Shown: piece by piece, positions 1 through 64,000 of the stretch | Layout: each line of letters opens with the position of its first letter | Numbering within the stretch: position 1 is the stretch's first letter | NCBI GenBank assembly: GCA_021496505.1 | Contig: CP053031.1 | Span: forward strand, 124,001-188,000 | From: Thermoleophilia bacterium SCSIO 60948 | GTDB lineage: Bacteria; Actinomycetota; Thermoleophilia; Solirubrobacterales; 70-9 | Length of the DNA: 64,000 nucleotides | Direction: 5' to 3' | Notes under the pieces: model-generated | What the model was told of the DNA's origin: nothing | The model's input: only the letters and a program-made list of their open reading frames with translations | Databases searched by the model: none | Translations under genes and position numbers: made by a program

Positions 1-1
1 G

Positions 2-259
2 ATAGTCGGGGGTGATGTTGCGAGCGGCGCACGCGGTGCGCGAACCCGCCTCGGGTTCAGAGCGCTGCGCGCCTCGGGGCGGATCGACCGCAGCTTCGCG
101 GGCGACGGAACGATGACGGTCCGCGCCGCGGCCTCCTCGGCCGACCTCCGCATGTCCGATCTGACCCGTCGAGGTGATCGGATCCTGTCGCTGAACGGGG
201 TCGACGCCTCCGGCTCTGACGCTGATCTCTCCGTGGTCCAGCTTCGGGATCGTCGCTAG
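2..259 (+). CDS. C-terminal end of a delta-60-repeat protein (partial)
   Basis: The frame is open from base 2 to a TAG at 257-259, and the gene begins outside the window. The 85 visible residues read IVGGDVASG...LGFRALRASGRIDRSFAGDGT...GDRILSLNGVDASGSDADLSVVQL. This matches the spacing of one and a half delta-60 repeats, the roughly 55-residue beta-propeller-like repeat with the hallmark 'G(R/S)(L/I)D.SF.GDG' followed by 'D.(L/V)(A/V)(R/Q)(L/Y)'. Such proteins are usually secreted or surface-bound and of unknown function. The family call rests on this motif pattern alone, and the end of the gene says nothing about its export signal. Confidence 0.6.
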   Translation: MVGGDVASGARGARTRLGFRALRASGRIDRSFAGDGTMTVRAAASSADLRMSDLTRRGDRILSLNGVDASGSDADLSVVQLRDRR

Positions 260-302
260 CCGGCTCGGCGATCCGAGAGACGGGCGAGCCCGACCGCGAG
301 CT

Positions 303-2570
303 CTACGTGAGCGCCGGCGTCTGCTCGACGAGCTCGCCGAGCGATGACCAGGCCGCCTCGGCGTCGGCGACGGGCATCGATACCTGATCGCCGCGGACCC
401 TGATCTCGATCCGGTCGCCGCCCGTCGTGCCGAGCGCGAGCGCTCCGACCCCCGCTGCACGGGCGCGATCGATCAGCGCCTCGATGCGACCGGAGTCCGC
501 CGCGACGACGAAGCCGCCGACGCCCTCGCCGTATAGCGCCGCCTCGCCGGCGGCCGAGAGCGACTCCGAGGCCTCGCCGCCGAGCCGGTCCTCGAGCCCT
601 TCGAGGTCACAGTCGAGCCCGACCCCGCCGGCGATCGCCATCTCTGCGAGCGCGACGCCGAGGCCTCCGTCGGAGACGTCGTGGGCGGCCTCGACCTCGC
701 CGGCGCGGACGGCGTCGCGGACGAGCTCGATCGCGTTCGCGACATCGCCGAAGCCGGCCTCCGGCAATCCCGGGCCGAGCTCGCCACGGAGCTTCGCGAG
801 CTCCGAGCCGGCGAGCGCCGGGGCGAACGGCCCGATCAGCGCGATCGCCTGGTCCTCGCGCAGTGCGACGACCCCCGCGCGCTCGGGATCCGGGACCTCA
901 CCGACCATGCCGACGACCGGCGTCGGATAGATCGGGCCCTCGTCGGTCTCGTTGTAGAGCGAGACGTTGCCGCCGACGACCGGCACGCCGAGCGCCTCGC
1001 ACGCGTCGGCCATCGCCTGGGTCGACTGGTCGAGCTGCCAGGCGACGGGCGGCTTCTCGGGGTTACCGAAGTTGAGGCAGTTGGTCAGCCCCAGCGGCTC
1101 GGCGCCGACGCAGGCGAGGTTCTGCGCGCACTCGAGCACCGCCTCGACCGTCCCGGCGTAGGGATCGCAGGCGACGCGGCGGCCGTTGCCGTCGATCGAC
1201 ATCGCGATCGCCACCCCGGACTCGGGGACGAGCAGGACGGCGGCGTCGGCTCCCTCCGGGCGGCGAATCGTGCGCGAGCCGACGATCTGGTCGTATTGCT
1301 CGAACGCCCAGCGCTTCGAGGCGATCGTCGGCGCGGCGAGCAGCGCGAGCAGCTCCGAGTTCGGGTCGGCGGCGTCACCGACGGCACCGCGCCGCGGCGC
1401 CGTTCCCTCGCGACCCGCATAGAGCCAGCCCTCCGGCTCGGCCGGCGCGAGGTCGTAGACCGGGCACTCGTCGACGAGCGCGGTGACCGGCATCTCGCCG
1501 ACGACCTCGCCCTCGCGCAGGATTCGCATCACGCGCTCGGAGATCACCTCGCCGATCACCGCCGAGCCGGTCTCCCACTTCTCGCAGACGGCGAGGACCT
1601 CGTCGATCCGGTCCGGATCGCAGACGGCGAGCATCCGCTCCTGGGACTCGGAGACCATGATCTCGAACGGCTCCATGTCGGCTTCGCGAAGCGGCACGTT
1701 GGCGACGTCGATCGCCATCCCGACCTCGCCCTTGGCCGCCATCTCGGAGGCGGAGGACGTCAGGCCGGCGGCGCCGAGGTCCTGGAGCGAGACGATCAGG
1801 TCGCGCTCGAGCAGCTCGAGGCAGCACTCGAGGACCTTCTTCTCCTCGAACGGATCTCCGATCTGGACCGTCGGTCGCTTCTCCGATCCCTCCTCGAGCT
1901 CGGCCGAGGCGAGCACCGATGCGCCGCCGATCCCGTCGCGACCCGTCGAGGCGCCGAACAGGACGATCGCATTGCCGACCCCGGTCGCGGCCGAGCGCAT
2001 CAGCGCCTCGGTCGGCGCGATCCCGGCGCACATCGCGTTGACGAGGCAGTTCTGCTCATACGGCGCCTCGAAGGCGACCTCGCCGCCGACCGTCGCGACG
2101 CCGATCGAGTTGCCGTAGTGGCCGATCCCGGCGACGACGCGCTCGAACAGGTAGCGCGAGCGCGGCGAGGAGAGCTCGCCGAAGCGCAGCGAGTCGAGGA
2201 TCGCGATCGGCCGCGCGCCGAGCGCGAACACGTCGCGCAGGATCCCGCCGACCCCCGTCGCCGCGCCCTGGAACGGCTCGACCGCGCTCGGGTGGTTGTG
2301 GGACTCGACCTTGAACGCGATCGAGTACCCGCCACCGATGTCGACCGCGCCCGCGTTCTCGCCAGGGCCCATGACGATCCGCGGCCCCTCGGTCGGCAGC
2401 CTGCTGAGCACCTTCTTCGAGTGCTTGTAGGCGCAGTGCTCGGACCACAGCAGCGAGAACATCGCCAGCTCGACCTCGTTCGGGTCGCGGCCCATCAGCC
2501 GCTGGATCTCGGCGTACTCGGAGTCCGTCAGACCGAGCTCGCGATGGGCGCTGGTGGCGGGGTCGCTCAC
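303..2570 (-). CDS. purL: Phosphoribosylformylglycinamidine synthase subunit PurL
   Basis: Small-type PurL, the ATP-dependent synthetase subunit that turns FGAR into FGAM in step 4 of purine synthesis using ammonia channelled from PurQ. At about 755 residues it has the usual length of the PurQ/PurS-dependent form. Visible motifs are SEHCAYKHSKK near residue 45, SHNHPSAVEPFQGAATGVGG near 92, LQDLGAAGLTSS in the middle, and the duplicated AIRS-like half with NCLNFGNPE and VVGGNVSLYNE. I start it at the GTG at 2570 (VSDPATSAHREL) rather than the TTG three codons upstream, because a TAGATT box ends 7 bases before that GTG and suggests a leaderless mRNA. PurQ and PurS, its partners, are encoded 3 kb away on the same strand. 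Confidence 0.97.
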   Translation of the reverse strand: MSDPATSAHRELGLTDSEYAEIQRLMGRDPNEVELAMFSLLWSEHCAYKHSKKVLSRLPTEGPRIVMGPGENAGAVDIGGGYSIAFKVESHNHPSAVEPFQGAATGVGGILRDVFALGARPIAILDSLRFGELSSPRSRYLFERVVAGIGHYGNSIGVATVGGEVAFEAPYEQNCLVNAMCAGIAPTEALMRSAATGVGNAIVLFGASTGRDGIGGASVLASAELEEGSEKRPTVQIGDPFEEKKVLECCLELLERDLIVSLQDLGAAGLTSSASEMAAKGEVGMAIDVANVPLREADMEPFEIMVSESQERMLAVCDPDRIDEVLAVCEKWETGSAVIGEVISERVMRILREGEVVGEMPVTALVDECPVYDLAPAEPEGWLYAGREGTAPRRGAVGDAADPNSELLALLAAPTIASKRWAFEQYDQIVGSRTIRRPEGADAAVLLVPESGVAIAMSIDGNGRRVACDPYAGTVEAVLECAQNLACVGAEPLGLTNCLNFGNPEKPPVAWQLDQSTQAMADACEALGVPVVGGNVSLYNETDEGPIYPTPVVGMVGEVPDPERAGVVALREDQAIALIGPFAPALAGSELAKLRGELGPGLPEAGFGDVANAIELVRDAVRAGEVEAAHDVSDGGLGVALAEMAIAGGVGLDCDLEGLEDRLGGEASESLSAAGEAALYGEGVGGFVVAADSGRIEALIDRARAAGVGALALGTTGGDRIEIRVRGDQVSMPVADAEAAWSSLGELVEQTPALT

Positions 2571-2577
2571 CGGCCGC

Positions 2578-2583
2578 AATCTA
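2578..2583 (-). promoter_or_regulatory. -10 box of purL (leaderless)
   Basis: TAGATT on the minus strand, followed by 7 bases and the GTG at 2570. Transcription starting about 7 bases after the box would begin at the start codon. No clear -35 is seen. Confidence 0.5.
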
Positions 2584-2621
2584 GTCCGCGGTGCGGCAGC
2601 ACGAGCGATCCGAGGCCGCTC

Positions 2622-4595
2622 TCAGCGCAGTTCCCGAGGTAGCTGTCGACGGACGGCCGGGACGAGACTGCGTACGAAGGTCGCGGTGAGGTGGTTCGTG
2701 TTGCGGTAGACGAGCGCGTTGCCGATCACCGCCGCGCAGCGCCCGTCGACGCCGCATATGTCGGGAATCACGTCGATCACGTCCGTGTCCGGGGACACCG
2801 CGATCGCACGGTCCTCGAAGTTGCCGGCGAGGTCGTCCGGCAGCGCGAAGGCGCAGTCGTCGAGCGAATCGAGCGATCGGGCGACGCAGCGCGGGATGTC
2901 CGTGGGCGGCGACGGCGGGTTCTTGAACGCGATGACCTCGGCTCGGGCATCGCCGACCCGCTCGATCACATCGGCGTAGCCGCGTTCGAGCTCGGATGGA
3001 TCCACGGGGTAGTCCGTGTCGGTCCCGGTGATCACGAAGTCCGGCCGCTCGGACGCGATCCGCTCCAGCATCGCGTCGCGCCACTGGAGGCAGTCCTCGC
3101 CGTCGGAGACCGTCGGAGACCAGACCCCGTCGATCGGTGGACAACCACCCTTGGTCATCACGACGAGCCTCCAGCCGGCGCGCTTGGCGATCGGCTCGAG
3201 TGCGGGGAAGAACTGCATCGCGTGCGAGTCGCCGAGCAGGACGACGGTGCGCTTCGCGTCGCGGTCGCCGTAGACGCACTCGGGCTGTTCGGTCTCACCG
3301 CGGTTGAGGAAGCAGCCGTCGCGGATCAACCGGCCTCGGTCGCGAAGCGCGCGATCCGGCGCCGGGCGCACCGAGTCGGCGACGAGCTGGAGCTGCGAGC
3401 CCGAACCGAGCGCGCGAGCTCCGGTCACGTCGTCGCGCGGCGCCTGTGTCATCGCCGGCGCGGCGAGCACGATCGTCGCGCCCAGGACCGAGGCCGTCGC
3501 CGTTCCCCACAGCGCGACGGCGGCGGTGCGGCGGCGGACGAAGATCGCGGCGTGGTGGAGCGGGCGCTCGACCAGAGCGTGCGAGAGGGCGGCCGGGAAG
3601 TAGGCGAGCGCGACCACCGCGAGGCCCTCGAGCGCGCTGAGCGGCCCGCCGAGGATCGCGGCGGCGAAGATCAGCAACGGCCAGTGCCAGAGGTACCACG
3701 AGTAGGAGAGCCGGCCGACGTGGCGCGCTGCCGGCGCGGTGAGGATCCGCGAGGCGGACCAGCGCCCCGCCTGCGTCCGTCCGGCGACGATCAGGGCCGC
3801 CGCGCCGAGCGTCGGGAGCAGGGCGGCGACGCCCGGGAACGGGTCGGCGCCGTCGAGGAACAGCACCGTGGCCGCGATCGAAGCCATGCCGGCCCAGCCG
3901 AGCGCCCGGGCCGCTCGCTCCCCCAGACGCGGGACGGGCGCGAGCGCGATGACGGCGCCGAGCGCGAGCTCCCAGGCGCGGGCGAAGGTCGAGAAGTAGG
4001 CCTGCTCGGGATCACCCGCCGTGAACGCGAGCCCGTACGCGAACGATGCGATTCCGATCGCGCTCGCCAGAACGAGGGCGCGCGGACGGACGGCGCGCCC
4101 GCTCCGCCGCCACCACAGCGACGCCGCGATCAGCAGTACGGGCCAGAAGACGTAGAACTGCTCCTCGACCGACAGGGTCCAGAAGTGCTGCACCGGGCTC
4201 GCGTCGACGTCGGTGCCGAAGTAGTCGACCGACTGCGCCATGAAGACCCAGTTGACGAAGTAGAGCGCCGAGGCGATCACCTGTGAGGAGACGAGGTCCT
4301 CGTCGACGGGTGAGAGGAAGAGCCGCGTCCCGGCGACGACGAAGACGAGGACGATCGCCGCCAACGGCAGCAGGCGGCGCACGCGAGCCGACCAGAACCG
4401 CGCCAGTGAGATCGTCCCGGTCGACTCGAGCTCACGGATCAGCAGGCCGGTTATGAGGAAGCCGGAGATGACGAAGAAGACGTCGACGCCGGCGAAGCCT
4501 CCGCGGGCGAACGGCACGCCGGCGTGCGCGAGCAGCACCGCGCCGAGCGTGACGGCGCGCAGGCCCTCGATGTCTGCTCTGAAGCGGCCGTTCAT
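2622..4595 (-). CDS. Acyltransferase 3 family membrane protein with C-terminal SGNH domain
   Basis: Integral-membrane O-acyltransferase of the OafA/YrhL type, fused to an extracytoplasmic SGNH esterase-like domain. Such proteins acetylate cell-surface polysaccharides or peptidoglycan. From the ATG at 4595 (MNGRFRADIEGLRAV) the protein is 657 residues. Visible are the family motifs FFVISGFLITGLL and RFWSARVRRLLP, the SPVQHFWTLSVEEQFYVFWP loop, about ten hydrophobic helices, and a C-terminal half with VVLLGDSHAMQF (the GDSH block) and a late NHLT that supplies the catalytic His region. The frame is open upstream to 4757, but that extension is Pro/Gly/Ser-rich, does not resemble the family and would overlap the divergent gene, so I reject it. 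The substrate cannot be told. It sits between purine genes without an obvious functional link. Confidence 0.88.
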   Translation of the reverse strand: MNGRFRADIEGLRAVTLGAVLLAHAGVPFARGGFAGVDVFFVISGFLITGLLIRELESTGTISLARFWSARVRRLLPLAAIVLVFVVAGTRLFLSPVDEDLVSSQVIASALYFVNWVFMAQSVDYFGTDVDASPVQHFWTLSVEEQFYVFWPVLLIAASLWWRRSGRAVRPRALVLASAIGIASFAYGLAFTAGDPEQAYFSTFARAWELALGAVIALAPVPRLGERAARALGWAGMASIAATVLFLDGADPFPGVAALLPTLGAAALIVAGRTQAGRWSASRILTAPAARHVGRLSYSWYLWHWPLLIFAAAILGGPLSALEGLAVVALAYFPAALSHALVERPLHHAAIFVRRRTAAVALWGTATASVLGATIVLAAPAMTQAPRDDVTGARALGSGSQLQLVADSVRPAPDRALRDRGRLIRDGCFLNRGETEQPECVYGDRDAKRTVVLLGDSHAMQFFPALEPIAKRAGWRLVVMTKGGCPPIDGVWSPTVSDGEDCLQWRDAMLERIASERPDFVITGTDTDYPVDPSELERGYADVIERVGDARAEVIAFKNPPSPPTDIPRCVARSLDSLDDCAFALPDDLAGNFEDRAIAVSPDTDVIDVIPDICGVDGRCAAVIGNALVYRNTNHLTATFVRSLVPAVRRQLPRELR

Positions 4596-4702
4596 GCGGG
4601 GAGAGAGGGTCGCCGCCCGCGACCCGGCGGCGAATGGGGTCGTGGAGCCATCTTGAGGCGCCCCGGTTCCCGGATCGCCCACCCTGGGTGTCCTCGACGC
4701 CA

Positions 4703-4708
4703 TATCAT
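4703..4708 (+). promoter_or_regulatory. -10 box of the 4717 gene (leaderless)
   Basis: TATCAT, followed by 8 bases and the ATG at 4717. This favours ATG 4717 over the in-frame GTG at 4711 as the start. Confidence 0.45.
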
Positions 4709-4716
4709 CGGTGGCG

Positions 4717-5364
4717 ATGGAGGCATCTCCCAGGGACGAGTGGCGGGTCGAGGTCACGCTCGACTATTCCGAGCACGGCAACAGTCTCGGCGAGCGCCTC
4801 GGGGCGCTCGACCTCGACGACGAGTTCCGCGAGCGGCTCGGCCGCCGCGTGATCGTCACGCGCGACGGCCCGAAGCTGTTCGCCTACTCGCGCGACCCGG
4901 CGGCCGTGCGCGAGGCGAAGACGCTGATCGAGCAGATCCTCGAGGAGGACTCGCTCGACGCGACGATCGCGGTGACCCGCTGGCATCCGATCGAGGAGGC
5001 CTGGCAGGACGCCGAGCTGCCGCTGCCGCAGACGCCCGAGCAGGAGGAGGCCGAGCGCGAGGCCAACGAGGTCGCCGAGCAGGCGGAGGTCGCCGAGACC
5101 GGCGAGTACGACTGGCAGGTCGCCGTCGAGCACGTCAGCTTCGGCGAGGCCCGCGAGCTGGCCGAGCGCCTGCGCGAGGACGGCCTCGACGCGGAGGCCC
5201 ATTGGCGCCACGTCCTCGTCGGTGCCCTGACCGAAGAGCGGGCCGAAGAGCTCGTCGAGCGCGTTCGCGCGATCGCCCCCGATGACGCGCGCATCCACAT
5301 CCGCGCCAACCTCGACGACGTCAACGCGCCGACGTTCTTCTTCTTCCCGGGCGTCGCGCCGTAG
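4717..5364 (+). CDS. Conserved hypothetical protein with two tandem alpha/beta repeats
   Basis: Soluble, acidic protein of 215 residues that I do not recognise as a named family. It appears internally duplicated. The N-terminal unit (WRVEVTLDYSEHGNSLGERL...KTLIEQILEEDSLDATIAVTRW) and the C-terminal unit (DWQVAVEHVSFGEARELAERL...RAIAPDDARIHIRANL) each start with W-x-V-x-V and end with a helix plus a strand. They are joined by a charged Glu-rich linker around residues 100-130. The pattern strand-helix-strand-helix-strand resembles a ferredoxin-like fold, but that is inference. The C-terminus ends in a run of four phenylalanines. It is transcribed divergently from the acyltransferase and convergently with purQ. 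Confidence 0.8.
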   Translation: MEASPRDEWRVEVTLDYSEHGNSLGERLGALDLDDEFRERLGRRVIVTRDGPKLFAYSRDPAAVREAKTLIEQILEEDSLDATIAVTRWHPIEEAWQDAELPLPQTPEQEEAEREANEVAEQAEVAETGEYDWQVAVEHVSFGEARELAERLREDGLDAEAHWRHVLVGALTEERAEELVERVRAIAPDDARIHIRANLDDVNAPTFFFFPGVAP

Positions 5365-5409
5365 CCGGCTGGAGCCCGGGCCCGCGGGGCCTCGCCGAGC
5401 TCAGTCGCT

Positions 5410-6072
5410 TCAGGCGGCGACGCTCGCCGCGGCTTCGAACAGCCGCAGGCCGTCGACCGAACCGGTCAGCGGGTCGACCGCGTGCTCGGGGTGGGGCATC
5501 AGGCCCATGACGTTGCCGGCCTCGTTGCGGACCCCCGCGATCCGGCGGACCGAGCCGTTCGGCTCGTCGCCGGGGGCGTAGCGCAGCACGACGAGACCCT
5601 CGGACTCGATTCGCTCGAGCTCGTCGTCGGGCGCGAAGTAGCGACCGCTCTGGTGCTTGGCGGGGATCGACAGCCGCTCTCCCGGCTCGAGACCGCGCGT
5701 CCACGCGCACTCGGTCGAGTCGACCTCGAGCTCGACCTGGCGGCAGATGAACCGCAGGCCGGTGTTCGGCAGCAGCGCGCCCGGCAGCAGTCCCGCCTCG
5801 CATAGGACCTGGAAGCCGTTGCAGATACCCAGCACCGGACCGCCGGCCGCCGCGAACTCGGCGACCGCGCCCATCGCCGGCGAGAAGCGCGCCAGCGCGC
5901 CGGCCCGCAGGTAGTCGCCGTAGGAGAAGCCGCCCGGGACGACGATCGCGTCGAGGCCGCTCAGGTCCGTGTCGCCGTGCCAGACGAGCCGCGCCTCGCC
6001 GGCGCGCTCGCAGGCCATGACGGCGTCGCGCTCGTCACACGAGCCCGGGAACTGGAGGACGCCGAAGACCAC
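5410..6072 (-). CDS. purQ: Phosphoribosylformylglycinamidine synthase subunit PurQ (glutaminase)
   Basis: Class I glutamine amidotransferase that releases ammonia from glutamine for PurL. At 220 residues it has normal length. It begins VFGVLQFPGSCDERD, has PGGFSYGDYLRAGALA, the nucleophile Cys84 in GICNGFQVL, the ICRQVELEV segment typical of PurQ, and a late MPHPEHAVDP that carries the catalytic His and Glu. Its start lies 4 bases after the purS stop, so purS-purQ are almost certainly one translationally coupled unit. PurL, the synthetase partner, is encoded downstream on the same strand but separated by two other genes. Confidence 0.97.
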   Translation of the reverse strand: MVFGVLQFPGSCDERDAVMACERAGEARLVWHGDTDLSGLDAIVVPGGFSYGDYLRAGALARFSPAMGAVAEFAAAGGPVLGICNGFQVLCEAGLLPGALLPNTGLRFICRQVELEVDSTECAWTRGLEPGERLSIPAKHQSGRYFAPDDELERIESEGLVVLRYAPGDEPNGSVRRIAGVRNEAGNVMGLMPHPEHAVDPLTGSVDGLRLFEAAASVAA

Positions 6073-6075
6073 CGC

Positions 6076-6321
6076 TCAGGCGGCCGCCGCGTCCGAGCTC
6101 TCGAGCTCGACGATCTCGTAGTCCTCGATCAACGTGTTGGCGAGCAGCTTCTCGCACAGATCGGGGATCGCGTCGGGGCCGTCGGCCTCGAGCTCGACTA
6201 TCCGTCCCACGCGGACGTCGTCGATCCCCGAGAAGCCGAGCGCCGGCAGCGCGCGCTCGATCGCCTTGCCCTGCGGGTCGAGGATTCCCTGTTTCGGACG
6301 GATCAGCACGCGCACCTTCAT
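6076..6321 (-). CDS. purS: Phosphoribosylformylglycinamidine synthase subunit PurS
   Basis: Small 81-residue structural subunit that holds PurQ and small-type PurL together. The sequence opens MKVRVLIRPKQGILDPQGKA and contains GFSGIDDVRVGRIVELE and CEKLLANTLIEDYEI, the canonical PurS pattern of a strand, 'DPQG' turn and 'LLAN..IE.Y' helix. It is first in the purS-purQ pair, with a TAGATT box 9 bases before its ATG, so it probably has its own leaderless promoter. Confidence 0.96.
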   Translation of the reverse strand: MKVRVLIRPKQGILDPQGKAIERALPALGFSGIDDVRVGRIVELEADGPDAIPDLCEKLLANTLIEDYEIVELESSDAAAA

Positions 6322-6330
6322 CTGAGCGCC

Positions 6331-6336
6331 AATCTA
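6331..6336 (-). promoter_or_regulatory. -10 box of purS-purQ (leaderless)
   Basis: TAGATT on the minus strand, 9 bases before the purS ATG. It is the same hexamer as in front of purL. Confidence 0.5.
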
Positions 6337-6365
6337 GCGGCGGGTGGGGCGGAGGCGGGCGCGCC

Positions 6366-7289
6366 CTAACCCGCGTCCGACAGCGGGTAGCCGAGCTCGG
6401 TCAGGACCTCGCCCGCGATCCGCTCGAACGTCGCCAGGTCATCGGCCGACATCTCGCGCCGCCACTTGCCGAGCATCGCCTCGTCGGGCGGGCGCGTCGC
6501 GGCCTCGTGCATCGCCATCCGGCTCTCGGCCGACCGCGTCGGCTTGGCGCCGCGGCTCGGCAGGTCGCGGTCGAGCTCGGCCAGGCGGTCGGCCGAGCGC
6601 TCGTGGTAGTCGAGCATCGCCGGGTCGAAGTCGAGTCGCACGTGCTCGCAGATCCGCCGCAGCTCCGGTTCCGGGTCCGCGACGAGCGACTCGTAGCGGA
6701 CCTCGGTGTAGAGCTCGGGACCCAGCTTCTCGCCCTGGCGGCGGGCGCGACGGATCGAGCGCTTCCAGATCCGTGCCGCCTTGGCCATCGTCACGTCGTC
6801 GGTCAGCGCCAGCGTGTTGACCCGCGAGAGCGAGACGTCGCGACCGTCGCGGTAGATGTGGATGAACCGTGCCTCGGGGAGCGCGTGGTGGATGTGGCGC
6901 AGTCGGCGGACGTACGCCGGCGTCTTGTCGCCCCAGCGCGGCTTCCCCTCGCGAGCCGCGTAGGCCTCGTAGAACCCGCGCAGCGCCGCCGGCACACACT
7001 TCTCGCCTGCCTCACGGTGGCGCTCGGCGCGCTCGAGGACGTCGTCGCGCTCGAGTCCGTAGTCCCCCCAGCGCCAGTGCGAGGCGATCACGTCGACGAG
7101 CTGCGCCTGCGAGTCGCGCCCCTCCTCGGATGCGGTCCGGAGCTCGGGCAGGAATCCGGTCTCGGGCGGGATCGCGAGTGCCGGATGGGCGTCGAGCATC
7201 AGCCGCAGCAGCGTCGTGCCCGAGCGCCCGACGCCGACGATGAACGGCGCCGGCGTGCGCTCCTCGGGGTGTGCGGCCGCGTCAGCCAA
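6366..7289 (-). CDS. Sulfotransferase family protein
   Basis: PAPS-dependent sulfotransferase-like enzyme. From the TTG at 7289 it is 307 residues. The 5'-phosphosulfate loop is FIVGVGRSGTTLLRLMLDAHP (residues 16-36). The 3'-phosphate-binding segment is RFIHIYRDGRDVSLSRVN (near 141-158), followed by TEVRYESLVADPEPELRRICEH, the third conserved block of the family. I choose the TTG because GGGAG lies 8 bases upstream and it begins 20 bases after purC ends. The frame is open further upstream but would run into purC. The acceptor substrate is unknown. It sits between purC and purS on the same strand, so it may simply be carried along in the purine transcript. Confidence 0.85.
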   Translation of the reverse strand: MADAAAHPEERTPAPFIVGVGRSGTTLLRLMLDAHPALAIPPETGFLPELRTASEEGRDSQAQLVDVIASHWRWGDYGLERDDVLERAERHREAGEKCVPAALRGFYEAYAAREGKPRWGDKTPAYVRRLRHIHHALPEARFIHIYRDGRDVSLSRVNTLALTDDVTMAKAARIWKRSIRRARRQGEKLGPELYTEVRYESLVADPEPELRRICEHVRLDFDPAMLDYHERSADRLAELDRDLPSRGAKPTRSAESRMAMHEAATRPPDEAMLGKWRREMSADDLATFERIAGEVLTELGYPLSDAG

Positions 7290-7308
7290 AGAAGGGGCTC
7301 CCGCGCCT

Positions 7309-8160
7309 CTAGGGCCGCGCGGCGGAGATCCGGTCGTAGGCCTCCTGGTAGCGACGCCGGGTGTCCTCGACGACATCCTCGGGCAGCTCGGGCGCGGGCG
7401 GAGACTTGTCCCAGCCCGACTCCGAGAGCCAGTCGCGCAGCGGCTGCTTGTCGAACGAGCGCTGGCCGCGGCCGGGCTCGTAGTCGTCGACCGGCCAGAA
7501 GCGCGACGAGTCGGGCGTCAGGACCTCGTCGGCGAGCACGATCTCGGCTCCGGGCGAAGACCCGAACTCGAACTTCGTGTCGGCGAGGATGATCCCGCGC
7601 TCCAGCGCGTGCTGTGCGGCTCGCTCGTAGAGCTCGATCGAGATCCGGCGCAGTTCCTCCATCAACGCGTGGTCGCCGATGATCTGCGCGGCGCGGTCGA
7701 AACCGATGTTCTCGTCGTGCTCGCCGACCTCGGCCTTCGTCGCCGGGGTGAAGATCGGTTCGGGCAGCTTGTCGGACTCGCGCAGGCCCTCGGGCAGCGC
7801 GATCCCGCAGACCTCGCCGGTCTCGCCGTACTCCTTCCAGCCCGAACCGGAGATGTAGCCGCGCACGACGCACTCGACCGGGTACATCCCGAGCCGCTTG
7901 ACGCGCACGGCGCGGCCCTCGACCTCGGGCGGTACGTCGGTCGAGACCAGGTGGTTCGGGACGATGTCGCCCAGCAGGTCGAACCAGAAGAGCGACATCT
8001 CCGTCAGCAACCGGCCCTTGCCGGGGATCGGCGTCGGCATGACGACGTCGTAGGCCGAGATGCGATCCGAGGCGACCATCAACAGGTCGTCCTCGATCTC
8101 GTACATCTCACGTACCTTGCCGCGCGAGTGGAGCTTGAGATCCTCGATTGATGGGGTCAC
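7309..8160 (-). CDS. purC: Phosphoribosylaminoimidazole-succinocarboxamide synthase (SAICAR synthase)
   Basis: Ligates CAIR and aspartate with ATP to give SAICAR. From the GTG at 8160 the protein is 283 residues, the size of the plant/yeast-like PurC subgroup also seen in Actinobacteria. Motifs are LHSRGKVREMYE near the start, SDRISAYDVVMP, VECVVRGYISGSGWKEY, LPEPIFTPATKAEVGEHDEN, ILADTKFEFG and DEVLTPDSSRFWP. The frame stays open upstream to 9012, but that part runs antisense through the neighbouring plus-strand gene and lacks family similarity. No strong Shine-Dalgarno is seen before the GTG. A TAGAGT lies 11 bases upstream of it. Confidence 0.95.
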   Translation of the reverse strand: MTPSIEDLKLHSRGKVREMYEIEDDLLMVASDRISAYDVVMPTPIPGKGRLLTEMSLFWFDLLGDIVPNHLVSTDVPPEVEGRAVRVKRLGMYPVECVVRGYISGSGWKEYGETGEVCGIALPEGLRESDKLPEPIFTPATKAEVGEHDENIGFDRAAQIIGDHALMEELRRISIELYERAAQHALERGIILADTKFEFGSSPGAEIVLADEVLTPDSSRFWPVDDYEPGRGQRSFDKQPLRDWLSESGWDKSPPAPELPEDVVEDTRRRYQEAYDRISAARP

Positions 8161-8232
8161 GGTGTGGTAGGCGACTCTAGGCGAGGACCGCGCCGGCGGC
8201 TTCGCGTCGTCACCCGAATCTAGGAGCTTGCG

Positions 8233-8835
8233 ATGGACGAGTTGAGGCCAGGCCTCTGGCACTGGAAGACCGAGCATCCGAACATCGGCGCCGAGGTTTC
8301 GTCCTACTTCCACGCGCCGTCCGGCACGTTGATCGATCCGTTCGCCCCCGACGATGAGGCGCCGATGTCCGAGCACCCGCCGCAGCGGATCGTGATGACG
8401 AATCGCCATCACGTCCGCGACGTCGCCGAACTTGCCTCGCGATACGGCGTTCCGATCCTCTGCCACGTCGACGGCCTGCACGAGTTCGAGGACTCCGGCG
8501 CGCCGGACGTCCAGGGCTACGACATCGGCGACCACTTCCAGCCCGGGATCACGGTCCTGCCCAACTGCGCGATCACCCCGGAGGAGGTGACGCTGTGGAT
8601 CGAGGCCGGTCCGGGCGCGATGCACTTCGCCGACGGAATCACGAACTCGGGCGGCGAGCTCGGATTCTTCCCCGACTCGCTGCTGGGCGACGACCCCGAG
8701 GCCGTCAAGCGGCGGATTCGCGGCGCCGCGATGAACGTCCTCGACCACGACTTCGACGATCTTCTGTTCGCCCACGGCGACCCGATCCTCGGCGGCGGCC
8801 ACGCGAAGCTGACCGAGTTCGCCCGCGCCGGCTAG
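8233..8835 (+). CDS. Metallo-beta-lactamase-like protein with degraded metal site
   Basis: Soluble protein of 200 residues. It has the order of a short metallo-beta-lactamase fold: SSYFHAPSGTLIDPFAP (the usual '.N.yLi....LIDpg' strand), RIVMTNRHHVRDVAELASRYGVPILCH in place of the THxHxDH loop, AMHFADGITNSGGELGFFPDSLLGDD in place of the 'GHTpGs...gD.lf' segment, and DLLFAHGDPILGGG in place of the final 'HG'. Only part of the metal ligands survive (RHH, and His of AHGDP), so hydrolase activity is doubtful. A good AGGAG sits 6 bases before the ATG. It is divergent from purC. Function unknown. Confidence 0.8.
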   Translation: MDELRPGLWHWKTEHPNIGAEVSSYFHAPSGTLIDPFAPDDEAPMSEHPPQRIVMTNRHHVRDVAELASRYGVPILCHVDGLHEFEDSGAPDVQGYDIGDHFQPGITVLPNCAITPEEVTLWIEAGPGAMHFADGITNSGGELGFFPDSLLGDDPEAVKRRIRGAAMNVLDHDFDDLLFAHGDPILGGGHAKLTEFARAG

Positions 8836-9016
8836 GGGCCGGATCGGGCGGTGGCGCGGGGGCGTCCCCGGGCTGTCCAGGGAGATTCGAGTCGGCCCGA
8901 TTGATCCAAACGGCGCTCGGCTTCGCATAGAGAACAGAACGGCATGGCCACCGCGGATGCATCCGGGGCCTCCCGCTCTCACCTGCACGCGAACCCGAGA
9001 CCCAAGGACCACCTAT

Positions 9017-9715
9017 ATGACTCGCATGCCATTTTTCTCCCGGCTGGGAGCACTCATGCTGCTGCTCGCCGCGCTCGCGTTCGGCGCCGCCGCATGTGGC
9101 GACGACGAAGAGAGCAGCGGCGGCTCGAGCTCCGGCTCCGGCTCCGGCTCCGCCGAGAGCTCCGAGGCCAGCACCGAGCCCCTCGCGGAGATCGACCCCC
9201 TCACCGGCGACGTGACCGAGGTCACCTTCGACAAGGGCTTCGTCGACGCGCTGACCCAGCTCAAGGTCGCACCGGGCCCGGTCGGCGACGGTGAGATCAG
9301 CAACGCCGGTGTCGCCTCGTTCCCGATCACGGGTGGCGACGTCACCTACTACGACCCCGCCTCATCGGTGCGCCCCTACGTCCAGGGCGAGATCGATCAC
9401 ATGGGCTCGGGCCTGAGCCTGACGGCCGGCGACACAGTGGTCGAGCTGACCGACTTCGTCGTCGACCCCGCCACCTCCGAGCTGACCGGCACCGTGTCGG
9501 CCAACGGCAAGGTCGCGGCCGAGGATGCCCTCCTGTTCAACCTCGACGGCTCGACGCTGAAGCCGCTGAAGGAGAACTCGGACGGTTCGGCGACCCTCGA
9601 GGGCACTCAGGTGCTGCTCTCCGACGACGCCGCGAAGCTGCTGAACAAGACGTTCGGCATCAAGGACCTCAAGGGCGGACTGCTCGTCGGGATCTCCTCG
9701 ATCACCGTCAAGTAG
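9017..9715 (+). CDS. Secreted lipoprotein with beta-rich domain
   Basis: Lipoprotein of 232 residues. The signal peptide (MTRMPFFSRLGALMLLLAALAFGAAAC) ends in a lipobox with Cys27, followed by a DDEE acid patch and a Ser/Gly linker. The mature part (VTFDKGFVDALTQLKVAPGPVG, then a strand-rich stretch with GTVSANGKVAAED and LLNKTFGIKDLKGGLLVGISSITVK) is reminiscent of HtaA-like or other surface beta domains of actinobacteria, but I cannot assign it firmly. I start at ATG 9017, with AAGGA 8 bases upstream, rather than at an in-frame codon at 8957, because it gives a clean signal peptide. Two strong hairpins follow the stop. Confidence 0.85.
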   Translation: MTRMPFFSRLGALMLLLAALAFGAAACGDDEESSGGSSSGSGSGSAESSEASTEPLAEIDPLTGDVTEVTFDKGFVDALTQLKVAPGPVGDGEISNAGVASFPITGGDVTYYDPASSVRPYVQGEIDHMGSGLSLTAGDTVVELTDFVVDPATSELTGTVSANGKVAAEDALLFNLDGSTLKPLKENSDGSATLEGTQVLLSDDAAKLLNKTFGIKDLKGGLLVGISSITVK

Positions 9716-9729
9716 CACCCCGTCCCCGC

Positions 9730-9749
9730 GCGGTCCGCACACGGACCGC
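9730..9749 (+). terminator. Hairpin after the 9017 lipoprotein gene
   Basis: Perfect stem GCGGTCCG-CACA-CGGACCGC directly after the stop codon, without a U tract. It is probably the first of two tandem termination or mRNA-end hairpins. Confidence 0.5.
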
Positions 9750-9766
9750 ATCGGATTGGCTGACGA

Positions 9767-9799
9767 CGGCGCTCGACCCTCAGGGGTCGGGCGCCGTTT
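9767..9799 (+). terminator. Rho-independent terminator after the 9017 lipoprotein gene
   Basis: A 13-bp stem (CGGCGCTCGACCC, loop TCAG, pairing arm ending GGGCGCCG, one G-T pair) followed by TTT. It separates the plus-strand lipoprotein gene from the convergent YjbR-methyltransferase gene. Confidence 0.7.
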
Positions 9800-9829
9800 C
9801 GTCGTTCAGGCCTCTCGACGTGCGGGCGG

Positions 9830-10750
9830 TCACCGAACGCGGGCGGTGAGCAGCTGCGCGCCGTCGTCGTCGGTCACGGCGCAGTCCGCGAAGCCTGCCG
9901 CGAGCGCCAGCGCCTCGAGCTCGTCGTCCTCGCGCAGGTGGACTCGGGTGGCGAGCGGTTCGGGGAGGGCGGGAGTGCCTCGTAGCTCCGGCCCGGAGGT
10001 GTAGACGGCGAGCCGACCGCCGGGCGCCAGGACCCGCCGCGCCTCGGTCAGCGCGCGGCCACCGTCGGCCACGAACATCAGGACGATCGACATCGCGTAG
10101 GCGTCGAAGGAGCCGTCCTCGAACGGCAGATCGCCGGCGTCCGCACGCTCGACGCGCGCGTCCGCGGCGCGCTCACGGGCGAGCTCGACCATCTCGTCGC
10201 TGTGGTCGACCCCCGTCGCGACGGCGCCGAGTCGCGTCGCGTCGCGCAGCAGCAGGCCGCCCCCGCAGCCGACCTCGATCAGCCGGTCGCCGGGTCCGAG
10301 CGCGAGCGCGTCGAGGATCGCCCGCCGCGCGAAGTCGTGGACGCCATCGGCGCCGTAGACCTCGCGCGCCTCGGCGCCGAACGGCCGCCGCGCCATCCGG
10401 TCGATCGCGCGCTCGTCGGCGAGCCGCTTGGGCGCCTTGCCCTCCCAGGCGTCGGCGAGAAGGTCGGCGAGGAGCGTCGTGTCGGCCCGCTCGAGGTCGA
10501 CCGCCACGGCCGAGAGCTTCTCTCCCCACATCACCGGCTCGCAGAGATCCGGGTGGTCGCCGATCGCGGTCCGGATCCCGTCCTCGTCGAGCATCACGTT
10601 GACCCGTCCCGGGTCGCGGAGCGTCGCGAAGATCCTGCCCCCCACCCGAAACGACGGGAACCCGTGGTGGTCCTGCTCGGTCGCCTCGGGCAGCGCGAGT
10701 GCCAGTTCGCGGACCCGGTTCGCAGCATGTGCGTCACTCAGACCGGTCAT
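9830..10750 (-). CDS. Fusion of a YjbR/MmcQ-type domain and a SAM-dependent methyltransferase
   Basis: A 306-residue two-domain protein. Residues about 8-115 look like the YjbR/MmcQ (CyaY-like DNA-binding) domain: VRELALALPEATEQDHHGFPSFRVGGRIFATL...VNVML...ADAWEGKAPKRLADE. Residues 135-306 form a class I methyltransferase with motif I LIEVGCGGGLLL (157-168), GVDHSDEMVELARERA as motif II, ADAGDLPFEDGSFDAYAM as motif III, and RRVLAPGGRLAVYTSGPE. The two parts share one frame with no gap. Stand-alone versions of both domains are common, so the fusion itself is the oddity. The substrate is unknown. It lies 30 bases downstream of purB on the same strand. Confidence 0.85.
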   Translation of the reverse strand: MTGLSDAHAANRVRELALALPEATEQDHHGFPSFRVGGRIFATLRDPGRVNVMLDEDGIRTAIGDHPDLCEPVMWGEKLSAVAVDLERADTTLLADLLADAWEGKAPKRLADERAIDRMARRPFGAEAREVYGADGVHDFARRAILDALALGPGDRLIEVGCGGGLLLRDATRLGAVATGVDHSDEMVELARERAADARVERADAGDLPFEDGSFDAYAMSIVLMFVADGGRALTEARRVLAPGGRLAVYTSGPELRGTPALPEPLATRVHLREDDELEALALAAGFADCAVTDDDGAQLLTARVR

Positions 10751-10780
10751 AGGCGGTTCAGGTGACGCACGGGCCCGGCC

Positions 10781-12061
10781 CTAGTCGCGCAGCGCCTCGA
10801 GCCGCTCCATGACCTCAGGCACGTGCTCGAGGTAGAGCGAGGGGTCGAGCTCGATGTCGAGGTCCGGGGCGGCCTCGGCGATCAGCTCGCGGAACGGCGT
10901 CCCGGTGTCCCAGGCGCGCTGGGCCGCGCCCTGGACGATCCGGTAGGCGTCGTCGCGGGTCATGCCCGAGTCGACGAGGGCGGTCAGCGCGCGCTGGGAG
11001 TAGAGCGCGCCGTGGGTCACGTCGAGGTTCTTCAGCATCCGGTCTGCGTGGACGGTCATCGCGCTCGCGACCCGGGTGCCGAGGTGCTGCATGTAGTCGA
11101 GCGCGATCGTCGCGTCGGGTAGGACTACACGCTCGGCGCCGGAGTGGGAGATGTCGCGCTCGTGCCAGAGCGCGACGTTCTCGAGCCCGGTCTGCGCGTA
11201 GCCGCGCAGTACACGCGCCAGCCCGGTGATCCGCTCCGTCGTGATCGGGTTGCGCTTGTGCGGCATCGCCGAGGATCCCTTCTGGCCCTTCCCGAAAGGC
11301 TCCTCGACCTCACGGATCTCCGTCCGCTGGAGGTTTCGGATCTCGGTCGCGAAGCGCTCGAGCCCGGCCCCCGCGAGCGCGATCGCCGACAGCAGCTCGG
11401 CGTGGCGGTCACGCGGGATGACCTGCGTCGAGGCGTCCTCGCGCCGCAGCCCGAGGCGCTCGCAGACCCGCTGCTCGATCACCGGCGGCACCGAGGCGTA
11501 GGTGCCGACCGCGCCCGATATCGCTCCGACTCGCAACCCCTCGAACGCACGCTCGAGCCGCGCCAGGTTGCGGTCGGCCTCGAACGCGAAGCCCGCGAGG
11601 CGGAGGCCGAAGGTCGTCGGCTCGGCGTGGACGCCGTGGGTGCGCCCGACGCAGACCGTGTCGCGGTGCTCGAAGGCACGCTCGACGAGTGCGTCGCGGA
11701 AGCCGCGCGCCCCGGCGACGACGATCTCGCCCGCGTCACGGATCTGGAGCGCGAGCGCGGTGTCGAGGACGTCGGAGGACGTCAGCCCGTAGTGGAGCCA
11801 GCGCCCGTGCTCGGGCCCGATCGACTCGGCGACGATGTCGACGAACGCAGCGACGTCGTGGTTCGTGACCCGCTCGCGCTCGCCCACCGCCTCGACGGTG
11901 AACGCCGCTCGCTCGCGCGCCTCGGTCGCGGCCGCGCTCGGGACCCGGCCTTCGGCGGCCCAGGCGTCGGTCGCGGCGAGCTCGACCTCTAGCCAGGCCT
12001 CCATCTTGCGGCGCTGCGACCAGACGTCGCCGATCGCCGCGCGCGTGTAGCGCTCGATCAT
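10781..12061 (-). CDS. purB: Adenylosuccinate lyase
   Basis: Fumarase/aspartase superfamily enzyme that removes fumarate from SAICAR and from adenylosuccinate. Its 426 residues match the short PurB form. Signature loop GSSAMPHKRNPI at residues 262-273, catalytic-His region GRTHGVHAEPTTFG at 139-152, YGLTSSDVLDTA at 91-102. The ATG at 12061 follows a purine-rich GGAGAGGACGGAAG. It is located just downstream of purE and 30 bases upstream of the YjbR-methyltransferase gene, all on the minus strand. Confidence 0.97.
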   Translation of the reverse strand: MIERYTRAAIGDVWSQRRKMEAWLEVELAATDAWAAEGRVPSAAATEARERAAFTVEAVGERERVTNHDVAAFVDIVAESIGPEHGRWLHYGLTSSDVLDTALALQIRDAGEIVVAGARGFRDALVERAFEHRDTVCVGRTHGVHAEPTTFGLRLAGFAFEADRNLARLERAFEGLRVGAISGAVGTYASVPPVIEQRVCERLGLRREDASTQVIPRDRHAELLSAIALAGAGLERFATEIRNLQRTEIREVEEPFGKGQKGSSAMPHKRNPITTERITGLARVLRGYAQTGLENVALWHERDISHSGAERVVLPDATIALDYMQHLGTRVASAMTVHADRMLKNLDVTHGALYSQRALTALVDSGMTRDDAYRIVQGAAQRAWDTGTPFRELIAEAAPDLDIELDPSLYLEHVPEVMERLEALRD

Positions 12062-12092
12062 CGCTTCCGTCCTCTCCGGTTCACCTGTGTGA

Positions 12093-12596
12093 TCAGCAGC
12101 CCAGGATGCGGGCGGCGAGGACGCCCGCGTTCTTCGCGCCGTCGACCGCGACGCACGCGACCGGCACGCCGGGGGGCATCTGGGCGACGGAGAGCAGCGA
12201 GTCGAGGCCGCCGAGGTTCTGACTCGAGAGCGGCACGCCGATGACGGGGAGTGGGGTCTGCGCGGCGGCGATGCCGGGGAGCGCGGCCGACATGGCGGCC
12301 CCCGCGATGATCACCCGCAGCCCGCGCATCTGTGCGTTGGTGCAGTACTCGCGCACCATCTCCGGATCGCGGTGCACGCTCATCACGCGGACCTCGTAGC
12401 GAATCCCCGCATCTTCGAGCGCCTTGCCGGCCGGCTGCATCTTGGGCTTGTCGCTCTTCGAGCCCATGATGATCCCGACGAGTGGCGAGGCGACGTCGAT
12501 CTCCTCGAACGCCGACTCGACCGCGGGCATCGGCGGCAGCGGCACCGGGTCAGACTCGACCTGAGGCGGTGCGGCGGGCGGCTCGGGCTTCTCCAT
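12093..12596 (-). CDS. purE: PurE-family AIR carboxylase / N5-CAIR mutase, atypical
   Basis: 167 residues from the ATG at 12596 (AAGGAA 8 bases upstream). A 35-residue Pro/Glu-rich N-terminal extension precedes the core LVGIIMGSKSDKPKM. The core keeps GSKSD (45-49), the catalytic His75 in VMSVHRDP, and the C-terminal LPVIGVPLSSQNLGGLDSLLSVAQMPPGVPVA of class I PurE. The normally invariant GGAAHLPG block, however, reads AGAAMSAALPG (98-108), so its His is replaced by Ala. Class I PurE (mutase) needs PurK to make N5-CAIR, and no purK is present in this window. Whether this enzyme is a mutase or a direct carboxylase is therefore open. It precedes purB by 31 bases. Confidence 0.9.
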   Translation of the reverse strand: MEKPEPPAAPPQVESDPVPLPPMPAVESAFEEIDVASPLVGIIMGSKSDKPKMQPAGKALEDAGIRYEVRVMSVHRDPEMVREYCTNAQMRGLRVIIAGAAMSAALPGIAAAQTPLPVIGVPLSSQNLGGLDSLLSVAQMPPGVPVACVAVDGAKNAGVLAARILGC

Positions 12597-12710
12597 CAAA
12601 GGGTTCCTTCGGGGCGGGCGATCGATTCGCGGCGCCCATTCTCCCGTTTGGGGCGGTCGGTTGTAATCCGATTCGACGGGCCGCGCTCGCGCGTCAGCCG
12701 ATCAGGCGCC

Positions 12711-13991
<1,281 letters not shown>

Positions 13992-14016
13992 GGTCGTCGT
14001 CCGTGAACCGGTCGGC

Positions 14017-14298
14017 CTAGAGGCCGTCGGTGAACTGCTTCGCGTCCATCGCCGACATCGTCGAGTTCTGAACGGTGCCGCGCGATCCCATCTCGATCGA
14101 GAGCTTGGCCATCGTCTGATGGTCAGGCGCCTCGACGACGGTCACGAAGTCGTACTCGCCGAGCGTCGCCCACTGCGCCTTGACCTCGACGCCGAGCTGC
14201 TCGACCTCCTTGTTGACCTCGTGCACCCGAGCCGGGTTCGACTTGAGCGTCTTGACGCCGTCCGGTGTCAGCTTGGTCAGCATGATGTAGGTGGGCAT
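14017..14298 (-). CDS. GYD domain protein
   Basis: Small 93-residue protein of the GYD family, named for a conserved Gly-Tyr-Asp: here [13 protein letters not shown] near residues 47-59. It also has the opening [19 protein letters not shown] and the C-terminal helix [19 protein letters not shown]. The fold is an alpha/beta ferredoxin-like dimer, and the biochemical role is not known. A very strong GGAGAGGAGG precedes the ATG. The stop lies 25 bases before the purD start, so the two may be co-transcribed. Confidence 0.9.
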
Positions 14299-14412
14299 GG
14301 GACCTCCTCTCCTTCTCGCGCGCCGCGCGCCGGCGCCTCATGTCAACTCTCTCACGCTCGCCGCCGATCCGTCGCGGCGCATGGACATCGGCGCCGCGGG
14401 CAGGTCGCGCGC

Positions 14413-15054
14413 ATGAGGCGGTTGCTCCCCGCGCGGCTGAACTCGAAGCTGCTGCCGGTCGCGGTCGCGGGGCTCGTGATCCCCTCGGCCCTGGCCTTCG
14501 CCTTCGTCGGCGTCCAGTTCGGTCTCGTCATGGGTGCGGTGCTGATCACGGCGATCATCGTCCGCGCCGCGACGCTGCGCTACGACGAGCCGATCGAGGT
14601 CGCCGACCGGACCGACTCCCGCTACCGGATGCTGATCGTCGCGACCTCTCCGCTCGAGTTCCCCGGCGCCGCGGAGGAGATCGCGACCCTCGCGGGCGAG
14701 GGCGCCAAGGCGACGCGCTCGGCCGGGCCGCCGGAGGCGACGGTCCTCGCGCCGGCGCTCGCGACCCGGCTCGATCGCTGGGCGACCGACCTCGGCCCGT
14801 CCCGGCTCGCCGCCCAGGAGCGGCTCTCCGTCGCGCTCGCGGCGCTCGCGGCCGCCGGTGTGGACGCGACGGGCAGGGTGGGTGACGAGCGGATAGTCCA
14901 GGCGGTCGAGGACCTGCTCGCCGAGTACCCCGCGCAGGAGGTCGCGTTCGTCGACGATGGCTCGCACTCCAACGAGCTCGGCGAGATCCGGCGCCGGCTC
15001 GACCGCCCGGTCCGCGGGATCGAGAGCCGTGCCTCCGCGTCGAGGAACGGCTAG
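14413..15054 (+). CDS. Two-helix membrane protein with cytoplasmic alpha/beta domain
   Basis: 213 residues from the ATG at 14413. Two adjacent membrane helices (about residues 12-47, [17 protein letters not shown] and [15 protein letters not shown]) are followed by [24 protein letters not shown]... and [46 protein letters not shown]. The latter has the order of a universal-stress-protein-like Rossmann domain without its ATP loop. The frame stays open upstream to 13837 through antisense of purD, which I reject. Its stop overlaps the stop of the convergent SRPBCC gene within a CTAG palindrome (15051-15054). Function unknown. Confidence 0.75.
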
Positions 15055-15536
15055 CTCGAGGCCGGCGCCGCCACGCCCTCGGCCGGCAGCAGGCCGTGGA
15101 TCGCCTCGAGGCGGAAGTCGAAGATGCGGTCGAGCTCGGCCTTGACGAACAGCCGGTGTGAGATGTCGCCGAGCGGTCCGAAGCCGATCTTGTAGCGGAC
15201 GCGGTCGCGGATCATCGTCGCGTCGTCACCGCGGGCCTCGAGCGTGTGGGTGTGGTGCCAGAGCGCGTAGGGGCCGCGCAGCTGCTCGTCGACGAAGCCG
15301 TGCGGCGGATTCCACTCGGCGATCCGCGTGATCCACGAGATCGGGAGGCCTCGCATCCGCAGCCGGTAGGCGATCAGCGTCCCGACCTCCATCTCGATCG
15401 GCTGCGGCGTGACGATCCGAAAGCGCAGCGACGGCGGGGTCAGCGACTCGAGGTTGCCGGCGTCGGCGAAGACCTCGAAGGCCCGCTCCAGCGGCACCTG
15501 CAACACCTGCTCGCGCTCGAGGACGTGCTCATCCAT
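15051..15536 (-). CDS. SRPBCC (START/polyketide-cyclase-like) family protein
   Basis: 161-residue ligand-binding-fold protein of the COG4276-like group. The pattern is [38 protein letters not shown] at the start, then [49 protein letters not shown], and a C-terminal helix with [17 protein letters not shown]. These proteins bind hydrophobic ligands, and none can be inferred here. A TAGCGT box lies 9 bases before the ATG. It is convergent with the preceding membrane-protein gene. Confidence 0.85.
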
Positions 15537-15545
15537 CGGCGACGG

Positions 15546-15551
15546 ACGCTA
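15546..15551 (-). promoter_or_regulatory. -10 box of the SRPBCC gene (leaderless)
   Basis: TAGCGT on the minus strand, 9 bases before the ATG at 15536. Confidence 0.4.
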
Positions 15552-15591
15552 GAGGATGGGCCTCCTCGGCCCATCCTCATCGGTGTCTGCC

Positions 15592-18189
<2,598 letters not shown>

Positions 18190-18198
18190 GTGGAGGTC

Positions 18199-18227
18199 AT
18201 TCTACGGTGGCAGTAGCCCGAAGTCAA
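18199..18227 (-). promoter_or_regulatory. Consensus-like promoter of clpB
   Basis: On the minus strand: -35 TTGACT (18227-18222), 17-bp spacer, -10 TAGAAT (18204-18199), then 9 bases to the ATG. It is the best housekeeping-type promoter in the window. The predicted start of transcription is at or within 2-3 bases of the ATG. Confidence 0.8.
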
Positions 18228-18230
18228 GAA

Positions 18231-18253
18231 ATCTAAGTGGTCAACGCTTAGAT
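18231..18253 (-). promoter_or_regulatory. Inverted repeat operator upstream of clpB, candidate HspR site
   Basis: Perfect 7-bp inverted repeat ATCTAAG-N9-CTTAGAT placed 3 bases upstream of the clpB -35. The 13-bp string GAAATCTAAGTGG (18228-18240) recurs unchanged at the dnaK promoter. It differs from the published HAIR consensus CTTGAGT-N7-ACTCAAG, so calling it the HspR operator is inference from its position and from the hspR gene nearby. Confidence 0.6.
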
Positions 18254-18254
18254 C

Positions 18255-18557
18255 AGGGGTGCAGGGGGTGGCGTTCCGTTCGGGGCGTCGCTGGTGAGTG
18301 CGGCACGTGGTCTGGCTGCATCGAGGGGATGACCCTGGGTGCGCTGGGTGGGTTCGGGCGCTTTGCGGCGGAGCAAAGGTGGATGGGTGCCCCTATAGGG
18401 CTCCAGGGTGACTTTGCCTGACCGGAGTCCCTCCGCGCGGCTTCGAACCCGCACGGAACCCACGCGAAGGCCCACGGGAGACAGACCAGCTCCCGACCAA
18501 AGCCCAGCTCCGGTCCCCTACCTGACTTGGCCACCCCGCCGGCGGACGACCGCCGAC
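18255..18557 (-). repeat. Dispersed structured repeat, copy A
   Basis: About 300 bp filling the space between the DUF4267-like gene and the clpB promoter, read on the minus strand. It begins with a perfect hairpin CGGCGG-TCGT-CCGCCG (18555-18540). It contains GGGAG...CTCCC and a 9-bp stem around GTTCGAAG (TCCGTGCGG/CCGCGCGGA), then a block of 34 bases identical to copy B that includes the palindrome CCCTATAGGG (18391-18401 region). It ends in a pyrimidine-rich CACC/CACCC stretch. Copy B lies at 39191-39537 in the opposite orientation. Reading frames are not conserved between the copies, so it looks like an RNA or mobile miniature element rather than a gene. Confidence 0.8.
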
Positions 18558-18584
18558 AATCCGAGCTCTAGGACGAGCGCGCCC

Positions 18585-18998
18585 CTACTTCAGCCGCTGC
18601 GACAGCCACGCGCCCATCGCCGTGGCCGGCACCGCGGCGCCGAGACCCAGCAGCGCGGTCTGCTTCGGACCTCCGGCTTTCGCGACGAGGGCGAACGCGG
18701 CGCTGTCGCCGAGGTCGGCGAACGTGATCGCGTTCGTCGCGCGGCGCAGCTCGTCGGGGTCGTCGAGGACCGTCGCGTGCCAGACCCCGAGGATCAGGTC
18801 GCGGGCTCCCGCCATGCGCGCGAGCGTCAGCTCGGCCGTGCTCGGCTCGTCCCCGAAGCCGAGCACCTTCAGCGCGAGCTTCGGTGCCAGCCAGATGCCG
18901 GTGCCGATCGCGATCCGCCCGCCGGCGAGCGTGAGGGCGACGAGCTTCTCCTCGCGGGTCAGCGAGCGGCGGCGGGTGAACGAGTCGAACAGGGCCAT
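18585..18998 (-). CDS. Small membrane protein, DUF4267-like
   Basis: 137 residues with about three to four hydrophobic helices: LVALTLAGGRIAIGTGIWLAP, ARMAGARDLILGVWHATVL, LGDSAAFALVAKAG and LLGLGAAVPATAMGAWLSQ. The 'R...aRdl.lG' pattern resembles DUF4267, an integral-membrane family of unknown function. The start ATG at 18998 follows a TAGGGT box by 6 bases. It is transcribed toward clpB but separated from it by the structured repeat, so it is probably not in the heat-shock unit. Confidence 0.75.
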   Translation of the reverse strand: MALFDSFTRRRSLTREEKLVALTLAGGRIAIGTGIWLAPKLALKVLGFGDEPSTAELTLARMAGARDLILGVWHATVLDDPDELRRATNAITFADLGDSAAFALVAKAGGPKQTALLGLGAAVPATAMGAWLSQRLK

Positions 18999-19004
18999 CG
19001 CGCG

Positions 19005-19010
19005 ACCCTA
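19005..19010 (-). promoter_or_regulatory. -10 box of the DUF4267-like gene (leaderless)
   Basis: TAGGGT on the minus strand, 6 bases before the ATG at 18998. Confidence 0.4.
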
Positions 19011-19098
19011 GACGACGCGCGCCGTCGCGTCCCTCGCGGAGCGCTCGAAGCCGAGCGAGCGGCCACATCCGGCCCACCGGGTCTCGGATCCGCCTCCC

Positions 19099-19104
19099 TA
19101 CTCT
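19099..19104 (+). promoter_or_regulatory. -10 box of the serine-hydrolase-like gene (leaderless)
   Basis: TACTCT, 9 bases before the ATG at 19114. Confidence 0.4.
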
Positions 19105-19113
19105 GCTCTGACG

Positions 19114-20189
19114 ATGGCCGATGAGGACCAGGGGGGTGAAGCGCTCGAGCGCCGTCGCGCCAACGCCCGTGCCCAGGCGGCGGCCCGAACGGGCGTCGGT
19201 TCGCCGAGCGACGACCCGGCTGAGAGCGCGAAGGCTCCGGGTGCCTGCGAAGCTCCTGAACTCACGCCCCCGGCCGACCGCTCGCGGCTCGCAGCCGCAG
19301 CGCCCGCGGTCCTCCTCCTCGCCATCTCCCTGACGCTCGCCGCGCTGGCGGTGCTTCGCGACGATCCGCAGGCCGATCAAGTCGCGGCCTCGGCTCGGGG
19401 TGCCACGCTCGTCTCGGCCTCCGCCATTCGCACCGAGCCGGCGGCCGACCAGCCGCGCCGAGCACTCGATCCGCCGCTTCCGGCGGCGACCGCAATCCGT
19501 GACGCGGAGGACTGGGCACGGACGCGCGGAGAGGACGTCGCCTTCGCGGTCGTCGACAGCGAGGGCGAGCTCGAGGGTGTCCACGAGGACGAGCGCTTCA
19601 TCTGCGCGAGCATCGTGAAGTCGATGCTCCTCGTCGCCGAGCTACGCCGGCTCGCGGCCGAGGGATCTCCCCTCGATCCCGAGACCGCGGCTCTGCTCAC
19701 GGCGATGATCACCTACTCCGACAACGACGCGGCGGATGCGATCTACGCGCGCGTCGGCGACGAGGGGATGGCGGAGGTCGCCGACCTCTACGGGATGAAG
19801 CGACTCCAGCTCAACGGCTACTGGGCGGCGTCGTTCGTCACCGCGGCCGACATGGCTCGGATGTTCTCCGACCTCGAGCGCCCGATCCCGCCGGAGCACC
19901 GCGAGTTCGCGCTCGGTCTCCTCGGCTCGGTCATCCCCGAGCAGAGTTGGGGTGTACCGGCCGCGGCGAAGACTTCGCGTGAGGGGTGGCAGGTGCGCTT
20001 CAAGGGGGGATGGCGGCCGACCGACACTGGCTGGCTCGCCAACCAGGCCGCCGAGCTCCGCGACGGCGACGAGACCCTCGCGATCGCGGTGATGACCGAT
20101 GGCCAGCCCGACTTCGCATACGCGACGGACACGGTCGAAGGGATCGCCGCCCGCCTGCTCGCCGAGCCGTCGAGCGGCCGCAAGAAGCG

Positions 20190-20199
<10 letters not shown>
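19114..20199 (+). CDS. Membrane-anchored class A beta-lactamase-like serine enzyme
   Basis: 361 residues. A charged cytoplasmic N-terminus, one membrane helix (about 58-80), then an extracytoplasmic domain of the penicillin-binding/class A beta-lactamase fold. The Ser-x-x-Lys motif is S166-IVK-169, Ser-Asp-Asn is 202-204, and the third motif is K298-G-G. I see no clear omega-loop Glu as in true class A enzymes (the region reads GYWAASFVTAADMA), so efficient antibiotic hydrolysis is unlikely. A cell-wall peptidase or non-enzymatic role is possible. The gene ends 10 bases inside the 3' end of the convergent hspR. Confidence 0.82.
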
Positions 20200-21804
<1,605 letters not shown>

Positions 21805-22482
21805 CTAGGTCCCGACCACGACGCGGGCGGGCCGCAGCACGCGGCCGTCGATCCGGTAGCCCTTCTCGAGCGTCTCGAGCACGTCGCCCGAGCCGCCGTC
21901 CTCGGCCGGGCGCATCGAGAGCGCCTCGCAGTTCTCCGGGTCGAAGCGCTCGCCGACCGGGTCGAAGGACTCGACGCCGGCCTTCGCCAGGCTCGCCTGC
22001 AGCTCGCCAAGCACCATCGCGACGCCGCGACCGAGCATCTCGTGCGGCGAGACGACCTCGCTCGGGTGGTCGGCCGCCTCCCGGGCCCGATCCTCCGCGT
22101 CGGGAGCGATCCCGGACGCGAGCAGTGCGCGCTCGAGGTTGTCGACCGCCGGGATCAGCGCCTTGGCCAGCTCGGCCTTGCCGCGGATCTCGGCGTCCTT
22201 CGTCTGCGCGAGCGAGCGCTTGCGGAGGTTCTCGAAGTCGGCACGCGCGCGCTGGGCGAGCGAGAGGTACTCGTCGCGTTCGCGCAGCGCCTCGGCGAGC
22301 TGCTCGTCGGGGCCGGCCTCCGCCGGCTCGGCGCCCGCGACGTCGCCGTCCGTCTCCGCGAACTCGCGCGCGACGTCGGCGTCGCCGGCCGATGACGCCT
22401 GCTCGGCGCCCGCGACGACGCCGGGCCGAGGCTCTGCGTCCTCGGCCCGGCCCGCACCGGTGTTCTCTTCGGTCGAGCTCAT
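21805..22482 (-). CDS. grpE: Nucleotide exchange factor GrpE
   Basis: Releases ADP from DnaK. 225 residues. A long acidic, low-complexity N-terminus (about 1-70) precedes the coiled coil (ERDEYLSLAQRARADFENLRKRSLAQTK) and the C-terminal beta domain with GVESFDPVGERFDPENCEAL and VLETLEKGYRIDGRVLRPARVVV. It starts 4 bases after the dnaK stop. Confidence 0.96.
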   Translation of the reverse strand: MSSTEENTGAGRAEDAEPRPGVVAGAEQASSAGDADVAREFAETDGDVAGAEPAEAGPDEQLAEALRERDEYLSLAQRARADFENLRKRSLAQTKDAEIRGKAELAKALIPAVDNLERALLASGIAPDAEDRAREAADHPSEVVSPHEMLGRGVAMVLGELQASLAKAGVESFDPVGERFDPENCEALSMRPAEDGGSGDVLETLEKGYRIDGRVLRPARVVVGT

Positions 22483-22485
22483 CGG

Positions 22486-24384
<1,899 letters not shown>

Positions 24385-24402
24385 TGTCTGGGCCCCTTTC
24401 TC

Positions 24403-24410
24403 TCTAAGTG
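24403..24410 (-). promoter_or_regulatory. TCTAAGTG half-site in the dnaK leader
   Basis: A further copy of the core of the shared heat-shock element, directly upstream of the dnaK Shine-Dalgarno. On the minus strand it reads CACTTAGA. It could be an extra operator half-site or chance. Confidence 0.3.
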
Positions 24411-24471
24411 ATGCGGGACTGAAGTTCTTGGCTTTGCACAGCGGCCGAGCGACGGTCGCCGTGCCCGTTCG

Positions 24472-24545
24472 ATGATAGCCCGGCCGCCGTCTCCCGACAT
24501 ATGAAATCTAAGTGGGAGTGTAGAAGATATGCACCGAGCTATCAA
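24472..24545 (-). promoter_or_regulatory. dnaK promoter region
   Basis: Two candidate -10 boxes on the minus strand. One is TACACT (24522-24517), paired with -35 TTGATA (24545-24540) at exactly 17 bp. The other is TATCAT (24477-24472), lying 25 bp below the shared 13-mer, close to the 23 bp seen at clpB. The first has the better -35; the second matches the clpB architecture. I cannot decide between them from sequence. Confidence 0.55.
24503..24528 (-). promoter_or_regulatory. Candidate HspR operator at dnaK
   Basis: Contains GAAATCTAAGTGG (24503-24515), identical to the clpB element. The right arm after the same 9-bp spacing is AGAAGAT, which keeps only the last AGAT of CTTAGAT. The site overlaps or adjoins the first -10 candidate. 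Confidence 0.55.
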
Positions 24546-24552
24546 GCGCGAT

Positions 24553-24569
24553 GCGGCGCGATGCGCCGC
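24553..24569 (-). terminator. Hairpin after the cytochrome c gene
   Basis: GCGGCGC-GAT-GCGCCGC, a perfect 7-bp stem between the cytochrome c stop and the dnaK promoter, without a U tract. Confidence 0.4.
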
Positions 24570-24641
24570 GGGTGCGGGGACGGTACGTCTGGGTGATGAG
24601 ACGCGGTGAGGGGACCCGGGGAGCGGGTCCGAGGAGCGGGC

Positions 24642-25196
24642 TTAGGCCCCGCTGTCCTCCACGGGGCCGCCGCCCTGGGTGCCGTCCTCGGTCTCGCCGC
24701 CCTCGCCCTCGGCGTCGGTCGGCTCGCCGGTCTCGCACTCGACGTCGATCTCGGGAAGCTCGTCGGTGTCGACGCTCGGTCCGGCGCCCGGGCTGATCTG
24801 GCCGGCGTAGGCCGCGACGAAGGCCGAGACCTCCTCGGCCTGAGCACCCTGAAGGATGCCCTTAGGCATCCGCCCGGCGAGGCCACACTCCACCGCGGTC
24901 AAGGTACGGGTCGCGTTGCCCTCGAATGAGTCCGCAAGGGCCGACGGATCCGCGGGCGGCGTTGGGACGAGCGTCTCATCGAGGTTCGGCCCGACGACAC
25001 CATCGGTTCCGGCGGCGGCAAGCGTGTGACAGGCACCGCAGTTCGTCGCGAAGAGCTCGAGACCCTCTTCGTCCTGTGGGGCGACGCCAGACGCCGCCGC
25101 ATCCCCTTGGCCCGTGGTCGACAGGACGTAGAACGGGATCGCGATCACGCAGATCACGGCGATCAGACCGAAGATGACGAAAGGGCGCTTGTTCAT
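24642..25196 (-). CDS. Membrane-anchored c-type cytochrome
   Basis: 184 residues. One N-terminal membrane helix (FVIFGLIAVICVIAIPFYVL, about 6-25) acts as anchor. A single haem-binding CxxCH at C53-GA-C56-H57 lies in GLELFATNCGACHTL, and the likely sixth ligand is Met110 in GRMPKGIL. A long acidic Gly/Glu/Asp tail follows. It looks like an electron carrier on the outer face of the membrane, of the cytochrome c class I fold. Haem attachment would depend on the Ccm/TlpA genes at 47.8-50.3 and 58.8 kb. A TAGTAT box lies 43 bases upstream of the ATG. Confidence 0.88.
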   Translation of the reverse strand: MNKRPFVIFGLIAVICVIAIPFYVLSTTGQGDAAASGVAPQDEEGLELFATNCGACHTLAAAGTDGVVGPNLDETLVPTPPADPSALADSFEGNATRTLTAVECGLAGRMPKGILQGAQAEEVSAFVAAYAGQISPGAGPSVDTDELPEIDVECETGEPTDAEGEGGETEDGTQGGGPVEDSGA

Positions 25197-25277
25197 GGAG
25201 CTGAGATGCCGTCGGCGGTCGGCCGATCGGCGGACGCGGATACTAGATCATCGCGCCGGTCTCTCAGGCTCCGCGGC

Positions 25278-25307
25278 TCCACCCGGCCGCCACGGCGGCC
25301 GGGTGGA
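25278..25307 (-). terminator. Strong hairpin after the 25320 gene
   Basis: Near-perfect stem of about 13 bp, TCCACCCGGCCGC... paired with ...GCGGCCGGGTGGA, directly after the stop of the secreted EEP-family gene. No U tract follows. Confidence 0.6.
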
Positions 25308-25319
25308 GGCGGATACGGA

Positions 25320-26564
25320 CTAGCGGCTGGGCGGGAAGCTCAGCTTCGAGAACACGCCCGAGTGATCGGAGGCGGCGAGGCCGCTCTCGGTGCGTGGGTT
25401 CGTGCCGGTCACTGCTGACGCGGCGAGCTTGATCCGGCGGTCGTCGACCATCACGTGGTCGACGACGTGGGTCAGCTCGGCGTCCGGGCTGCCGACGGGA
25501 GCGTCGATGACCGAGCCGTTCATGCAGCACGACAGACGGTCGTTCTCGAGACCGGCCTTGTCGGGGCTGCGCTCGAGGAAGCCCGCCTCGCGGACGGCCG
25601 CGTAGGGCAGCTCGTCGCGCTGGTGGTTCTCCGTGTCGCCGAGCCGCTCGACGATCTCGTCGTCGGAGTTCAGGTCGCCGACGAGGACGATCGGCAGGTG
25701 CGAGGCCTGCGGGTTCGCCGGACCGGCCGGCTCGTCGCCGTCCGCCGGAGCGACGAGCTCCTGGGCCTGGGCGAGCTTGGCGTCGTTGTCGAACGCCTCG
25801 AGGTGTGTGTTGACGAACTTGAAGCGCGCCCCGCGGACGTTCGCGATCGTGCTCTCCCAGCCCCTGAGGACCTCGACCTCGACGCCCGATCCGCCGCCTA
25901 CCTGGACGGTGTAGCTGTTCTCGAAGGAGCCGCTCGCGGGGTTCGTGGTCTTCACGCCCGCATTCTTTCGGGCAAGGATCACGTCCCGCATCGTTAGCCG
26001 TCCGTCGCCGCCCTCGCGCGAGGTACCGGCCTGGAGCTGCCCCTCGAAGTCGAACTGATTCTGGGACTGGACGACGCGATACTTGCCTCCCAGTGCTGTG
26101 AGCAGCGACTGGAGATAGTCGAAACGGACCTCCTCGGCGGGAGTTGCGGAGCCATCTCCTATCCCGCCAGGCGAGCTCGGGGGGTCGTAGCGCCAGAGTG
26201 CGACTTCCTGAAGCCCCACGAGGTCGGGGCGCTTGGCATTGATCTCCTTAGCCAGCAGCCTGGCGCGGGCCGGGAAGTTGTTCTCAGCTACGTCGTCCCA
26301 GATCTGCTGATTGGCGGCGATTGCCTGCCCGGGCGTCTCCGACTCGATCGCGTCGGTGAGGTCGGCGCCGAGATAGATGTTCCGGCTCATCACCGAAACC
26401 TGCTTGCGCTTGGGCTTCTTGCCCTTGGCGGTCTGGGCGCTCGCCGCGTCGGGCGCGGCGCCACTCGACGGCGGGTGGACGGCGAACGCGGCGGTCAGGG
26501 CGGCGGCCAGGACGGCCAACGCCAGGATCGCGCGCAGCGGCGCGCGACGGACGGACGATTGCAT
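25320..26564 (-). CDS. Secreted endonuclease/exonuclease/phosphatase (EEP) family protein
   Basis: 414 residues from the ATG at 26564, which gives a clear signal peptide (RRAPLRAILALAVLAAALTAAFA). EEP-fold motifs: VMSRNIYLGADLTD, PDLVGLQEVALWRY (metal-binding Glu), FKFVNTHLEAFDND, IVLVGDLNSDDE and the final LAASDHSGVFSKLSF (SDH). These are the residues of the DNase I/endonuclease-phosphatase superfamily. Substrates range from DNA to phospholipids and inositol phosphates and cannot be told. Two Cys (LSCCMNGS) may form a disulfide. A purine-rich AGAGGGAG lies close to the ATG. Confidence 0.87.
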   Translation of the reverse strand: MQSSVRRAPLRAILALAVLAAALTAAFAVHPPSSGAAPDAASAQTAKGKKPKRKQVSVMSRNIYLGADLTDAIESETPGQAIAANQQIWDDVAENNFPARARLLAKEINAKRPDLVGLQEVALWRYDPPSSPGGIGDGSATPAEEVRFDYLQSLLTALGGKYRVVQSQNQFDFEGQLQAGTSREGGDGRLTMRDVILARKNAGVKTTNPASGSFENSYTVQVGGGSGVEVEVLRGWESTIANVRGARFKFVNTHLEAFDNDAKLAQAQELVAPADGDEPAGPANPQASHLPIVLVGDLNSDDEIVERLGDTENHQRDELPYAAVREAGFLERSPDKAGLENDRLSCCMNGSVIDAPVGSPDAELTHVVDHVMVDDRRIKLAASAVTGTNPRTESGLAASDHSGVFSKLSFPPSR

Positions 26565-26654
26565 GAGCTCCCTCTGTTCCCTCTTGATGCAGCAGTCCCA
26601 CGCAGGTGCGGGGGGCGGCAGCATAACCCCTGGTCGAACCAGTTTGAAGGGTCT

Positions 26655-27350
26655 TCAGCCCGGCTTAACCGAGGCGCGGTGGTTGCGATACCAGTGGCAG
26701 AGGCGCGTCAGCTCGCAGCTCGAGCAGCGCGGGTTCGGCCGGCAGAGGCGGCGCCCGTGCTCGATCAGGTTCATGTGCAGCTCGTAGGCGTCGGCCGGGT
26801 CGACGATCGCGAGCATCTCGTCGTGCGCGGCCTCCAGGGAGACCCCGTCCGGAAACAGACCGAGGCGCGCGCCGACCCTGTGGACGTGGGTGTCGACGGG
26901 GATCTCCGCTACGTCGAAGGAGAAGATCATCACGCACGCCGCCGTCTTGCGGCCGACGCCCGGCAGCGACGTCAGGTGGGCGACCGCCTCGCGCGGATCG
27001 ACGTCGGCCAGCCACTTCAGGTCGTCGCCGTCGAGCTCGCGCAGCACGGACTGGATCCGTGGCGCCTTCGTCGGCGCGAGACCCCCGGGCCGGATCGCGT
27101 CCTCGACGTCCGCGGTCGGCGCGGCGGCCACCTCCTCCCAGGAGGAGAATCGCGAGCGCAGCAGCGCGTAGGCACGGTCGCGGTTGGCGTCGTTCGTGTT
27201 CTGGGAGAGGATCGTCAGGACGAGCTCGTGGACCGGGTCGAGGTGCGGCTGGTTCGCCGGCCGCCCGTACATCTCGCGCAGCCGGTCGCGGATCCGCCGG
27301 ACACGCTCGCGGCGCGGTCGCGTCCAACCCTCGAGCCTCCTCACCGCCAC
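26655..27350 (-). CDS. nth: Endonuclease III-type DNA glycosylase
   Basis: HhH-GPD base-excision repair enzyme, 231 residues from the GTG at 27350. Helix-hairpin-helix with catalytic Lys is LTSLPGVGRKTAACVMIF. The catalytic Asp is in IPVDTHVHRVGARLGL. The 4Fe-4S cluster Cys are C-x5-C-x2-C-x5-C in LCRPNPRCSSCELTRLC, one residue shorter than the classic C-x6 spacing. The frame is open six codons further up, but a TATCTT box ends 7 bases before this GTG, arguing for a leaderless start here. Confidence 0.92.
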   Translation of the reverse strand: MAVRRLEGWTRPRRERVRRIRDRLREMYGRPANQPHLDPVHELVLTILSQNTNDANRDRAYALLRSRFSSWEEVAAAPTADVEDAIRPGGLAPTKAPRIQSVLRELDGDDLKWLADVDPREAVAHLTSLPGVGRKTAACVMIFSFDVAEIPVDTHVHRVGARLGLFPDGVSLEAAHDEMLAIVDPADAYELHMNLIEHGRRLCRPNPRCSSCELTRLCHWYRNHRASVKPG

Positions 27351-27357
27351 GGCGGCC

Positions 27358-27363
27358 AAGATA
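27358..27363 (-). promoter_or_regulatory. -10 box of nth (leaderless)
   Basis: TATCTT on the minus strand, 7 bases before the GTG at 27350. Confidence 0.45.
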
Positions 27364-27440
27364 CGCACCGCTCGGCTCCGGGTCGCGGGGCGCCCTCCAC
27401 GCCGCGGCGGTCAGGCGCTAGCTTCCCCGCCGGTGCGGCG

Positions 27441-28082
27441 ATGAGCGCGACAGGCGAGGGCAGGGAGCGAAAGCCCCGCAGCGAGATGGGCGCGGTCGCC
27501 CGCGAGAAGCTGATCGAATCGCGGCTGACGCCGAACATGATCTCGATCGCCGGGCTGATCGGGAACCTCCTCGCAGCCGCACTCATCCTGATGCGCGAGT
27601 TCGAGCTCGCGGGCCTCGCGTTCATCATCGGATCGGTGATGGACACGCTCGATGGCCGCTACTCGCGGATGTCGGGCAAGGGCACGCTCTTCGGGGCGTT
27701 CCTCGACTCGACGCTCGACCGGATCGAGGAGGGCGTCGTGCTCGCCGCGATCGCCTGGCATTTCGCCGAGGGCGGCGACGCGGTCCCGGCCTCGCTCTGC
27801 CTCGTCGCCGCGGTCGGCTCGCTGATCGTCTCCTACACGCGAGCCCGCGCCGAGGCGCTCGGCATCGAGTGCAAGGTCGGGCTCGCCACGCGTCCGGTCC
27901 GGGTCGTGATCCTCTCCGTCGGCCTCGTCCTCGCCGAGGGCGCCCTGATCAACGGGGTCGATCTCCTGCCCGCGTCGATCTACGTCCTCGTCGCCCTCAC
28001 GGTGTTCACCGCCGCCCAGCGGATCTGGCACGTGCGAAACAAGCTCAAGGTCCAGGAGGGTGCGAGCGTCACGCCGGTGTAA
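27441..28082 (+). CDS. CDP-alcohol phosphatidyltransferase, probable phosphatidylinositol-phosphate synthase
   Basis: 213-residue membrane enzyme. The full CDP-alcohol phosphotransferase signature is D68-x2-D71-G-x2-S-R76-x8-G85-x3-D89-x3-D93, with Ser in place of the usual Ala. About six hydrophobic helices follow. The product is assigned from context: the next gene, 60 bases on, is inositol-3-phosphate synthase, the source of the inositol phosphate that actinobacterial PIP synthases couple to CDP-diacylglycerol. The frame is open far upstream, but that part is antisense to nth; the ATG at 27441 starts the conserved part. Confidence 0.9.
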   Translation: MSATGEGRERKPRSEMGAVAREKLIESRLTPNMISIAGLIGNLLAAALILMREFELAGLAFIIGSVMDTLDGRYSRMSGKGTLFGAFLDSTLDRIEEGVVLAAIAWHFAEGGDAVPASLCLVAAVGSLIVSYTRARAEALGIECKVGLATRPVRVVILSVGLVLAEGALINGVDLLPASIYVLVALTVFTAAQRIWHVRNKLKVQEGASVTPV

Positions 28083-28102
28083 CCGCGCGGCCTCCGGCGC
28101 GT

Positions 28103-28108
28103 ACACTC
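28103..28108 (+). promoter_or_regulatory. Possible -10 box of ino1
   Basis: TACACT, 34 bases before the ATG, with GAAAGG as Shine-Dalgarno between them. This suggests ino1 can also be transcribed on its own. Confidence 0.35.
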
Positions 28109-28142
28109 GTCCGCCAACCCAGCCGAAGAAAGGCCCGCTTCC

Positions 28143-29336
28143 ATGAGCGAAGGAAACGGCGCCACGAACGGCTCCGCCGCTGACGCCAACGGGCGTCAAT
28201 CGAGCGACCGCAAGGTCCGTGTCGCGATCGTCGGAGTCGGCAACTGCGCCAACAGCTTCATCCAGGGCGTCCAGTACTACAAGGACGCCGACCCCGCCGA
28301 GCAGGTGCCCGGCCTGATGCACGTCGACCTCGGCGGCTACCACGTCGGCGACATCGAGTTCGTCGCCGCCTTCGACATCGACGCCGAGAAGGTCGGCAAG
28401 GACCTCGGCGAGGCGATCTGGTCGGGTCAGAACAACACGATCAAGTTCGCCGACGTCCCGAAGCTCGGCGTCGAGGTCCACCGCGGCATGACGCACGACG
28501 GGCTCGGCAAGTACCTCAAGCAGAAGATCACGAAGGCGCCCGGCGAGACCGCGGACATCATCGGGATCCTCAAGGAGACCCGCGCCGACGTCCTCGTCTG
28601 CTACCTGCCGGTCGGTTCCGAGGCCGCCACGAAGTGGTACGTCGAGCAGGCGCTCCAGGCGGGAGTCGGGTTCGTCAACTGCCTGCCGGTCTTCATCGCC
28701 CGCCAGGACGACTGGTCGCGCCGCTTCGAGCAGCACGGACTGCCGATCATCGGCGATGACATCAAGTCGCAGGTCGGAGCGACGATCGTCCACCGCTCGC
28801 TCGCGCGGCTGTTCCACGAGCGCGGGGTCGAGATGGCGCACACCTCGCAGCTGAACGTCGGCGGCAACATGGACTTCTTCAACATGCTCGAGCGCGAGCG
28901 CCTCGACTCGAAGAAGGTCTCGAAGACGAACGCGGTCACTTCGATCATGGGCATGGAGCTGCCGGCCGAGGACGTCCACGTCGGCCCGTCGGATTACGTG
29001 CCGTGGCTCACCGACCGCAAGTGGGCCCACATCCGCCTCGAGGGCAAGGCGTTCGGCGACGTTCCGCTCAATATCGAGCTCAAGCTCGAGGTCTGGGACT
29101 CCCCGAACTCGGCCGGGGTCGTCATCGACGCCGTCCGGCTGATCAAGCTCGCGCTCGACAACGGGATCTCGGGTCAGCTCGACGGGCCGTCGAGCTACCT
29201 GATGAAGTCGCCGCACACGCAGCGCCCTGATGCCGACGCGCGGCGGATGACCGAGGAGTTCATCGCCGAGAACGCTCGCGCCGCCGAGCCCGCCAAGCGG
29301 GCCAGGAAGGCCGCCGCCGAGGCCAAGGGCTCCTAG
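28143..29336 (+). CDS. ino1: Inositol-3-phosphate synthase
   Basis: NAD-dependent enzyme that converts glucose-6-phosphate into 1L-myo-inositol-1-phosphate, the head group for phosphatidylinositol and mycothiol in Actinobacteria. 397 residues. Rossmann motif [22 protein letters not shown] near 25-46, then [63 protein letters not shown] and [12 protein letters not shown] with the catalytic Lys region [10 protein letters not shown]. Ala/Lys-rich ends flank the enzyme. GAAAGG precedes the ATG. Confidence 0.97.
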
Positions 29337-29394
29337 GCCGCGCCGGATCGGCGCTGCGCCGCCGCAGGCGCCGGCGTGATTGGCTTCCGGCGCG

Positions 29395-29994
29395 ATGAGC
29401 GCTGGGGGCGAGACCGACGGGACCGACCCGGCCGCGATGAGCGGCCGGGTGCCTGGTGCGGCCGTGCACGCCGAGGCCGAACTGCTCTGTCGGCTCGCCG
29501 GCGGGCAGCGAGGCGAGGCGCTCGGGGAGCTGAGCGATCGCTACGCGGCGCGCCTCTACGACCTCGGACTGACGGTCTTCGGCGAGCGCGAGCCGGCCGC
29601 GAGGCTCGCCGCCGAGACGATCGACGCGGTCGCCGCCCGCGCCGCCGAGTTCGAGCCCGATGGCGACCGTTCGGCGCGCGAGTTCATCTACGCGGTCGCG
29701 CGTGAGCGGGCCGTGGAGATCGCATCCGCTGACCCCGAGGGCGCCGTCGACGTCCCCGAGGGCGAGGACCTCGAGCGAGCCCTCGCCGATGTCGAGTTCC
29801 GGGCCGCGATGACCGGGCTCGGCGATGAGGGCCGTGCGGTCCTCGACGCCATCCTCGGCGAGGGTCTGACCCGCGCCGAAGCCGGCGAGCGACTCGGTCT
29901 CACCGTCGGCATCGTCGAGGTTCGCCTGCGTACGGCGCTGCGAGCGGTCCGCGACGAGCTCAGGGCGAGGGGGGTCGCCGGTGGCCGTCGCTGA
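29395..29994 (+). CDS. Divergent ECF-type RNA polymerase sigma factor
   Basis: 199 residues. An ECF-like sigma-2 region (LLCRLAGGQRGEALGELSDRYAARLYDLGLTVFGERE) is followed by a sigma-4 helix-turn-helix (LGDEGRAVLDAILGEGLTRAEAGERLGLTVGIVEVRLRTALRAVRDEL). It lacks the aromatic residues usually used for -10 melting, so it is a weak match to the family. The identification is supported by the downstream anti-sigma gene, whose GTG start lies inside its last codons. ATG 29395 and TTG 29380 are both possible starts, with no clear Shine-Dalgarno. Confidence 0.75.
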   Translation: MSAGGETDGTDPAAMSGRVPGAAVHAEAELLCRLAGGQRGEALGELSDRYAARLYDLGLTVFGEREPAARLAAETIDAVAARAAEFEPDGDRSAREFIYAVARERAVEIASADPEGAVDVPEGEDLERALADVEFRAAMTGLGDEGRAVLDAILGEGLTRAEAGERLGLTVGIVEVRLRTALRAVRDELRARGVAGGRR

Positions 29995-30727
29995 TCCCCA
30001 CGCCGCGCTCACCGCCTACCTGCTCGGCGAGCTCGACGACGAGCGGCGTCGCGAGTTCGAGGCCCACCTCGAGGGCTGCGCCGCGTGCCGGGCCGACGTC
30101 GCCGAGCTCGAGCCGACGATCGAACACGGACGGGCGGCGCTGCCGGGGACCGGAGGGGCGCCGAGCGACATCGCCGAATCGACGCTGGCGCGCATCGATC
30201 CGAGGAGTCGCCGCACGACGGCGCGGGCGAGCGGGTCGCGCCGGACCTCGATGCTCGCGATAGCCGGCGTCCTGGCGGCGCTCCTGATCGCCGCCATCTT
30301 CGTGATCGTGGGCGGCGGCGAGAAGGAGGAACCGAGTGAGGACGCCGGCCAGGCGCCACCGGCGACGGCCCCCGAGCTTCGCGCCGAGCTGACCGGCTCG
30401 GCGGGCAGCGCGATGATCGAGATCGACCAGGTCGAGTCCGGGCGGTCGATCACGATCTCCTCGGGGGAGCTGCCGGCCCTCGGCGAGGGGCAGTTCTACG
30501 AGCTGTGGCTCGTCAGCGACAACGAGACGGCGAAGCGACCCGCGCGGGTGTCGGCGGGGAGCTTCCGCCCGAGCGAGGACGGAGAGACCGAGGCGACGCT
30601 GACCGTCGGGGTCGCGCCGGCCCGCTTCGACGGCATCGAGGTCACTCGCGAGCGCGACCGGCTCCCCGACGCGGGCGGCGACACCGTTCTGCGGCTCGAG
30701 GACAAGGGGCTCATACAGCTCGGCTGA
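29981..30727 (+). CDS. Anti-sigma factor with zinc-binding N-terminus, RskA-like
   Basis: 248-residue membrane protein. The N-terminal zinc-binding anti-sigma domain has H29-x3-C33-x2-C36 in FEAHLEGCAACRADV. There is one membrane helix (MLAIAGVLAALLIAAIFVIVGG, about 87-108) and an extracytoplasmic RskA-type beta domain (GQFYELWLVSDNETAKRPARVSAGSF...ATLTVG). It would hold the preceding sigma factor at the membrane and release it by regulated proteolysis (family knowledge). Its start overlaps the sigma gene by 14 bases, with AGGGGGG 8 bases upstream of the GTG. Confidence 0.9.
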   Translation: MAVADPHAALTAYLLGELDDERRREFEAHLEGCAACRADVAELEPTIEHGRAALPGTGGAPSDIAESTLARIDPRSRRTTARASGSRRTSMLAIAGVLAALLIAAIFVIVGGGEKEEPSEDAGQAPPATAPELRAELTGSAGSAMIEIDQVESGRSITISSGELPALGEGQFYELWLVSDNETAKRPARVSAGSFRPSEDGETEATLTVGVAPARFDGIEVTRERDRLPDAGGDTVLRLEDKGLIQLG

Positions 30728-30780
30728 CCGACGAGCGCTTTCCGTCCGAGGCACGACGTTCGTGCCGTTGGTGCGGCCCC

Positions 30781-30786
30781 TATCCT
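30781..30786 (+). promoter_or_regulatory. -10 box of the GT4-PHP gene (leaderless)
   Basis: TATCCT, 6 bases before the GTG at 30793. Confidence 0.45.
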
Positions 30787-30792
30787 GCCGGT

Positions 30793-32757
30793 GTGGCCGG
30801 TGAGCGCCTTCGGATCGTTCAGGTCTCACCGCATCCGTGGGGCTCGGAGCACGAGCTCAACCGCAAGGTCTCGCGCTCGGCCGAGCTGCTGGCAGCCCGC
30901 GGACACGACGTCGTGGTGACCGCGCCATCGGAGTCGCGGTCCGCCGTTCGCGCATCGCGCCGCGCCGTCGAGGAGTTGTCTCGCGGCGACACGACGCTCG
31001 TCGGCTGGGAGGGCGAGCGGGCGGGGCCGGATGGTCCCCCGGTGCTCACGCTCGGCTCCGGTATCCCGCTGCCGCGCGGTCCGAAGCCGCGGGCCGCGCC
31101 CGTGCCGCTCGACGTCACGAAGCCGCTCGAGGAGCTGCTGGGCCGCTTCGAGCCCGACATCGTCCATGTCCACGATCCGTTCGCGCCCTCGGTCTCCTCG
31201 GCCGCGCTACGCAACTCGTGGAGTCTCAACGTCGGCAGCTTCCACGAGCCGAGCGAGCGGATCCTCTCGACCCAGCTCGCGCGGCCGCTCGTCGAGATCT
31301 TCTTCGGCCGGCTCGATGCCAGGACCGTCGACTCGGCCCAGACCGGCGAGCTCATGCGCAGGTTCTTCCCTGGCCCCTACGAGCTGCTCGAGGCTCCCGC
31401 CGACCCCGCCGAGCCGATCGCCTGGCCGGGCGAGGCAACCGACGGCGGGCCGGATCGACCGCTGCGGATCGCGTTCTGCCTCGGAGAGGAGCGCGGTGCG
31501 CTGAGGCTCGCGTTGCGCGCTCTGCGGCGACTCCCCGGCGACGCGAACTGGGAGGCGGCGATCTGGCAGCCGACCCGCCGCGAGCTGCGGATCTCCAAGC
31601 GCCTCGCCGGTCGCGTGCGCGAGTGCGCCGACAACGACCACGCGACCGCCGAGGGCCTGATCGCGGCGGCCGACGTCGTCATCTGCGCGAGCGGTGGCCC
31701 CAAGCCCGCGCCGTGGATCATTCGCCAGGCACTCGCGTCCGGGACGATCCCCGTGGTCTCGGCGATCCCTCTCTATACCGAGCTGACGGCCAACGGAGAT
31801 CGCGGGCTGCTCTTCCCGCCCGGCGACCCGCTGACCCTCCGCGGCCAGCTCGAGCGACTGATCGGCGACGGCGCCCTGCGCGAGACGCTGCGCTCCCGGG
31901 GTCCCGGATCCGGCGGCGGGGAGGCCTTCACGGATCGGTTGGAGGAGATCTACGCGCGGCTCGTCGCCCGTCGTCACCCGACCGAGGGAGACAGGGCGGC
32001 GGCGCGACGGTTGCGCGGTCGCGAGCTGATCCACGTCGACCTCCACATGCACACCGACCACTCGCCGGACTGCGCGACGCCGATCGACGTCCTGCTCGAG
32101 ACGGCGAAGGACCGCGACCTCGGCGCGATCGCGATCACCGACCACAACGAGGTCTCGGGCGCGCTGGCGGCGCGCGAGCGCGCGCGGGAGATCGGTGGCA
32201 TCGAGGTGATCGTCGCCGAGGAGATCAAGACCGCCGAGCAGGGCGAGGTGATCGGCCTGTTCCTCGAGGAGAAGATCGAGCGCGGGATGACGATGGCCGA
32301 GACGATCGCGGCGATCCGCGACCAGGGCGGGCTCGTCTACGTCCCACACCCGTTCGATCGCCTGCACTCGGTCCCCGACTACGAGCACCTGCTCGACATG
32401 GTCGAGGACATCGACATCCTCGAGGTGTTCAACCCGCGGGTGGCGCTGACGGCGTTCAACGAGGAGGCCGAGCGCTTCGCCGCGAAGTACCGGATCGTCC
32501 CCGGGGCGGGCTCTGACAGCCACGTGGCCCAGGGGCTCGGCAGCGTGATGATCCGGCTGCCGCGCTTCGAGGGTCCGCAGGAGTTCCTCGAGGCGATGCG
32601 CGAGGCCGACATCGTGCGCAAGCACCGCAACCTGATCTACGTCCAGGCGCTGAAGTTCGTCCAGACCAACACGCGCCCGAAGTCGCCCAAGCCGCCGGCA
32701 GCCGACCGCCGCGCGCGTCCCGTCCGCGGCGGGAAGCCCACTCGGACGCGTCGCTAG
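30793..32757 (+). CDS. Fusion of a GT4-like glycosyltransferase and a PHP phosphoesterase domain
   Basis: 654 residues. Residues 1-395 look like a GT-B glycosyltransferase (LRIVQVSPHPWGSEHELNRKVSRSAELLAARGHDV, DIVHVHDPF, then a C-terminal half with IAAADVVICASGG and GTIPVVSAIPLYTELTANGDRGLLFPPGDP). Residues 411-625 form a PHP domain with H418-M-H420, ITDHNE (D450, H451), EE476-477, VPHPFDR (H519) and GSDSH (573-577), a complete metal site of the trinuclear phosphoesterase type. A short linker joins them. A likely role is lipid glycosylation coupled to phosphate ester cleavage, but no substrate is visible. The GTG at 30793 follows a TATCCT box; upstream codons run through the anti-sigma gene. 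Confidence 0.85.
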   Translation: MAGERLRIVQVSPHPWGSEHELNRKVSRSAELLAARGHDVVVTAPSESRSAVRASRRAVEELSRGDTTLVGWEGERAGPDGPPVLTLGSGIPLPRGPKPRAAPVPLDVTKPLEELLGRFEPDIVHVHDPFAPSVSSAALRNSWSLNVGSFHEPSERILSTQLARPLVEIFFGRLDARTVDSAQTGELMRRFFPGPYELLEAPADPAEPIAWPGEATDGGPDRPLRIAFCLGEERGALRLALRALRRLPGDANWEAAIWQPTRRELRISKRLAGRVRECADNDHATAEGLIAAADVVICASGGPKPAPWIIRQALASGTIPVVSAIPLYTELTANGDRGLLFPPGDPLTLRGQLERLIGDGALRETLRSRGPGSGGGEAFTDRLEEIYARLVARRHPTEGDRAAARRLRGRELIHVDLHMHTDHSPDCATPIDVLLETAKDRDLGAIAITDHNEVSGALAARERAREIGGIEVIVAEEIKTAEQGEVIGLFLEEKIERGMTMAETIAAIRDQGGLVYVPHPFDRLHSVPDYEHLLDMVEDIDILEVFNPRVALTAFNEEAERFAAKYRIVPGAGSDSHVAQGLGSVMIRLPRFEGPQEFLEAMREADIVRKHRNLIYVQALKFVQTNTRPKSPKPPAADRRARPVRGGKPTRTRR

Positions 32758-32850
32758 GAGCCGTGGATTGCACGGGGAGGAGCGCCGCCACCCCCGTCAA
32801 AGAATGCTGCGGACGGCCCGCCGACCAGGCGGGCCGGTCAGCGAAGTGAG

Positions 32851-33456
32851 ATGACCACGACCGACGACGAGATCCAGGAGAAGTACCTCGAGCGCGCGAT
32901 CCGCGAGCTCGGACAGCTGACGCATCGGCTGCAGGAGTGCGATCTCTGCCCGCGCGGACCGCTGATGCCCGTGCTCGGCTCGGGCCACCCCCAGGCCGAC
33001 ATCATGCTGCTCAAGTACTCGGCGGTCGCGGCGGAGGTCGAGGAGGGCGTCGCGTTCTACGGCCGCGCCGGCAACGCGCTGATGAAGAGCTTCAAGCGGC
33101 TCGGGATCGACCCGCTGAGCGTCTACGGCACGCTCTGCGTCAAGTGCCCGGTGGGCGATCCCTCGCTCGCCTCCGACGAGTGCGTCGCCCGCCTCGTCGA
33201 GGAGGTCGCGATCGTCGCGCCGCGGATCATCGTCGTCATGGGCGACCGCGCGACCGAGACCCTCAACGACCTCGCGCTGCCCCTGGCGCGGCCGATCGAC
33301 GGCAGGCGCGGAGAGCTCCAGACCCTGACGCCCTCGATCGACGCCCTCGTCGTCCCCGAGATCGACGAATCGCTCGACTCCGAGGAGTCCAAGCGCGAGT
33401 TCTGGCGAGCCTTCCGCGTACTCGGCGACTGGTACGCGGACCAGCCTCCGTACTAG
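32851..33456 (+). CDS. Uracil-DNA glycosylase-superfamily Fe-S protein, divergent
   Basis: 201 residues with the layout of family 4/5 uracil-DNA glycosylases. Four Cys can hold a 4Fe-4S cluster: C30-x2-C33 (ECDLCPRGPLMPVLGSGHP) and C96/C99 with C111 (TLCVKCP...DEC). VAFYGRAGNALMKSFKRLGID replaces the 'PF.GR.G..L...L...G' helix, and IVAPRIIVVMGDRATE replaces the second core strand. The catalytic 'GEAPG' motif is not there (IMLLKYSAVAAEVEEG instead), and the last motif is unusual, so it may act on another base or not be a glycosylase at all. It sits between the GT4-PHP gene and a convergent RNA methyltransferase. Confidence 0.72.
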   Translation: MTTTDDEIQEKYLERAIRELGQLTHRLQECDLCPRGPLMPVLGSGHPQADIMLLKYSAVAAEVEEGVAFYGRAGNALMKSFKRLGIDPLSVYGTLCVKCPVGDPSLASDECVARLVEEVAIVAPRIIVVMGDRATETLNDLALPLARPIDGRRGELQTLTPSIDALVVPEIDESLDSEESKREFWRAFRVLGDWYADQPPY

Positions 33457-33512
33457 GTCGTCCGCGCGGGCGGGGCCTGCAAAGCGGCGCCAGCCGGGGT
33501 CATCGGCTCGTC

Positions 33513-33527
33513 GTGTGCGGAGCACAC
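33513..33527. terminator. Bidirectional hairpin between convergent genes
   Basis: GTGTGC-GGA-GCACAC, perfect 6-bp stem, between the plus-strand UDG-like gene and the minus-strand RNA methyltransferase gene. TTCCCTCCCT follows on the plus side. Confidence 0.5.
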
Positions 33528-33577
33528 TTCCCTCCCTGCTTCCCCCGCCTGACTTGCTTTTCGGCCCCGTTCGGCAG

Positions 33578-34936
33578 TCAGCCGCGCTCGAGCACCGCGA
33601 CGCATTCGACATGCGGCGTCTGGGGGAACATGTCGACGGGTTGGGCTGAGACGAGGCGATAGCCGGCTTCGCCGAGCTGGGCGGCGTTCGGCGCGAGCGT
33701 CGTCGGGTTGCAGGAGACGTAGACGATCCGCTTCGCGCCGCACTCGATGACGCGGCGGACGATCTTGGCCGAGAGCCCGGCTCGCGGCGGATCGATGATC
33801 ACGGTGTCGGCGCGACCCGCCTCCTCGATCAGCGGCCGCAGTCCGAGCCGCGCGTCGGCGGCGCGGAAGTGGGCGTTGACGATCCCGTTGCGCTCCGCGT
33901 TGGCCTTCGCGTCGGCGATCGCATCGGGCACGATCTCGACGCCCCAGACCTCGCCGCAGCGCCGCGCCAGCGACAGGCCGATCGTCCCGATCCCGCAGTA
34001 GAGGTCGAAGACACGCTCGGTCCCGCCGAGCTCGGCGGCCTCGGCGACGAGGTCGTAGAGGCGCTCGGCCATCGGCGTGTTCGTCTGCAGGAAGGCCGTG
34101 GGGGAGACCCGGAACTCGAGCTCGCCGATCCGCTCGGAGATGTACTCGGCGCCGAGGACCCCGGTCGGCCCGTCGGTGCCGCCGCCCGGTCCGTCGATGA
34201 TCGTGTGCAGGTCGACGGGCGGCCGCGGGATCTCGGTCGCCGACGTCACGAGCCGGGTCTGGAGCTCGCCGGTGTTGGTGCCCTCGCGGACGACCAGGTT
34301 GCGAAGCGTCCCGCGCTCGACCCGGCGGTCGTAGGCGTCGATGCCGGCGTCGTGGGCCCACTCGCGGACGCGGTTTCGAGCGGCGTTGTTGGCCTCCGAG
34401 GCGAGCTTGCAGTCGTCGACGTCGACCGTGTCCTTCCAGCTGCCGCGGCGATGGAAGCCGAGCCAGGCCCCGGCGCCCTCCGGACCGGGCCCGAACGAGT
34501 ACTCGAGCTTGTTGCGGTAGCGCCAGGGATCGGGCGCGGCGAGGATCGGCCGCAGCTCGAAGCCGTCGAGCCCGCCCAGCCTGCGCAGCGCGTCGTCGAC
34601 GGCGGCCTGCTTCTCGGCCAGCTGACGCTCGGCGCCGAGGCCCTGCCACGGCGCACCCGGGCACGGCTCGCCGCCGTGGACGCAGGTGTCCGGGACGCGG
34701 TCCGGCGACGGCTTGAGCAGCTCGATCGCCGTCGCCTCGGCGTAGCTTCGCTTCGGCTTCGTGACCCGGGCGCGGACCTTGTCGCCGGGCAGCGCGCCGG
34801 CGACGAAGACGACGTATCCCTCGCTGCGTGCGATTCCGCGCCCGCCCTGGGCGAGCGCGTCGACCTCGAGATCGAGCTCCTCGCCCTTGTGGGGTCGCTT
34901 CGGCCTGGGTCGCGTCGTTTCGGTCGTCTCGCTCAT
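33578..34936 (-). CDS. TrmA/RlmD-family RNA (uracil-5-)-methyltransferase
   Basis: SAM-dependent methyltransferase making m5U in tRNA or rRNA. 452 residues from the ATG at 34936 (MSETTETTRPRPKRPHKGEEL). N-terminal TRAM domain (LDLEVDALAQGGRGIARSEGYVVFVAGALPGDKVRARV), SAM motif FDLYCGIGTIGLSLAR, VIIDPPRAGLSAKIV, and the catalytic Cys in RIVYVSCNPTTLAPN near the end. The N-terminal Fe-S Cys set of RlmD-type enzymes is reduced to CVHGGEPCPGAPWQ. An alternative ATG 11 codons upstream (34969) cannot be excluded. TrmA and RlmD/RlmC cannot be told apart here. Confidence 0.92.
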   Translation of the reverse strand: MSETTETTRPRPKRPHKGEELDLEVDALAQGGRGIARSEGYVVFVAGALPGDKVRARVTKPKRSYAEATAIELLKPSPDRVPDTCVHGGEPCPGAPWQGLGAERQLAEKQAAVDDALRRLGGLDGFELRPILAAPDPWRYRNKLEYSFGPGPEGAGAWLGFHRRGSWKDTVDVDDCKLASEANNAARNRVREWAHDAGIDAYDRRVERGTLRNLVVREGTNTGELQTRLVTSATEIPRPPVDLHTIIDGPGGGTDGPTGVLGAEYISERIGELEFRVSPTAFLQTNTPMAERLYDLVAEAAELGGTERVFDLYCGIGTIGLSLARRCGEVWGVEIVPDAIADAKANAERNGIVNAHFRAADARLGLRPLIEEAGRADTVIIDPPRAGLSAKIVRRVIECGAKRIVYVSCNPTTLAPNAAQLGEAGYRLVSAQPVDMFPQTPHVECVAVLERG

Positions 34937-34986
34937 CTCGGGACCAGAGGTTGTAGCGAGGGTCGCCATCTAGGCTGGGGCGCTGC

Positions 34987-35475
34987 ATGGAGGCGGGAGA
35001 ACGATCCTCGCGGGTGCGGCTCGTCGTCGCGCTGGCGCTCTTCCTCGGGCTCGGGGTCGCCGCGCTGCTCGTCGCGCTCGGTGGATCCGGCGGCGACGGC
35101 GAGGAGGTCGCGGCCGCCGACCCAGCCTGCGTCGAGCGCTGGAACGACGATCCCGCGGCGCTTCAGATCGGCCGCCACCAGTACGGATCGCACGGCTACA
35201 CCTCGCTCGAGGTCGTCCGCCTGTCCGAGGACGGCACCGCCGAGGCCGAGGGCGGGGAAGGCGTCTGCACGCTCGTCTTCCCGGCCCAGGCACTCGATCC
35301 CGAGCCTCCGGCGGCGGCGCTCGCCTACCTCCAGGGATCGTGGGTGCCGCTCAGCGCGTTGCCGACCGTCAGCGAGATCCGGCTCGCCGAACTCCAGTCC
35401 GACGCCTTCACCGCCACGAACGCGACGATGGACGCCGAGGGCAGGATCACCGCCGAGGACGCCTCGGACTCCTAG
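34987..35475 (+). CDS. Hypothetical single-pass membrane or secreted protein
   Basis: 162 residues. N-terminal hydrophobic helix (VRLVVALALFLGLGVAALLVALGG, about 10-33), then an extracytoplasmic domain with two Cys (PACVERWNDDP and GVCTLVFPA) that may form a disulfide and YGSHGYTSLEVVRLSEDGTAEAE between them. I do not recognise a family. TAGGCT lies 10 bases before the ATG. It is divergent from the RNA methyltransferase gene. Confidence 0.75.
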   Translation: MEAGERSSRVRLVVALALFLGLGVAALLVALGGSGGDGEEVAAADPACVERWNDDPAALQIGRHQYGSHGYTSLEVVRLSEDGTAEAEGGEGVCTLVFPAQALDPEPPAAALAYLQGSWVPLSALPTVSEIRLAELQSDAFTATNATMDAEGRITAEDASDS

Positions 35476-35571
35476 ACGGTCACCCAAGTGGCGCACCGCG
35501 ACGCCGCGAGTGCTTTCGTAGGCCCGCGGGGGGATGGTCAGGGCGTCGCGGCGTACGAGGGGTGAAGGCGG

Positions 35572-37578
35572 ATGAAGCGCAGGTTGGGTCGGCTCGGTAT
35601 CGCGCTCGCGAGCACGGTCGGCGCGGTGGCGCTGATCGGCGAGGAAGCCCGCGCCGGGCACGGCCTCATGGATCACCCCGCTCCCGCCTTCGAGACCCCG
35701 GAGCCTCCCTCGGCCGCGTTCAACGCGGGCGGCAAGAAGGCGCGCTGGAAGATGCTCGGCACCGTCGCGACCGGCAACCCGCACACTGACCTCGACTTCT
35801 TCCGCCGCGGCGGGGAGACCTTCGCGAGCGTCGGGACGCTCGACACCGGCGCGAACGGCGGCGGCCAGACGATCGTCTCGCTCGGCCGCCCCGGCGCGAT
35901 CGAGCCCGAGCTCGTGTCCGCGCACCCCTCGGCGAGCTGTCTCACGGACCCGGCCGCCTCGCTCGGGCTCCAGCACGACGTCGAGGCGACACCGAAGTCG
36001 GGCGGGTTGCTGAACGCTCGCAACCCGTTCGCCGAGCGCGCTCCGACCGAGCTGCTCGTCGACGCCTCCGACGCCCCCGGGCGCTGCCACGACCAGGGCG
36101 TCAGCGGTCTGTCGGCCGCGCCACAGGGCGGGCTCGAGATCGTCGACGTGACCGACGTCGAGAACCCGGTCGAGATCGCGCTGACGAGCCACACGGGCGA
36201 GGCCCACACCGTCAACGTGGACCCGAAGCGCCCGCACATCGCCTACGTCTCGACCTCGGACGCGGTCGGCGTCGACGAGGCGTCGGGAGAGCGCACGAAC
36301 GAGGACCCGGAGTCCTCGGACCGCTTCGACCTCGACGGGTTCGAGGTCGTCGACATGAGCTCGTGCATGGGCTTCGCTCCCGGCGCCAGCGTCATGCAGA
36401 AGCGGATGCGCTGCCGGCCGGAGGTCTACCGCTATCGCTTCCCGACGAAGCAGATGGCGCTCGGGCACACGCTCCAGACCGGGTCCGGGGCGGTCTACGG
36501 ATGCCACGAGCTCGAGGTCTACGCCTCCGACCTGCTGACCTGCGGCGCCGGCAACGCGATGGTCGCGCTCGACATGCGCCGCGCCTTCGACGACAACGGG
36601 ACGCCGCGCGACTTCACCGACGACGTCCCTCGCGGGCAGCCGCTCCCCTGCACGCGGCGCTCGACGACCTCGCTACCGCCCGTCGGCACCGAGGCGAAGG
36701 TCGTCGACTGCGTCGACGGGACGCGCTCGGGCAATGACGACCTCACCGTCGCGCGCTGGCTCGATCGCGGCCGTGAGAGCCTGCGAGGGGCCCGCTGGCT
36801 CGGCAGCGTCCATCATCAGGGCCGGGGCGCGGGCGGCGCCGCGACCCCCGCGTTCGACTCGACGCAGGACATCGACTTCGACCACGAGGCCGAGCTGACC
36901 GCGTCGGGTCGCTACGTCCTCGCCACCGACGAGCGCGGCGGCGGGGTGACGCCGCCGGGTGCGTCGTGCAGTCCCGGCGAGGACGTCGCGATCGGCAACG
37001 GCGGCATCCACGCCTACCGCACCGACCGGCTGACGAAGAAGGGCCCGCGGACGGCCAAGAAGTCGTTCCGTGCCTACGCACGCGCGCCGAAGGGCGGCAA
37101 GGCGATCTTCCGCGTCCCGGTGCGCACGCAGCCGCAGGCGAGCCTGTGCACCGCCCACGTCTTCCAGCAGATCCCCGGGCAGAACCGCATCTTCATGGGC
37201 TGGTACTCGCAGGGGACGCAGGTCGTCGACTTCCGCGAGCGGCGCGACGGGACGATCAAGTTCCGAAACAGCGGCTACCTGATCCCGGAAAGCGCCAACA
37301 CCTGGGTCTCCCACATCTTCGACATGAAGCGCCGGAAGAACGGGCGGATCACCTACTTCGGCGCGACCGGCGACTTCAACCTCGGAGCCGCCGGGCGCAG
37401 CGCGATCGACGTCTACCGCGTGACCTTGCCGGCGCCGCCGAAGCCGGCGCGACCGTTCCGCTCCGACTGCCGCGGTGGCCGCGGCGCCCTGCTGCACGAC
37501 CGCGCCGGACGCCCGTTCGGCTCGAAGGCGGCCTGTCTGCGGGCGGCGGTAAGGCCGAAGCGCCCGCGCCGCGGCTAG
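35572..37578 (+). CDS. Large secreted LVIVD/beta-propeller-like protein
   Basis: 668 residues with a signal peptide ending at GEEARAGHG (about 1-28). The mature protein has repeated blades such as GGLEIVDVTDVENPVEIALTSHTGEAHTVNVD, QGTQVVDFRERRDGTIKFRNSGYLIP and TWVSHIFDMKRRKNGRITYFGA. These match the LVIVD repeat ('GL.ivDvsdP..p..vg....g.....v.v....AYva'), which builds a beta-propeller. About a dozen Cys are spread over the chain. A basic Arg/Lys/Pro tail ends the protein. Function is unknown; relatives are secreted proteins of soil actinobacteria. It is preceded by AAGG before the ATG. Confidence 0.78.
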   Translation: MKRRLGRLGIALASTVGAVALIGEEARAGHGLMDHPAPAFETPEPPSAAFNAGGKKARWKMLGTVATGNPHTDLDFFRRGGETFASVGTLDTGANGGGQTIVSLGRPGAIEPELVSAHPSASCLTDPAASLGLQHDVEATPKSGGLLNARNPFAERAPTELLVDASDAPGRCHDQGVSGLSAAPQGGLEIVDVTDVENPVEIALTSHTGEAHTVNVDPKRPHIAYVSTSDAVGVDEASGERTNEDPESSDRFDLDGFEVVDMSSCMGFAPGASVMQKRMRCRPEVYRYRFPTKQMALGHTLQTGSGAVYGCHELEVYASDLLTCGAGNAMVALDMRRAFDDNGTPRDFTDDVPRGQPLPCTRRSTTSLPPVGTEAKVVDCVDGTRSGNDDLTVARWLDRGRESLRGARWLGSVHHQGRGAGGAATPAFDSTQDIDFDHEAELTASGRYVLATDERGGGVTPPGASCSPGEDVAIGNGGIHAYRTDRLTKKGPRTAKKSFRAYARAPKGGKAIFRVPVRTQPQASLCTAHVFQQIPGQNRIFMGWYSQGTQVVDFRERRDGTIKFRNSGYLIPESANTWVSHIFDMKRRKNGRITYFGATGDFNLGAAGRSAIDVYRVTLPAPPKPARPFRSDCRGGRGALLHDRAGRPFGSKAACLRAAVRPKRPRRG

Positions 37579-37581
37579 CGC

Positions 37582-38160
37582 TCAGACGGACTCGAGCCGT
37601 TCGAGCCGGCGGTCGATCTCGGCCAGGATCGTCTTGCGCGCGCGGCCCTCGGCCTCCTGCTCTCGCACGCTGCGGAGGTCGTTCGCCGAGAGCTCGCCGA
37701 TCCGGCCTCGGACCTGGGCCGCGGTGAGACGCTCGTAGCCGGTGATCGGGGCGCCCGGCGCCCGGACGGCACGCCGCGCGCGGTCGACCTGCCGCAGCGG
37801 CTCGTCGGCGAGGTCACGCGTCGTCCGTGAAGCCGAGGCAGCGCTCGCGCGCGCTCGCTTCTCGGCGGTGTCGACGAGGTCCTGGGCGCCCTGGCGGGCA
37901 CCCGCGAGCAGCGCCTCGATCTCGCCGATCAGGTCGTCGCGGTAGCTCCGCCCGCGACTGACGAGGCTCGAGACGAGCTCGTTGGCGTCGTCGCGGGTCA
38001 TCCGACCGCGCCGGACAGCGTCGTCGACCGTCTCCTGGAGGCGCTCGACCGAAAGGGTCACGCTGTGATCGAGGGTCTCCCGCACGGCCTTCACCGTCGC
38101 GTCGAGACCGCCCTCGCCCGACGCGGCGCTCCCCTCGTCCTCGTCTCGTTTCGCTGCCAT
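37582..38160 (-). CDS. Phasin-like coiled-coil protein
   Basis: 192 residues from the ATG at 38160, highly charged and helical. The core ETLDHSVTLSVERLQETVDDAVRRGRMTRDDANELVSSLVSRGR resembles the phasin/polyhydroxyalkanoate-granule-associated proteins common in Actinobacteria. It is followed by a long Ala/Arg coiled coil and a C-terminal helical unit (ITGYERLTAAQVRGRIGELSANDLRSV...ARKTILAEIDRRLERL) that resembles a lipid- or DNA-binding helix-turn-helix. The role is not provable from sequence. It stops 3 bases after the convergent secreted-protein gene. Confidence 0.7.
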   Translation of the reverse strand: MAAKRDEDEGSAASGEGGLDATVKAVRETLDHSVTLSVERLQETVDDAVRRGRMTRDDANELVSSLVSRGRSYRDDLIGEIEALLAGARQGAQDLVDTAEKRARASAASASRTTRDLADEPLRQVDRARRAVRAPGAPITGYERLTAAQVRGRIGELSANDLRSVREQEAEGRARKTILAEIDRRLERLESV

Positions 38161-38252
38161 CGTCCTCTTCCCCTCGCCCGGTTGCCCGTTCTGGGACCGC
38201 GCCAATAACCGACTATCTCAGGACGCCCGATCGGGCACAACCGCGCGGTCCA

Positions 38253-38258
38253 TACACT
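38253..38258 (+). promoter_or_regulatory. -10 box of argF
   Basis: TACACT, 7 bases before the TTG at 38266. If the mRNA starts there it would be leaderless with a TTG codon, which is unusual. Confidence 0.4.
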
Positions 38259-38265
38259 CCCGCGC

Positions 38266-39144
38266 TTGCCCGAGCACTTCATCGACGGCCGCGAACTGAG
38301 CGGGGAGGCGGTCCGCGCCCTCGTCGAGCGCGCCTGCGAGCTGAAGGAGGAGCGCCGCTCCGCCGGAGCCGGGGTACTCGGCGGGCGCAGCGTCGCGCTC
38401 GTCTTCGAGCGTCCCTCGACCCGGACCCGGGTCTCGTTCGAGGTCGGGGTGAACGAGCTCGGCGGCCACCCCGTCGTCCTGCGCTCCGATGAGATGCAGC
38501 TCTCGCGCGGCGAGTCACCGGCCGACACGGCGCGCGTGCTGTCGCGGTTCGTGAGCGCGATCGTCATCCGATCGGGGTCGCACGAGCGCGTGGTCGAGCT
38601 CGGAGAGGCGGCGACGGTCCCGGTCGTCAACGCGCTGACCCCTGAGCATCACCCGTGCCAGGTCCTCGCCGATCTTCAGACGCTCCGCGAGCGCTTCGGC
38701 ACGCTCGAGGGCGTCAGCCTCGCCTACGTCGGCGACGGCAACAATGTCGCTCGCTCGCTCGCGATCATCGGTGAGGCCGCCGGAGTCGAGGTGCGGGTCG
38801 CCTCACCCCAGGGCTACGAGCTCGAGCCCGGCCTCGCATCGATGCAGACCCGCGACCCTCGCGAGGCGGCCGAGGGCGCCGACGCGCTCTACGCCGACGT
38901 CTGGGTGAGCATGGGCGACGCCGACGCCGACGAGCGCCGCCGCGCGCTCGAGCCCTACCGGATCGATTCCGCCCTGATGGACCTGACGTCCGAGCGCGCG
39001 GTCGCGCTCCACTGCCTGCCGGCCCACCCCGGCGAGGAGATCACCTCCGACGTCCTCTACGGCGAGCGCTCGGCGGTCTTCGACCAGGCCGAGAACCGCC
39101 TCCACGCCCAGAAGGCGCTGCTCGAGCGGCTGCTCGGGAATTAG
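38266..39144 (+). CDS. argF: Ornithine carbamoyltransferase
   Basis: Makes citrulline from ornithine and carbamoyl phosphate in arginine synthesis. 292 residues from the TTG at 38266 (LPEHFIDGRELSG). Carbamoyl-phosphate loop STRTR (51-55) in FERPSTRTRVSFEVG, HPCQVLADLQT (129-139), and the ornithine-binding HCLPAHPGEE near 255-264. No other arg genes are near. It is followed by the structured repeat. Confidence 0.95.
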   Translation: MPEHFIDGRELSGEAVRALVERACELKEERRSAGAGVLGGRSVALVFERPSTRTRVSFEVGVNELGGHPVVLRSDEMQLSRGESPADTARVLSRFVSAIVIRSGSHERVVELGEAATVPVVNALTPEHHPCQVLADLQTLRERFGTLEGVSLAYVGDGNNVARSLAIIGEAAGVEVRVASPQGYELEPGLASMQTRDPREAAEGADALYADVWVSMGDADADERRRALEPYRIDSALMDLTSERAVALHCLPAHPGEEITSDVLYGERSAVFDQAENRLHAQKALLERLLGN

Positions 39145-39190
39145 GGCGGGTTCGGGGGCTCGCGCGCTCGGCGCGTTCAGGGCTCGGTTT

Positions 39191-39537
39191 GTCGGCGGTC
39201 GTCCGCCGGCGGGGTGGTCGAGTCAGGCAGGGGACAGGAGCTCGGTCAGGTCGGGAGCTGGTCTGTCTCCCGCGGGGCTTAACGCGGGTTCCGCGTGGGC
39301 TCGGAGCCCCGCGGAGGGAGCATTGGCCAGGTGGTTGCAGAGCAACCGGATCCGACCAACGCCCCTCCGAAGACGTCTTGGGAGCGAGGCAAAGTCACCC
39401 TGGAGCCCTATAGGGGCACCTATCCGACGATGCCTCGTCACCGACCGCCCGAACCCACCCCAGCGCACCCAGGTTCTTTCCCTCGGTGCAACCAGACCAG
39501 GCGTCGCACCCACCAGCGACGCCGCGAGCGGGACGCA
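39191..39537 (+). repeat. Dispersed structured repeat, copy B
   Basis: About 347 bp downstream of argF, same element as 18255-18557 but on the plus strand. It opens with the same hairpin CGGCGG-TCGT-CCGCCG (39193-39208) and keeps GGGAG...CTCCC and the stem TCCGCG...CGCGGA, in which a T-G pair of copy A is a C-G pair here. It carries about 50 extra bases with the hairpin GGTTGC-AGA-GCAACC, then the 34-base identical block with CCCTATAGGG around 39404-39414. The rest aligns to the same CACCAGCGACGCC end. The whole 435-base gap to the next gene holds no convincing coding region. Confidence 0.8.
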
Positions 39538-39579
39538 GGCGCCAGGCGCCTAGATCGAGCCGGGCCGGAGCCCGCCGGC

Positions 39580-39807
39580 CTACGAGCCCGAGAACCCGAT
39601 GGAGGCGCCGCCGCCGGACCCGCGGACGAACGAGACCTTGGCGAGGTCGAGCGCGAGCGTGCCGTCGGCGGTCTCGAGGTCGTGCCAGCCGGCATCGGGA
39701 CCGCCGACCGCCTTGCGGAGCTCGTCGACGCGCTCGTCGGTCAGCCGGACGCTGATCACCTGACCACCGTCGAAGCCGATCTCGATCCTCTTCGCCTCAG
39801 CCGCCAA
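39580..39807 (-). CDS. Small conserved protein (DUF3107-like)
   Basis: 75 residues with a TTG start, supported by AAGGAG 6 bases upstream. Pattern: KRIEIGFDGGQVISVRLTDERVDELRKAV...GWHDLETADGTLALDLAKVSFVRGSGG, two strands, a helix and more strands. It resembles DUF3107-type small beta proteins in which a C-terminal 'V.fVR' strand is conserved. Function is unknown. It sits upstream of nothing on its own strand except the repeat. Confidence 0.7.
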   Translation of the reverse strand: MAAEAKRIEIGFDGGQVISVRLTDERVDELRKAVGGPDAGWHDLETADGTLALDLAKVSFVRGSGGGASIGFSGS

Positions 39808-39850
39808 AACTTCTCCTTCTCGCTCTTCTCAGGTCTCGTAAGGGTGTGGG

Positions 39851-40258
39851 TCAGTGCGCCACGGGCTCGACGATCTCGGTCAGTACGCCGGCCGTCGAGC
39901 GCGGATGTAGGAACGCGACGCGGCTGCTGCGAATGCCGGTCCGGGGCTCGGAGTCGATCAGTTCGATGCCGGCCGCGGTCAGCTCGCCGAGCGTGCGCTC
40001 GATGTCGTCGGTGCGGTAGGCGACGTGGTGCAGTCCAGGGCCTCGCTTGGCGATGAACTTCCCGACCGCGGTGTCGGGACCGAGCGGGAGCAGGAGCTCG
40101 ACGTGCGTCTCGCCGACATCGAGCAGGACCGCCTCGACGCCCTGTTCCTCGACGGTCTCGCGGTGTGCCACCGGCATCGCCAGCGACCCTCCGTAGAGCT
40201 CGAGCGCGGCATCCAGGTCGTCGGTCGCGATGCCGACGTGATCGATCAGTCCGAACAC
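39851..40258 (-). CDS. mce: Methylmalonyl-CoA epimerase
   Basis: VOC-fold metalloenzyme that interconverts (S)- and (R)-methylmalonyl-CoA in propionate metabolism. 135 residues. IDHVGIATDDLDAALELYGG gives the first metal His, HVELLLPLGPDTAVGKFIAKRGPGLHHVAYRTDDI the middle ligands, and LHPRSTAGVLTEIVEPVAH the C-terminal Glu. The GTG start is 7 bases after a TAGACT box, whose TAG is the ftsH stop codon. The mutase genes are not in the window. Confidence 0.92.
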   Translation of the reverse strand: MFGLIDHVGIATDDLDAALELYGGSLAMPVAHRETVEEQGVEAVLLDVGETHVELLLPLGPDTAVGKFIAKRGPGLHHVAYRTDDIERTLGELTAAGIELIDSEPRTGIRSSRVAFLHPRSTAGVLTEIVEPVAH

Positions 40259-40265
40259 GCCCGCC

Positions 40266-40271
40266 AGTCTA
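40266..40271 (-). promoter_or_regulatory. -10 box of mce overlapping the ftsH stop
   Basis: TAGACT on the minus strand, 7 bases before the GTG at 40258. Its first three bases are the TAG that ends ftsH. Confidence 0.5.
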
Positions 40272-41846
40272 TTTGGCGCCGGGCGGCTCCTCGTCGGGCT
40301 CGCGGGCGGCCAGCGCCGCGGTGCGGTTCTCGCCTCGCACCCACTCGGCCTCGGGCGGGCGGTCGTTGCCGCGGTCGCGCATCAGCTCGACGATCTCGTC
40401 GCGCTCGATCGCCTCGGTCTCGAGCAGTCGCTCGGCGATCCCGTCGAGCAGGTCGCGGTGCTCGGAGAGCAGGGCGTACGCGGCGCGGAAGGCCTCCTCG
40501 GCGACCGCCTGGATCTCCTCGTCGCGCGTCCGCCGAAGCGCCTCGGAGATTCCGAGGTCGTCGCGCGAGACACCGTGGGCGCGGATCTGGGTGCCCATCG
40601 CGTAGTCGACGACCATCGAGCGCGCGATCTCGGTGACCCGCCGCAGGTCGTCGGAGGCGCCGGTCGTCACGCGCCCGAAGGTGATCTGCTCGGCGACCCG
40701 TCCGCCGAGCAGCACGGTCATGTAGTCGACGAGCTCCTCGCGCGTCTTCAGGTAGCGGTCCTCCTGCGGCAGGTTGAGCGTGTAGCCGAGTGCCTTGCCG
40801 CGCGGGACGATCGAGACCTTGGTCACCTTGTCGACACTCGGCAGCAGCTCGGAGATCAGCGCGTGGCCGGCTTCGTGCCAGGCGATCACGCGCTTCTCGT
40901 GGTCGGTGATGACCTTGCGCGATTGCAGACCGGCGACCACGCGCTCGAACGCGTCGTCGAAGTCGGCCTGGGCGACGAACTCGCGCTTGTTGCGGCCGGC
41001 GAGGATCGCCGCCTCGTTGGCGAGGTTGGCGAGATCGGCGCCGGTCAGCCCGGCGGCGTAGCGGGCCGTTCGTTCGAGGTCGACGTCCTGGCCGAGCGGC
41101 TTGCCCTTCGTATGGACCTCGAGGATCGCGCGCCGGCCATGCATGTCCGGCGGCGGGACGAAGACCTGCCGGTCGAAGCGGCCCGGCCGCAGCAGCGCCG
41201 GGTCGAGCTTCTCGAGCAGGTTCGAGGCCGCCATGACGACGACGTCGTCGCGCGAGTCGAAGCCGTCCATCTCGACGAGCAACTGGTTGAGAGTCTGATC
41301 GCGCTCGCCCGAGATGTCGGATCCGCGCTCAGCCCCGACGGCGTCGAGCTCGTCGATGAAGATGATCGCCGGGGCGCGGTCGGCAGCCTCCTTGAAAAGA
41401 CGCCTGATCCGCGCCGCGCCGAGGCCGGCGAACATCTCGATGAAGTTCGACGCCGACTGGCTGATGAACGTCGCCCCCGACTCGCTGGCGACCGCCTTCG
41501 CCAGCATCGTCTTCCCCGTCCCGGGCGGGCCGTGGAGCAGGATCCCCTTCGGGACCTTCGCGCCGAGGCGCTTGAAGCGCTTCGGGTCGGAGAGGAAGTC
41601 GACGACCTCCTGGAGCTCGTCCTTCGTCTCGTCGACGCCCTCGACGTCGGTCCATCGGATCGCGGTCTTCGAAGTGGCCGAGATCTCCTGCGGCTTCGTC
41701 CGTGGCATCAGCTTCAGCGTCTTCCACATGAAGAAGCCGATCACGATGATCAGCAGGATCGGCGACCACGGGATCAGCAGGTTGTCGATGAAGCTGTCGT
41801 AGCTGTCGAAACCGAGGAAGCCGGGAGGCGGCGTTGCGGCTGTCAC
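40269..41846 (-). CDS. ftsH: Short FtsH-type membrane AAA+ zinc protease
   Basis: 525 residues, about 100 shorter than typical FtsH. The N-terminus has a single membrane helix ([19 protein letters not shown], about 23-41) and lacks the usual extracytoplasmic domain and first helix. The AAA+ part has Walker A GPPGTGKT (106-113), pore motif FIEMFAGLG, Walker [12 protein letters not shown] and the second region of homology [14 protein letters not shown]. The protease part has HEAGH (324-328). It starts at GTG 41846. With one transmembrane segment the topology differs from classic FtsH, so quality control of membrane proteins may work differently, or a second FtsH may exist elsewhere. Confidence 0.93.
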
Positions 41847-41884
41847 TTGGCACTCACGCTCGCCCTATCGGCGCTCCGGCGCCT

Positions 41885-42793
41885 TTACGTGAGCGTGTTC
41901 GAGCGCCGGTCCGGGGCGCCCTCGACGCGCAGGATCTCGCGCAGCGCCGCGTCGCCGACCTCGATCTGGGCCGGGGTCGGCTCGCGGGTCGAGACGAGGC
42001 GCTGGATCTCGTGGCCGGGGACCTGGACGGAGCGCCCGAGCAGCGTGTCCGGGTGCTTCTCGGCGTTCGCGAACAGCTCGACGGCGCCGCCGACCGCGGC
42101 GAGTCCGGCCAGCGCGCGGACGACAGGCCCCGGCTCGTCGACGGTCGCCTCGACGAGGAGCTGGCCGGCGGCCGACAGCGTCATCAGCGGGAAGACGATG
42201 TTCGAGCCGCAGCGACGGTGCTCCTTCGGCGTCGCCTCGATCGTCGCGCCGGACTCGTAGGCGCCGATCGCCTTGTGCTCGGCGCCGTGGTAGGCGGCGA
42301 GGTCGCGATCGCGGAGCGCGGCGAGCGCCGGGACGATCCCGATCAACCCGGCGATCAGCTCCTCGCGCGGCCCCGAGCGACCGTCGCGGCGCACCCACGA
42401 GGTGATCGCCTGGGCCAGCGCGCCGACGACGATCACGCGCGGGTCCTCGAAGGCCATCCGGGCCGAGCGCAGCCGCAGCCGCACGAGCGGCAGGACCGCC
42501 ATGGCCTCGCCGAGCCGGACCGGGCCGCGCAGCATCGGGATCTTCCCGACGGCGCCGTGCGAGAGCGTCGGCTTCTTGCCCGAGGCGACCTCGAGCTCAC
42601 CCGATCGCTTGCGAACCGCCGCCGCCCAGCCCGTGGGGCCGTGGATCAGCAGGCCGTTTCGCATCGCCATCCCGCCGAGCCGAATCGGCTCGTGATCTGA
42701 ATCGGGGGCCGGCGGGGGTGGCTCGGTGGCCTCCGGTTCGAGCCGGATCGCGGGGCTCTCGGTGGTCTCCGGCACGTAGGGCGCGTCGCTCAT
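41885..42793 (-). CDS. DUF1385 (YqhQ-like) membrane protein
   Basis: 302 residues from the ATG at 42793. A Pro/Glu-rich N-terminus precedes the conserved DUF1385 core: LGGMAMRNGLLIHGPTGWAAAVRKRSGEL, LRGPVRLGEAMAVLPLVRLRLRSARM, and AYHGAEHKAIGAYESG...HRRCGSNIVFPLMTLSAAGQLLVEA. Several hydrophobic helices follow. The family is a predicted metal-dependent membrane enzyme of unknown function. Its ATG overlaps the M20 peptidase stop in ATGA (42790-42793). Confidence 0.9.
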   Translation of the reverse strand: MSDAPYVPETTESPAIRLEPEATEPPPPAPDSDHEPIRLGGMAMRNGLLIHGPTGWAAAVRKRSGELEVASGKKPTLSHGAVGKIPMLRGPVRLGEAMAVLPLVRLRLRSARMAFEDPRVIVVGALAQAITSWVRRDGRSGPREELIAGLIGIVPALAALRDRDLAAYHGAEHKAIGAYESGATIEATPKEHRRCGSNIVFPLMTLSAAGQLLVEATVDEPGPVVRALAGLAAVGGAVELFANAEKHPDTLLGRSVQVPGHEIQRLVSTREPTPAQIEVGDAALREILRVEGAPDRRSNTLT

Positions 42794-44136
42794 CCCAGCA
42801 TCTCCTTGGCGATCCATTCGTAGAACGATGTCGCAAGTCCGAGATCGGAGATCGCCGCCCGCTCGTCGATGCCGTGGATCAACGGCGCCGCCTCCAGCAC
42901 GCCCATCGCGCGCTGGGGGTTGAAGCCGACGACGGTCGCGTCCGGGAACGCCTTGCGAAACAGGTTCGAGTCCGAGAAGCCGGCGAGCGTCATCGGCACG
43001 AGCGTGGCGCCGGGGTCGTCCTCGCCGAGCCACCGCCCGATCGCCGCCTCGAGCTCGGAGCCGAGCGGCGAGCGGTTGCCGACGGTCTGCTGCGTGAACT
43101 CGAGCTCGAGCCCGGCGTGGTCGGGGCCGAGGACGGAGTCGATCCGCTCGCGGACCTCGGGCTCGTCCATCTCGGGAGGGACGCGGCAGTCGACGATCAG
43201 CTCGGCCGACCCCGGCGTCACGTTGAGCTTCTCCGAAGCCTTCGCGAAGGTCGGGACCACGGTCACGCGGAGCATCGGCTCGGCGAGGATCGCGGCGATC
43301 GCGGGCGCGAGGCCCGCGAGCTCGCCCAGCGCCTCATCGAGGTCCGGCCCGCGCTCGGCCGCGATCTCGCGACCCAGAACCCGGGAGAGGAACGTCGTGC
43401 CCTCGGGTGTCGGGTCGAGCGGCGGCTGGGAGCGCAGCGCCTCGAGCGCCGGGGCGAGCTTGAGCAGGGCGTTGTCGCCGAGCGCCGGGGTCGAGGCGTG
43501 GCCGGGCCTGCCGCGAGCCCGCAGCCGGAAGCGGAAGATCCCCTTCTCGCCGACGCAGAGGCCGAGGAAGCGCCGTCCGCCGACCTCGAACGCGGGTCCG
43601 CCGCCCTCGTTGATGACGAAGTCGGAGCGCACCTGCTCCGGTCGCCGCTCGCAGAGCCATTGCGCGCCGAGCGCCCCGCGCTCCTCGTCGCAGGTCGTGA
43701 TGAGCCGCAGCGTTCCCCGCGGACGCCAGCCGGCTCGCGCGAGCCGCAGGCATGCCGTCGCCTCGGCTGCGACCTGCCCCTTCATGTCCTGGGCGCCGCG
43801 CCCGCGGACCTCGCCGTCCGCCGTGATCTCGCCACCGAACGGATCGAAGCTCCAGTCCTCGGCCTGCGCCGGCACGACGTCGGCGTGTCCGAGCAGGGCG
43901 AGCGTCGGTCCGGGCTCGGAGCCGCGGAGGTTCGCGACCAGGCTCGGGCGCTCCGGGTCCTCGCCGAGCAGCTCGCACTCGAACCCGGCGCCCGCCAGGC
44001 GCGCGGCGAGCATCTCCTGGAGCGGGCGCTCGTTGCCGGGCGGATTCGTCGTGTCGAAGCGGATCAGCTCGCCGAGCAGCGCGGCGGTCTCATCGGCTCG
44101 CGCCTCATCCTCGGCCTGGTCGGTGGCGGTCGACAC
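42790..44136 (-). CDS. M20-family metallopeptidase
   Basis: Zinc aminoacylase/peptidase of the ArgE/DapE/carboxypeptidase G2 group, 448 residues. Metal-site motifs: LALLGHADVVPAQAEDWSFDPFGG, GAQDMKGQVAAEA, TTCDEERGALGAQWL (catalytic Glu pair) and a late LIHGIDERAA. A dimerisation domain separates the halves. The substrate cannot be assigned. A TACCCT box lies 9 bases before its GTG. Confidence 0.9.
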   Translation of the reverse strand: MSTATDQAEDEARADETAALLGELIRFDTTNPPGNERPLQEMLAARLAGAGFECELLGEDPERPSLVANLRGSEPGPTLALLGHADVVPAQAEDWSFDPFGGEITADGEVRGRGAQDMKGQVAAEATACLRLARAGWRPRGTLRLITTCDEERGALGAQWLCERRPEQVRSDFVINEGGGPAFEVGGRRFLGLCVGEKGIFRFRLRARGRPGHASTPALGDNALLKLAPALEALRSQPPLDPTPEGTTFLSRVLGREIAAERGPDLDEALGELAGLAPAIAAILAEPMLRVTVVPTFAKASEKLNVTPGSAELIVDCRVPPEMDEPEVRERIDSVLGPDHAGLELEFTQQTVGNRSPLGSELEAAIGRWLGEDDPGATLVPMTLAGFSDSNLFRKAFPDATVVGFNPQRAMGVLEAAPLIHGIDERAAISDLGLATSFYEWIAKEMLG

Positions 44137-44145
44137 TCGCGGGTC

Positions 44146-44151
44146 AGGGTA
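44146..44151 (-). promoter_or_regulatory. -10 box of the M20 peptidase-DUF1385 pair (leaderless)
   Basis: TACCCT on the minus strand, 9 bases before the GTG at 44136. Confidence 0.4.
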
Positions 44152-44184
44152 TCCCCGGCGTCGCGCGGGGTAGGCGACCGCGAG

Positions 44185-45552
44185 GTGTCAGAGACGCTGT
44201 TTCCCACCGATGAGCCCGGCGGTCCCGAGTCCGGTGACGCCGCGGCTACGCGCACCCCTGTGCCGCGATCGAACGCTCCGCTCGCGGTGCGGATGCGGCC
44301 CCGAAGGATCGACGAGCTGATCGGCCAGGGGCATCTGCTCGCCGAGGGCTCGTCGCTTCGGACCGCGATCGACTCGGGCCGGCCGCACTCGATGATCCTC
44401 CACGGCCCACCCGGAGCCGGCAAGACGACGCTCGCGCGGATCGTCGCGGCGGCTGCCGACGGCGCGTTCGAGGAGGAGTCGGCGGTCAACGCCGGCCGTC
44501 AGCAGGTCCGCGAGGTGCTCGAGCGCGCGGCGGCGCGGCGCAAATCGGCCGGGCGCCCGACGATCTTCTTCCTCGATGAGATCCACCGCTTCAACAAGGC
44601 CCAGCAGGACGCGCTGCTGCCCGCGGTCGAGGAAGGCCTCGTGACGCTGATCGGAGCGACGACCGAGAACCCGTACTTCGAGGTCAACGGCGCCCTGATC
44701 TCGCGCTGTCAGCTGTACGAGCTGGAGCCGATCTCGACCGAGGACGTCGTCCGGCTGCTCGATCGCGCGCTGGCCGATCCCGAACGCGGCATCGCCGACC
44801 CGCCCGAGGCCGACCGCGACGCCCTCGAGATGCTCGCCGAGCGCTCCGGCGGCGACGTGCGGACCGCGCTTGGAGCGCTCGAGCGCGCCGCCGAGACCGC
44901 GAAGGAGTCCGGGGGACGCCTGGACATGCAGCGCGCCGAGGACGCGCTTCAGCAACGCGCGCTTCGCTTCGACAAGGCCGGTGACCGCCACTACGACTAC
45001 GCCTCGGCGTTCATCAAGTCGATCCGCGGCTCCGACCCGGACGCCGGGATCTACTACCTGGCGGCGATGCTCGAGGGCGGCGAGGACCCGCGCTTCATCG
45101 CTCGGCGTCTCGTGATCCTGGCCTCGGAGGACGTCGGCAACGCCGACCCGCAGGCGATCGTCGTCGCGAACTCGTGCGCCCTGGCGTGCGACCGCGTCGG
45201 GATGCCCGAGGCGCGGCTGATCCTCGCCCAGGCCGTCACCTACCTCGCCCTCGCGCCGAAGTCCAACGCGGTGACGACCGCGATCGGTAGGGCGACCGGG
45301 CTCGTGCGTGAGCGCGGGGCCGCGCTGCCGCCCGACCCTCTGCGCGACGGCCACTATCCCGGGGCGAAGCAGCTCGGCCGCGGCCAGGGCTACGTCTACC
45401 CCCATGACCAGCCGGACGCGTTCTCGGCTCAGCAGCTCGCGCCGGACGAGGTCGCCGGAACGCGCTTCTACGAGCCGACGGACCGCGGCGCCGAGGCCCG
45501 TCTCGGCGAGCGGCTGGCCGAACTGCGCAGACGGCGGAGCGGGGGCGGCTGA
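44185..45552 (+). CDS. rarA: Replication-associated recombination protein RarA (MgsA)
   Basis: AAA+ ATPase related to the clamp loader, acting at stalled forks. 455 residues from the GTG at 44185. Walker [10 protein letters not shown] (74-82), Walker [23 protein letters not shown], sensor 1 [14 protein letters not shown], and the RarA-specific C-terminal tetramerisation part with [51 protein letters not shown] and [19 protein letters not shown]. The frame is open far upstream through antisense of the M20 gene, which I reject. It overlaps the next gene by one base (TGATG). Confidence 0.95.
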
Positions 45553-46166
45553 TGCGCTCGCTGCGACTCGGCGAGGCCGAGACGATCCCGGTCGGCGCGA
45601 TGCGGATGGCGCTCGTTCGCCAGCCGCTCGGGATCACCGGGTTCGGCGCCAACGCGTTCCTCGCCGACGCCGGCGAGGAGGTCTTCGAGGCCCACGACGA
45701 GACGAGCGACAACGCCGCCCGCCACGAGGAGCTCTACGTCGTCGTCGCGGGGCGCGCGACGTTCACGGTCGACGACGAGGAGCTCGACGCGCCGGCCGGC
45801 ACGATCGTCTTCTGCCGCCCCGGCGAGTGGCGCGGCGCCCGGGCGACCGAGGACGCGACGATCGTCCTCATCGTCGGCGGCCCGGAGGGCGCGGCCGGGC
45901 CGATAGCGCCCTGGGAGCGCCTGTTCGCGGCCAACCGCTACGAGGACGACCCCGAGCGCGCCTACGCCGAGCTCGCCCTCGCGCTCTCCGATTGGCCCGA
46001 GCACCCCGACGTCCACTACAACCTCGGCTGCTACGCGGCCCGGCTCAGCCGCCGCGAATCGGCGCTCGAGCACATGCAGATCGCGTTGAGGACCGAGGAG
46101 AACCGCCACGAGGCGCGCACCGACCCGGACCTCGAACCGATCCGCTCGGAGCTCGATCTCGGCTAG
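45552..46166 (+). CDS. Cupin domain plus tetratricopeptide-like protein
   Basis: 204 residues. Residues about 25-110 form a cupin barrel (FEAHDETSDNAARHEELYVVVAGRATFTVDDEELDAPAGTIVFCRPGEWRGA), with His and Glu as possible metal ligands. Residues 125-195 form two TPR-like helical hairpins (WERLFAANRYEDDPERAYAELALALSDWPEHPDVHYNLGCYAARLSRRESALEHMQIAL). The partner or ligand is unknown. Translation is probably coupled to rarA by the one-base overlap. Confidence 0.82.
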   Translation: MRSLRLGEAETIPVGAMRMALVRQPLGITGFGANAFLADAGEEVFEAHDETSDNAARHEELYVVVAGRATFTVDDEELDAPAGTIVFCRPGEWRGARATEDATIVLIVGGPEGAAGPIAPWERLFAANRYEDDPERAYAELALALSDWPEHPDVHYNLGCYAARLSRRESALEHMQIALRTEENRHEARTDPDLEPIRSELDLG

Positions 46167-46169
46167 CTT
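46164..46169 (+). promoter_or_regulatory. -10 box of the aldehyde dehydrogenase gene, overlapping the upstream stop
   Basis: TAGCTT, 7 bases before the ATG at 46177. Its TAG is the stop codon of the cupin-TPR gene. Confidence 0.5.
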
Positions 46170-46176
46170 CCTCCGC

Positions 46177-47739
46177 ATGGGAAGCCTCGAATCGCACAAC
46201 CCCGCGACCGGCGAGCTGATCGGCTCGGTGACCACGATCGAGCCCGACGAGGTCGCCGGCGTCGTAGCCGAGGTCGCGGAGGTCCAGCCGCTGTGGGGAG
46301 CGATGTCGCTCGCCGACCGTGCCCGCTACATGGAGCGCGCCGTCGACGTGCTCGTCGCCGAGCTCGACGACGTCGCCCGGCTGCTCTCCGAGGAGCAGGG
46401 CAAGCCGTTCGTCGAGTCGATCGCGATGGAGGTCCTGCCGACCGTCGACGCGCTGCGCTGGTGCGCGAAGGAGGGTCCGAAGATCCTCGCCGACGAGAAG
46501 ATCCCCTACCCACAGGCGTTCCTGAAGACGAAGCGGAGCTTCTTCTCCTACGAGCCGCTCGGCGTCGTCGGCGTGATCGCGCCGTGGAACTACCCGTGGT
46601 CGATCCCGTTCGGCGAGGTGGCGATCGCGTTGATGGCCGGCAACGGTGTCGTCCTCAAGCCGGCGAGCCTGACGCCCCTGCTCGGCGAGAAGATCGCCGA
46701 GATCTTCCGCCGCGCCGGCTTCCCCGAGGGTCTCGTGCGGGTCGTCCACGGCGGCGGCAAGATCGGCGCCGCGCTGTGTGAGGCGCCGACCCAGAAGATC
46801 TTCTTCACCGGCTCGGTCGAGGTCGGGCGGATCGTCGGCGAGGCCTGCTCTCGCAACCTCAAGGGCTCGGTGCTCGAGCTCGGCGGCAAGGACCCGCAGA
46901 TCGTCTGCGCCGACGCCAACCTCGATCACGCGATCTCGGGCTGCGTCTGGGGCTCGTTCGCGAACGCCGGCCAGACCTGCTCGGGGATCGAGCGCACCTA
47001 CGTCGTCGCTGACGTCGCCGAGGAGTTCCTCGCCGGGGTCGTGCGCGAGACCGAGGCGCTCGAGTGTGGAGACCCGCTCGACCCCGACACCGAGATCGGT
47101 CCGATGGTCTCCGCCGAGCAGGCCGAGCTCGTCACCGAGCTGATCGACGACGCCGTCGCCAACGGTGCTCGCAAGCTGACCGGAGGCCCGCGCGAGGTCC
47201 CCGGCTTCAGCGGTCGCTTCATCGCCCCGACCGTGCTCGCCGACGTGACGCCGGACATGCGGATCATGCGCGAGGAGATCTTCGGACCGGTTGTCCCGAT
47301 CATCACCGTCGCCGACGAGGAGGAGGCGCTCCGGCTCGCCAACGACTCGCAGTTCGGCCTCGGCGCGTCGATCTGGACCCGGGACCGCGAGAAGGGCGAG
47401 CGGCTCGCGCGACGGATCGAGTCGGGGATGGTCTGGATCAACGACCACTCCTACTCCCACGGTGCGGCGCAGTGCTCGTGGGGCGGGATCAAGGACTCGG
47501 GGATCGGCCGCTCGCACTCGAAGTTCGGCTTCTACGAGTGCTGCAACATCAAGCACGTCGCCTGGGAGCCGAGCATCGTCCGCGACCTGTGGTGGCAGCC
47601 GTACGACCGCACGGTCAGCGACTCGCTGCGCGCGACCGCGCGGATCCTCTACGGCCGCAACGGGGTTCGCGGCAAGGCGCTCCGCGAGGGTGTCGGGCCG
47701 ATGCTGAAGCTCACCGCGCGCACACTCAGCCGCCGCTAG
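46177..47739 (+). CDS. NAD(P)-dependent aldehyde dehydrogenase
   Basis: 520 residues, ALDH superfamily. Motifs: VIAPWNYPWSIPFGEVAIALMAGNGVVLKPA (cofactor Lys), FTGSVEVGRIVGEACSR, LELGGKDPQIV (general base Glu) and FANAGQTCSGIERTYV (catalytic Cys). IMREEIFGPVVPII and the FGLGASIWTRD segment follow. About 40 extra residues at the C-terminus (WQPYDRTVSDSLRATARILYG...) are typical for an actinobacterial subgroup near succinate-semialdehyde and long-chain aldehyde dehydrogenases. The natural aldehyde is not evident. Confidence 0.92.
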   Translation: MGSLESHNPATGELIGSVTTIEPDEVAGVVAEVAEVQPLWGAMSLADRARYMERAVDVLVAELDDVARLLSEEQGKPFVESIAMEVLPTVDALRWCAKEGPKILADEKIPYPQAFLKTKRSFFSYEPLGVVGVIAPWNYPWSIPFGEVAIALMAGNGVVLKPASLTPLLGEKIAEIFRRAGFPEGLVRVVHGGGKIGAALCEAPTQKIFFTGSVEVGRIVGEACSRNLKGSVLELGGKDPQIVCADANLDHAISGCVWGSFANAGQTCSGIERTYVVADVAEEFLAGVVRETEALECGDPLDPDTEIGPMVSAEQAELVTELIDDAVANGARKLTGGPREVPGFSGRFIAPTVLADVTPDMRIMREEIFGPVVPIITVADEEEALRLANDSQFGLGASIWTRDREKGERLARRIESGMVWINDHSYSHGAAQCSWGGIKDSGIGRSHSKFGFYECCNIKHVAWEPSIVRDLWWQPYDRTVSDSLRATARILYGRNGVRGKALREGVGPMLKLTARTLSRR

Positions 47740-47768
47740 CCACGCTCCGCGCGACGACCTGCACCCAA

Positions 47769-47790
47769 CCCCCCACTGTGGGGGGATTTC
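47769..47790 (+). terminator. Rho-independent terminator after the aldehyde dehydrogenase gene
   Basis: CCCCCCA-CTG-TGGGGGG stem followed by ATTTC. It separates the aldehyde dehydrogenase gene from the haem operon. Confidence 0.75.
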
Positions 47791-47833
47791 TGCGGGTCGT
47801 CCGTCGCGAGGGCCGCCGCCGCGCGCTCGGTGT

Positions 47834-47839
47834 GACAAT
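47834..47839 (+). promoter_or_regulatory. Possible -10 box of the ccm-hem operon
   Basis: GACAAT, 9 bases before the ccmA ATG and preceded by TGT. It fits the leaderless spacing but not TANNNT strictly. Confidence 0.3.
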
Positions 47840-47848
47840 TCGCTCGTC

Positions 47849-48613
47849 ATGACCGCGAGCCGCAGCGCCGCATCGGGGGCGAGCGCCGGCTCGCCGGGAC
47901 TCTCCACGCACCCGCCCGCGGTCGAGGTTCGCGGCCTGCACCGCGAGCGCGGCGAGCGCTGGGTGCTGCGCGACGTCTCCTTCGAGCTGCCGACGGGACG
48001 CACCCTCGCCGTCCTCGGCCCTAACGGCGCCGGCAAGACGACGCTGCTGCGGATCCTCGCGACGCTGCTTCGCCCGACCGAGGGCACGGTCCGGGCGCTC
48101 GGCGCCGAGCTGCCGCGCGAGGCGTGGCAGGTCCGGGGGCGGATCGGGATGCTCGCCCACGAGCCGCTGCTCTACCGCGAGCTCAGCGTGCGGGAGAACC
48201 TCGAGTTCAACGCGGCGCTGCACCGGATCGCGAACCCGGCGGAGCAGATCGCCGAGCTGATCGACCGCGTAGGCCTCGGCCGCAGGGGCGACGAGCTCGT
48301 CCGCAACCTCTCCGCCGGGATGCGCCAGCGCGCCGCAGTCTGCCGCGCCGTGCTCCACGACCCCGACCTGCTGCTCTTGGACGAGCCGGGCGCGCACCTC
48401 GATCCCGTGGCGCGTGAGCTCTGCGAGCGTCTGATCGGGCCGCGCGCCGGCCGGACGCGGATCATCGTCGCCCACGAGGTCGACCGCGCTCTCGCCGACT
48501 CCGAGCGCGTCCTCGTCCTCGGTGCCGGCGGCCGGGTCGCATACGAGGGCCCGTCGGCGGCGATCAGGGCCGAGGCCGTGCGTGAGATCTACGGCACGGG
48601 GGAGGTCGGGTGA
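47849..48613 (+). CDS. ccmA: Haem exporter ATP-binding protein CcmA
   Basis: ABC ATPase of the CcmAB(C) system for cytochrome c maturation. 254 residues. Walker A GPNGAGKTTLLRILATLLRPTEG, signature LSAGMRQRAAVCRAVLHDPD, Walker B LLLLDEPGAHLDP and switch His in IIVAHEVDRAL. The call as CcmA rather than a generic ABC ATPase rests on the adjoining ccmB, ccmC and ccmD-like genes. It overlaps ccmB by GTGA (48610-48613). It is the first gene of a plus-strand operon that runs to birA. Confidence 0.9.
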   Translation: MTASRSAASGASAGSPGLSTHPPAVEVRGLHRERGERWVLRDVSFELPTGRTLAVLGPNGAGKTTLLRILATLLRPTEGTVRALGAELPREAWQVRGRIGMLAHEPLLYRELSVRENLEFNAALHRIANPAEQIAELIDRVGLGRRGDELVRNLSAGMRQRAAVCRAVLHDPDLLLLDEPGAHLDPVARELCERLIGPRAGRTRIIVAHEVDRALADSERVLVLGAGGRVAYEGPSAAIRAEAVREIYGTGEVG

Positions 48614-49278
48614 ACGCCTTCCGGGCGATCCTCGCCAAGGACCTCCGCGTCGAGCTGCGCACGTTCGAGGCGCTGCCGGCGATGGCGCTCTTCGCGCTGA
48701 CCTCGTTCGTGCTGTTTCGCTTCGGGCTCGACCAGGAGACGCTCGAGGGCAACCTCGCCGCGGGTGTGTTGCTCGCGACCGTGCTCTTCGCCTCGCTCCT
48801 GGCGGTCAACCGGATCTTCCTCGCCGAGGCCGAGCAGGGGGGCTTCGACGCGATCCGCCTCGCCCCTATCGACGGCACGGCGCTCTATCTCGCCAAGGCC
48901 TCCGCGCTCGTCATCTTCCTGTTCTGCCTCGAGCTGATCGCGCTGCCGGCCTTCTCGATCCTGTTCCGGGTCGGGCTCGAGGGCCTCGCGGCGACACTGC
49001 TCGTCCTGCTGCTCGCCGACCTCGGGATCGCCGCGGTCGGAGCGCTCGTCGCCGCGATCGCGACGAACTCGCGCGCCCGCGACCTGATAGCCCCGCTGCT
49101 GTTGCTGCCGTTGCTCGTCCCGGTGATGATCGGCGCCGCCGGCGCGGCCGCACCGCTGCTTGCCGAGTCGGGGCCTGCATTCGGCGACGCTTGGAGGTGG
49201 CTCGCGGTGCTCGCGGTCTACGATGTGATCTTCATCGTCATCGGCTACGCGGTCTACGACTTCCTGCTCGAGGACTGA
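48610..49278 (+). CDS. ccmB: Haem exporter membrane protein CcmB
   Basis: 222 residues with six hydrophobic helices. The start AFRAILAKDLRVELRTFEALPAMALFALTSFVLFRFG and LLAVNRIFLAEAEQGGFDAIRLAPIDGTALYLAKA match the CcmB pattern ('D...E.R......m.lf....l.l..f', 'E...g.l..l...P.....l...K'). It is the membrane partner of CcmA. Confidence 0.93.
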   Translation: MNAFRAILAKDLRVELRTFEALPAMALFALTSFVLFRFGLDQETLEGNLAAGVLLATVLFASLLAVNRIFLAEAEQGGFDAIRLAPIDGTALYLAKASALVIFLFCLELIALPAFSILFRVGLEGLAATLLVLLLADLGIAAVGALVAAIATNSRARDLIAPLLLLPLLVPVMIGAAGAAAPLLAESGPAFGDAWRWLAVLAVYDVIFIVIGYAVYDFLLED

Positions 49279-49338
49279 CCGCGACCGTCAGCGCCCGGGC
49301 ACCGCAGAAGGGCGCCGCGAACAGCTTCGAAGAACCGC

Positions 49339-50076
49339 TTGAATCCCTTCAGCCTCAGAAACTTCTCGATCCTCGCCGCCCTCGTCCTGATCGCCGGCTA
49401 CGCGATGGTCTTCTTCTACGCGCCCCAGGACGTCGAGGGCTTCATCCAGAAGATCTTCTACCTCCACGTGCCGCTCGCGATCGTCGCGCTGATCGGCTTC
49501 GTCGTCGCGGCGATCCACTCGATCCGCCACCTGCGCACGGGCGATCCGAAGCACGACGCGCGTTCCTACGTCTCGATCCACCTCTCGATCATCTTCGGCG
49601 TCGCCGTGCTGATCACGGGTGGCATCTGGGCGAAGGCCCAGTGGGGCGTGTGGTGGGTCTGGGACGAGCCGACGCTGGTCTCGTTCCTGATCGTCTTCCT
49701 CCTCTATTGCACCTATTACCCGCTGCGCTACGCGATCGAGGATCGCGAGCGCCAGGCTCGCTACGCATCGGTGTTCGCGATCACCGCCGGAGCCTTCGTG
49801 CCGCTCAACTTCATGGCCGTCCGTCTCGCCGACCCGTTCATCCACCCGCGGACGTTCTCCTCGGCCGGCGGCCTGCCGGGCGAGATGGCGATCACGTTCC
49901 TCGTCTGCATCATCGGAGTGGCGATGCTGTGGGTGGCGCTGATCCGCTACGAGCTGGCGTCGAAGATGACCCAGGGCCGGATCGCGAGGCTGCGCCGAGC
50001 GCTCGACGAGGACGCCGGGCCGGCGCCGCGCTCGCGGATCGCGCCGCAGCCCGAGCCGGGGTCGACCGGAGCCTGA
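49339..50076 (+). CDS. ccmC: Cytochrome c assembly protein CcmC
   Basis: 245-residue membrane protein with six helices. The haem-handling tryptophan-rich motif is AQWGVWWVWDEPTLVSFLI, flanked by His-bearing loops (FYLHVPLAIVAL and DPFIHPRTFSS). It starts at a TTG (NPFSLRNFSILAALVLIAGYAM). It delivers haem together with CcmAB for c-type cytochromes such as the one at 24.6 kb. Confidence 0.93.
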   Translation: MNPFSLRNFSILAALVLIAGYAMVFFYAPQDVEGFIQKIFYLHVPLAIVALIGFVVAAIHSIRHLRTGDPKHDARSYVSIHLSIIFGVAVLITGGIWAKAQWGVWWVWDEPTLVSFLIVFLLYCTYYPLRYAIEDRERQARYASVFAITAGAFVPLNFMAVRLADPFIHPRTFSSAGGLPGEMAITFLVCIIGVAMLWVALIRYELASKMTQGRIARLRRALDEDAGPAPRSRIAPQPEPGSTGA

Positions 50077-50080
50077 GCCG

Positions 50081-50323
50081 ATGGATCCGCTCGCTCTGCT
50101 CGTCACCGCCCAGCAGGCGCTGCCCGACGGCGAGGCCTCGGGCTACGTCGCGGCCGCGTACCTCGTCTTCCTCGCGCTGATCCTGATCTACGTCGCGATC
50201 ATGGCCTCGAAGCTCGGCCGGATCCAGGACCAGATCGCCGAGCTGCTCGAACTGGCCGAACGCCGGCGCGTCGGGTCGGAGGAGATCGCCGAGGAGCTCG
50301 AGAGGCAGGCGGCGCCGCGATGA
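50081..50323 (+). CDS. CcmD-like small membrane protein
   Basis: 80 residues: one membrane helix (YVAAAYLVFLALILIYVAIMASKL, about 21-44) and a short charged cytoplasmic tail. Position directly after ccmC and this layout are typical of CcmD, which helps release holo-CcmE. The sequence is too short for a firm call. Its stop overlaps the hemA ATG in ATGA. Confidence 0.75.
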   Translation: MDPLALLVTAQQALPDGEASGYVAAAYLVFLALILIYVAIMASKLGRIQDQIAELLELAERRRVGSEEIAEELERQAAPR

Positions 50324-51666
50324 GCGAGCTGCTCGCGCTCGGCATCTCGCACAAGACCGCGCCGCTCGAGCTGCGCGAGCGCCTCGCACTGACCGAGGGC
50401 GCCGCGACGAGCCTGCTGCGTGAGCTGGTCGCCGATCCCGCGGTCCTCGAGGCCGCCGCCGTCTCGACCTGCAACCGCACCGAGATCTACCTGTTCTCCG
50501 CCGACCCGGTCGTCGCCGAGTCGCGCGCGCTCGGTGTGCTTGCCGGCGGCGCCGGCATCCGGCCGACCGAGCTACTCGGCCACCTCTACTCGCGTCACGG
50601 CGCCGACGTCGCCGACCAGCTCTTCTCGGTCACCGCCGGCCTCGATTCGATGATCCTCGGCGAAGCCGAGATCCAGGGCCAGGTCAAGCGCGCCTACGAG
50701 CTCGCGCTCGTCGAGGGCGCCACCGGTCCGGTCCTCAACCGGATGTTCCGCGGCGCCCTGGCGGCCGGCAAGCGCGCCCGCACCGAGACGCGGATCTCCG
50801 AGCGCGCGCTGTCGGTGTCCTCGGTCGCGGTCGACCTCGCCCAGCGCACGCTCGGCGACCTCAAGAACCGTCGCGTACTGATGATCGGCGCCGGCGAGAC
50901 CGCCGAGCTGACGGCCCGCGCGCTCGCCGCCAAGGGCGTGGAGGCGGTGTTCATCGCCAACCGCCACTACGACCGCGCGATCGGTCTCGCCTCGCGCTTC
51001 GGCGGCTCGGCGGTCCGCTTCGACGACCTGCCCGACCAGATGGTCTCGGCCGACATCGTCGTCTCCTCGACCAGCTCGCCGCACCACGTCGTCGAGCGCG
51101 ACGCCCTCGGCGACGTCATGGCCGAGCGCGACGGCCGGCCGCTGCTGTTCATCGACCTCGCGGTGCCGCGCGACATCCATCCGGACTGCCGCGAGCTGCC
51201 GGGAGCGCTCGTCCAGGACATGGACGACCTCCAGTCGATGGTCGAGCGCAACTCGGCCGGCCGTGAGGCCGAGGCCGAGGCGGTCCGCTCGATCATCCGC
51301 GCCGAGCTGGCGCGCTTCGAGGCCTGGCTCGTGGCCCAGGACGCGACGGCGACGATCGCCGCGCTGCGGCGTCGCAGCGACGAGATCGTCGCCGGTGCGC
51401 TGGCCGAGAACGAGTCACGCTGGCAGGGGATGACCGAGGACGACCGCGAGCGGCTCGAGCGGATGGCGCGCGCGATCACCTCGCGGTTGCTCCACGAGCC
51501 GACCCGGCGCCTGCGCGAATCGGCGGCCGATCCGGACTCGCTCGAAACGGTCACCGGCGCGCGCGAGCTGTTCGGGCTCGACGCCCGTAGCGAGCCCGAG
51601 CGCGAGGCCGATGCCGAGGTCACCGACCTCGCCGACCGGCGCCGTCGCCGGACCTCGGCCCGGTGA
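50320..51666 (+). CDS. hemA: Glutamyl-tRNA reductase
   Basis: First committed enzyme of the C5 route to haem, reducing glutamyl-tRNA to glutamate semialdehyde. 448 residues. GISHKTAPLELRERLAL at the start, catalytic Cys in AAVSTCNRTEIYLFS, GEAEIQGQVKRAYELA, the NADPH Rossmann loop MIGAGETAELTARALAAKGV, and the C-terminal dimerisation helices. It is embedded in the ccm-hem operon with 4-bp overlaps on both sides. Confidence 0.97.
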   Translation: MSELLALGISHKTAPLELRERLALTEGAATSLLRELVADPAVLEAAAVSTCNRTEIYLFSADPVVAESRALGVLAGGAGIRPTELLGHLYSRHGADVADQLFSVTAGLDSMILGEAEIQGQVKRAYELALVEGATGPVLNRMFRGALAAGKRARTETRISERALSVSSVAVDLAQRTLGDLKNRRVLMIGAGETAELTARALAAKGVEAVFIANRHYDRAIGLASRFGGSAVRFDDLPDQMVSADIVVSSTSSPHHVVERDALGDVMAERDGRPLLFIDLAVPRDIHPDCRELPGALVQDMDDLQSMVERNSAGREAEAEAVRSIIRAELARFEAWLVAQDATATIAALRRRSDEIVAGALAENESRWQGMTEDDRERLERMARAITSRLLHEPTRRLRESAADPDSLETVTGARELFGLDARSEPEREADAEVTDLADRRRRRTSAR

Positions 51667-52571
51667 GGGTCGGGACCCGCCGCAGCGCGCTGGCGGTCGC
51701 CCAGGCAGGCGCCGTCGCCGACGCGCTCGGGTCCGACGCCGAGCTCGTTCCGATCGCGACCGCCGACGCCGCCGTCGGCGACAAGGAGCGATTCGTGGCC
51801 GCGATCGACCGCGCGCTGCTCGAGGGCGATATCGACATCGCCGTCCACTCGGCAAAGGACCTCCCCGGAGAGCGCCCCGACGGACTGGCGCTCGTCGGCG
51901 TACCGAACCGCGCCGACCCCGCCGACTCGTTCTGCGGCCGAGCCGGTTCGCTGGCGGAGATCCCGGAGGGCGGCGCCGTCGGGACCGCGAGCCTGCGCCG
52001 CAGGGCCCAACTGCTCGCCGCGCGGCCCGACCTCGAGGTCACCGAGCTCCGGGGCAACGTCGACACGCGACTGCGCCTGACCGACGAGCGCGGCCTCGTG
52101 GGGTGCGTCCTGGCTCGTGCCGGGCTCGAGCGGCTCGGGCGCACCGGGGTGATCGGCTTCGACTTCACGCCGCTCGCGATGACGCCGGCCCCCGGGCAGG
52201 GCTGCCTCGCGCTCGAAGCCCGGGAGGGCGACGAGCAGGCGTCGGAGCTGGCACGGAGCCTCACCGACCCGACGGCGCTCGTCGAGCTGACCGCCGAGCG
52301 TGCCGCCGCCGCGGCGCTCGGTGCCGACTGCGAGACCGCGGTCGGCATCCGCGCGACGCTGACCGCCTCTGGTCTGGTCGTCGAGGGCTTCGCCGGGATG
52401 CCCGACGGTGAGCGCTGGGTTCGCGATCAGGTCGAGGGAGGGCCCGACCAGCCGGGTGAGCTCGGGCGGGCGCTCGGCGAGCGGATGCTCGCGGCCGGCG
52501 GCGCCGAGATCCTCGAGGCCGCTCGCGCGACGCCGCAGACTTCGCGACGGACCGAGGCAGGCGAGCCGTGA
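51663..52571 (+). CDS. hemC: Hydroxymethylbilane synthase (porphobilinogen deaminase)
   Basis: Polymerises four porphobilinogens. 302 residues from a GTG. VGTRRSALAVAQAGAVADAL at the start, VHSAKDLP, GTASLRRRAQLLAARPDLEVTELRGNVDTRLR (binding arginines), and the dipyrromethane-cofactor Cys in AALGADCETAVGI. It overlaps hemA and the next gene by GTGA. Confidence 0.96.
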   Translation: MRVGTRRSALAVAQAGAVADALGSDAELVPIATADAAVGDKERFVAAIDRALLEGDIDIAVHSAKDLPGERPDGLALVGVPNRADPADSFCGRAGSLAEIPEGGAVGTASLRRRAQLLAARPDLEVTELRGNVDTRLRLTDERGLVGCVLARAGLERLGRTGVIGFDFTPLAMTPAPGQGCLALEAREGDEQASELARSLTDPTALVELTAERAAAAALGADCETAVGIRATLTASGLVVEGFAGMPDGERWVRDQVEGGPDQPGELGRALGERMLAAGGAEILEAARATPQTSRRTEAGEP

Positions 52572-54100
52572 CGCCGCGCCCGGGGGTCGTCTATCTGGTC
52601 GGCGCCGGACCCGGCGACCCGGGGCTGATGACCGCGCGGTCGCTCGAGCTGATCGCCGGAGCCGACGTGATCCTCCACGACCGCCTGATCCCCCGCGGCG
52701 CCCTCGACGGCGCGCGCCCCGACGCCGAGCGCGTGTACGTCGGCAAGGCGCCGGGCGACGCCGCGGTCGAGCAGGAGGGGATCGAGGAGTTGCTCGTCCG
52801 CCACGCGCGCGCCGGGCGCAGCGTCGTCCGTGTCAAGGGCGGCGACCCCTTCGTCTTCGGCCGCGGCGGCGAGGAGGCTGAGACCCTTCGCGAGGCCGGG
52901 ATCGAGTTCGAGGTCGTCCCTGGGGTGACCTCGGGGATCGCCGCTCCCGCCTACGCCGGGATTCCGGTCACCCACCGCTCCGACGCCGCCGCGGTCGCGT
53001 TCGTGACCGGACACGAGGACCCGGCGAAGCCCGAGACGTCGCTCGACTGGGACGCGCTCGCGCGCTTCCCCGGAACGCTCGTCCTCTACATGGGCGTCAG
53101 GAGGCTGCCGCGGATCGCCGAGGCTCTCGCCGCCGCCGGCCGCGACCCCGGCGAGCCCGCGGCGGCGATCGAGCGCGGGACCCTGCCCGAGCAGCGGACC
53201 GCGGTCTCGACCCTCGCCGGGCTGCCGGCCGAGGTCGAGCGTCGCGGGATCCGCAACCCGGCGATCCTCCTCTTCGGCGCGGTCGCCGGACGTCGCGAAA
53301 CCCTCGCCTGGCTCGAGCGCAAGCCGCTGTGGGGACGCAAGGTCGTCGTCACGCGTGCCCGGGCGCAGGCGAGCGGGATCGCGGCGCGCCTCCGCGACCT
53401 CGGCGCCGACGTCGCCGAGCTGCCCGCAATCCGAACCGAGCCGCTGCTCGACACGGACGCGGTTCGCGACGCCGTCGCCTCGGCACACACCTACGCGCTC
53501 GTCGTCGTGACGAGCCCGAACGGCGCCCGGCTGCTCTTCGACGCGCTCGTCGCCGGCGGACGCGACGCACGCGCACTGGCCCATGCGGACGTTGCGGCGA
53601 TCGGCCCCGGCACCGCCCGGGCGCTGGCCGAGCGCGGCATCGTCGCCGACATCGTCCCCGAGCGCTCGATCGCCGAGTCGCTGGCCGAGGCGCTCGAGCC
53701 GGTCGACCTGCGCGACAAGCCGGTGCTGCTGGCACGGGCACTCGAAGCGCGCGATGTGCTGCCGGAGGCGCTCAGGCGGAAGGGCGCCGTCCTCGACGAC
53801 GTGCCGCTCTACGAGACCGTTCGCGAGACGCCGGCCGAGGTCGAGATCGAAGCCGCGGCCGACGCCGACTACGTGACGTTCACCTCGGCCTCGACCGTTC
53901 GCAACCTCACCGAGGCGCTCGGCGAGCGGATGCCGGCCGAGGCCCGGATCGCCTCGATCGGGCCTGTGACGAGTGCCGCCGCGGCCGAGGCTGGGCTGCG
54001 AGTCGACGTCGAGGCCGAACGCCACGACCCGGGCGGGCTCGTCGAGGCGATCGTCGCCGATGCGTCCAACCGGGCATCCGCAACCGGCGACTGTGAGTAG
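52568..54100 (+). CDS. Fused uroporphyrinogen-III C-methyltransferase (CobA) and uroporphyrinogen-III synthase (HemD)
   Basis: 510 residues, two enzymes in one chain. Residues 1-245 are the CobA/SUMT methyltransferase (VYLVGAGPGDPGLMTARSLELI, VRVKGGDPFVFGRGGEEAE, PVTHRSDAAAVAFVTGHE). Residues about 255-505 are HemD (KVVVTRARAQASGIAARLRDLGADVAELPAIRTEP, VVVTSPNGARLLFD, DYVTFTSASTVRNL). HemD closes the macrocycle and CobA branches it toward precorrin-2, sirohaem and B12. Such fusions are common in Actinobacteria and Firmicutes. hemB and hemL are not in the window. Confidence 0.95.
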   Translation: MTPRPGVVYLVGAGPGDPGLMTARSLELIAGADVILHDRLIPRGALDGARPDAERVYVGKAPGDAAVEQEGIEELLVRHARAGRSVVRVKGGDPFVFGRGGEEAETLREAGIEFEVVPGVTSGIAAPAYAGIPVTHRSDAAAVAFVTGHEDPAKPETSLDWDALARFPGTLVLYMGVRRLPRIAEALAAAGRDPGEPAAAIERGTLPEQRTAVSTLAGLPAEVERRGIRNPAILLFGAVAGRRETLAWLERKPLWGRKVVVTRARAQASGIAARLRDLGADVAELPAIRTEPLLDTDAVRDAVASAHTYALVVVTSPNGARLLFDALVAGGRDARALAHADVAAIGPGTARALAERGIVADIVPERSIAESLAEALEPVDLRDKPVLLARALEARDVLPEALRRKGAVLDDVPLYETVRETPAEVEIEAAADADYVTFTSASTVRNLTEALGERMPAEARIASIGPVTSAAAAEAGLRVDVEAERHDPGGLVEAIVADASNRASATGDCE

Positions 54101-54112
54101 ATAGGGGCACCC

Positions 54113-54952
54113 GTGGCCCCGCTCCCGATCACCTTCCTCTCCGACTACGGACTCGAGGACGAGTTCGCCGGCGTCTGCCACGCGGTGATCGCGCGGATCG
54201 TCCCTGACGCTCGGATCATCGATCTCACCCACGAGATCCGCCGCCACGACATCCGCCAGGGCGCGGCGGTCCACGCCCGCGCGATCACCTACGCCGCGCC
54301 CGGTGTCCACCTCGCCGTCATCGACCCGGGCGTCGGGACCTCGCGGCGTTCGATCGCGCTGCGGACCGCGGAGCAGGACCGGCTCCTCGTCGGGCCCGAC
54401 AACGGCCTGCTGCTGCCGGCCGCGCGCAACTTCGGCGGGATCGCCGAGGCGGTCGACATCTCCTACTCGGACTTCAGGCTCGACCCCGTCTCGTCGAGCT
54501 TCCACGGCCGCGACATCTTCGCCCCCGTCACCGCGACGCTTGCCCAGGGCGCTTCGCTGCGCGAGGTCGGCGAACCGCTCGACGCCGCCGAGCTCGAGGA
54601 TCTCGACGTTCCCGCGCCGCGCGTCGGGAGCCGCAACATCGAGGCCCACGTCGCGTCGGTCGACCGGTTCGGCAACCTGACCCTGAACGTCGCCGGGTCC
54701 GAGCTCGCGGGCACCGGCCTGCGGCTCGGCTATCCGCTCTGCGTCGACGCCGGCGAGCGCTCGGTCGAGGTTCACTTCGCGCGGACGTTCGCCGAGGTCG
54801 AGGACGGCAGGCTGCTCGTCTACGTCGACTCCTGGGGGAGCCTCGCGATCGCCGTCAACCGCGGCGACGCCCGCCGCACGCTGAACCTCGACGTCGGCGA
54901 TCGGGTCGGTCTCACGCCGCTGCCGAGTCCGGCGATCATCCACCCGCGGTGA
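54113..54952 (+). CDS. S-adenosyl-L-methionine hydrolase (adenosine-forming), DUF62 family
   Basis: 279 residues, two-domain family related to fluorinase. PITFLSDYGLEDEFAGVCHAVI at the start with the Asp that binds ribose, HAVIDPGVGTSRRSIALR, GPDNGLLLPA and SFHGRDIFAPVTA (RDIF), followed by SVDRFGNLTLNV in the C-terminal barrel. The enzyme splits SAM into adenosine and methionine. TAGATA lies 9 bases before the GTG and overlaps the stop of the CobA-HemD gene. It overlaps birA by GTGA. Confidence 0.93.
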   Translation: MAPLPITFLSDYGLEDEFAGVCHAVIARIVPDARIIDLTHEIRRHDIRQGAAVHARAITYAAPGVHLAVIDPGVGTSRRSIALRTAEQDRLLVGPDNGLLLPAARNFGGIAEAVDISYSDFRLDPVSSSFHGRDIFAPVTATLAQGASLREVGEPLDAAELEDLDVPAPRVGSRNIEAHVASVDRFGNLTLNVAGSELAGTGLRLGYPLCVDAGERSVEVHFARTFAEVEDGRLLVYVDSWGSLAIAVNRGDARRTLNLDVGDRVGLTPLPSPAIIHPR

Positions 54953-55665
54953 GCGCCGGCGAGGCGCGGCCCGCGTTCGGGCGCCCGCGGCTCCACCTGA
55001 GGAGCACCGGCTCGACCAACGACGTCTGCCGCGAGCTCGCCACGGCGGGAGCCCCGAGCGGGACGATCGTGACCGCCGAGGAGCAGACCGCCGGCCGCGG
55101 GCGGCGTGGACGGGCGTGGCTCACGCGTCCCGGCGAGGCGCTGCTCTGCTCGGCGTTGCTCCGCGATCTCGGCGAGCGTGACGCTCTGCTCGCGCTCGCG
55201 GTTCCGCTCGCGGTCTGCGAAGCGCTCGAGGAGCTCGGCGTCGGCGGAGCGGAGGTCAAGTGGCCGAACGACGTCTGGCTGTCGAATCGAAAGCTCGCCG
55301 GGATCCTGATCGAGGCGCGCCCGCCCGACTGGGCGGTGATCGGCGTCGGCGTGAACGCGAGCGGCGCCTCGGCCGCGCCGAGCGACCGCTGGGCGGCCGG
55401 CAGCGCCGGGGTCGCGCCCGAGCGCCTGCTCCCCGAGCTCTGCTCGGCCCTCGATCGCCTGGTCGCCGACCCGCCGCCGGATCTCAGGGAGCGGTTCGCC
55501 GCGCGCGACATGCTGGCCGGGCGCACGGTGGAATGGGAGGGGCACGGCGGCGGCACCGGTGTCGCCCGCGGGATCGACGCGACGGGATCGCTGAGGGTCG
55601 AGCGCGACGACGGGACGGAGGCGCTGCTCAGCGCCGGAGAGGTGACCCTGTCGAGCGTCGGCTAG
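54949..55665 (+). CDS. birA: Biotin-[acetyl-CoA-carboxylase] ligase
   Basis: Attaches biotin to carboxylases. 238 residues, mono-functional form without the N-terminal DNA-binding domain. LRSTGSTNDVCRELATAG, VTAEEQTAGRGRRGRAWLTRPGEALLCSALL (biotin loop), VKWPNDVWLSNRKLAGILIEAR and a C-terminal SH3-like domain (GRTVEWEGHGGGTGVARGIDATGSL). It starts at GTG and is the last gene of the ccm-hem operon. Confidence 0.95.
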   Translation: MSAGEARPAFGRPRLHLRSTGSTNDVCRELATAGAPSGTIVTAEEQTAGRGRRGRAWLTRPGEALLCSALLRDLGERDALLALAVPLAVCEALEELGVGGAEVKWPNDVWLSNRKLAGILIEARPPDWAVIGVGVNASGASAAPSDRWAAGSAGVAPERLLPELCSALDRLVADPPPDLRERFAARDMLAGRTVEWEGHGGGTGVARGIDATGSLRVERDDGTEALLSAGEVTLSSVG

Positions 55666-55694
55666 CGGCCCGGACCCGCGGGCGCGGTCTCCGC

Positions 55695-55743
55695 GTCGAG
55701 GGACGATCCGTCGCCACCTGGTGGCCGCGGATCGTCGCTCGAC
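55695..55743. terminator. Long bidirectional hairpin between birA and the helicase gene
   Basis: Imperfect 49-base hairpin: GTCGAG..ACGATCCG..GCCACC on the left pairs with GGTGGC..CGGATCGT..CTCGAC on the right. Both flanking genes converge on it. Confidence 0.65.
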
Positions 55744-55755
55744 CCGGGGTGGGAG

Positions 55756-58584
55756 CTAGGCGACCTCGCGCTCGGCGTCTTCGCCGGGCTCGGAGTCGCC
55801 GGAGGTCTCGTCGCTGTTCGCGGTGCCGTCGGCGTCCTCGAGCTTCACGCGGCGGCGCTTCGGACGCCGCTTGGGCTTCGGCTTAGCCACGGCCTCCGAA
55901 TCGGCGCTGGAGTCGGAGCCGGAATCGGAGCCGGCCTCGGTCGTGGCGTCCTCGGGGCGCCGCCCGGCCTTCTTGCCGCGCGAGCGCCGGGCCTTCTCGA
56001 GGTCACCGATCCGCTCGCGCTTCTTCGGCTTGTCGGCCGCGGCGTCGCCCTCGGCGGCGATCTCCGTGGCCTCGTCCACGTCGGGCTCGCCCTCGCTCGC
56101 CTCTTCGTCGAGTTCGGTCGCCTCGACCTCCGCGGCGTCGGGCTTGCCGTTCTGCTTGTCCTCGCCGCCGCGCTTGCGACGACGGCGCTTCTGGCCGGCC
56201 TTCGGGAAGTTGCGAAGCAGCTCGCGCGCGACCGCCGAGGGCTTGCGGGCCATCCGCATCCGGGCGCCGCGCAGCACCTCCTCGGCCTCGGGCGTGTGCG
56301 CCACCGCGGCGGCGAGCAGCGCGACCGACAGCCGGCGGTCCTGCTGGCGGGCCGCATGGACGAGCCGGCGGGCGTTGCGCCCGTGCGCGCGACCGGAGGA
56401 GTTGACGAACAGTCCGAGCAACCGCTTCGTCTCCGGCCAGCGCTGGACCGCGTACTGCTCGTGGAGCTCGCGCGTCTGCTCGGCGAGCTGCCATACCCAG
56501 GCCTGCGCCTGGTCGCGGCGGCCGATCCGCCGCTCCGCGAGCGCCTGGAGCAGGACCTTGACCCCGGCGCGCTTCTCCTCGCGCGGCCAGGTGGCGACGA
56601 TCTCGATCGAGTCGGCGAACGACTCGGCCTCGCGCATCGCGGCGATCTCGGTCAGCGCCTTGAGTCGCAGCTGGTGGTTCTTGTTTCGCTGGACGCAGGT
56701 CAGCAGGTAGCGGCGACGTAGCTCCTTGGCCTGGTCGTGCTGGAGCATCGCCTTCGCGCGGCGCCACTGGTTCGACGTGACGCGCGCGCCGGCGAGCGCG
56801 GCCCAGGCGTGCTGCTCGGAGTAGTTCAGGTTCTCGACGGCGATCCGCCACAGCTCGCGCTCGAGCACCGAGAGGCGGCGCTCGGGATCGGCGGCGACGG
56901 GAACGACGCGACGCTCGACCCGGACCCGGCGCCCGCGGCCGCGGCGCACCGGTCCGACGACGATCGCACCGCCGCGGTAGACGTCGCGGTCGAGCAGCGA
57001 GTGCAGGGTCACGATCGGCTCGTCCGACGTCGTCGCCGGGTGGACGAGGTCGATCACGAGGCCGGACTCCTTGCCGGGCGTGCGACGCGTGACGCGACCG
57101 ACGCGCTGCTGGTAGATCCGCTTCGAGGCGGTCGGCGCGAGGTGCATGCAGATCGTCGCGCGCGGCGAGTTCCAACCCTCGGCGAGCAGCATCGCGTTGC
57201 ACAGCACGTCGACCGAGCCGCGCTCGAACGCCGCCAGGATCTCGGCGAGCTCGCGCTTCGGGGTCTCGCCGGAGACCGCGCGGGCGTTGATCCCGACGTC
57301 GCGCATCGCCGCGGCGACGTTCTCGGCGTGCTTGACGCCGGCGGTGTAGATGACGCCCGGGATACGGCGGAAGCGCGAGCGGTAGAGGTCGGCGATCGCG
57401 ACGTTGAACGGGCCCTGGTCGAGGAGCTTGGCGAGCTCCTCCTGATCGAAGTCCTGGTCGACCTCGCCACGGCGCAGGGGGACCTTGGCGAGCGTCCGTA
57501 CGCCCGGTCCGGGCGGGATCCGCAGGCAGCGAAGCGGTGAGATGACGCCGCGCCGCGCCGCCTGGGCGAGGTCGAAGCGCGAGGTCTGGGTCGGGAAGAG
57601 GTCGGCGACGTGGCGCGCGATCAGCGCGCCGGTGGCGGTCATGCCGATGTAGATCGGTCCCTGCCAGGAGCGGATGCAGGCGCTGGTCTTCTCGCCGAGG
57701 GCGGTGTGGGCCTCGTCGCAGATCACGATCGAGTAGGCGTCGGAGATCCGCTCGGAGTTGCGGACGAACCACTGGTAGGTCTCGACGGTGACCGGGCCGT
57801 AGGGATGGTCGGCGCCGTCGAGCAGCGGCGGGGTGAGGCGTTCCTTGTAGCCGCGGGTCGAGATCTCGCCGATGAACTGGTCGACGAGGTTGCGACGGTG
57901 GGTGAGGATCAGGACGCCGCCGGTGCGAGTCGACTCGACGAAGCCGACGGCGGCGACGGTCTTACCGGCTCCGGTCGCGTGCTCGAACCAGAAGCGGCGG
58001 TCCGCGCCCGGGTCGTCGGAGAGGTCGACGACCTCTTCCTCCTCGTCCTCGGACGCCTCGTCGACCCAGTCGACCGGCTCCTCCTCGTCCTCGAGGATCG
58101 CGTCGGGTTCCTCGGCCTCCTCGGCCGAGTCCGCGTCGTCGGCACCCGCGGCCTTCGTGGCCCCGCCGTTGCGGCCCGACCCGTTCGGGGCCGAACCGTT
58201 GGCGCCGTTCTCGCCGATCAGGCCCGGGTCGGTCTCCTCGACCTCGGTCGTGAGCGCGGCGAGCGTTCCCGAGAGCGCGTCGACCTGGTGCTCGGAAAGG
58301 CTCGTGCCGTCGACGAGCACCGGCTCGTCGGTTGCGAGCAGGCGCTCGAGCCCGAGCAGCAGCGAGAACTCGGCGCGCCATTCGAACGAGGGGACCTCGG
58401 CTCCGCCGGCCATCTCGGCGAGCGCCGCGGCCACCGCGCGACCGCGCGCCGAACCCGGCTCGATGTCGGCGACCGTCTCGCCGTCGAGCAGGATCGGCTC
58501 ACGGGTGAACTCTCGCACCCGTGCGAGCTCCTGGTCGCTGAGCTTGTTCACCGCGTCGGCGGCGACGTCTTCGGTCTTGGCCAT
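55756..58584 (-). CDS. Large DEAH-type superfamily 2 helicase with acidic insert and low-complexity tail
   Basis: 942 residues from the ATG at 58584. Helicase motifs: Q-like SEHQVDALSGTL (97-108), Walker A EHATGAGKTVAAVGF (201-215), DEAH-type ICDEAH (288-293), SAT-like MTATG, and a C-terminal RecA domain with VIYTAGVKHAENVAAAMRD, VDVLCNAMLLAEGWNSPRATIC and YQQRVGRVTRRTPGKE. Between the Q motif and Walker A lies an 80-90 residue Asp/Glu/Gly/Asn-rich insert (about 112-195). A basic helical region follows the core, and the last 160 residues are alternating Glu- and Lys/Arg-rich low complexity. Nucleic acid target unknown. Codons upstream of 58584 are open but not family-like. Confidence 0.88.
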   Translation of the reverse strand: MAKTEDVAADAVNKLSDQELARVREFTREPILLDGETVADIEPGSARGRAVAAALAEMAGGAEVPSFEWRAEFSLLLGLERLLATDEPVLVDGTSLSEHQVDALSGTLAALTTEVEETDPGLIGENGANGSAPNGSGRNGGATKAAGADDADSAEEAEEPDAILEDEEEPVDWVDEASEDEEEEVVDLSDDPGADRRFWFEHATGAGKTVAAVGFVESTRTGGVLILTHRRNLVDQFIGEISTRGYKERLTPPLLDGADHPYGPVTVETYQWFVRNSERISDAYSIVICDEAHTALGEKTSACIRSWQGPIYIGMTATGALIARHVADLFPTQTSRFDLAQAARRGVISPLRCLRIPPGPGVRTLAKVPLRRGEVDQDFDQEELAKLLDQGPFNVAIADLYRSRFRRIPGVIYTAGVKHAENVAAAMRDVGINARAVSGETPKRELAEILAAFERGSVDVLCNAMLLAEGWNSPRATICMHLAPTASKRIYQQRVGRVTRRTPGKESGLVIDLVHPATTSDEPIVTLHSLLDRDVYRGGAIVVGPVRRGRGRRVRVERRVVPVAADPERRLSVLERELWRIAVENLNYSEQHAWAALAGARVTSNQWRRAKAMLQHDQAKELRRRYLLTCVQRNKNHQLRLKALTEIAAMREAESFADSIEIVATWPREEKRAGVKVLLQALAERRIGRRDQAQAWVWQLAEQTRELHEQYAVQRWPETKRLLGLFVNSSGRAHGRNARRLVHAARQQDRRLSVALLAAAVAHTPEAEEVLRGARMRMARKPSAVARELLRNFPKAGQKRRRRKRGGEDKQNGKPDAAEVEATELDEEASEGEPDVDEATEIAAEGDAAADKPKKRERIGDLEKARRSRGKKAGRRPEDATTEAGSDSGSDSSADSEAVAKPKPKRRPKRRRVKLEDADGTANSDETSGDSEPGEDAEREVA

Positions 58585-58822
58585 CAGAAAAAGGGCGATA
58601 CGACCCTGCCTCCCGGCGGACACGCGTCCATACGCGCCCCGAGAGCTCGTACGTGTCGCGGGAGAACATCCGCGGCTCGCGATCGGTCGTTCGCGTCGGA
58701 GCGGCGGAGGAGGCATCCCGCGAGAGCAGGGACGACTCTGATTAAAGCACCGATGAGCGCGGAAGGCCGCACAACCTTCACGGCCCGCAAGCCGCGGCCC
58801 CGTAATCTCGGTCGGTGAAGCG

Positions 58823-59440
58823 ATGAAGTTCTTCGGTCTCGCCGTCTCTCTGCTCGCGTTGGCCGCGGTCGTGGCCGTGACGCTGATCGCTCGCGATCCG
58901 TCCGAGCCCGACGACCCGGGGGCCGAGACGGCGGCCTCGCTCGACATCGATTACGCGGCCGCGCTCGCCGACGCGCGCGGCCCGCTGGCCGAGCTCTACG
59001 CGCAGGGCGACGCGGTGATCGAGACGGGCGACCCGCTCGGCGAGCTGCGCGACCAGCTCGACCGCCTCAAGGGCACGCCGGCGGTCGTCAACGTCTGGGC
59101 CTCCTGGTGTGGACCGTGCCGGGCGGAGTTCCCGGTCTTCCAGCGCGTGTCCGCCGATCGCGGCACCGAGGTCGCGTTCGTCGGCGTCGACTCGAAGGAT
59201 CCGCCGGCCGGTGCGGGCGAGACCTTCCTCGAGGACTATCCGATCCCCTATCCGAGCATCTACGACGAGGACGGTGAGATCCAGGTCGAGGAGCTCGGCG
59301 TCCCTTCTGGCCTCCCCGCGACCGGTTTCTACGACGCCTCGGGCAAGCGGGTCTTCGTCCATCAGGGCCCGTATCTCGAGCCTGAGGATCTCGAGGCCGA
59401 CATCGACCGCTACCTGGGGGACGGGGCGAAGTCCCGGTGA
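58823..59440 (+). CDS. TlpA/ResA-type membrane-anchored thioredoxin
   Basis: 205 residues. N-terminal anchor helix (FFGLAVSLLALAAVVAVTLIA), then an extracytoplasmic thioredoxin domain with W95-CGPC-99 in VVNVWASWCGPCRAEFPVFQ, FVGVDSKDPPAGAGETFLEDY and GVPSGLPATGFYDASGKRVF. Such proteins reduce the CxxCH Cys of apocytochromes, so it may be the CcmG/ResA partner of the ccm operon 8 kb upstream. TAATCT lies 14 bases before the ATG. Its stop overlaps the next start by GTGA. Confidence 0.92.
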   Translation: MKFFGLAVSLLALAAVVAVTLIARDPSEPDDPGAETAASLDIDYAAALADARGPLAELYAQGDAVIETGDPLGELRDQLDRLKGTPAVVNVWASWCGPCRAEFPVFQRVSADRGTEVAFVGVDSKDPPAGAGETFLEDYPIPYPSIYDEDGEIQVEELGVPSGLPATGFYDASGKRVFVHQGPYLEPEDLEADIDRYLGDGAKSR

Positions 59441-60843
59441 GCTCCGCGAGGCTCGCTCGCTCGCTGCTCGCGGCCCTGCTGGTCATCGGCGGGGTCCTCG
59501 GGCTGAGCGCGGGGGCGAGCGCGCAGGATCGAGGGACAGCGGTCGTCGTCGAGCTCGACGCCGCGATCGACCCCGCGAGCGCCGACTTTCTCTCCGGCGC
59601 GCTCGACGACGCCGAGTCCGACGGCGCCGCGCTCGTGATCGTCCGACTCGACACACCCGGCGGCCTGCTCGACTCGACCCGGCAGATGACCGACGCGATT
59701 ACCGAGTCGCCGCTCCCGGTCGTCGTCTACGTCGCGCCCGACGGTGCCCGTGCCGCCTCCGCCGGCCTGTTCGTGACACAGGCCGCCGACGTCGCGGCGA
59801 TGGCGCCGCAGACCAACATCGGTGCCGCGACACCGATCAACGCCGACGGCTCGGACATCGACTCCGATCTCGGCCAGAAGATCACCAACGACGCCGCCGC
59901 CTACGTCAGCGCGCTCGCCAAGTCGCACGACCGAAACGGCGACCTCGCGGCATCGATGGTCACCGACGCGGTCAGCGTCGACTCCGAGGAGGCGCTCGAC
60001 GAGGACCTGATCGACTTCGTGGAGCCGGACACCGAGTCGCTACTGGGCGCCCTCGACGGGTTCGAGCTCGCCGGGCCGAAGGGCGGGACCCTCGACACCG
60101 CCGGTCTCGAGCTCGAGGAGGTGACGCCTTCGTTCACCGACGACCTCGCAGCGATCCTGCTCAACCCGACCGTCTCGTTCCTGCTGCTCACCGTCGGCCT
60201 CATCGGCCTGGCGATCGAGCTGTTCGCGCCGGGAACGATCGTCCCCGGCGCGATCGGCGCGCTGAGCCTGTTCGGCGGCCTGTTCGGCGCGCTCCAGCTG
60301 CCGATCACGATCCTCGGCGTCGCGCTGTTGCTGCTCGGGATCGGTCTGATCATCGCCGAGGCCTACGTGGTCAGCGGCGTGCTCGGGATCGCGGGGATCA
60401 TCTCGATCGCACTCGGCGGGCTGTTCCTGTTCGACACGCAGAGCGACGTCGTGGCGGTCTCGGTGCCGGCGGTGATCGTGCTCGCGGTCGTGCTCGGCGG
60501 CTTCGCCGTCTTCGCCGGCCGCAAGGCGATGCAGGCCCGTCACGAGCCGGTGCGAACCGGGGAGGAGGAGATGGTCGGGATGATCGGCCGGGTGCGCGAA
60601 CCGCTCGACCCCGCCGGCCTCGTCTTCGTGGCGGGCGCGCTGTGGAAGGCACGCGGAGCCGCGGGGCTCTCCGGCGACGAGCTCGAGGAGCTGCGACGGC
60701 GCGAGAGTAGAGTCACTGTCGTGGCGGTCGACGGGCTCACGCTCGCCGTCGTGCCGGGTGAGCGCGAGCTCACCGGCGGGGGCGCTCCGACATCACCGAC
60801 CGGCCGTTCGCTTGGCGCCGGATCGCACTCGACGCACAGCTAG
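59437..60843 (+). CDS. NfeD-family membrane serine protease
   Basis: 468 residues. Signal peptide (LLAALLVIGGVLGLSAGASAQ), then a ClpP/SppA-like Ser-Lys protease domain with LVIVRLDTPGGLLDSTRQMTDAI and DGARAASAGLFVTQAADVAAMAP (catalytic Ser) and YVSALAKSHDRN (Lys). Four to five membrane helices and a C-terminal NfeD OB-fold domain follow. These long NfeD proteins typically pair with a stomatin, encoded next. Role: membrane quality control or remodelling (family knowledge). Confidence 0.93.
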   Translation: MSSARLARSLLAALLVIGGVLGLSAGASAQDRGTAVVVELDAAIDPASADFLSGALDDAESDGAALVIVRLDTPGGLLDSTRQMTDAITESPLPVVVYVAPDGARAASAGLFVTQAADVAAMAPQTNIGAATPINADGSDIDSDLGQKITNDAAAYVSALAKSHDRNGDLAASMVTDAVSVDSEEALDEDLIDFVEPDTESLLGALDGFELAGPKGGTLDTAGLELEEVTPSFTDDLAAILLNPTVSFLLLTVGLIGLAIELFAPGTIVPGAIGALSLFGGLFGALQLPITILGVALLLLGIGLIIAEAYVVSGVLGIAGIISIALGGLFLFDTQSDVVAVSVPAVIVLAVVLGGFAVFAGRKAMQARHEPVRTGEEEMVGMIGRVREPLDPAGLVFVAGALWKARGAAGLSGDELEELRRRESRVTVVAVDGLTLAVVPGERELTGGGAPTSPTGRSLGAGSHSTHS

Positions 60844-60855
60844 AGAAGGAGAGCC

Positions 60856-61773
60856 ATGGACTTGAACGCAGGGATCGTCATCGCCGTCGTCATCGGCGCC
60901 CTGGTGCTGGTTCTCATCGCCTCGTCGGTGCGGATCCTGCGTGAGTACGAGCGCGGGGTCATCTTCCGCCTCGGTCGCCTCATCGCCCAGAAGGGGCCCG
61001 GCCTGATCCTCCTGATCCCGATCATCGACCAGATGGTCCGGGTCGATCTGCGAACGGTGACGCTGAACGTCCCGCCGCAGGAGCTGATCACGCGCGACAA
61101 CGTCACGGTGCGCGTCAACGCCGTCGCCTATTTCCGCGTCGTCGACCCGAACAAGGCGATCACCGATGTCGAGAACTACCTGATCGCCACGTCGCAGATC
61201 TCCCAGACGACGCTTCGCTCCGTACTCGGCAAGGCCGAGCTCGACGCGCTGCTCGCCGAGCGCGAGCGGCTCAACGTCGAGCTCCAGCGGATCATCGACG
61301 ACCAGACCGAGCCGTGGGGCGTCAAGGTCACGACGGTCGAGGTCAAGGACGTCGAGCTGCCGGCCGAGATGCAGCGCGCGATCGCCCGTCAGGCCGAGGC
61401 CGAGCGCGAACGGCGGGCCAAGATCATCGCCGCGGACGGCGAGTTCCAGGCATCGGCGAAGCTCAGCGAGGCGGCCAACATCATGTCGGAGAACCCGACG
61501 ACGATGCAGCTGCGCTACCTGCAGACGCTCGTCGAGATCGGACAGCAGAACTCGACGATCGTCTTTCCGCTTCCGCTCGATCTGCTCAAGCCGCTGCTCC
61601 AGCTCGACGCCGAGCCGACCGTTCCGCCGGGCCAGGTCGGGCCCTCACCGGGCGTTCGGCTCGAGGAGAGCCCGAGCGGCGATCCCGATGCCCCGCTGCC
61701 CGACGTGCCGCCGCCGCCCACCGCTCCGCCGCCTCCCGAGCCTGGGCGCGCGGACGATCCGCCGCCCGTCTGA
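60856..61773 (+). CDS. SPFH/stomatin-like (slipin) membrane protein
   Basis: 305 residues. N-terminal membrane helix ([19 protein letters not shown]), then the stomatin core: [126 protein letters not shown]. The C-terminal 40 residues are Pro-rich. It forms oligomeric membrane microdomain scaffolds and is the expected substrate or partner of the NfeD protease just upstream. GAAGGAGA precedes the ATG. Confidence 0.95.
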
Positions 61774-61783
61774 GCCGCCCCTC

Positions 61784-61978
61784 TCAGCCCGTCAGAGCCA
61801 GAACCGCGATCGCGACGACCATCACGGCGACGAGCGCCCAGCTGATCGCGGCGAGGGCGCGCGTCCCGGGTCCGTCGCGCCGCGAGGGCGGGGGCGGGGG
61901 CTGAGCGCCGTTGCCGGCGCGACCGTCGCGGTCGATGGCGGCGAGGAAGCGAGCGTCGATGAGGGCCTGGTTCGGCAT
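61784..61978 (-). CDS. Small tail-anchored membrane protein
   Basis: 64 residues from the ATG at 61978: MPNQALIDARFLAAIDRD, a Pro-rich linker, and a C-terminal hydrophobic helix (ALAAISWALVAVMVVAIAVLALTG). GGAG stands just before the ATG. I do not recognise a family. It is convergent with the stomatin gene, 10 bases apart. Bias in codon third positions agrees with coding. Confidence 0.6.
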   Translation of the reverse strand: MPNQALIDARFLAAIDRDGRAGNGAQPPPPPSRRDGPGTRALAAISWALVAVMVVAIAVLALTG

Positions 61979-62127
61979 GTCCGTCTCCGTGTCGGTGCGA
62001 GTCCGCTCGAGCGCCGAGCGGGGGTTTGTCCTTGCCCTTCGCAACCTAGGTCGGGCCCGCTGGCCTGAAATCGGCCGCGCTGATGCTCTGCCTTCAGCCC
62101 TCGGGAGGACCTTCGGCGACGACCGGG

Positions 62128-62146
62128 CCGTCCGTTCGAAGGACGG
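62128..62146 (-). terminator. Hairpin after the lipoprotein pair
   Basis: CCGTCC-GTTCGAA-GGACGG, perfect 6-bp stem downstream of the 62162 small lipoprotein stop, without a U tract. Confidence 0.45.
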
Positions 62147-62161
62147 GCGCGGTCGCGCCGG

Positions 62162-62305
62162 TCAGTCCTCCTGAGCGGCCTCCCAGGCCTGGATCGAGTC
62201 GCGCACGTCGACCTGGTCGACGGCGTTCTCGCACCCGGCGAACAGGCCGATGAGGACCGTGGCCGCGAGCGCCGTCAGCGCCCGCCTGGATCGGCGGGCG
62301 CTCAC
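62162..62305 (-). CDS. Very small lipoprotein (47 residues)
   Basis: A short frame from a GTG at 62305 to a TGA at 62164-62162: [25 protein letters not shown], a basic n-region, hydrophobic core and lipobox LFAGC, then ENAVDQVDVRDSIQAWEAAQED. The GTG overlaps the stop of the preceding lipoprotein gene in GTGA, the arrangement seen at many gene pairs here. I infer a real gene from the complete lipoprotein signal plus the coupled start. Function unknown. Confidence 0.65.
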   Translation of the reverse strand: MSARRSRRALTALAATVLIGLFAGCENAVDQVDVRDSIQAWEAAQED

Positions 62306-62808
62306 TTGCCCTCGATCACCGCGACGGCCGCGTCGATCTCCTCGCGCGTGTCGTCGGTCAGCGAGACGACGATCGTCCCGTCGGCGATCTCGGCCTCGGT
62401 GAAGTTCATGTCGATCGCCTTCGCGACGTCCTCGGCCTCCTGGGGCGAGCCGTACTCCTCGACCGCGAGCTGGGCCGGGCCGCCGGGCTCGGTCGCGTAG
62501 ACGCCGGCGACCGCGGTGATCGGCTTGTCGAGCCCGATCGTCTCGGTCAGGTCACCCTTCGGCATCTCCTCGACCTCGTAGTCGGCCGCCTCGAGGTTGT
62601 CGACGGCGCCGCCGAGCGCGCCGCCCGCCGTCGCGCCGCTCGTCGGCTCATCCGACCCCGTGGCGCCGGTCGACCCCGTCGGACCCGTCGCACCCGTGGT
62701 CGTGGGCGTGGAGCTCGTCGTCTCCTCGTCGTCCCCGCCGCAGGCTCCGGCGACGACGCTCAGGGCGATGATCATCGCGACGACGATCGACTTGAACGGC
62801 TGGTGCAT
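62302..62808 (-). CDS. Lipoprotein with Thr/Gly-rich linker
   Basis: 168 residues. Signal peptide MHQPFKSIVVAMIIALSVVAGAC with lipobox VAGAC, an acid patch (GGDDEE), a Thr/Gly/Ser linker with TGATGPTGSTGATGSD, and a C-terminal alpha/beta domain (ADYEVEEMPKGDLTETIGLDKPITAVAGVYA...AQLAVEEYGSPQEAEDVAKAIDMNF...GTIVVSLTD). The domain looks like an extracytoplasmic sensor or binding module, with no family recognised. It is translationally coupled to the small lipoprotein downstream. Confidence 0.8.
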   Translation of the reverse strand: MHQPFKSIVVAMIIALSVVAGACGGDDEETTSSTPTTTGATGPTGSTGATGSDEPTSGATAGGALGGAVDNLEAADYEVEEMPKGDLTETIGLDKPITAVAGVYATEPGGPAQLAVEEYGSPQEAEDVAKAIDMNFTEAEIADGTIVVSLTDDTREEIDAAVAVIEGK

Positions 62809-62952
62809 CTCGGCTCCTCGTCTCAGGTTGCGGCGTCCCCCCAGCGGGCGCCGCCGGCAAGGTAGCGCCCGCCGCGCCGGCGCGGCATCGGTCGCGCGGA
62901 GGATCTCGACGGCTCGCGGGTCCGTCGTGGGGATGAGGCGACCCGCACGCCG

Positions 62953-62958
62953 TAGTCT
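62953..62958 (+). promoter_or_regulatory. -10 box of the GalT-like gene (leaderless)
   Basis: TAGTCT, 9 bases before the ATG at 62968. Confidence 0.4.
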
Positions 62959-62967
62959 CGGCTGCGC

Positions 62968-63948
62968 ATGGCCGAGACACGGATCGATCAGCTGACCGGG
63001 CTCAGGGTCCTACTCGACACCTCTGGCCGGGCGACCCCGCCCGCCGGCTGCTCGCTCTGCGACCCGGCGAGCTCCGGGCTCGAGACGGTCTGGACCGACG
63101 CGGGTGGATCGGTATCGGCCTTCGCCGCGCCGGGCGACCTCGACCCCGGCGCCGGACCGGATTCGAGCTCCGACAGCGGCTTGTCGAGCATCGCCGACCC
63201 ACTTCGAGCCTCGACGCGCGGGACCGACGCCGGGCTCTTCGCCGCGCAGCCGACCGCGGGCGCGAACGAGCTGATCCCGCACGCCTCCGAGCACGGTGCG
63301 CGGCTCGCCGGGCTCGGCGCCGAGCGCGTCGCGGTGCTCGTCGCCGCCTGGCAGGCGCGCGTCGCCGAGCTTTCGGAGTCGAGCTCCTACGTCAGCCTGA
63401 GCGTCGACGAGGGACCCGGCTCCCACGGCCACGCCACGTTGCGCTCGCTCGATTTCGTGCCGGCCGAGGTCGCCCGCGAGCGCGAGCGCTCGGCGGCCTA
63501 CCACGAGCGGACGATGGGCGGGCACCTGCTGGGCGACGTCGTCACGGCCGAGATCCGCCGTCGCGAGCGCTTCGTCGCCGTCGACGATCAGAGCGTGCTG
63601 CTCTGCCCTTGGGCGTCGCGTTCGGCCTACGAGCTGCGGATCGTTCCGCGCGAGCCCGCGCCACGCTGGGAGATCGGCGCCGGCGCGGCGCCGATGCTCG
63701 CCACTGCCGCGAGCCTGCTCGAGGAGGCTCTCGGCCCGGAGGCCGGCCTCGCGGTCTGGGTGCGGACCGCGCCGCGCGGAGCGGAGGAGTTCTGCTGGCA
63801 CATCGACCTGATCCCCGACCCCGAAGGGCGCGACGGGTTCGGCCTCGGGACGGGGGTCGATGTCGACCGCGTGGCTCCGGAGGAGGCCGCCGAGCGGCTG
63901 CGCGCGATCCACGCCGCACGAACCAGAGCGGCGCGCGAGGGCGGATAG
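62968..63948 (+). CDS. Galactose-1-phosphate uridylyltransferase-like (HIT superfamily) protein
   Basis: 326 residues. The order resembles GalT: an N-terminal CSLCDP zinc-type Cys pair, the ELIPHASEHGARL segment in place of 'E.HDHP', YVSLSVDEGPGSHGHATLRSLDFVPAEV in place of the 'G.S..HPH.Q' loop, VVTAEIRRRERFVAVDDQSVLLCPWASRSAYELRIVP, and a C-terminal FCWHIDLIP. The HPHxQ catalytic triad is reduced to HGHAT, so nucleotidyl transfer is uncertain. Substrate unknown. Confidence 0.72.
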   Translation: MAETRIDQLTGLRVLLDTSGRATPPAGCSLCDPASSGLETVWTDAGGSVSAFAAPGDLDPGAGPDSSSDSGLSSIADPLRASTRGTDAGLFAAQPTAGANELIPHASEHGARLAGLGAERVAVLVAAWQARVAELSESSSYVSLSVDEGPGSHGHATLRSLDFVPAEVARERERSAAYHERTMGGHLLGDVVTAEIRRRERFVAVDDQSVLLCPWASRSAYELRIVPREPAPRWEIGAGAAPMLATAASLLEEALGPEAGLAVWVRTAPRGAEEFCWHIDLIPDPEGRDGFGLGTGVDVDRVAPEEAAERLRAIHAARTRAAREGG

Positions 63949-63951
63949 GGT
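63946..63951 (+). promoter_or_regulatory. -10 box overlapping the GalT-like stop
   Basis: TAGGGT, 10 bases before the ATG at 63962. Its TAG is the stop codon of the GalT-like gene. Confidence 0.35.
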
Positions 63952-63961
63952 CCGCGAGCCG

Positions 63962-64000
63962 ATGCCACCGATCGCTCGCCCGATACCCCGCTTCATCGCC
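63962..64000 (+). CDS. Start of a further gene, cut by the window end
   Basis: An ATG at 63962 opens a frame (MPPIARPIPRFIA) that runs to the end of the window. Only 13 codons are visible, so no function can be given. The support is the TAGGGT box at the spacing used by other leaderless genes here. Confidence 0.3.
   Translation, partial: MPPIARPIPRFIA

Follow-up and report, generated by a model that had tools for sequence, protein, structure and literature searches.

Mosaic intergenic repeats of a Thermoleophilia bacterium share a core palindrome with the flanks of an AbiEi-nuclease gene

Two intergenic gaps of the window, the 64,000-nucleotide stretch of the Thermoleophilia bacterium SCSIO 60948 genome analysed here, hold copies of one mosaic repeat, the core palindrome of which also lies on either side of a gene encoding a predicted fusion of an AbiEi winged helix to a nuclease. 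We observed the pairing of such genes with palindromes, the dispersal of the palindromes family by family, the mixing of modules within the repeats and the presence or absence of one gene cassette between two genomes. We think it probable that these repeats are mosaics of the REP/BIME kind and that cognate AbiEi-nuclease proteins recognise the palindromes and probably use them as the substrate for mobilisation, which would make the AbiEi-nuclease the mobilising agent. A wider proposal, which we hold tentatively and a little short of even confidence, is that solitary AbiEi-EDxHD nucleases spread their own flanking palindromes, together with mosaics, genome-wide in much of the phylum, as an undescribed class of mobile repeat.

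The original prediction, that the same element occupies both gaps in opposite orientation, was borne out, copy A lying on the minus strand and B on the plus strand. The features of the window are as follows:

18267..18568, minus strand: copy A (c01) of the mosaic element, 302 bp, between the DUF4267-like gene and clpB
18373..18417, minus strand: core palindrome of copy A, 45 bp, with 3 mismatches to the dyad pattern given below
18540..18555, minus strand: left-arm hairpin CGGCGG-TCGT-CCGCCG of copy A, read from the sequence
39180..39540, plus strand: copy B (c02) of the mosaic element, 361 bp, between argF and a convergent gene
39193..39208, plus strand: left-arm hairpin CGGCGG-TCGT-CCGCCG of copy B, read from the sequence
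39321..39388, plus strand: optional central module of copy B, with the hairpin GGTTGCAGAGCAACC, without counterpart in copy A
39389..39433, plus strand: core palindrome of copy B, 45 bp, with 1 mismatch to the dyad pattern
55693..55745, plus strand: solitary palindrome, with a convergent gene on either side, of the family found at the AbiEi-nuclease locus L143

Copies A and B are 83–86% identical over both halves, and the halves of copy B each gave E-values of 2.5e-38 or better in a nucleotide search of the genome, far beyond chance. The identical block common to the two copies measures 33 bases (34 had been counted by eye) and includes CCCTATAGGG; the hairpins CGGCGG-TCGT-CCGCCG and GGGAG...CTCCC, also predicted, were found in both. 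The central module of ~67 bp is present in copy B and absent from copy A.

The whole-genome search that had been suggested as a check located the element at 13 places in the 3,421,728-bp genome, namely 12 recognisable copies (c01–c09 and c11–c13) and a left arm only (c10), as judged by nucleotide search. Covariance models built on the left and right halves recovered 8 and 12 copies in this genome, respectively. The modules follow the order left arm (~140 bp, bearing the two hairpins just named), optional central module (~67 bp, present with its hairpin in 7 of the 12 copies), palindrome (45 bp) and right arm (~105 bp), with many departures from it: c09 carries an additional palindromic module, GCCGGTTCGACCGCGTAGAGCGGCTCAAACGGC, a version of which occupies the place of the palindrome in c05; the left arm is mostly gone from c03 and c11; an internal piece of it is missing from c06; and in c10 the left arm is joined to a palindrome of another family. 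All 13 places are intergenic, nine of them between convergent genes (for c03, the left neighbour was identified directly in the sequence), while c01 and c13 lie between codirectional genes and c09 and c10 between two gene starts. Copy c04 separates the convergent genes serS and msrB, which are 345 bp apart, whereas the stops of the same convergent pair in the relative G007 are 4 bp apart, a spacing consistent with insertion. Neither terminal inverted repeats at the element copies nor clean or regular target duplications at the copy ends, the junctions of which are approximate, were found, and a nucleotide search of the same genome returned no longer relative of the element ends.

Two side observations concern the surroundings of the copies. 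The stop codons that adjoin c01–c13 are TAG in 20 of 20 cases, against 27 of 54 for the genes of the window (window positions 18585, 39144 and 39580; L041–L051); the window has few CTAG sites (31), and several of those near copies coincide with stop codons. Copy c07 follows pntB, and in the relative G008 a fragment of an AbiEi-nuclease gene (G008:C132:8722-9618) lies directly after pntB.

The right-half covariance model also matched two places 0.9 kb apart in the same genome, which proved to be two copies of the core dyad, GCANNGTC-N6-GTGCCC-N5-GGGCAC-N6-GACNNTGC (45 bp), on either side of a gene:

L089 1423-2319 (G000:C1:2714422-2715318): AbiEi-nuclease gene of 298 codons, between two dyad copies
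L089 1401-1445: dyad overlapping the start of the gene
L089 2306-2350: dyad overlapping the end of the gene

With up to 3 mismatches allowed, the dyad occurs at 13 places in this genome, 11 within element copies and the two that flank the gene, and the reversed dyad, used as a control, had no match there. The pattern also hit one locus in each of four relatives with 2–3 mismatches, which we took as chance. Around the AbiEi-nuclease gene the element's long arms are missing, and this counts against our preferred explanation.

The product of the gene at L089 carries AbiEi_4 and AbiEi_1 domains according to Pfam, which also places DUF559 in seven and MTES_1575 in six of eight aligned paralogs. In the predicted structure (mean pLDDT 87.6), residues 7–191 match AbiEi of Streptococcus agalactiae (6y8q, Z 12.6), and residues 197–298 match NGO0050 (Z 13.1), the catalytic domain of I-Bth0305I (3r3p, Z 12.5) and Vsr (1cw0, Z 11.6). 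On this model, the protein is an N-terminal AbiEi winged helix followed by a C-terminal EDxHD/Vsr-like nuclease. Residues E202, D229, H247 and D256 are invariant in all eight paralogs and would form the catalytic set. The unit of palindrome, gene and palindrome (~1.0 kb) lies between tRNA-Ser(GGA) and a pncB-like gene; in the relative G005, only ~24 bp separate tRNA-Ser(GGA) from the pncB-like gene (protein 71% identical). At this syntenic site the cassette is cleanly present in one genome and absent from the other, with gain or loss both possible.

This locus is one of ~10 AbiEi-nuclease genes in the genome, and several of the other paralogs are likewise bracketed by a near-identical pair of palindromes, of wholly different sequence from locus to locus. 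We scored the similarity between upstream and downstream flanks of the same locus, within 560 bp, at loci picked by similarity to one protein or to the eight paralogs. Scores of at least 23 were reached by ~24 of 70 loci in a first set and by 24 of 48 in a phylum-wide set, for which 400 cross-genome pairs had a 99% quantile of 19 and a maximum of 23. Of 118 distinct loci from ~40 related genomes, 48 reached this score, whereas among 43 control genes taken from the window just 1 did (Fisher p 4e-7); the flanking pair was undetected at the remaining 70 loci. Ranking all loci gives a weaker result (p 0.017) since the signal is limited to the subset with a detectable pair. The dyad score exceeded the 99% quantile of shuffled sequence for 19 of the 23 palindromes tested. 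A scan of GTDB that started from one AbiEi-nuclease protein returned a single locus, its patterns being too specific. Two further loci may be described here. At L143 (G000:C1:1859321-1860336), the gene appears split into two reading frames and near-identical palindromes still bracket it, so that it is probably a dead copy that keeps its flanks; at L319 (G410), the AbiEi-nuclease gene lies between inverted arrays of one repeat family, with ~75 bp per unit.

The palindromes are also dispersed away from the genes. When 23 flanking palindromes were concatenated and searched in seven genomes, copies distant from the gene were found in six of them, the seventh, G014, having none among the matches listed; likewise among the matches listed, each palindrome matched solely the genome of its own gene. 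The relative G040 holds two families with at least 10 dispersed copies each, and a family in G002 counts about a dozen or more copies, mostly as tandem pairs ~61 bp apart, which at L276–L281 are direct, as in BIMEs. Three families of the genome under study have at least 5, 4 and 3 extra copies, respectively, among the matches listed. One of these dispersed copies is the 53-bp palindrome at 55693-55745 in the window, which is identical to the L143 flank at 47 of 53 positions and whose two neighbouring genes both end in TAG; at least four further copies of this family lie elsewhere in the genome. Another palindrome of the window, at 47751-47803 and just past a gene end at 47739, resembles that of the AbiEi-nuclease locus L140 at 33 of 53 positions. 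In G040, palindromes lie within longer repeats of 100–200 bp, and arms are common to different palindrome families; mosaic elements like those of the window are therefore not unique to this genome.

The particular element of the window, by contrast with this wider pattern, is confined to its own genome among the relatives and collections covered by our sequence searches. Nucleotide search of 60 relatives gave short weak matches only. The one same-genus genome covered is 54% complete. The left-half covariance model, run on 399 genomes of the class, had one match (E 0.06), and in 100 relatives nothing beyond isolated weak matches came from the right-half model; we took the weak matches of these models outside the own genome as chance. 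The exact core pattern had no match in GTDB contigs or in the viral contigs of IMG/VR.

Few intergenic repeats are as common in bacteria as REP palindromes. The arrangement described here resembles REP/RAYT systems and BIMEs (PMC2817692, PMC3733652) in that the gene of a DNA-cutting enzyme sits between two imperfect palindromes and the same palindrome is dispersed in many intergenic copies of that genome, in tandem pairs and mosaics. It differs in the enzyme, here an AbiEi winged helix with an EDxHD/Vsr-like nuclease instead of an HUH Y1 transposase related to IS200/IS605, and in the palindromes, which are longer than REPs (about 42–55 bp), form pairs in both relative orientations owing to their near-symmetry, and, where inspected, have no constant GT(A/G)G head (GTAG) beside them. 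With a different enzyme and no GTAG head at the palindromes inspected, we regard the system as REP/RAYT-like and not as a member of that group. AbiE type IV toxin–antitoxin systems share the winged-helix AbiEi domain; the S. agalactiae AbiEi protein binds its own promoter at inverted repeats of 23 bp with a 3-bp spacer (PMC3985639), a 23-3-23 bp palindrome close in size to those found here. Unlike in AbiE, a nuclease is joined to the AbiEi domain here, and the palindromes are also downstream and dispersed. The L089 gene has tRNA-Ser and the pncB-like gene as neighbours and no AbiEii (DUF1814) toxin gene beside it, and we therefore do not class it as an AbiE toxin–antitoxin. The nuclease part has the fold and the invariant E, D, H and D of the EDxHD homing endonuclease I-Bth0305I and of Vsr; unlike EDxHD homing endonucleases, the gene lies outside any intron or intein, is AbiEi-fused, and occurs once with many palindromes rather than as one gene copy per site. 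In six of the eight paralogs it also matches the Pfam family REase_MTES_1575 (PMC3710099); that source places the family inside a large HEPN-containing protein, unlike here, in passages that mention no palindromes.

A mechanism can be proposed on this basis. The AbiEi part would bind its own palindrome, the EDxHD nuclease part would nick or cut it, and repair or strand exchange would place copies of the palindromes, along with adjacent arms, at further intergenic positions. A single gene could in this way sustain a large set of non-autonomous repeats, a role that RAYTs are believed to play for REPs.

The palindromes that bracket the gene also have a regulatory reading, as operator and terminator and not as parts of a selfish system. 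The upstream palindrome would then be an AbiEi operator, the downstream one a terminator, and the dispersed copies bidirectional terminators or stabilisers of 3′ ends between convergent genes. AbiEi indeed represses its own promoter by binding a palindrome of comparable size there (PMC3985639), and nine of the 13 copies lie between convergent gene ends. We nevertheless consider this regulatory account unlikely; it leaves unexplained why near-identical palindromes stand on both sides of the gene, why each paralog has an unrelated one, why copies occur in genome-specific bursts, what the long mosaic arms are and why the nuclease residues are retained. Alternatively, the element could be a MITE belonging to an ordinary transposon and carry an unrelated palindrome as a passenger, the autonomous partner being lost or unfound; this would suit the size of ~300 bp, the several truncated copies and the restriction to one genome among those searched. 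It appears quite unlikely to us: the core shares homology with the palindrome pair around the AbiEi-nuclease gene, it is swapped for other palindromes in c05 and c10, and the absence of terminal inverted repeats and regular target duplications leads us not to class the element as a MITE. The mobile miniature element of the original prediction is retained as a mosaic of palindromic modules, without terminal inverted repeats or clean target duplications; with its core flanking an AbiEi-nuclease gene, it is grouped with REP/BIME-like repeats and not with the MITEs of DDE transposons. Insertion at CTAG (or TA) with target duplication would account for TAG stops on either side, uniform in the 20 adjoining genes against half of the window genes, and CTAG is found near several copy ends; we give this reading almost negligible weight, as the distance to CTAG varies and the site is missing at many ends.

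The other half of the original prediction, a new family of structured RNA (a 3′-UTR element or sRNA), draws on the numerous hairpins and on the position of copies just downstream of genes. We judge it very improbable, and selection on RNA structure was not supported by the covariation test, the truncated mosaic copies or the Rfam check, which found no match in the window. Changes on both sides of a pair are almost lacking, at 3 of 63 predicted pairs: 1 of 39 in the left half, a level equalled in 102 of 500 shuffles, and 2 of 24 in the right half, reached by 13 of 500 shuffles with slid controls giving an equal count. Many predicted pairs are broken, whole helices are missing from some truncated copies, and at a pair of the core palindrome that is T-A in some copies, roughly half show an A-A mismatch. 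Note that the high share of paired cells mirrors sequence identity. The T-G to C-G difference in the central stem, put forward as pair-preserving, alters one side only and is thus not a compensatory change. The occurrence in one genome only among those searched also speaks against an RNA family.

In the open-access papers searched, we found no prior description linking AbiEi, DUF559 or MTES_1575 proteins to palindromes, REPs or mobility, and the RAYT transposase is there the sole dissemination machinery tied to REP palindromes. If the mobilisation of palindromes by AbiEi-nucleases is correct, a second, unrelated enzyme family would have the same layout of gene, palindrome and dispersed repeat, and such systems would have had multiple origins. 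The abundant AbiEi/DUF559/MTES_1575 proteins, which current annotation lists as antitoxins or as unknown, would also gain a function open to test, and the dispersed intergenic palindromes of these high-GC genomes would be accounted for.
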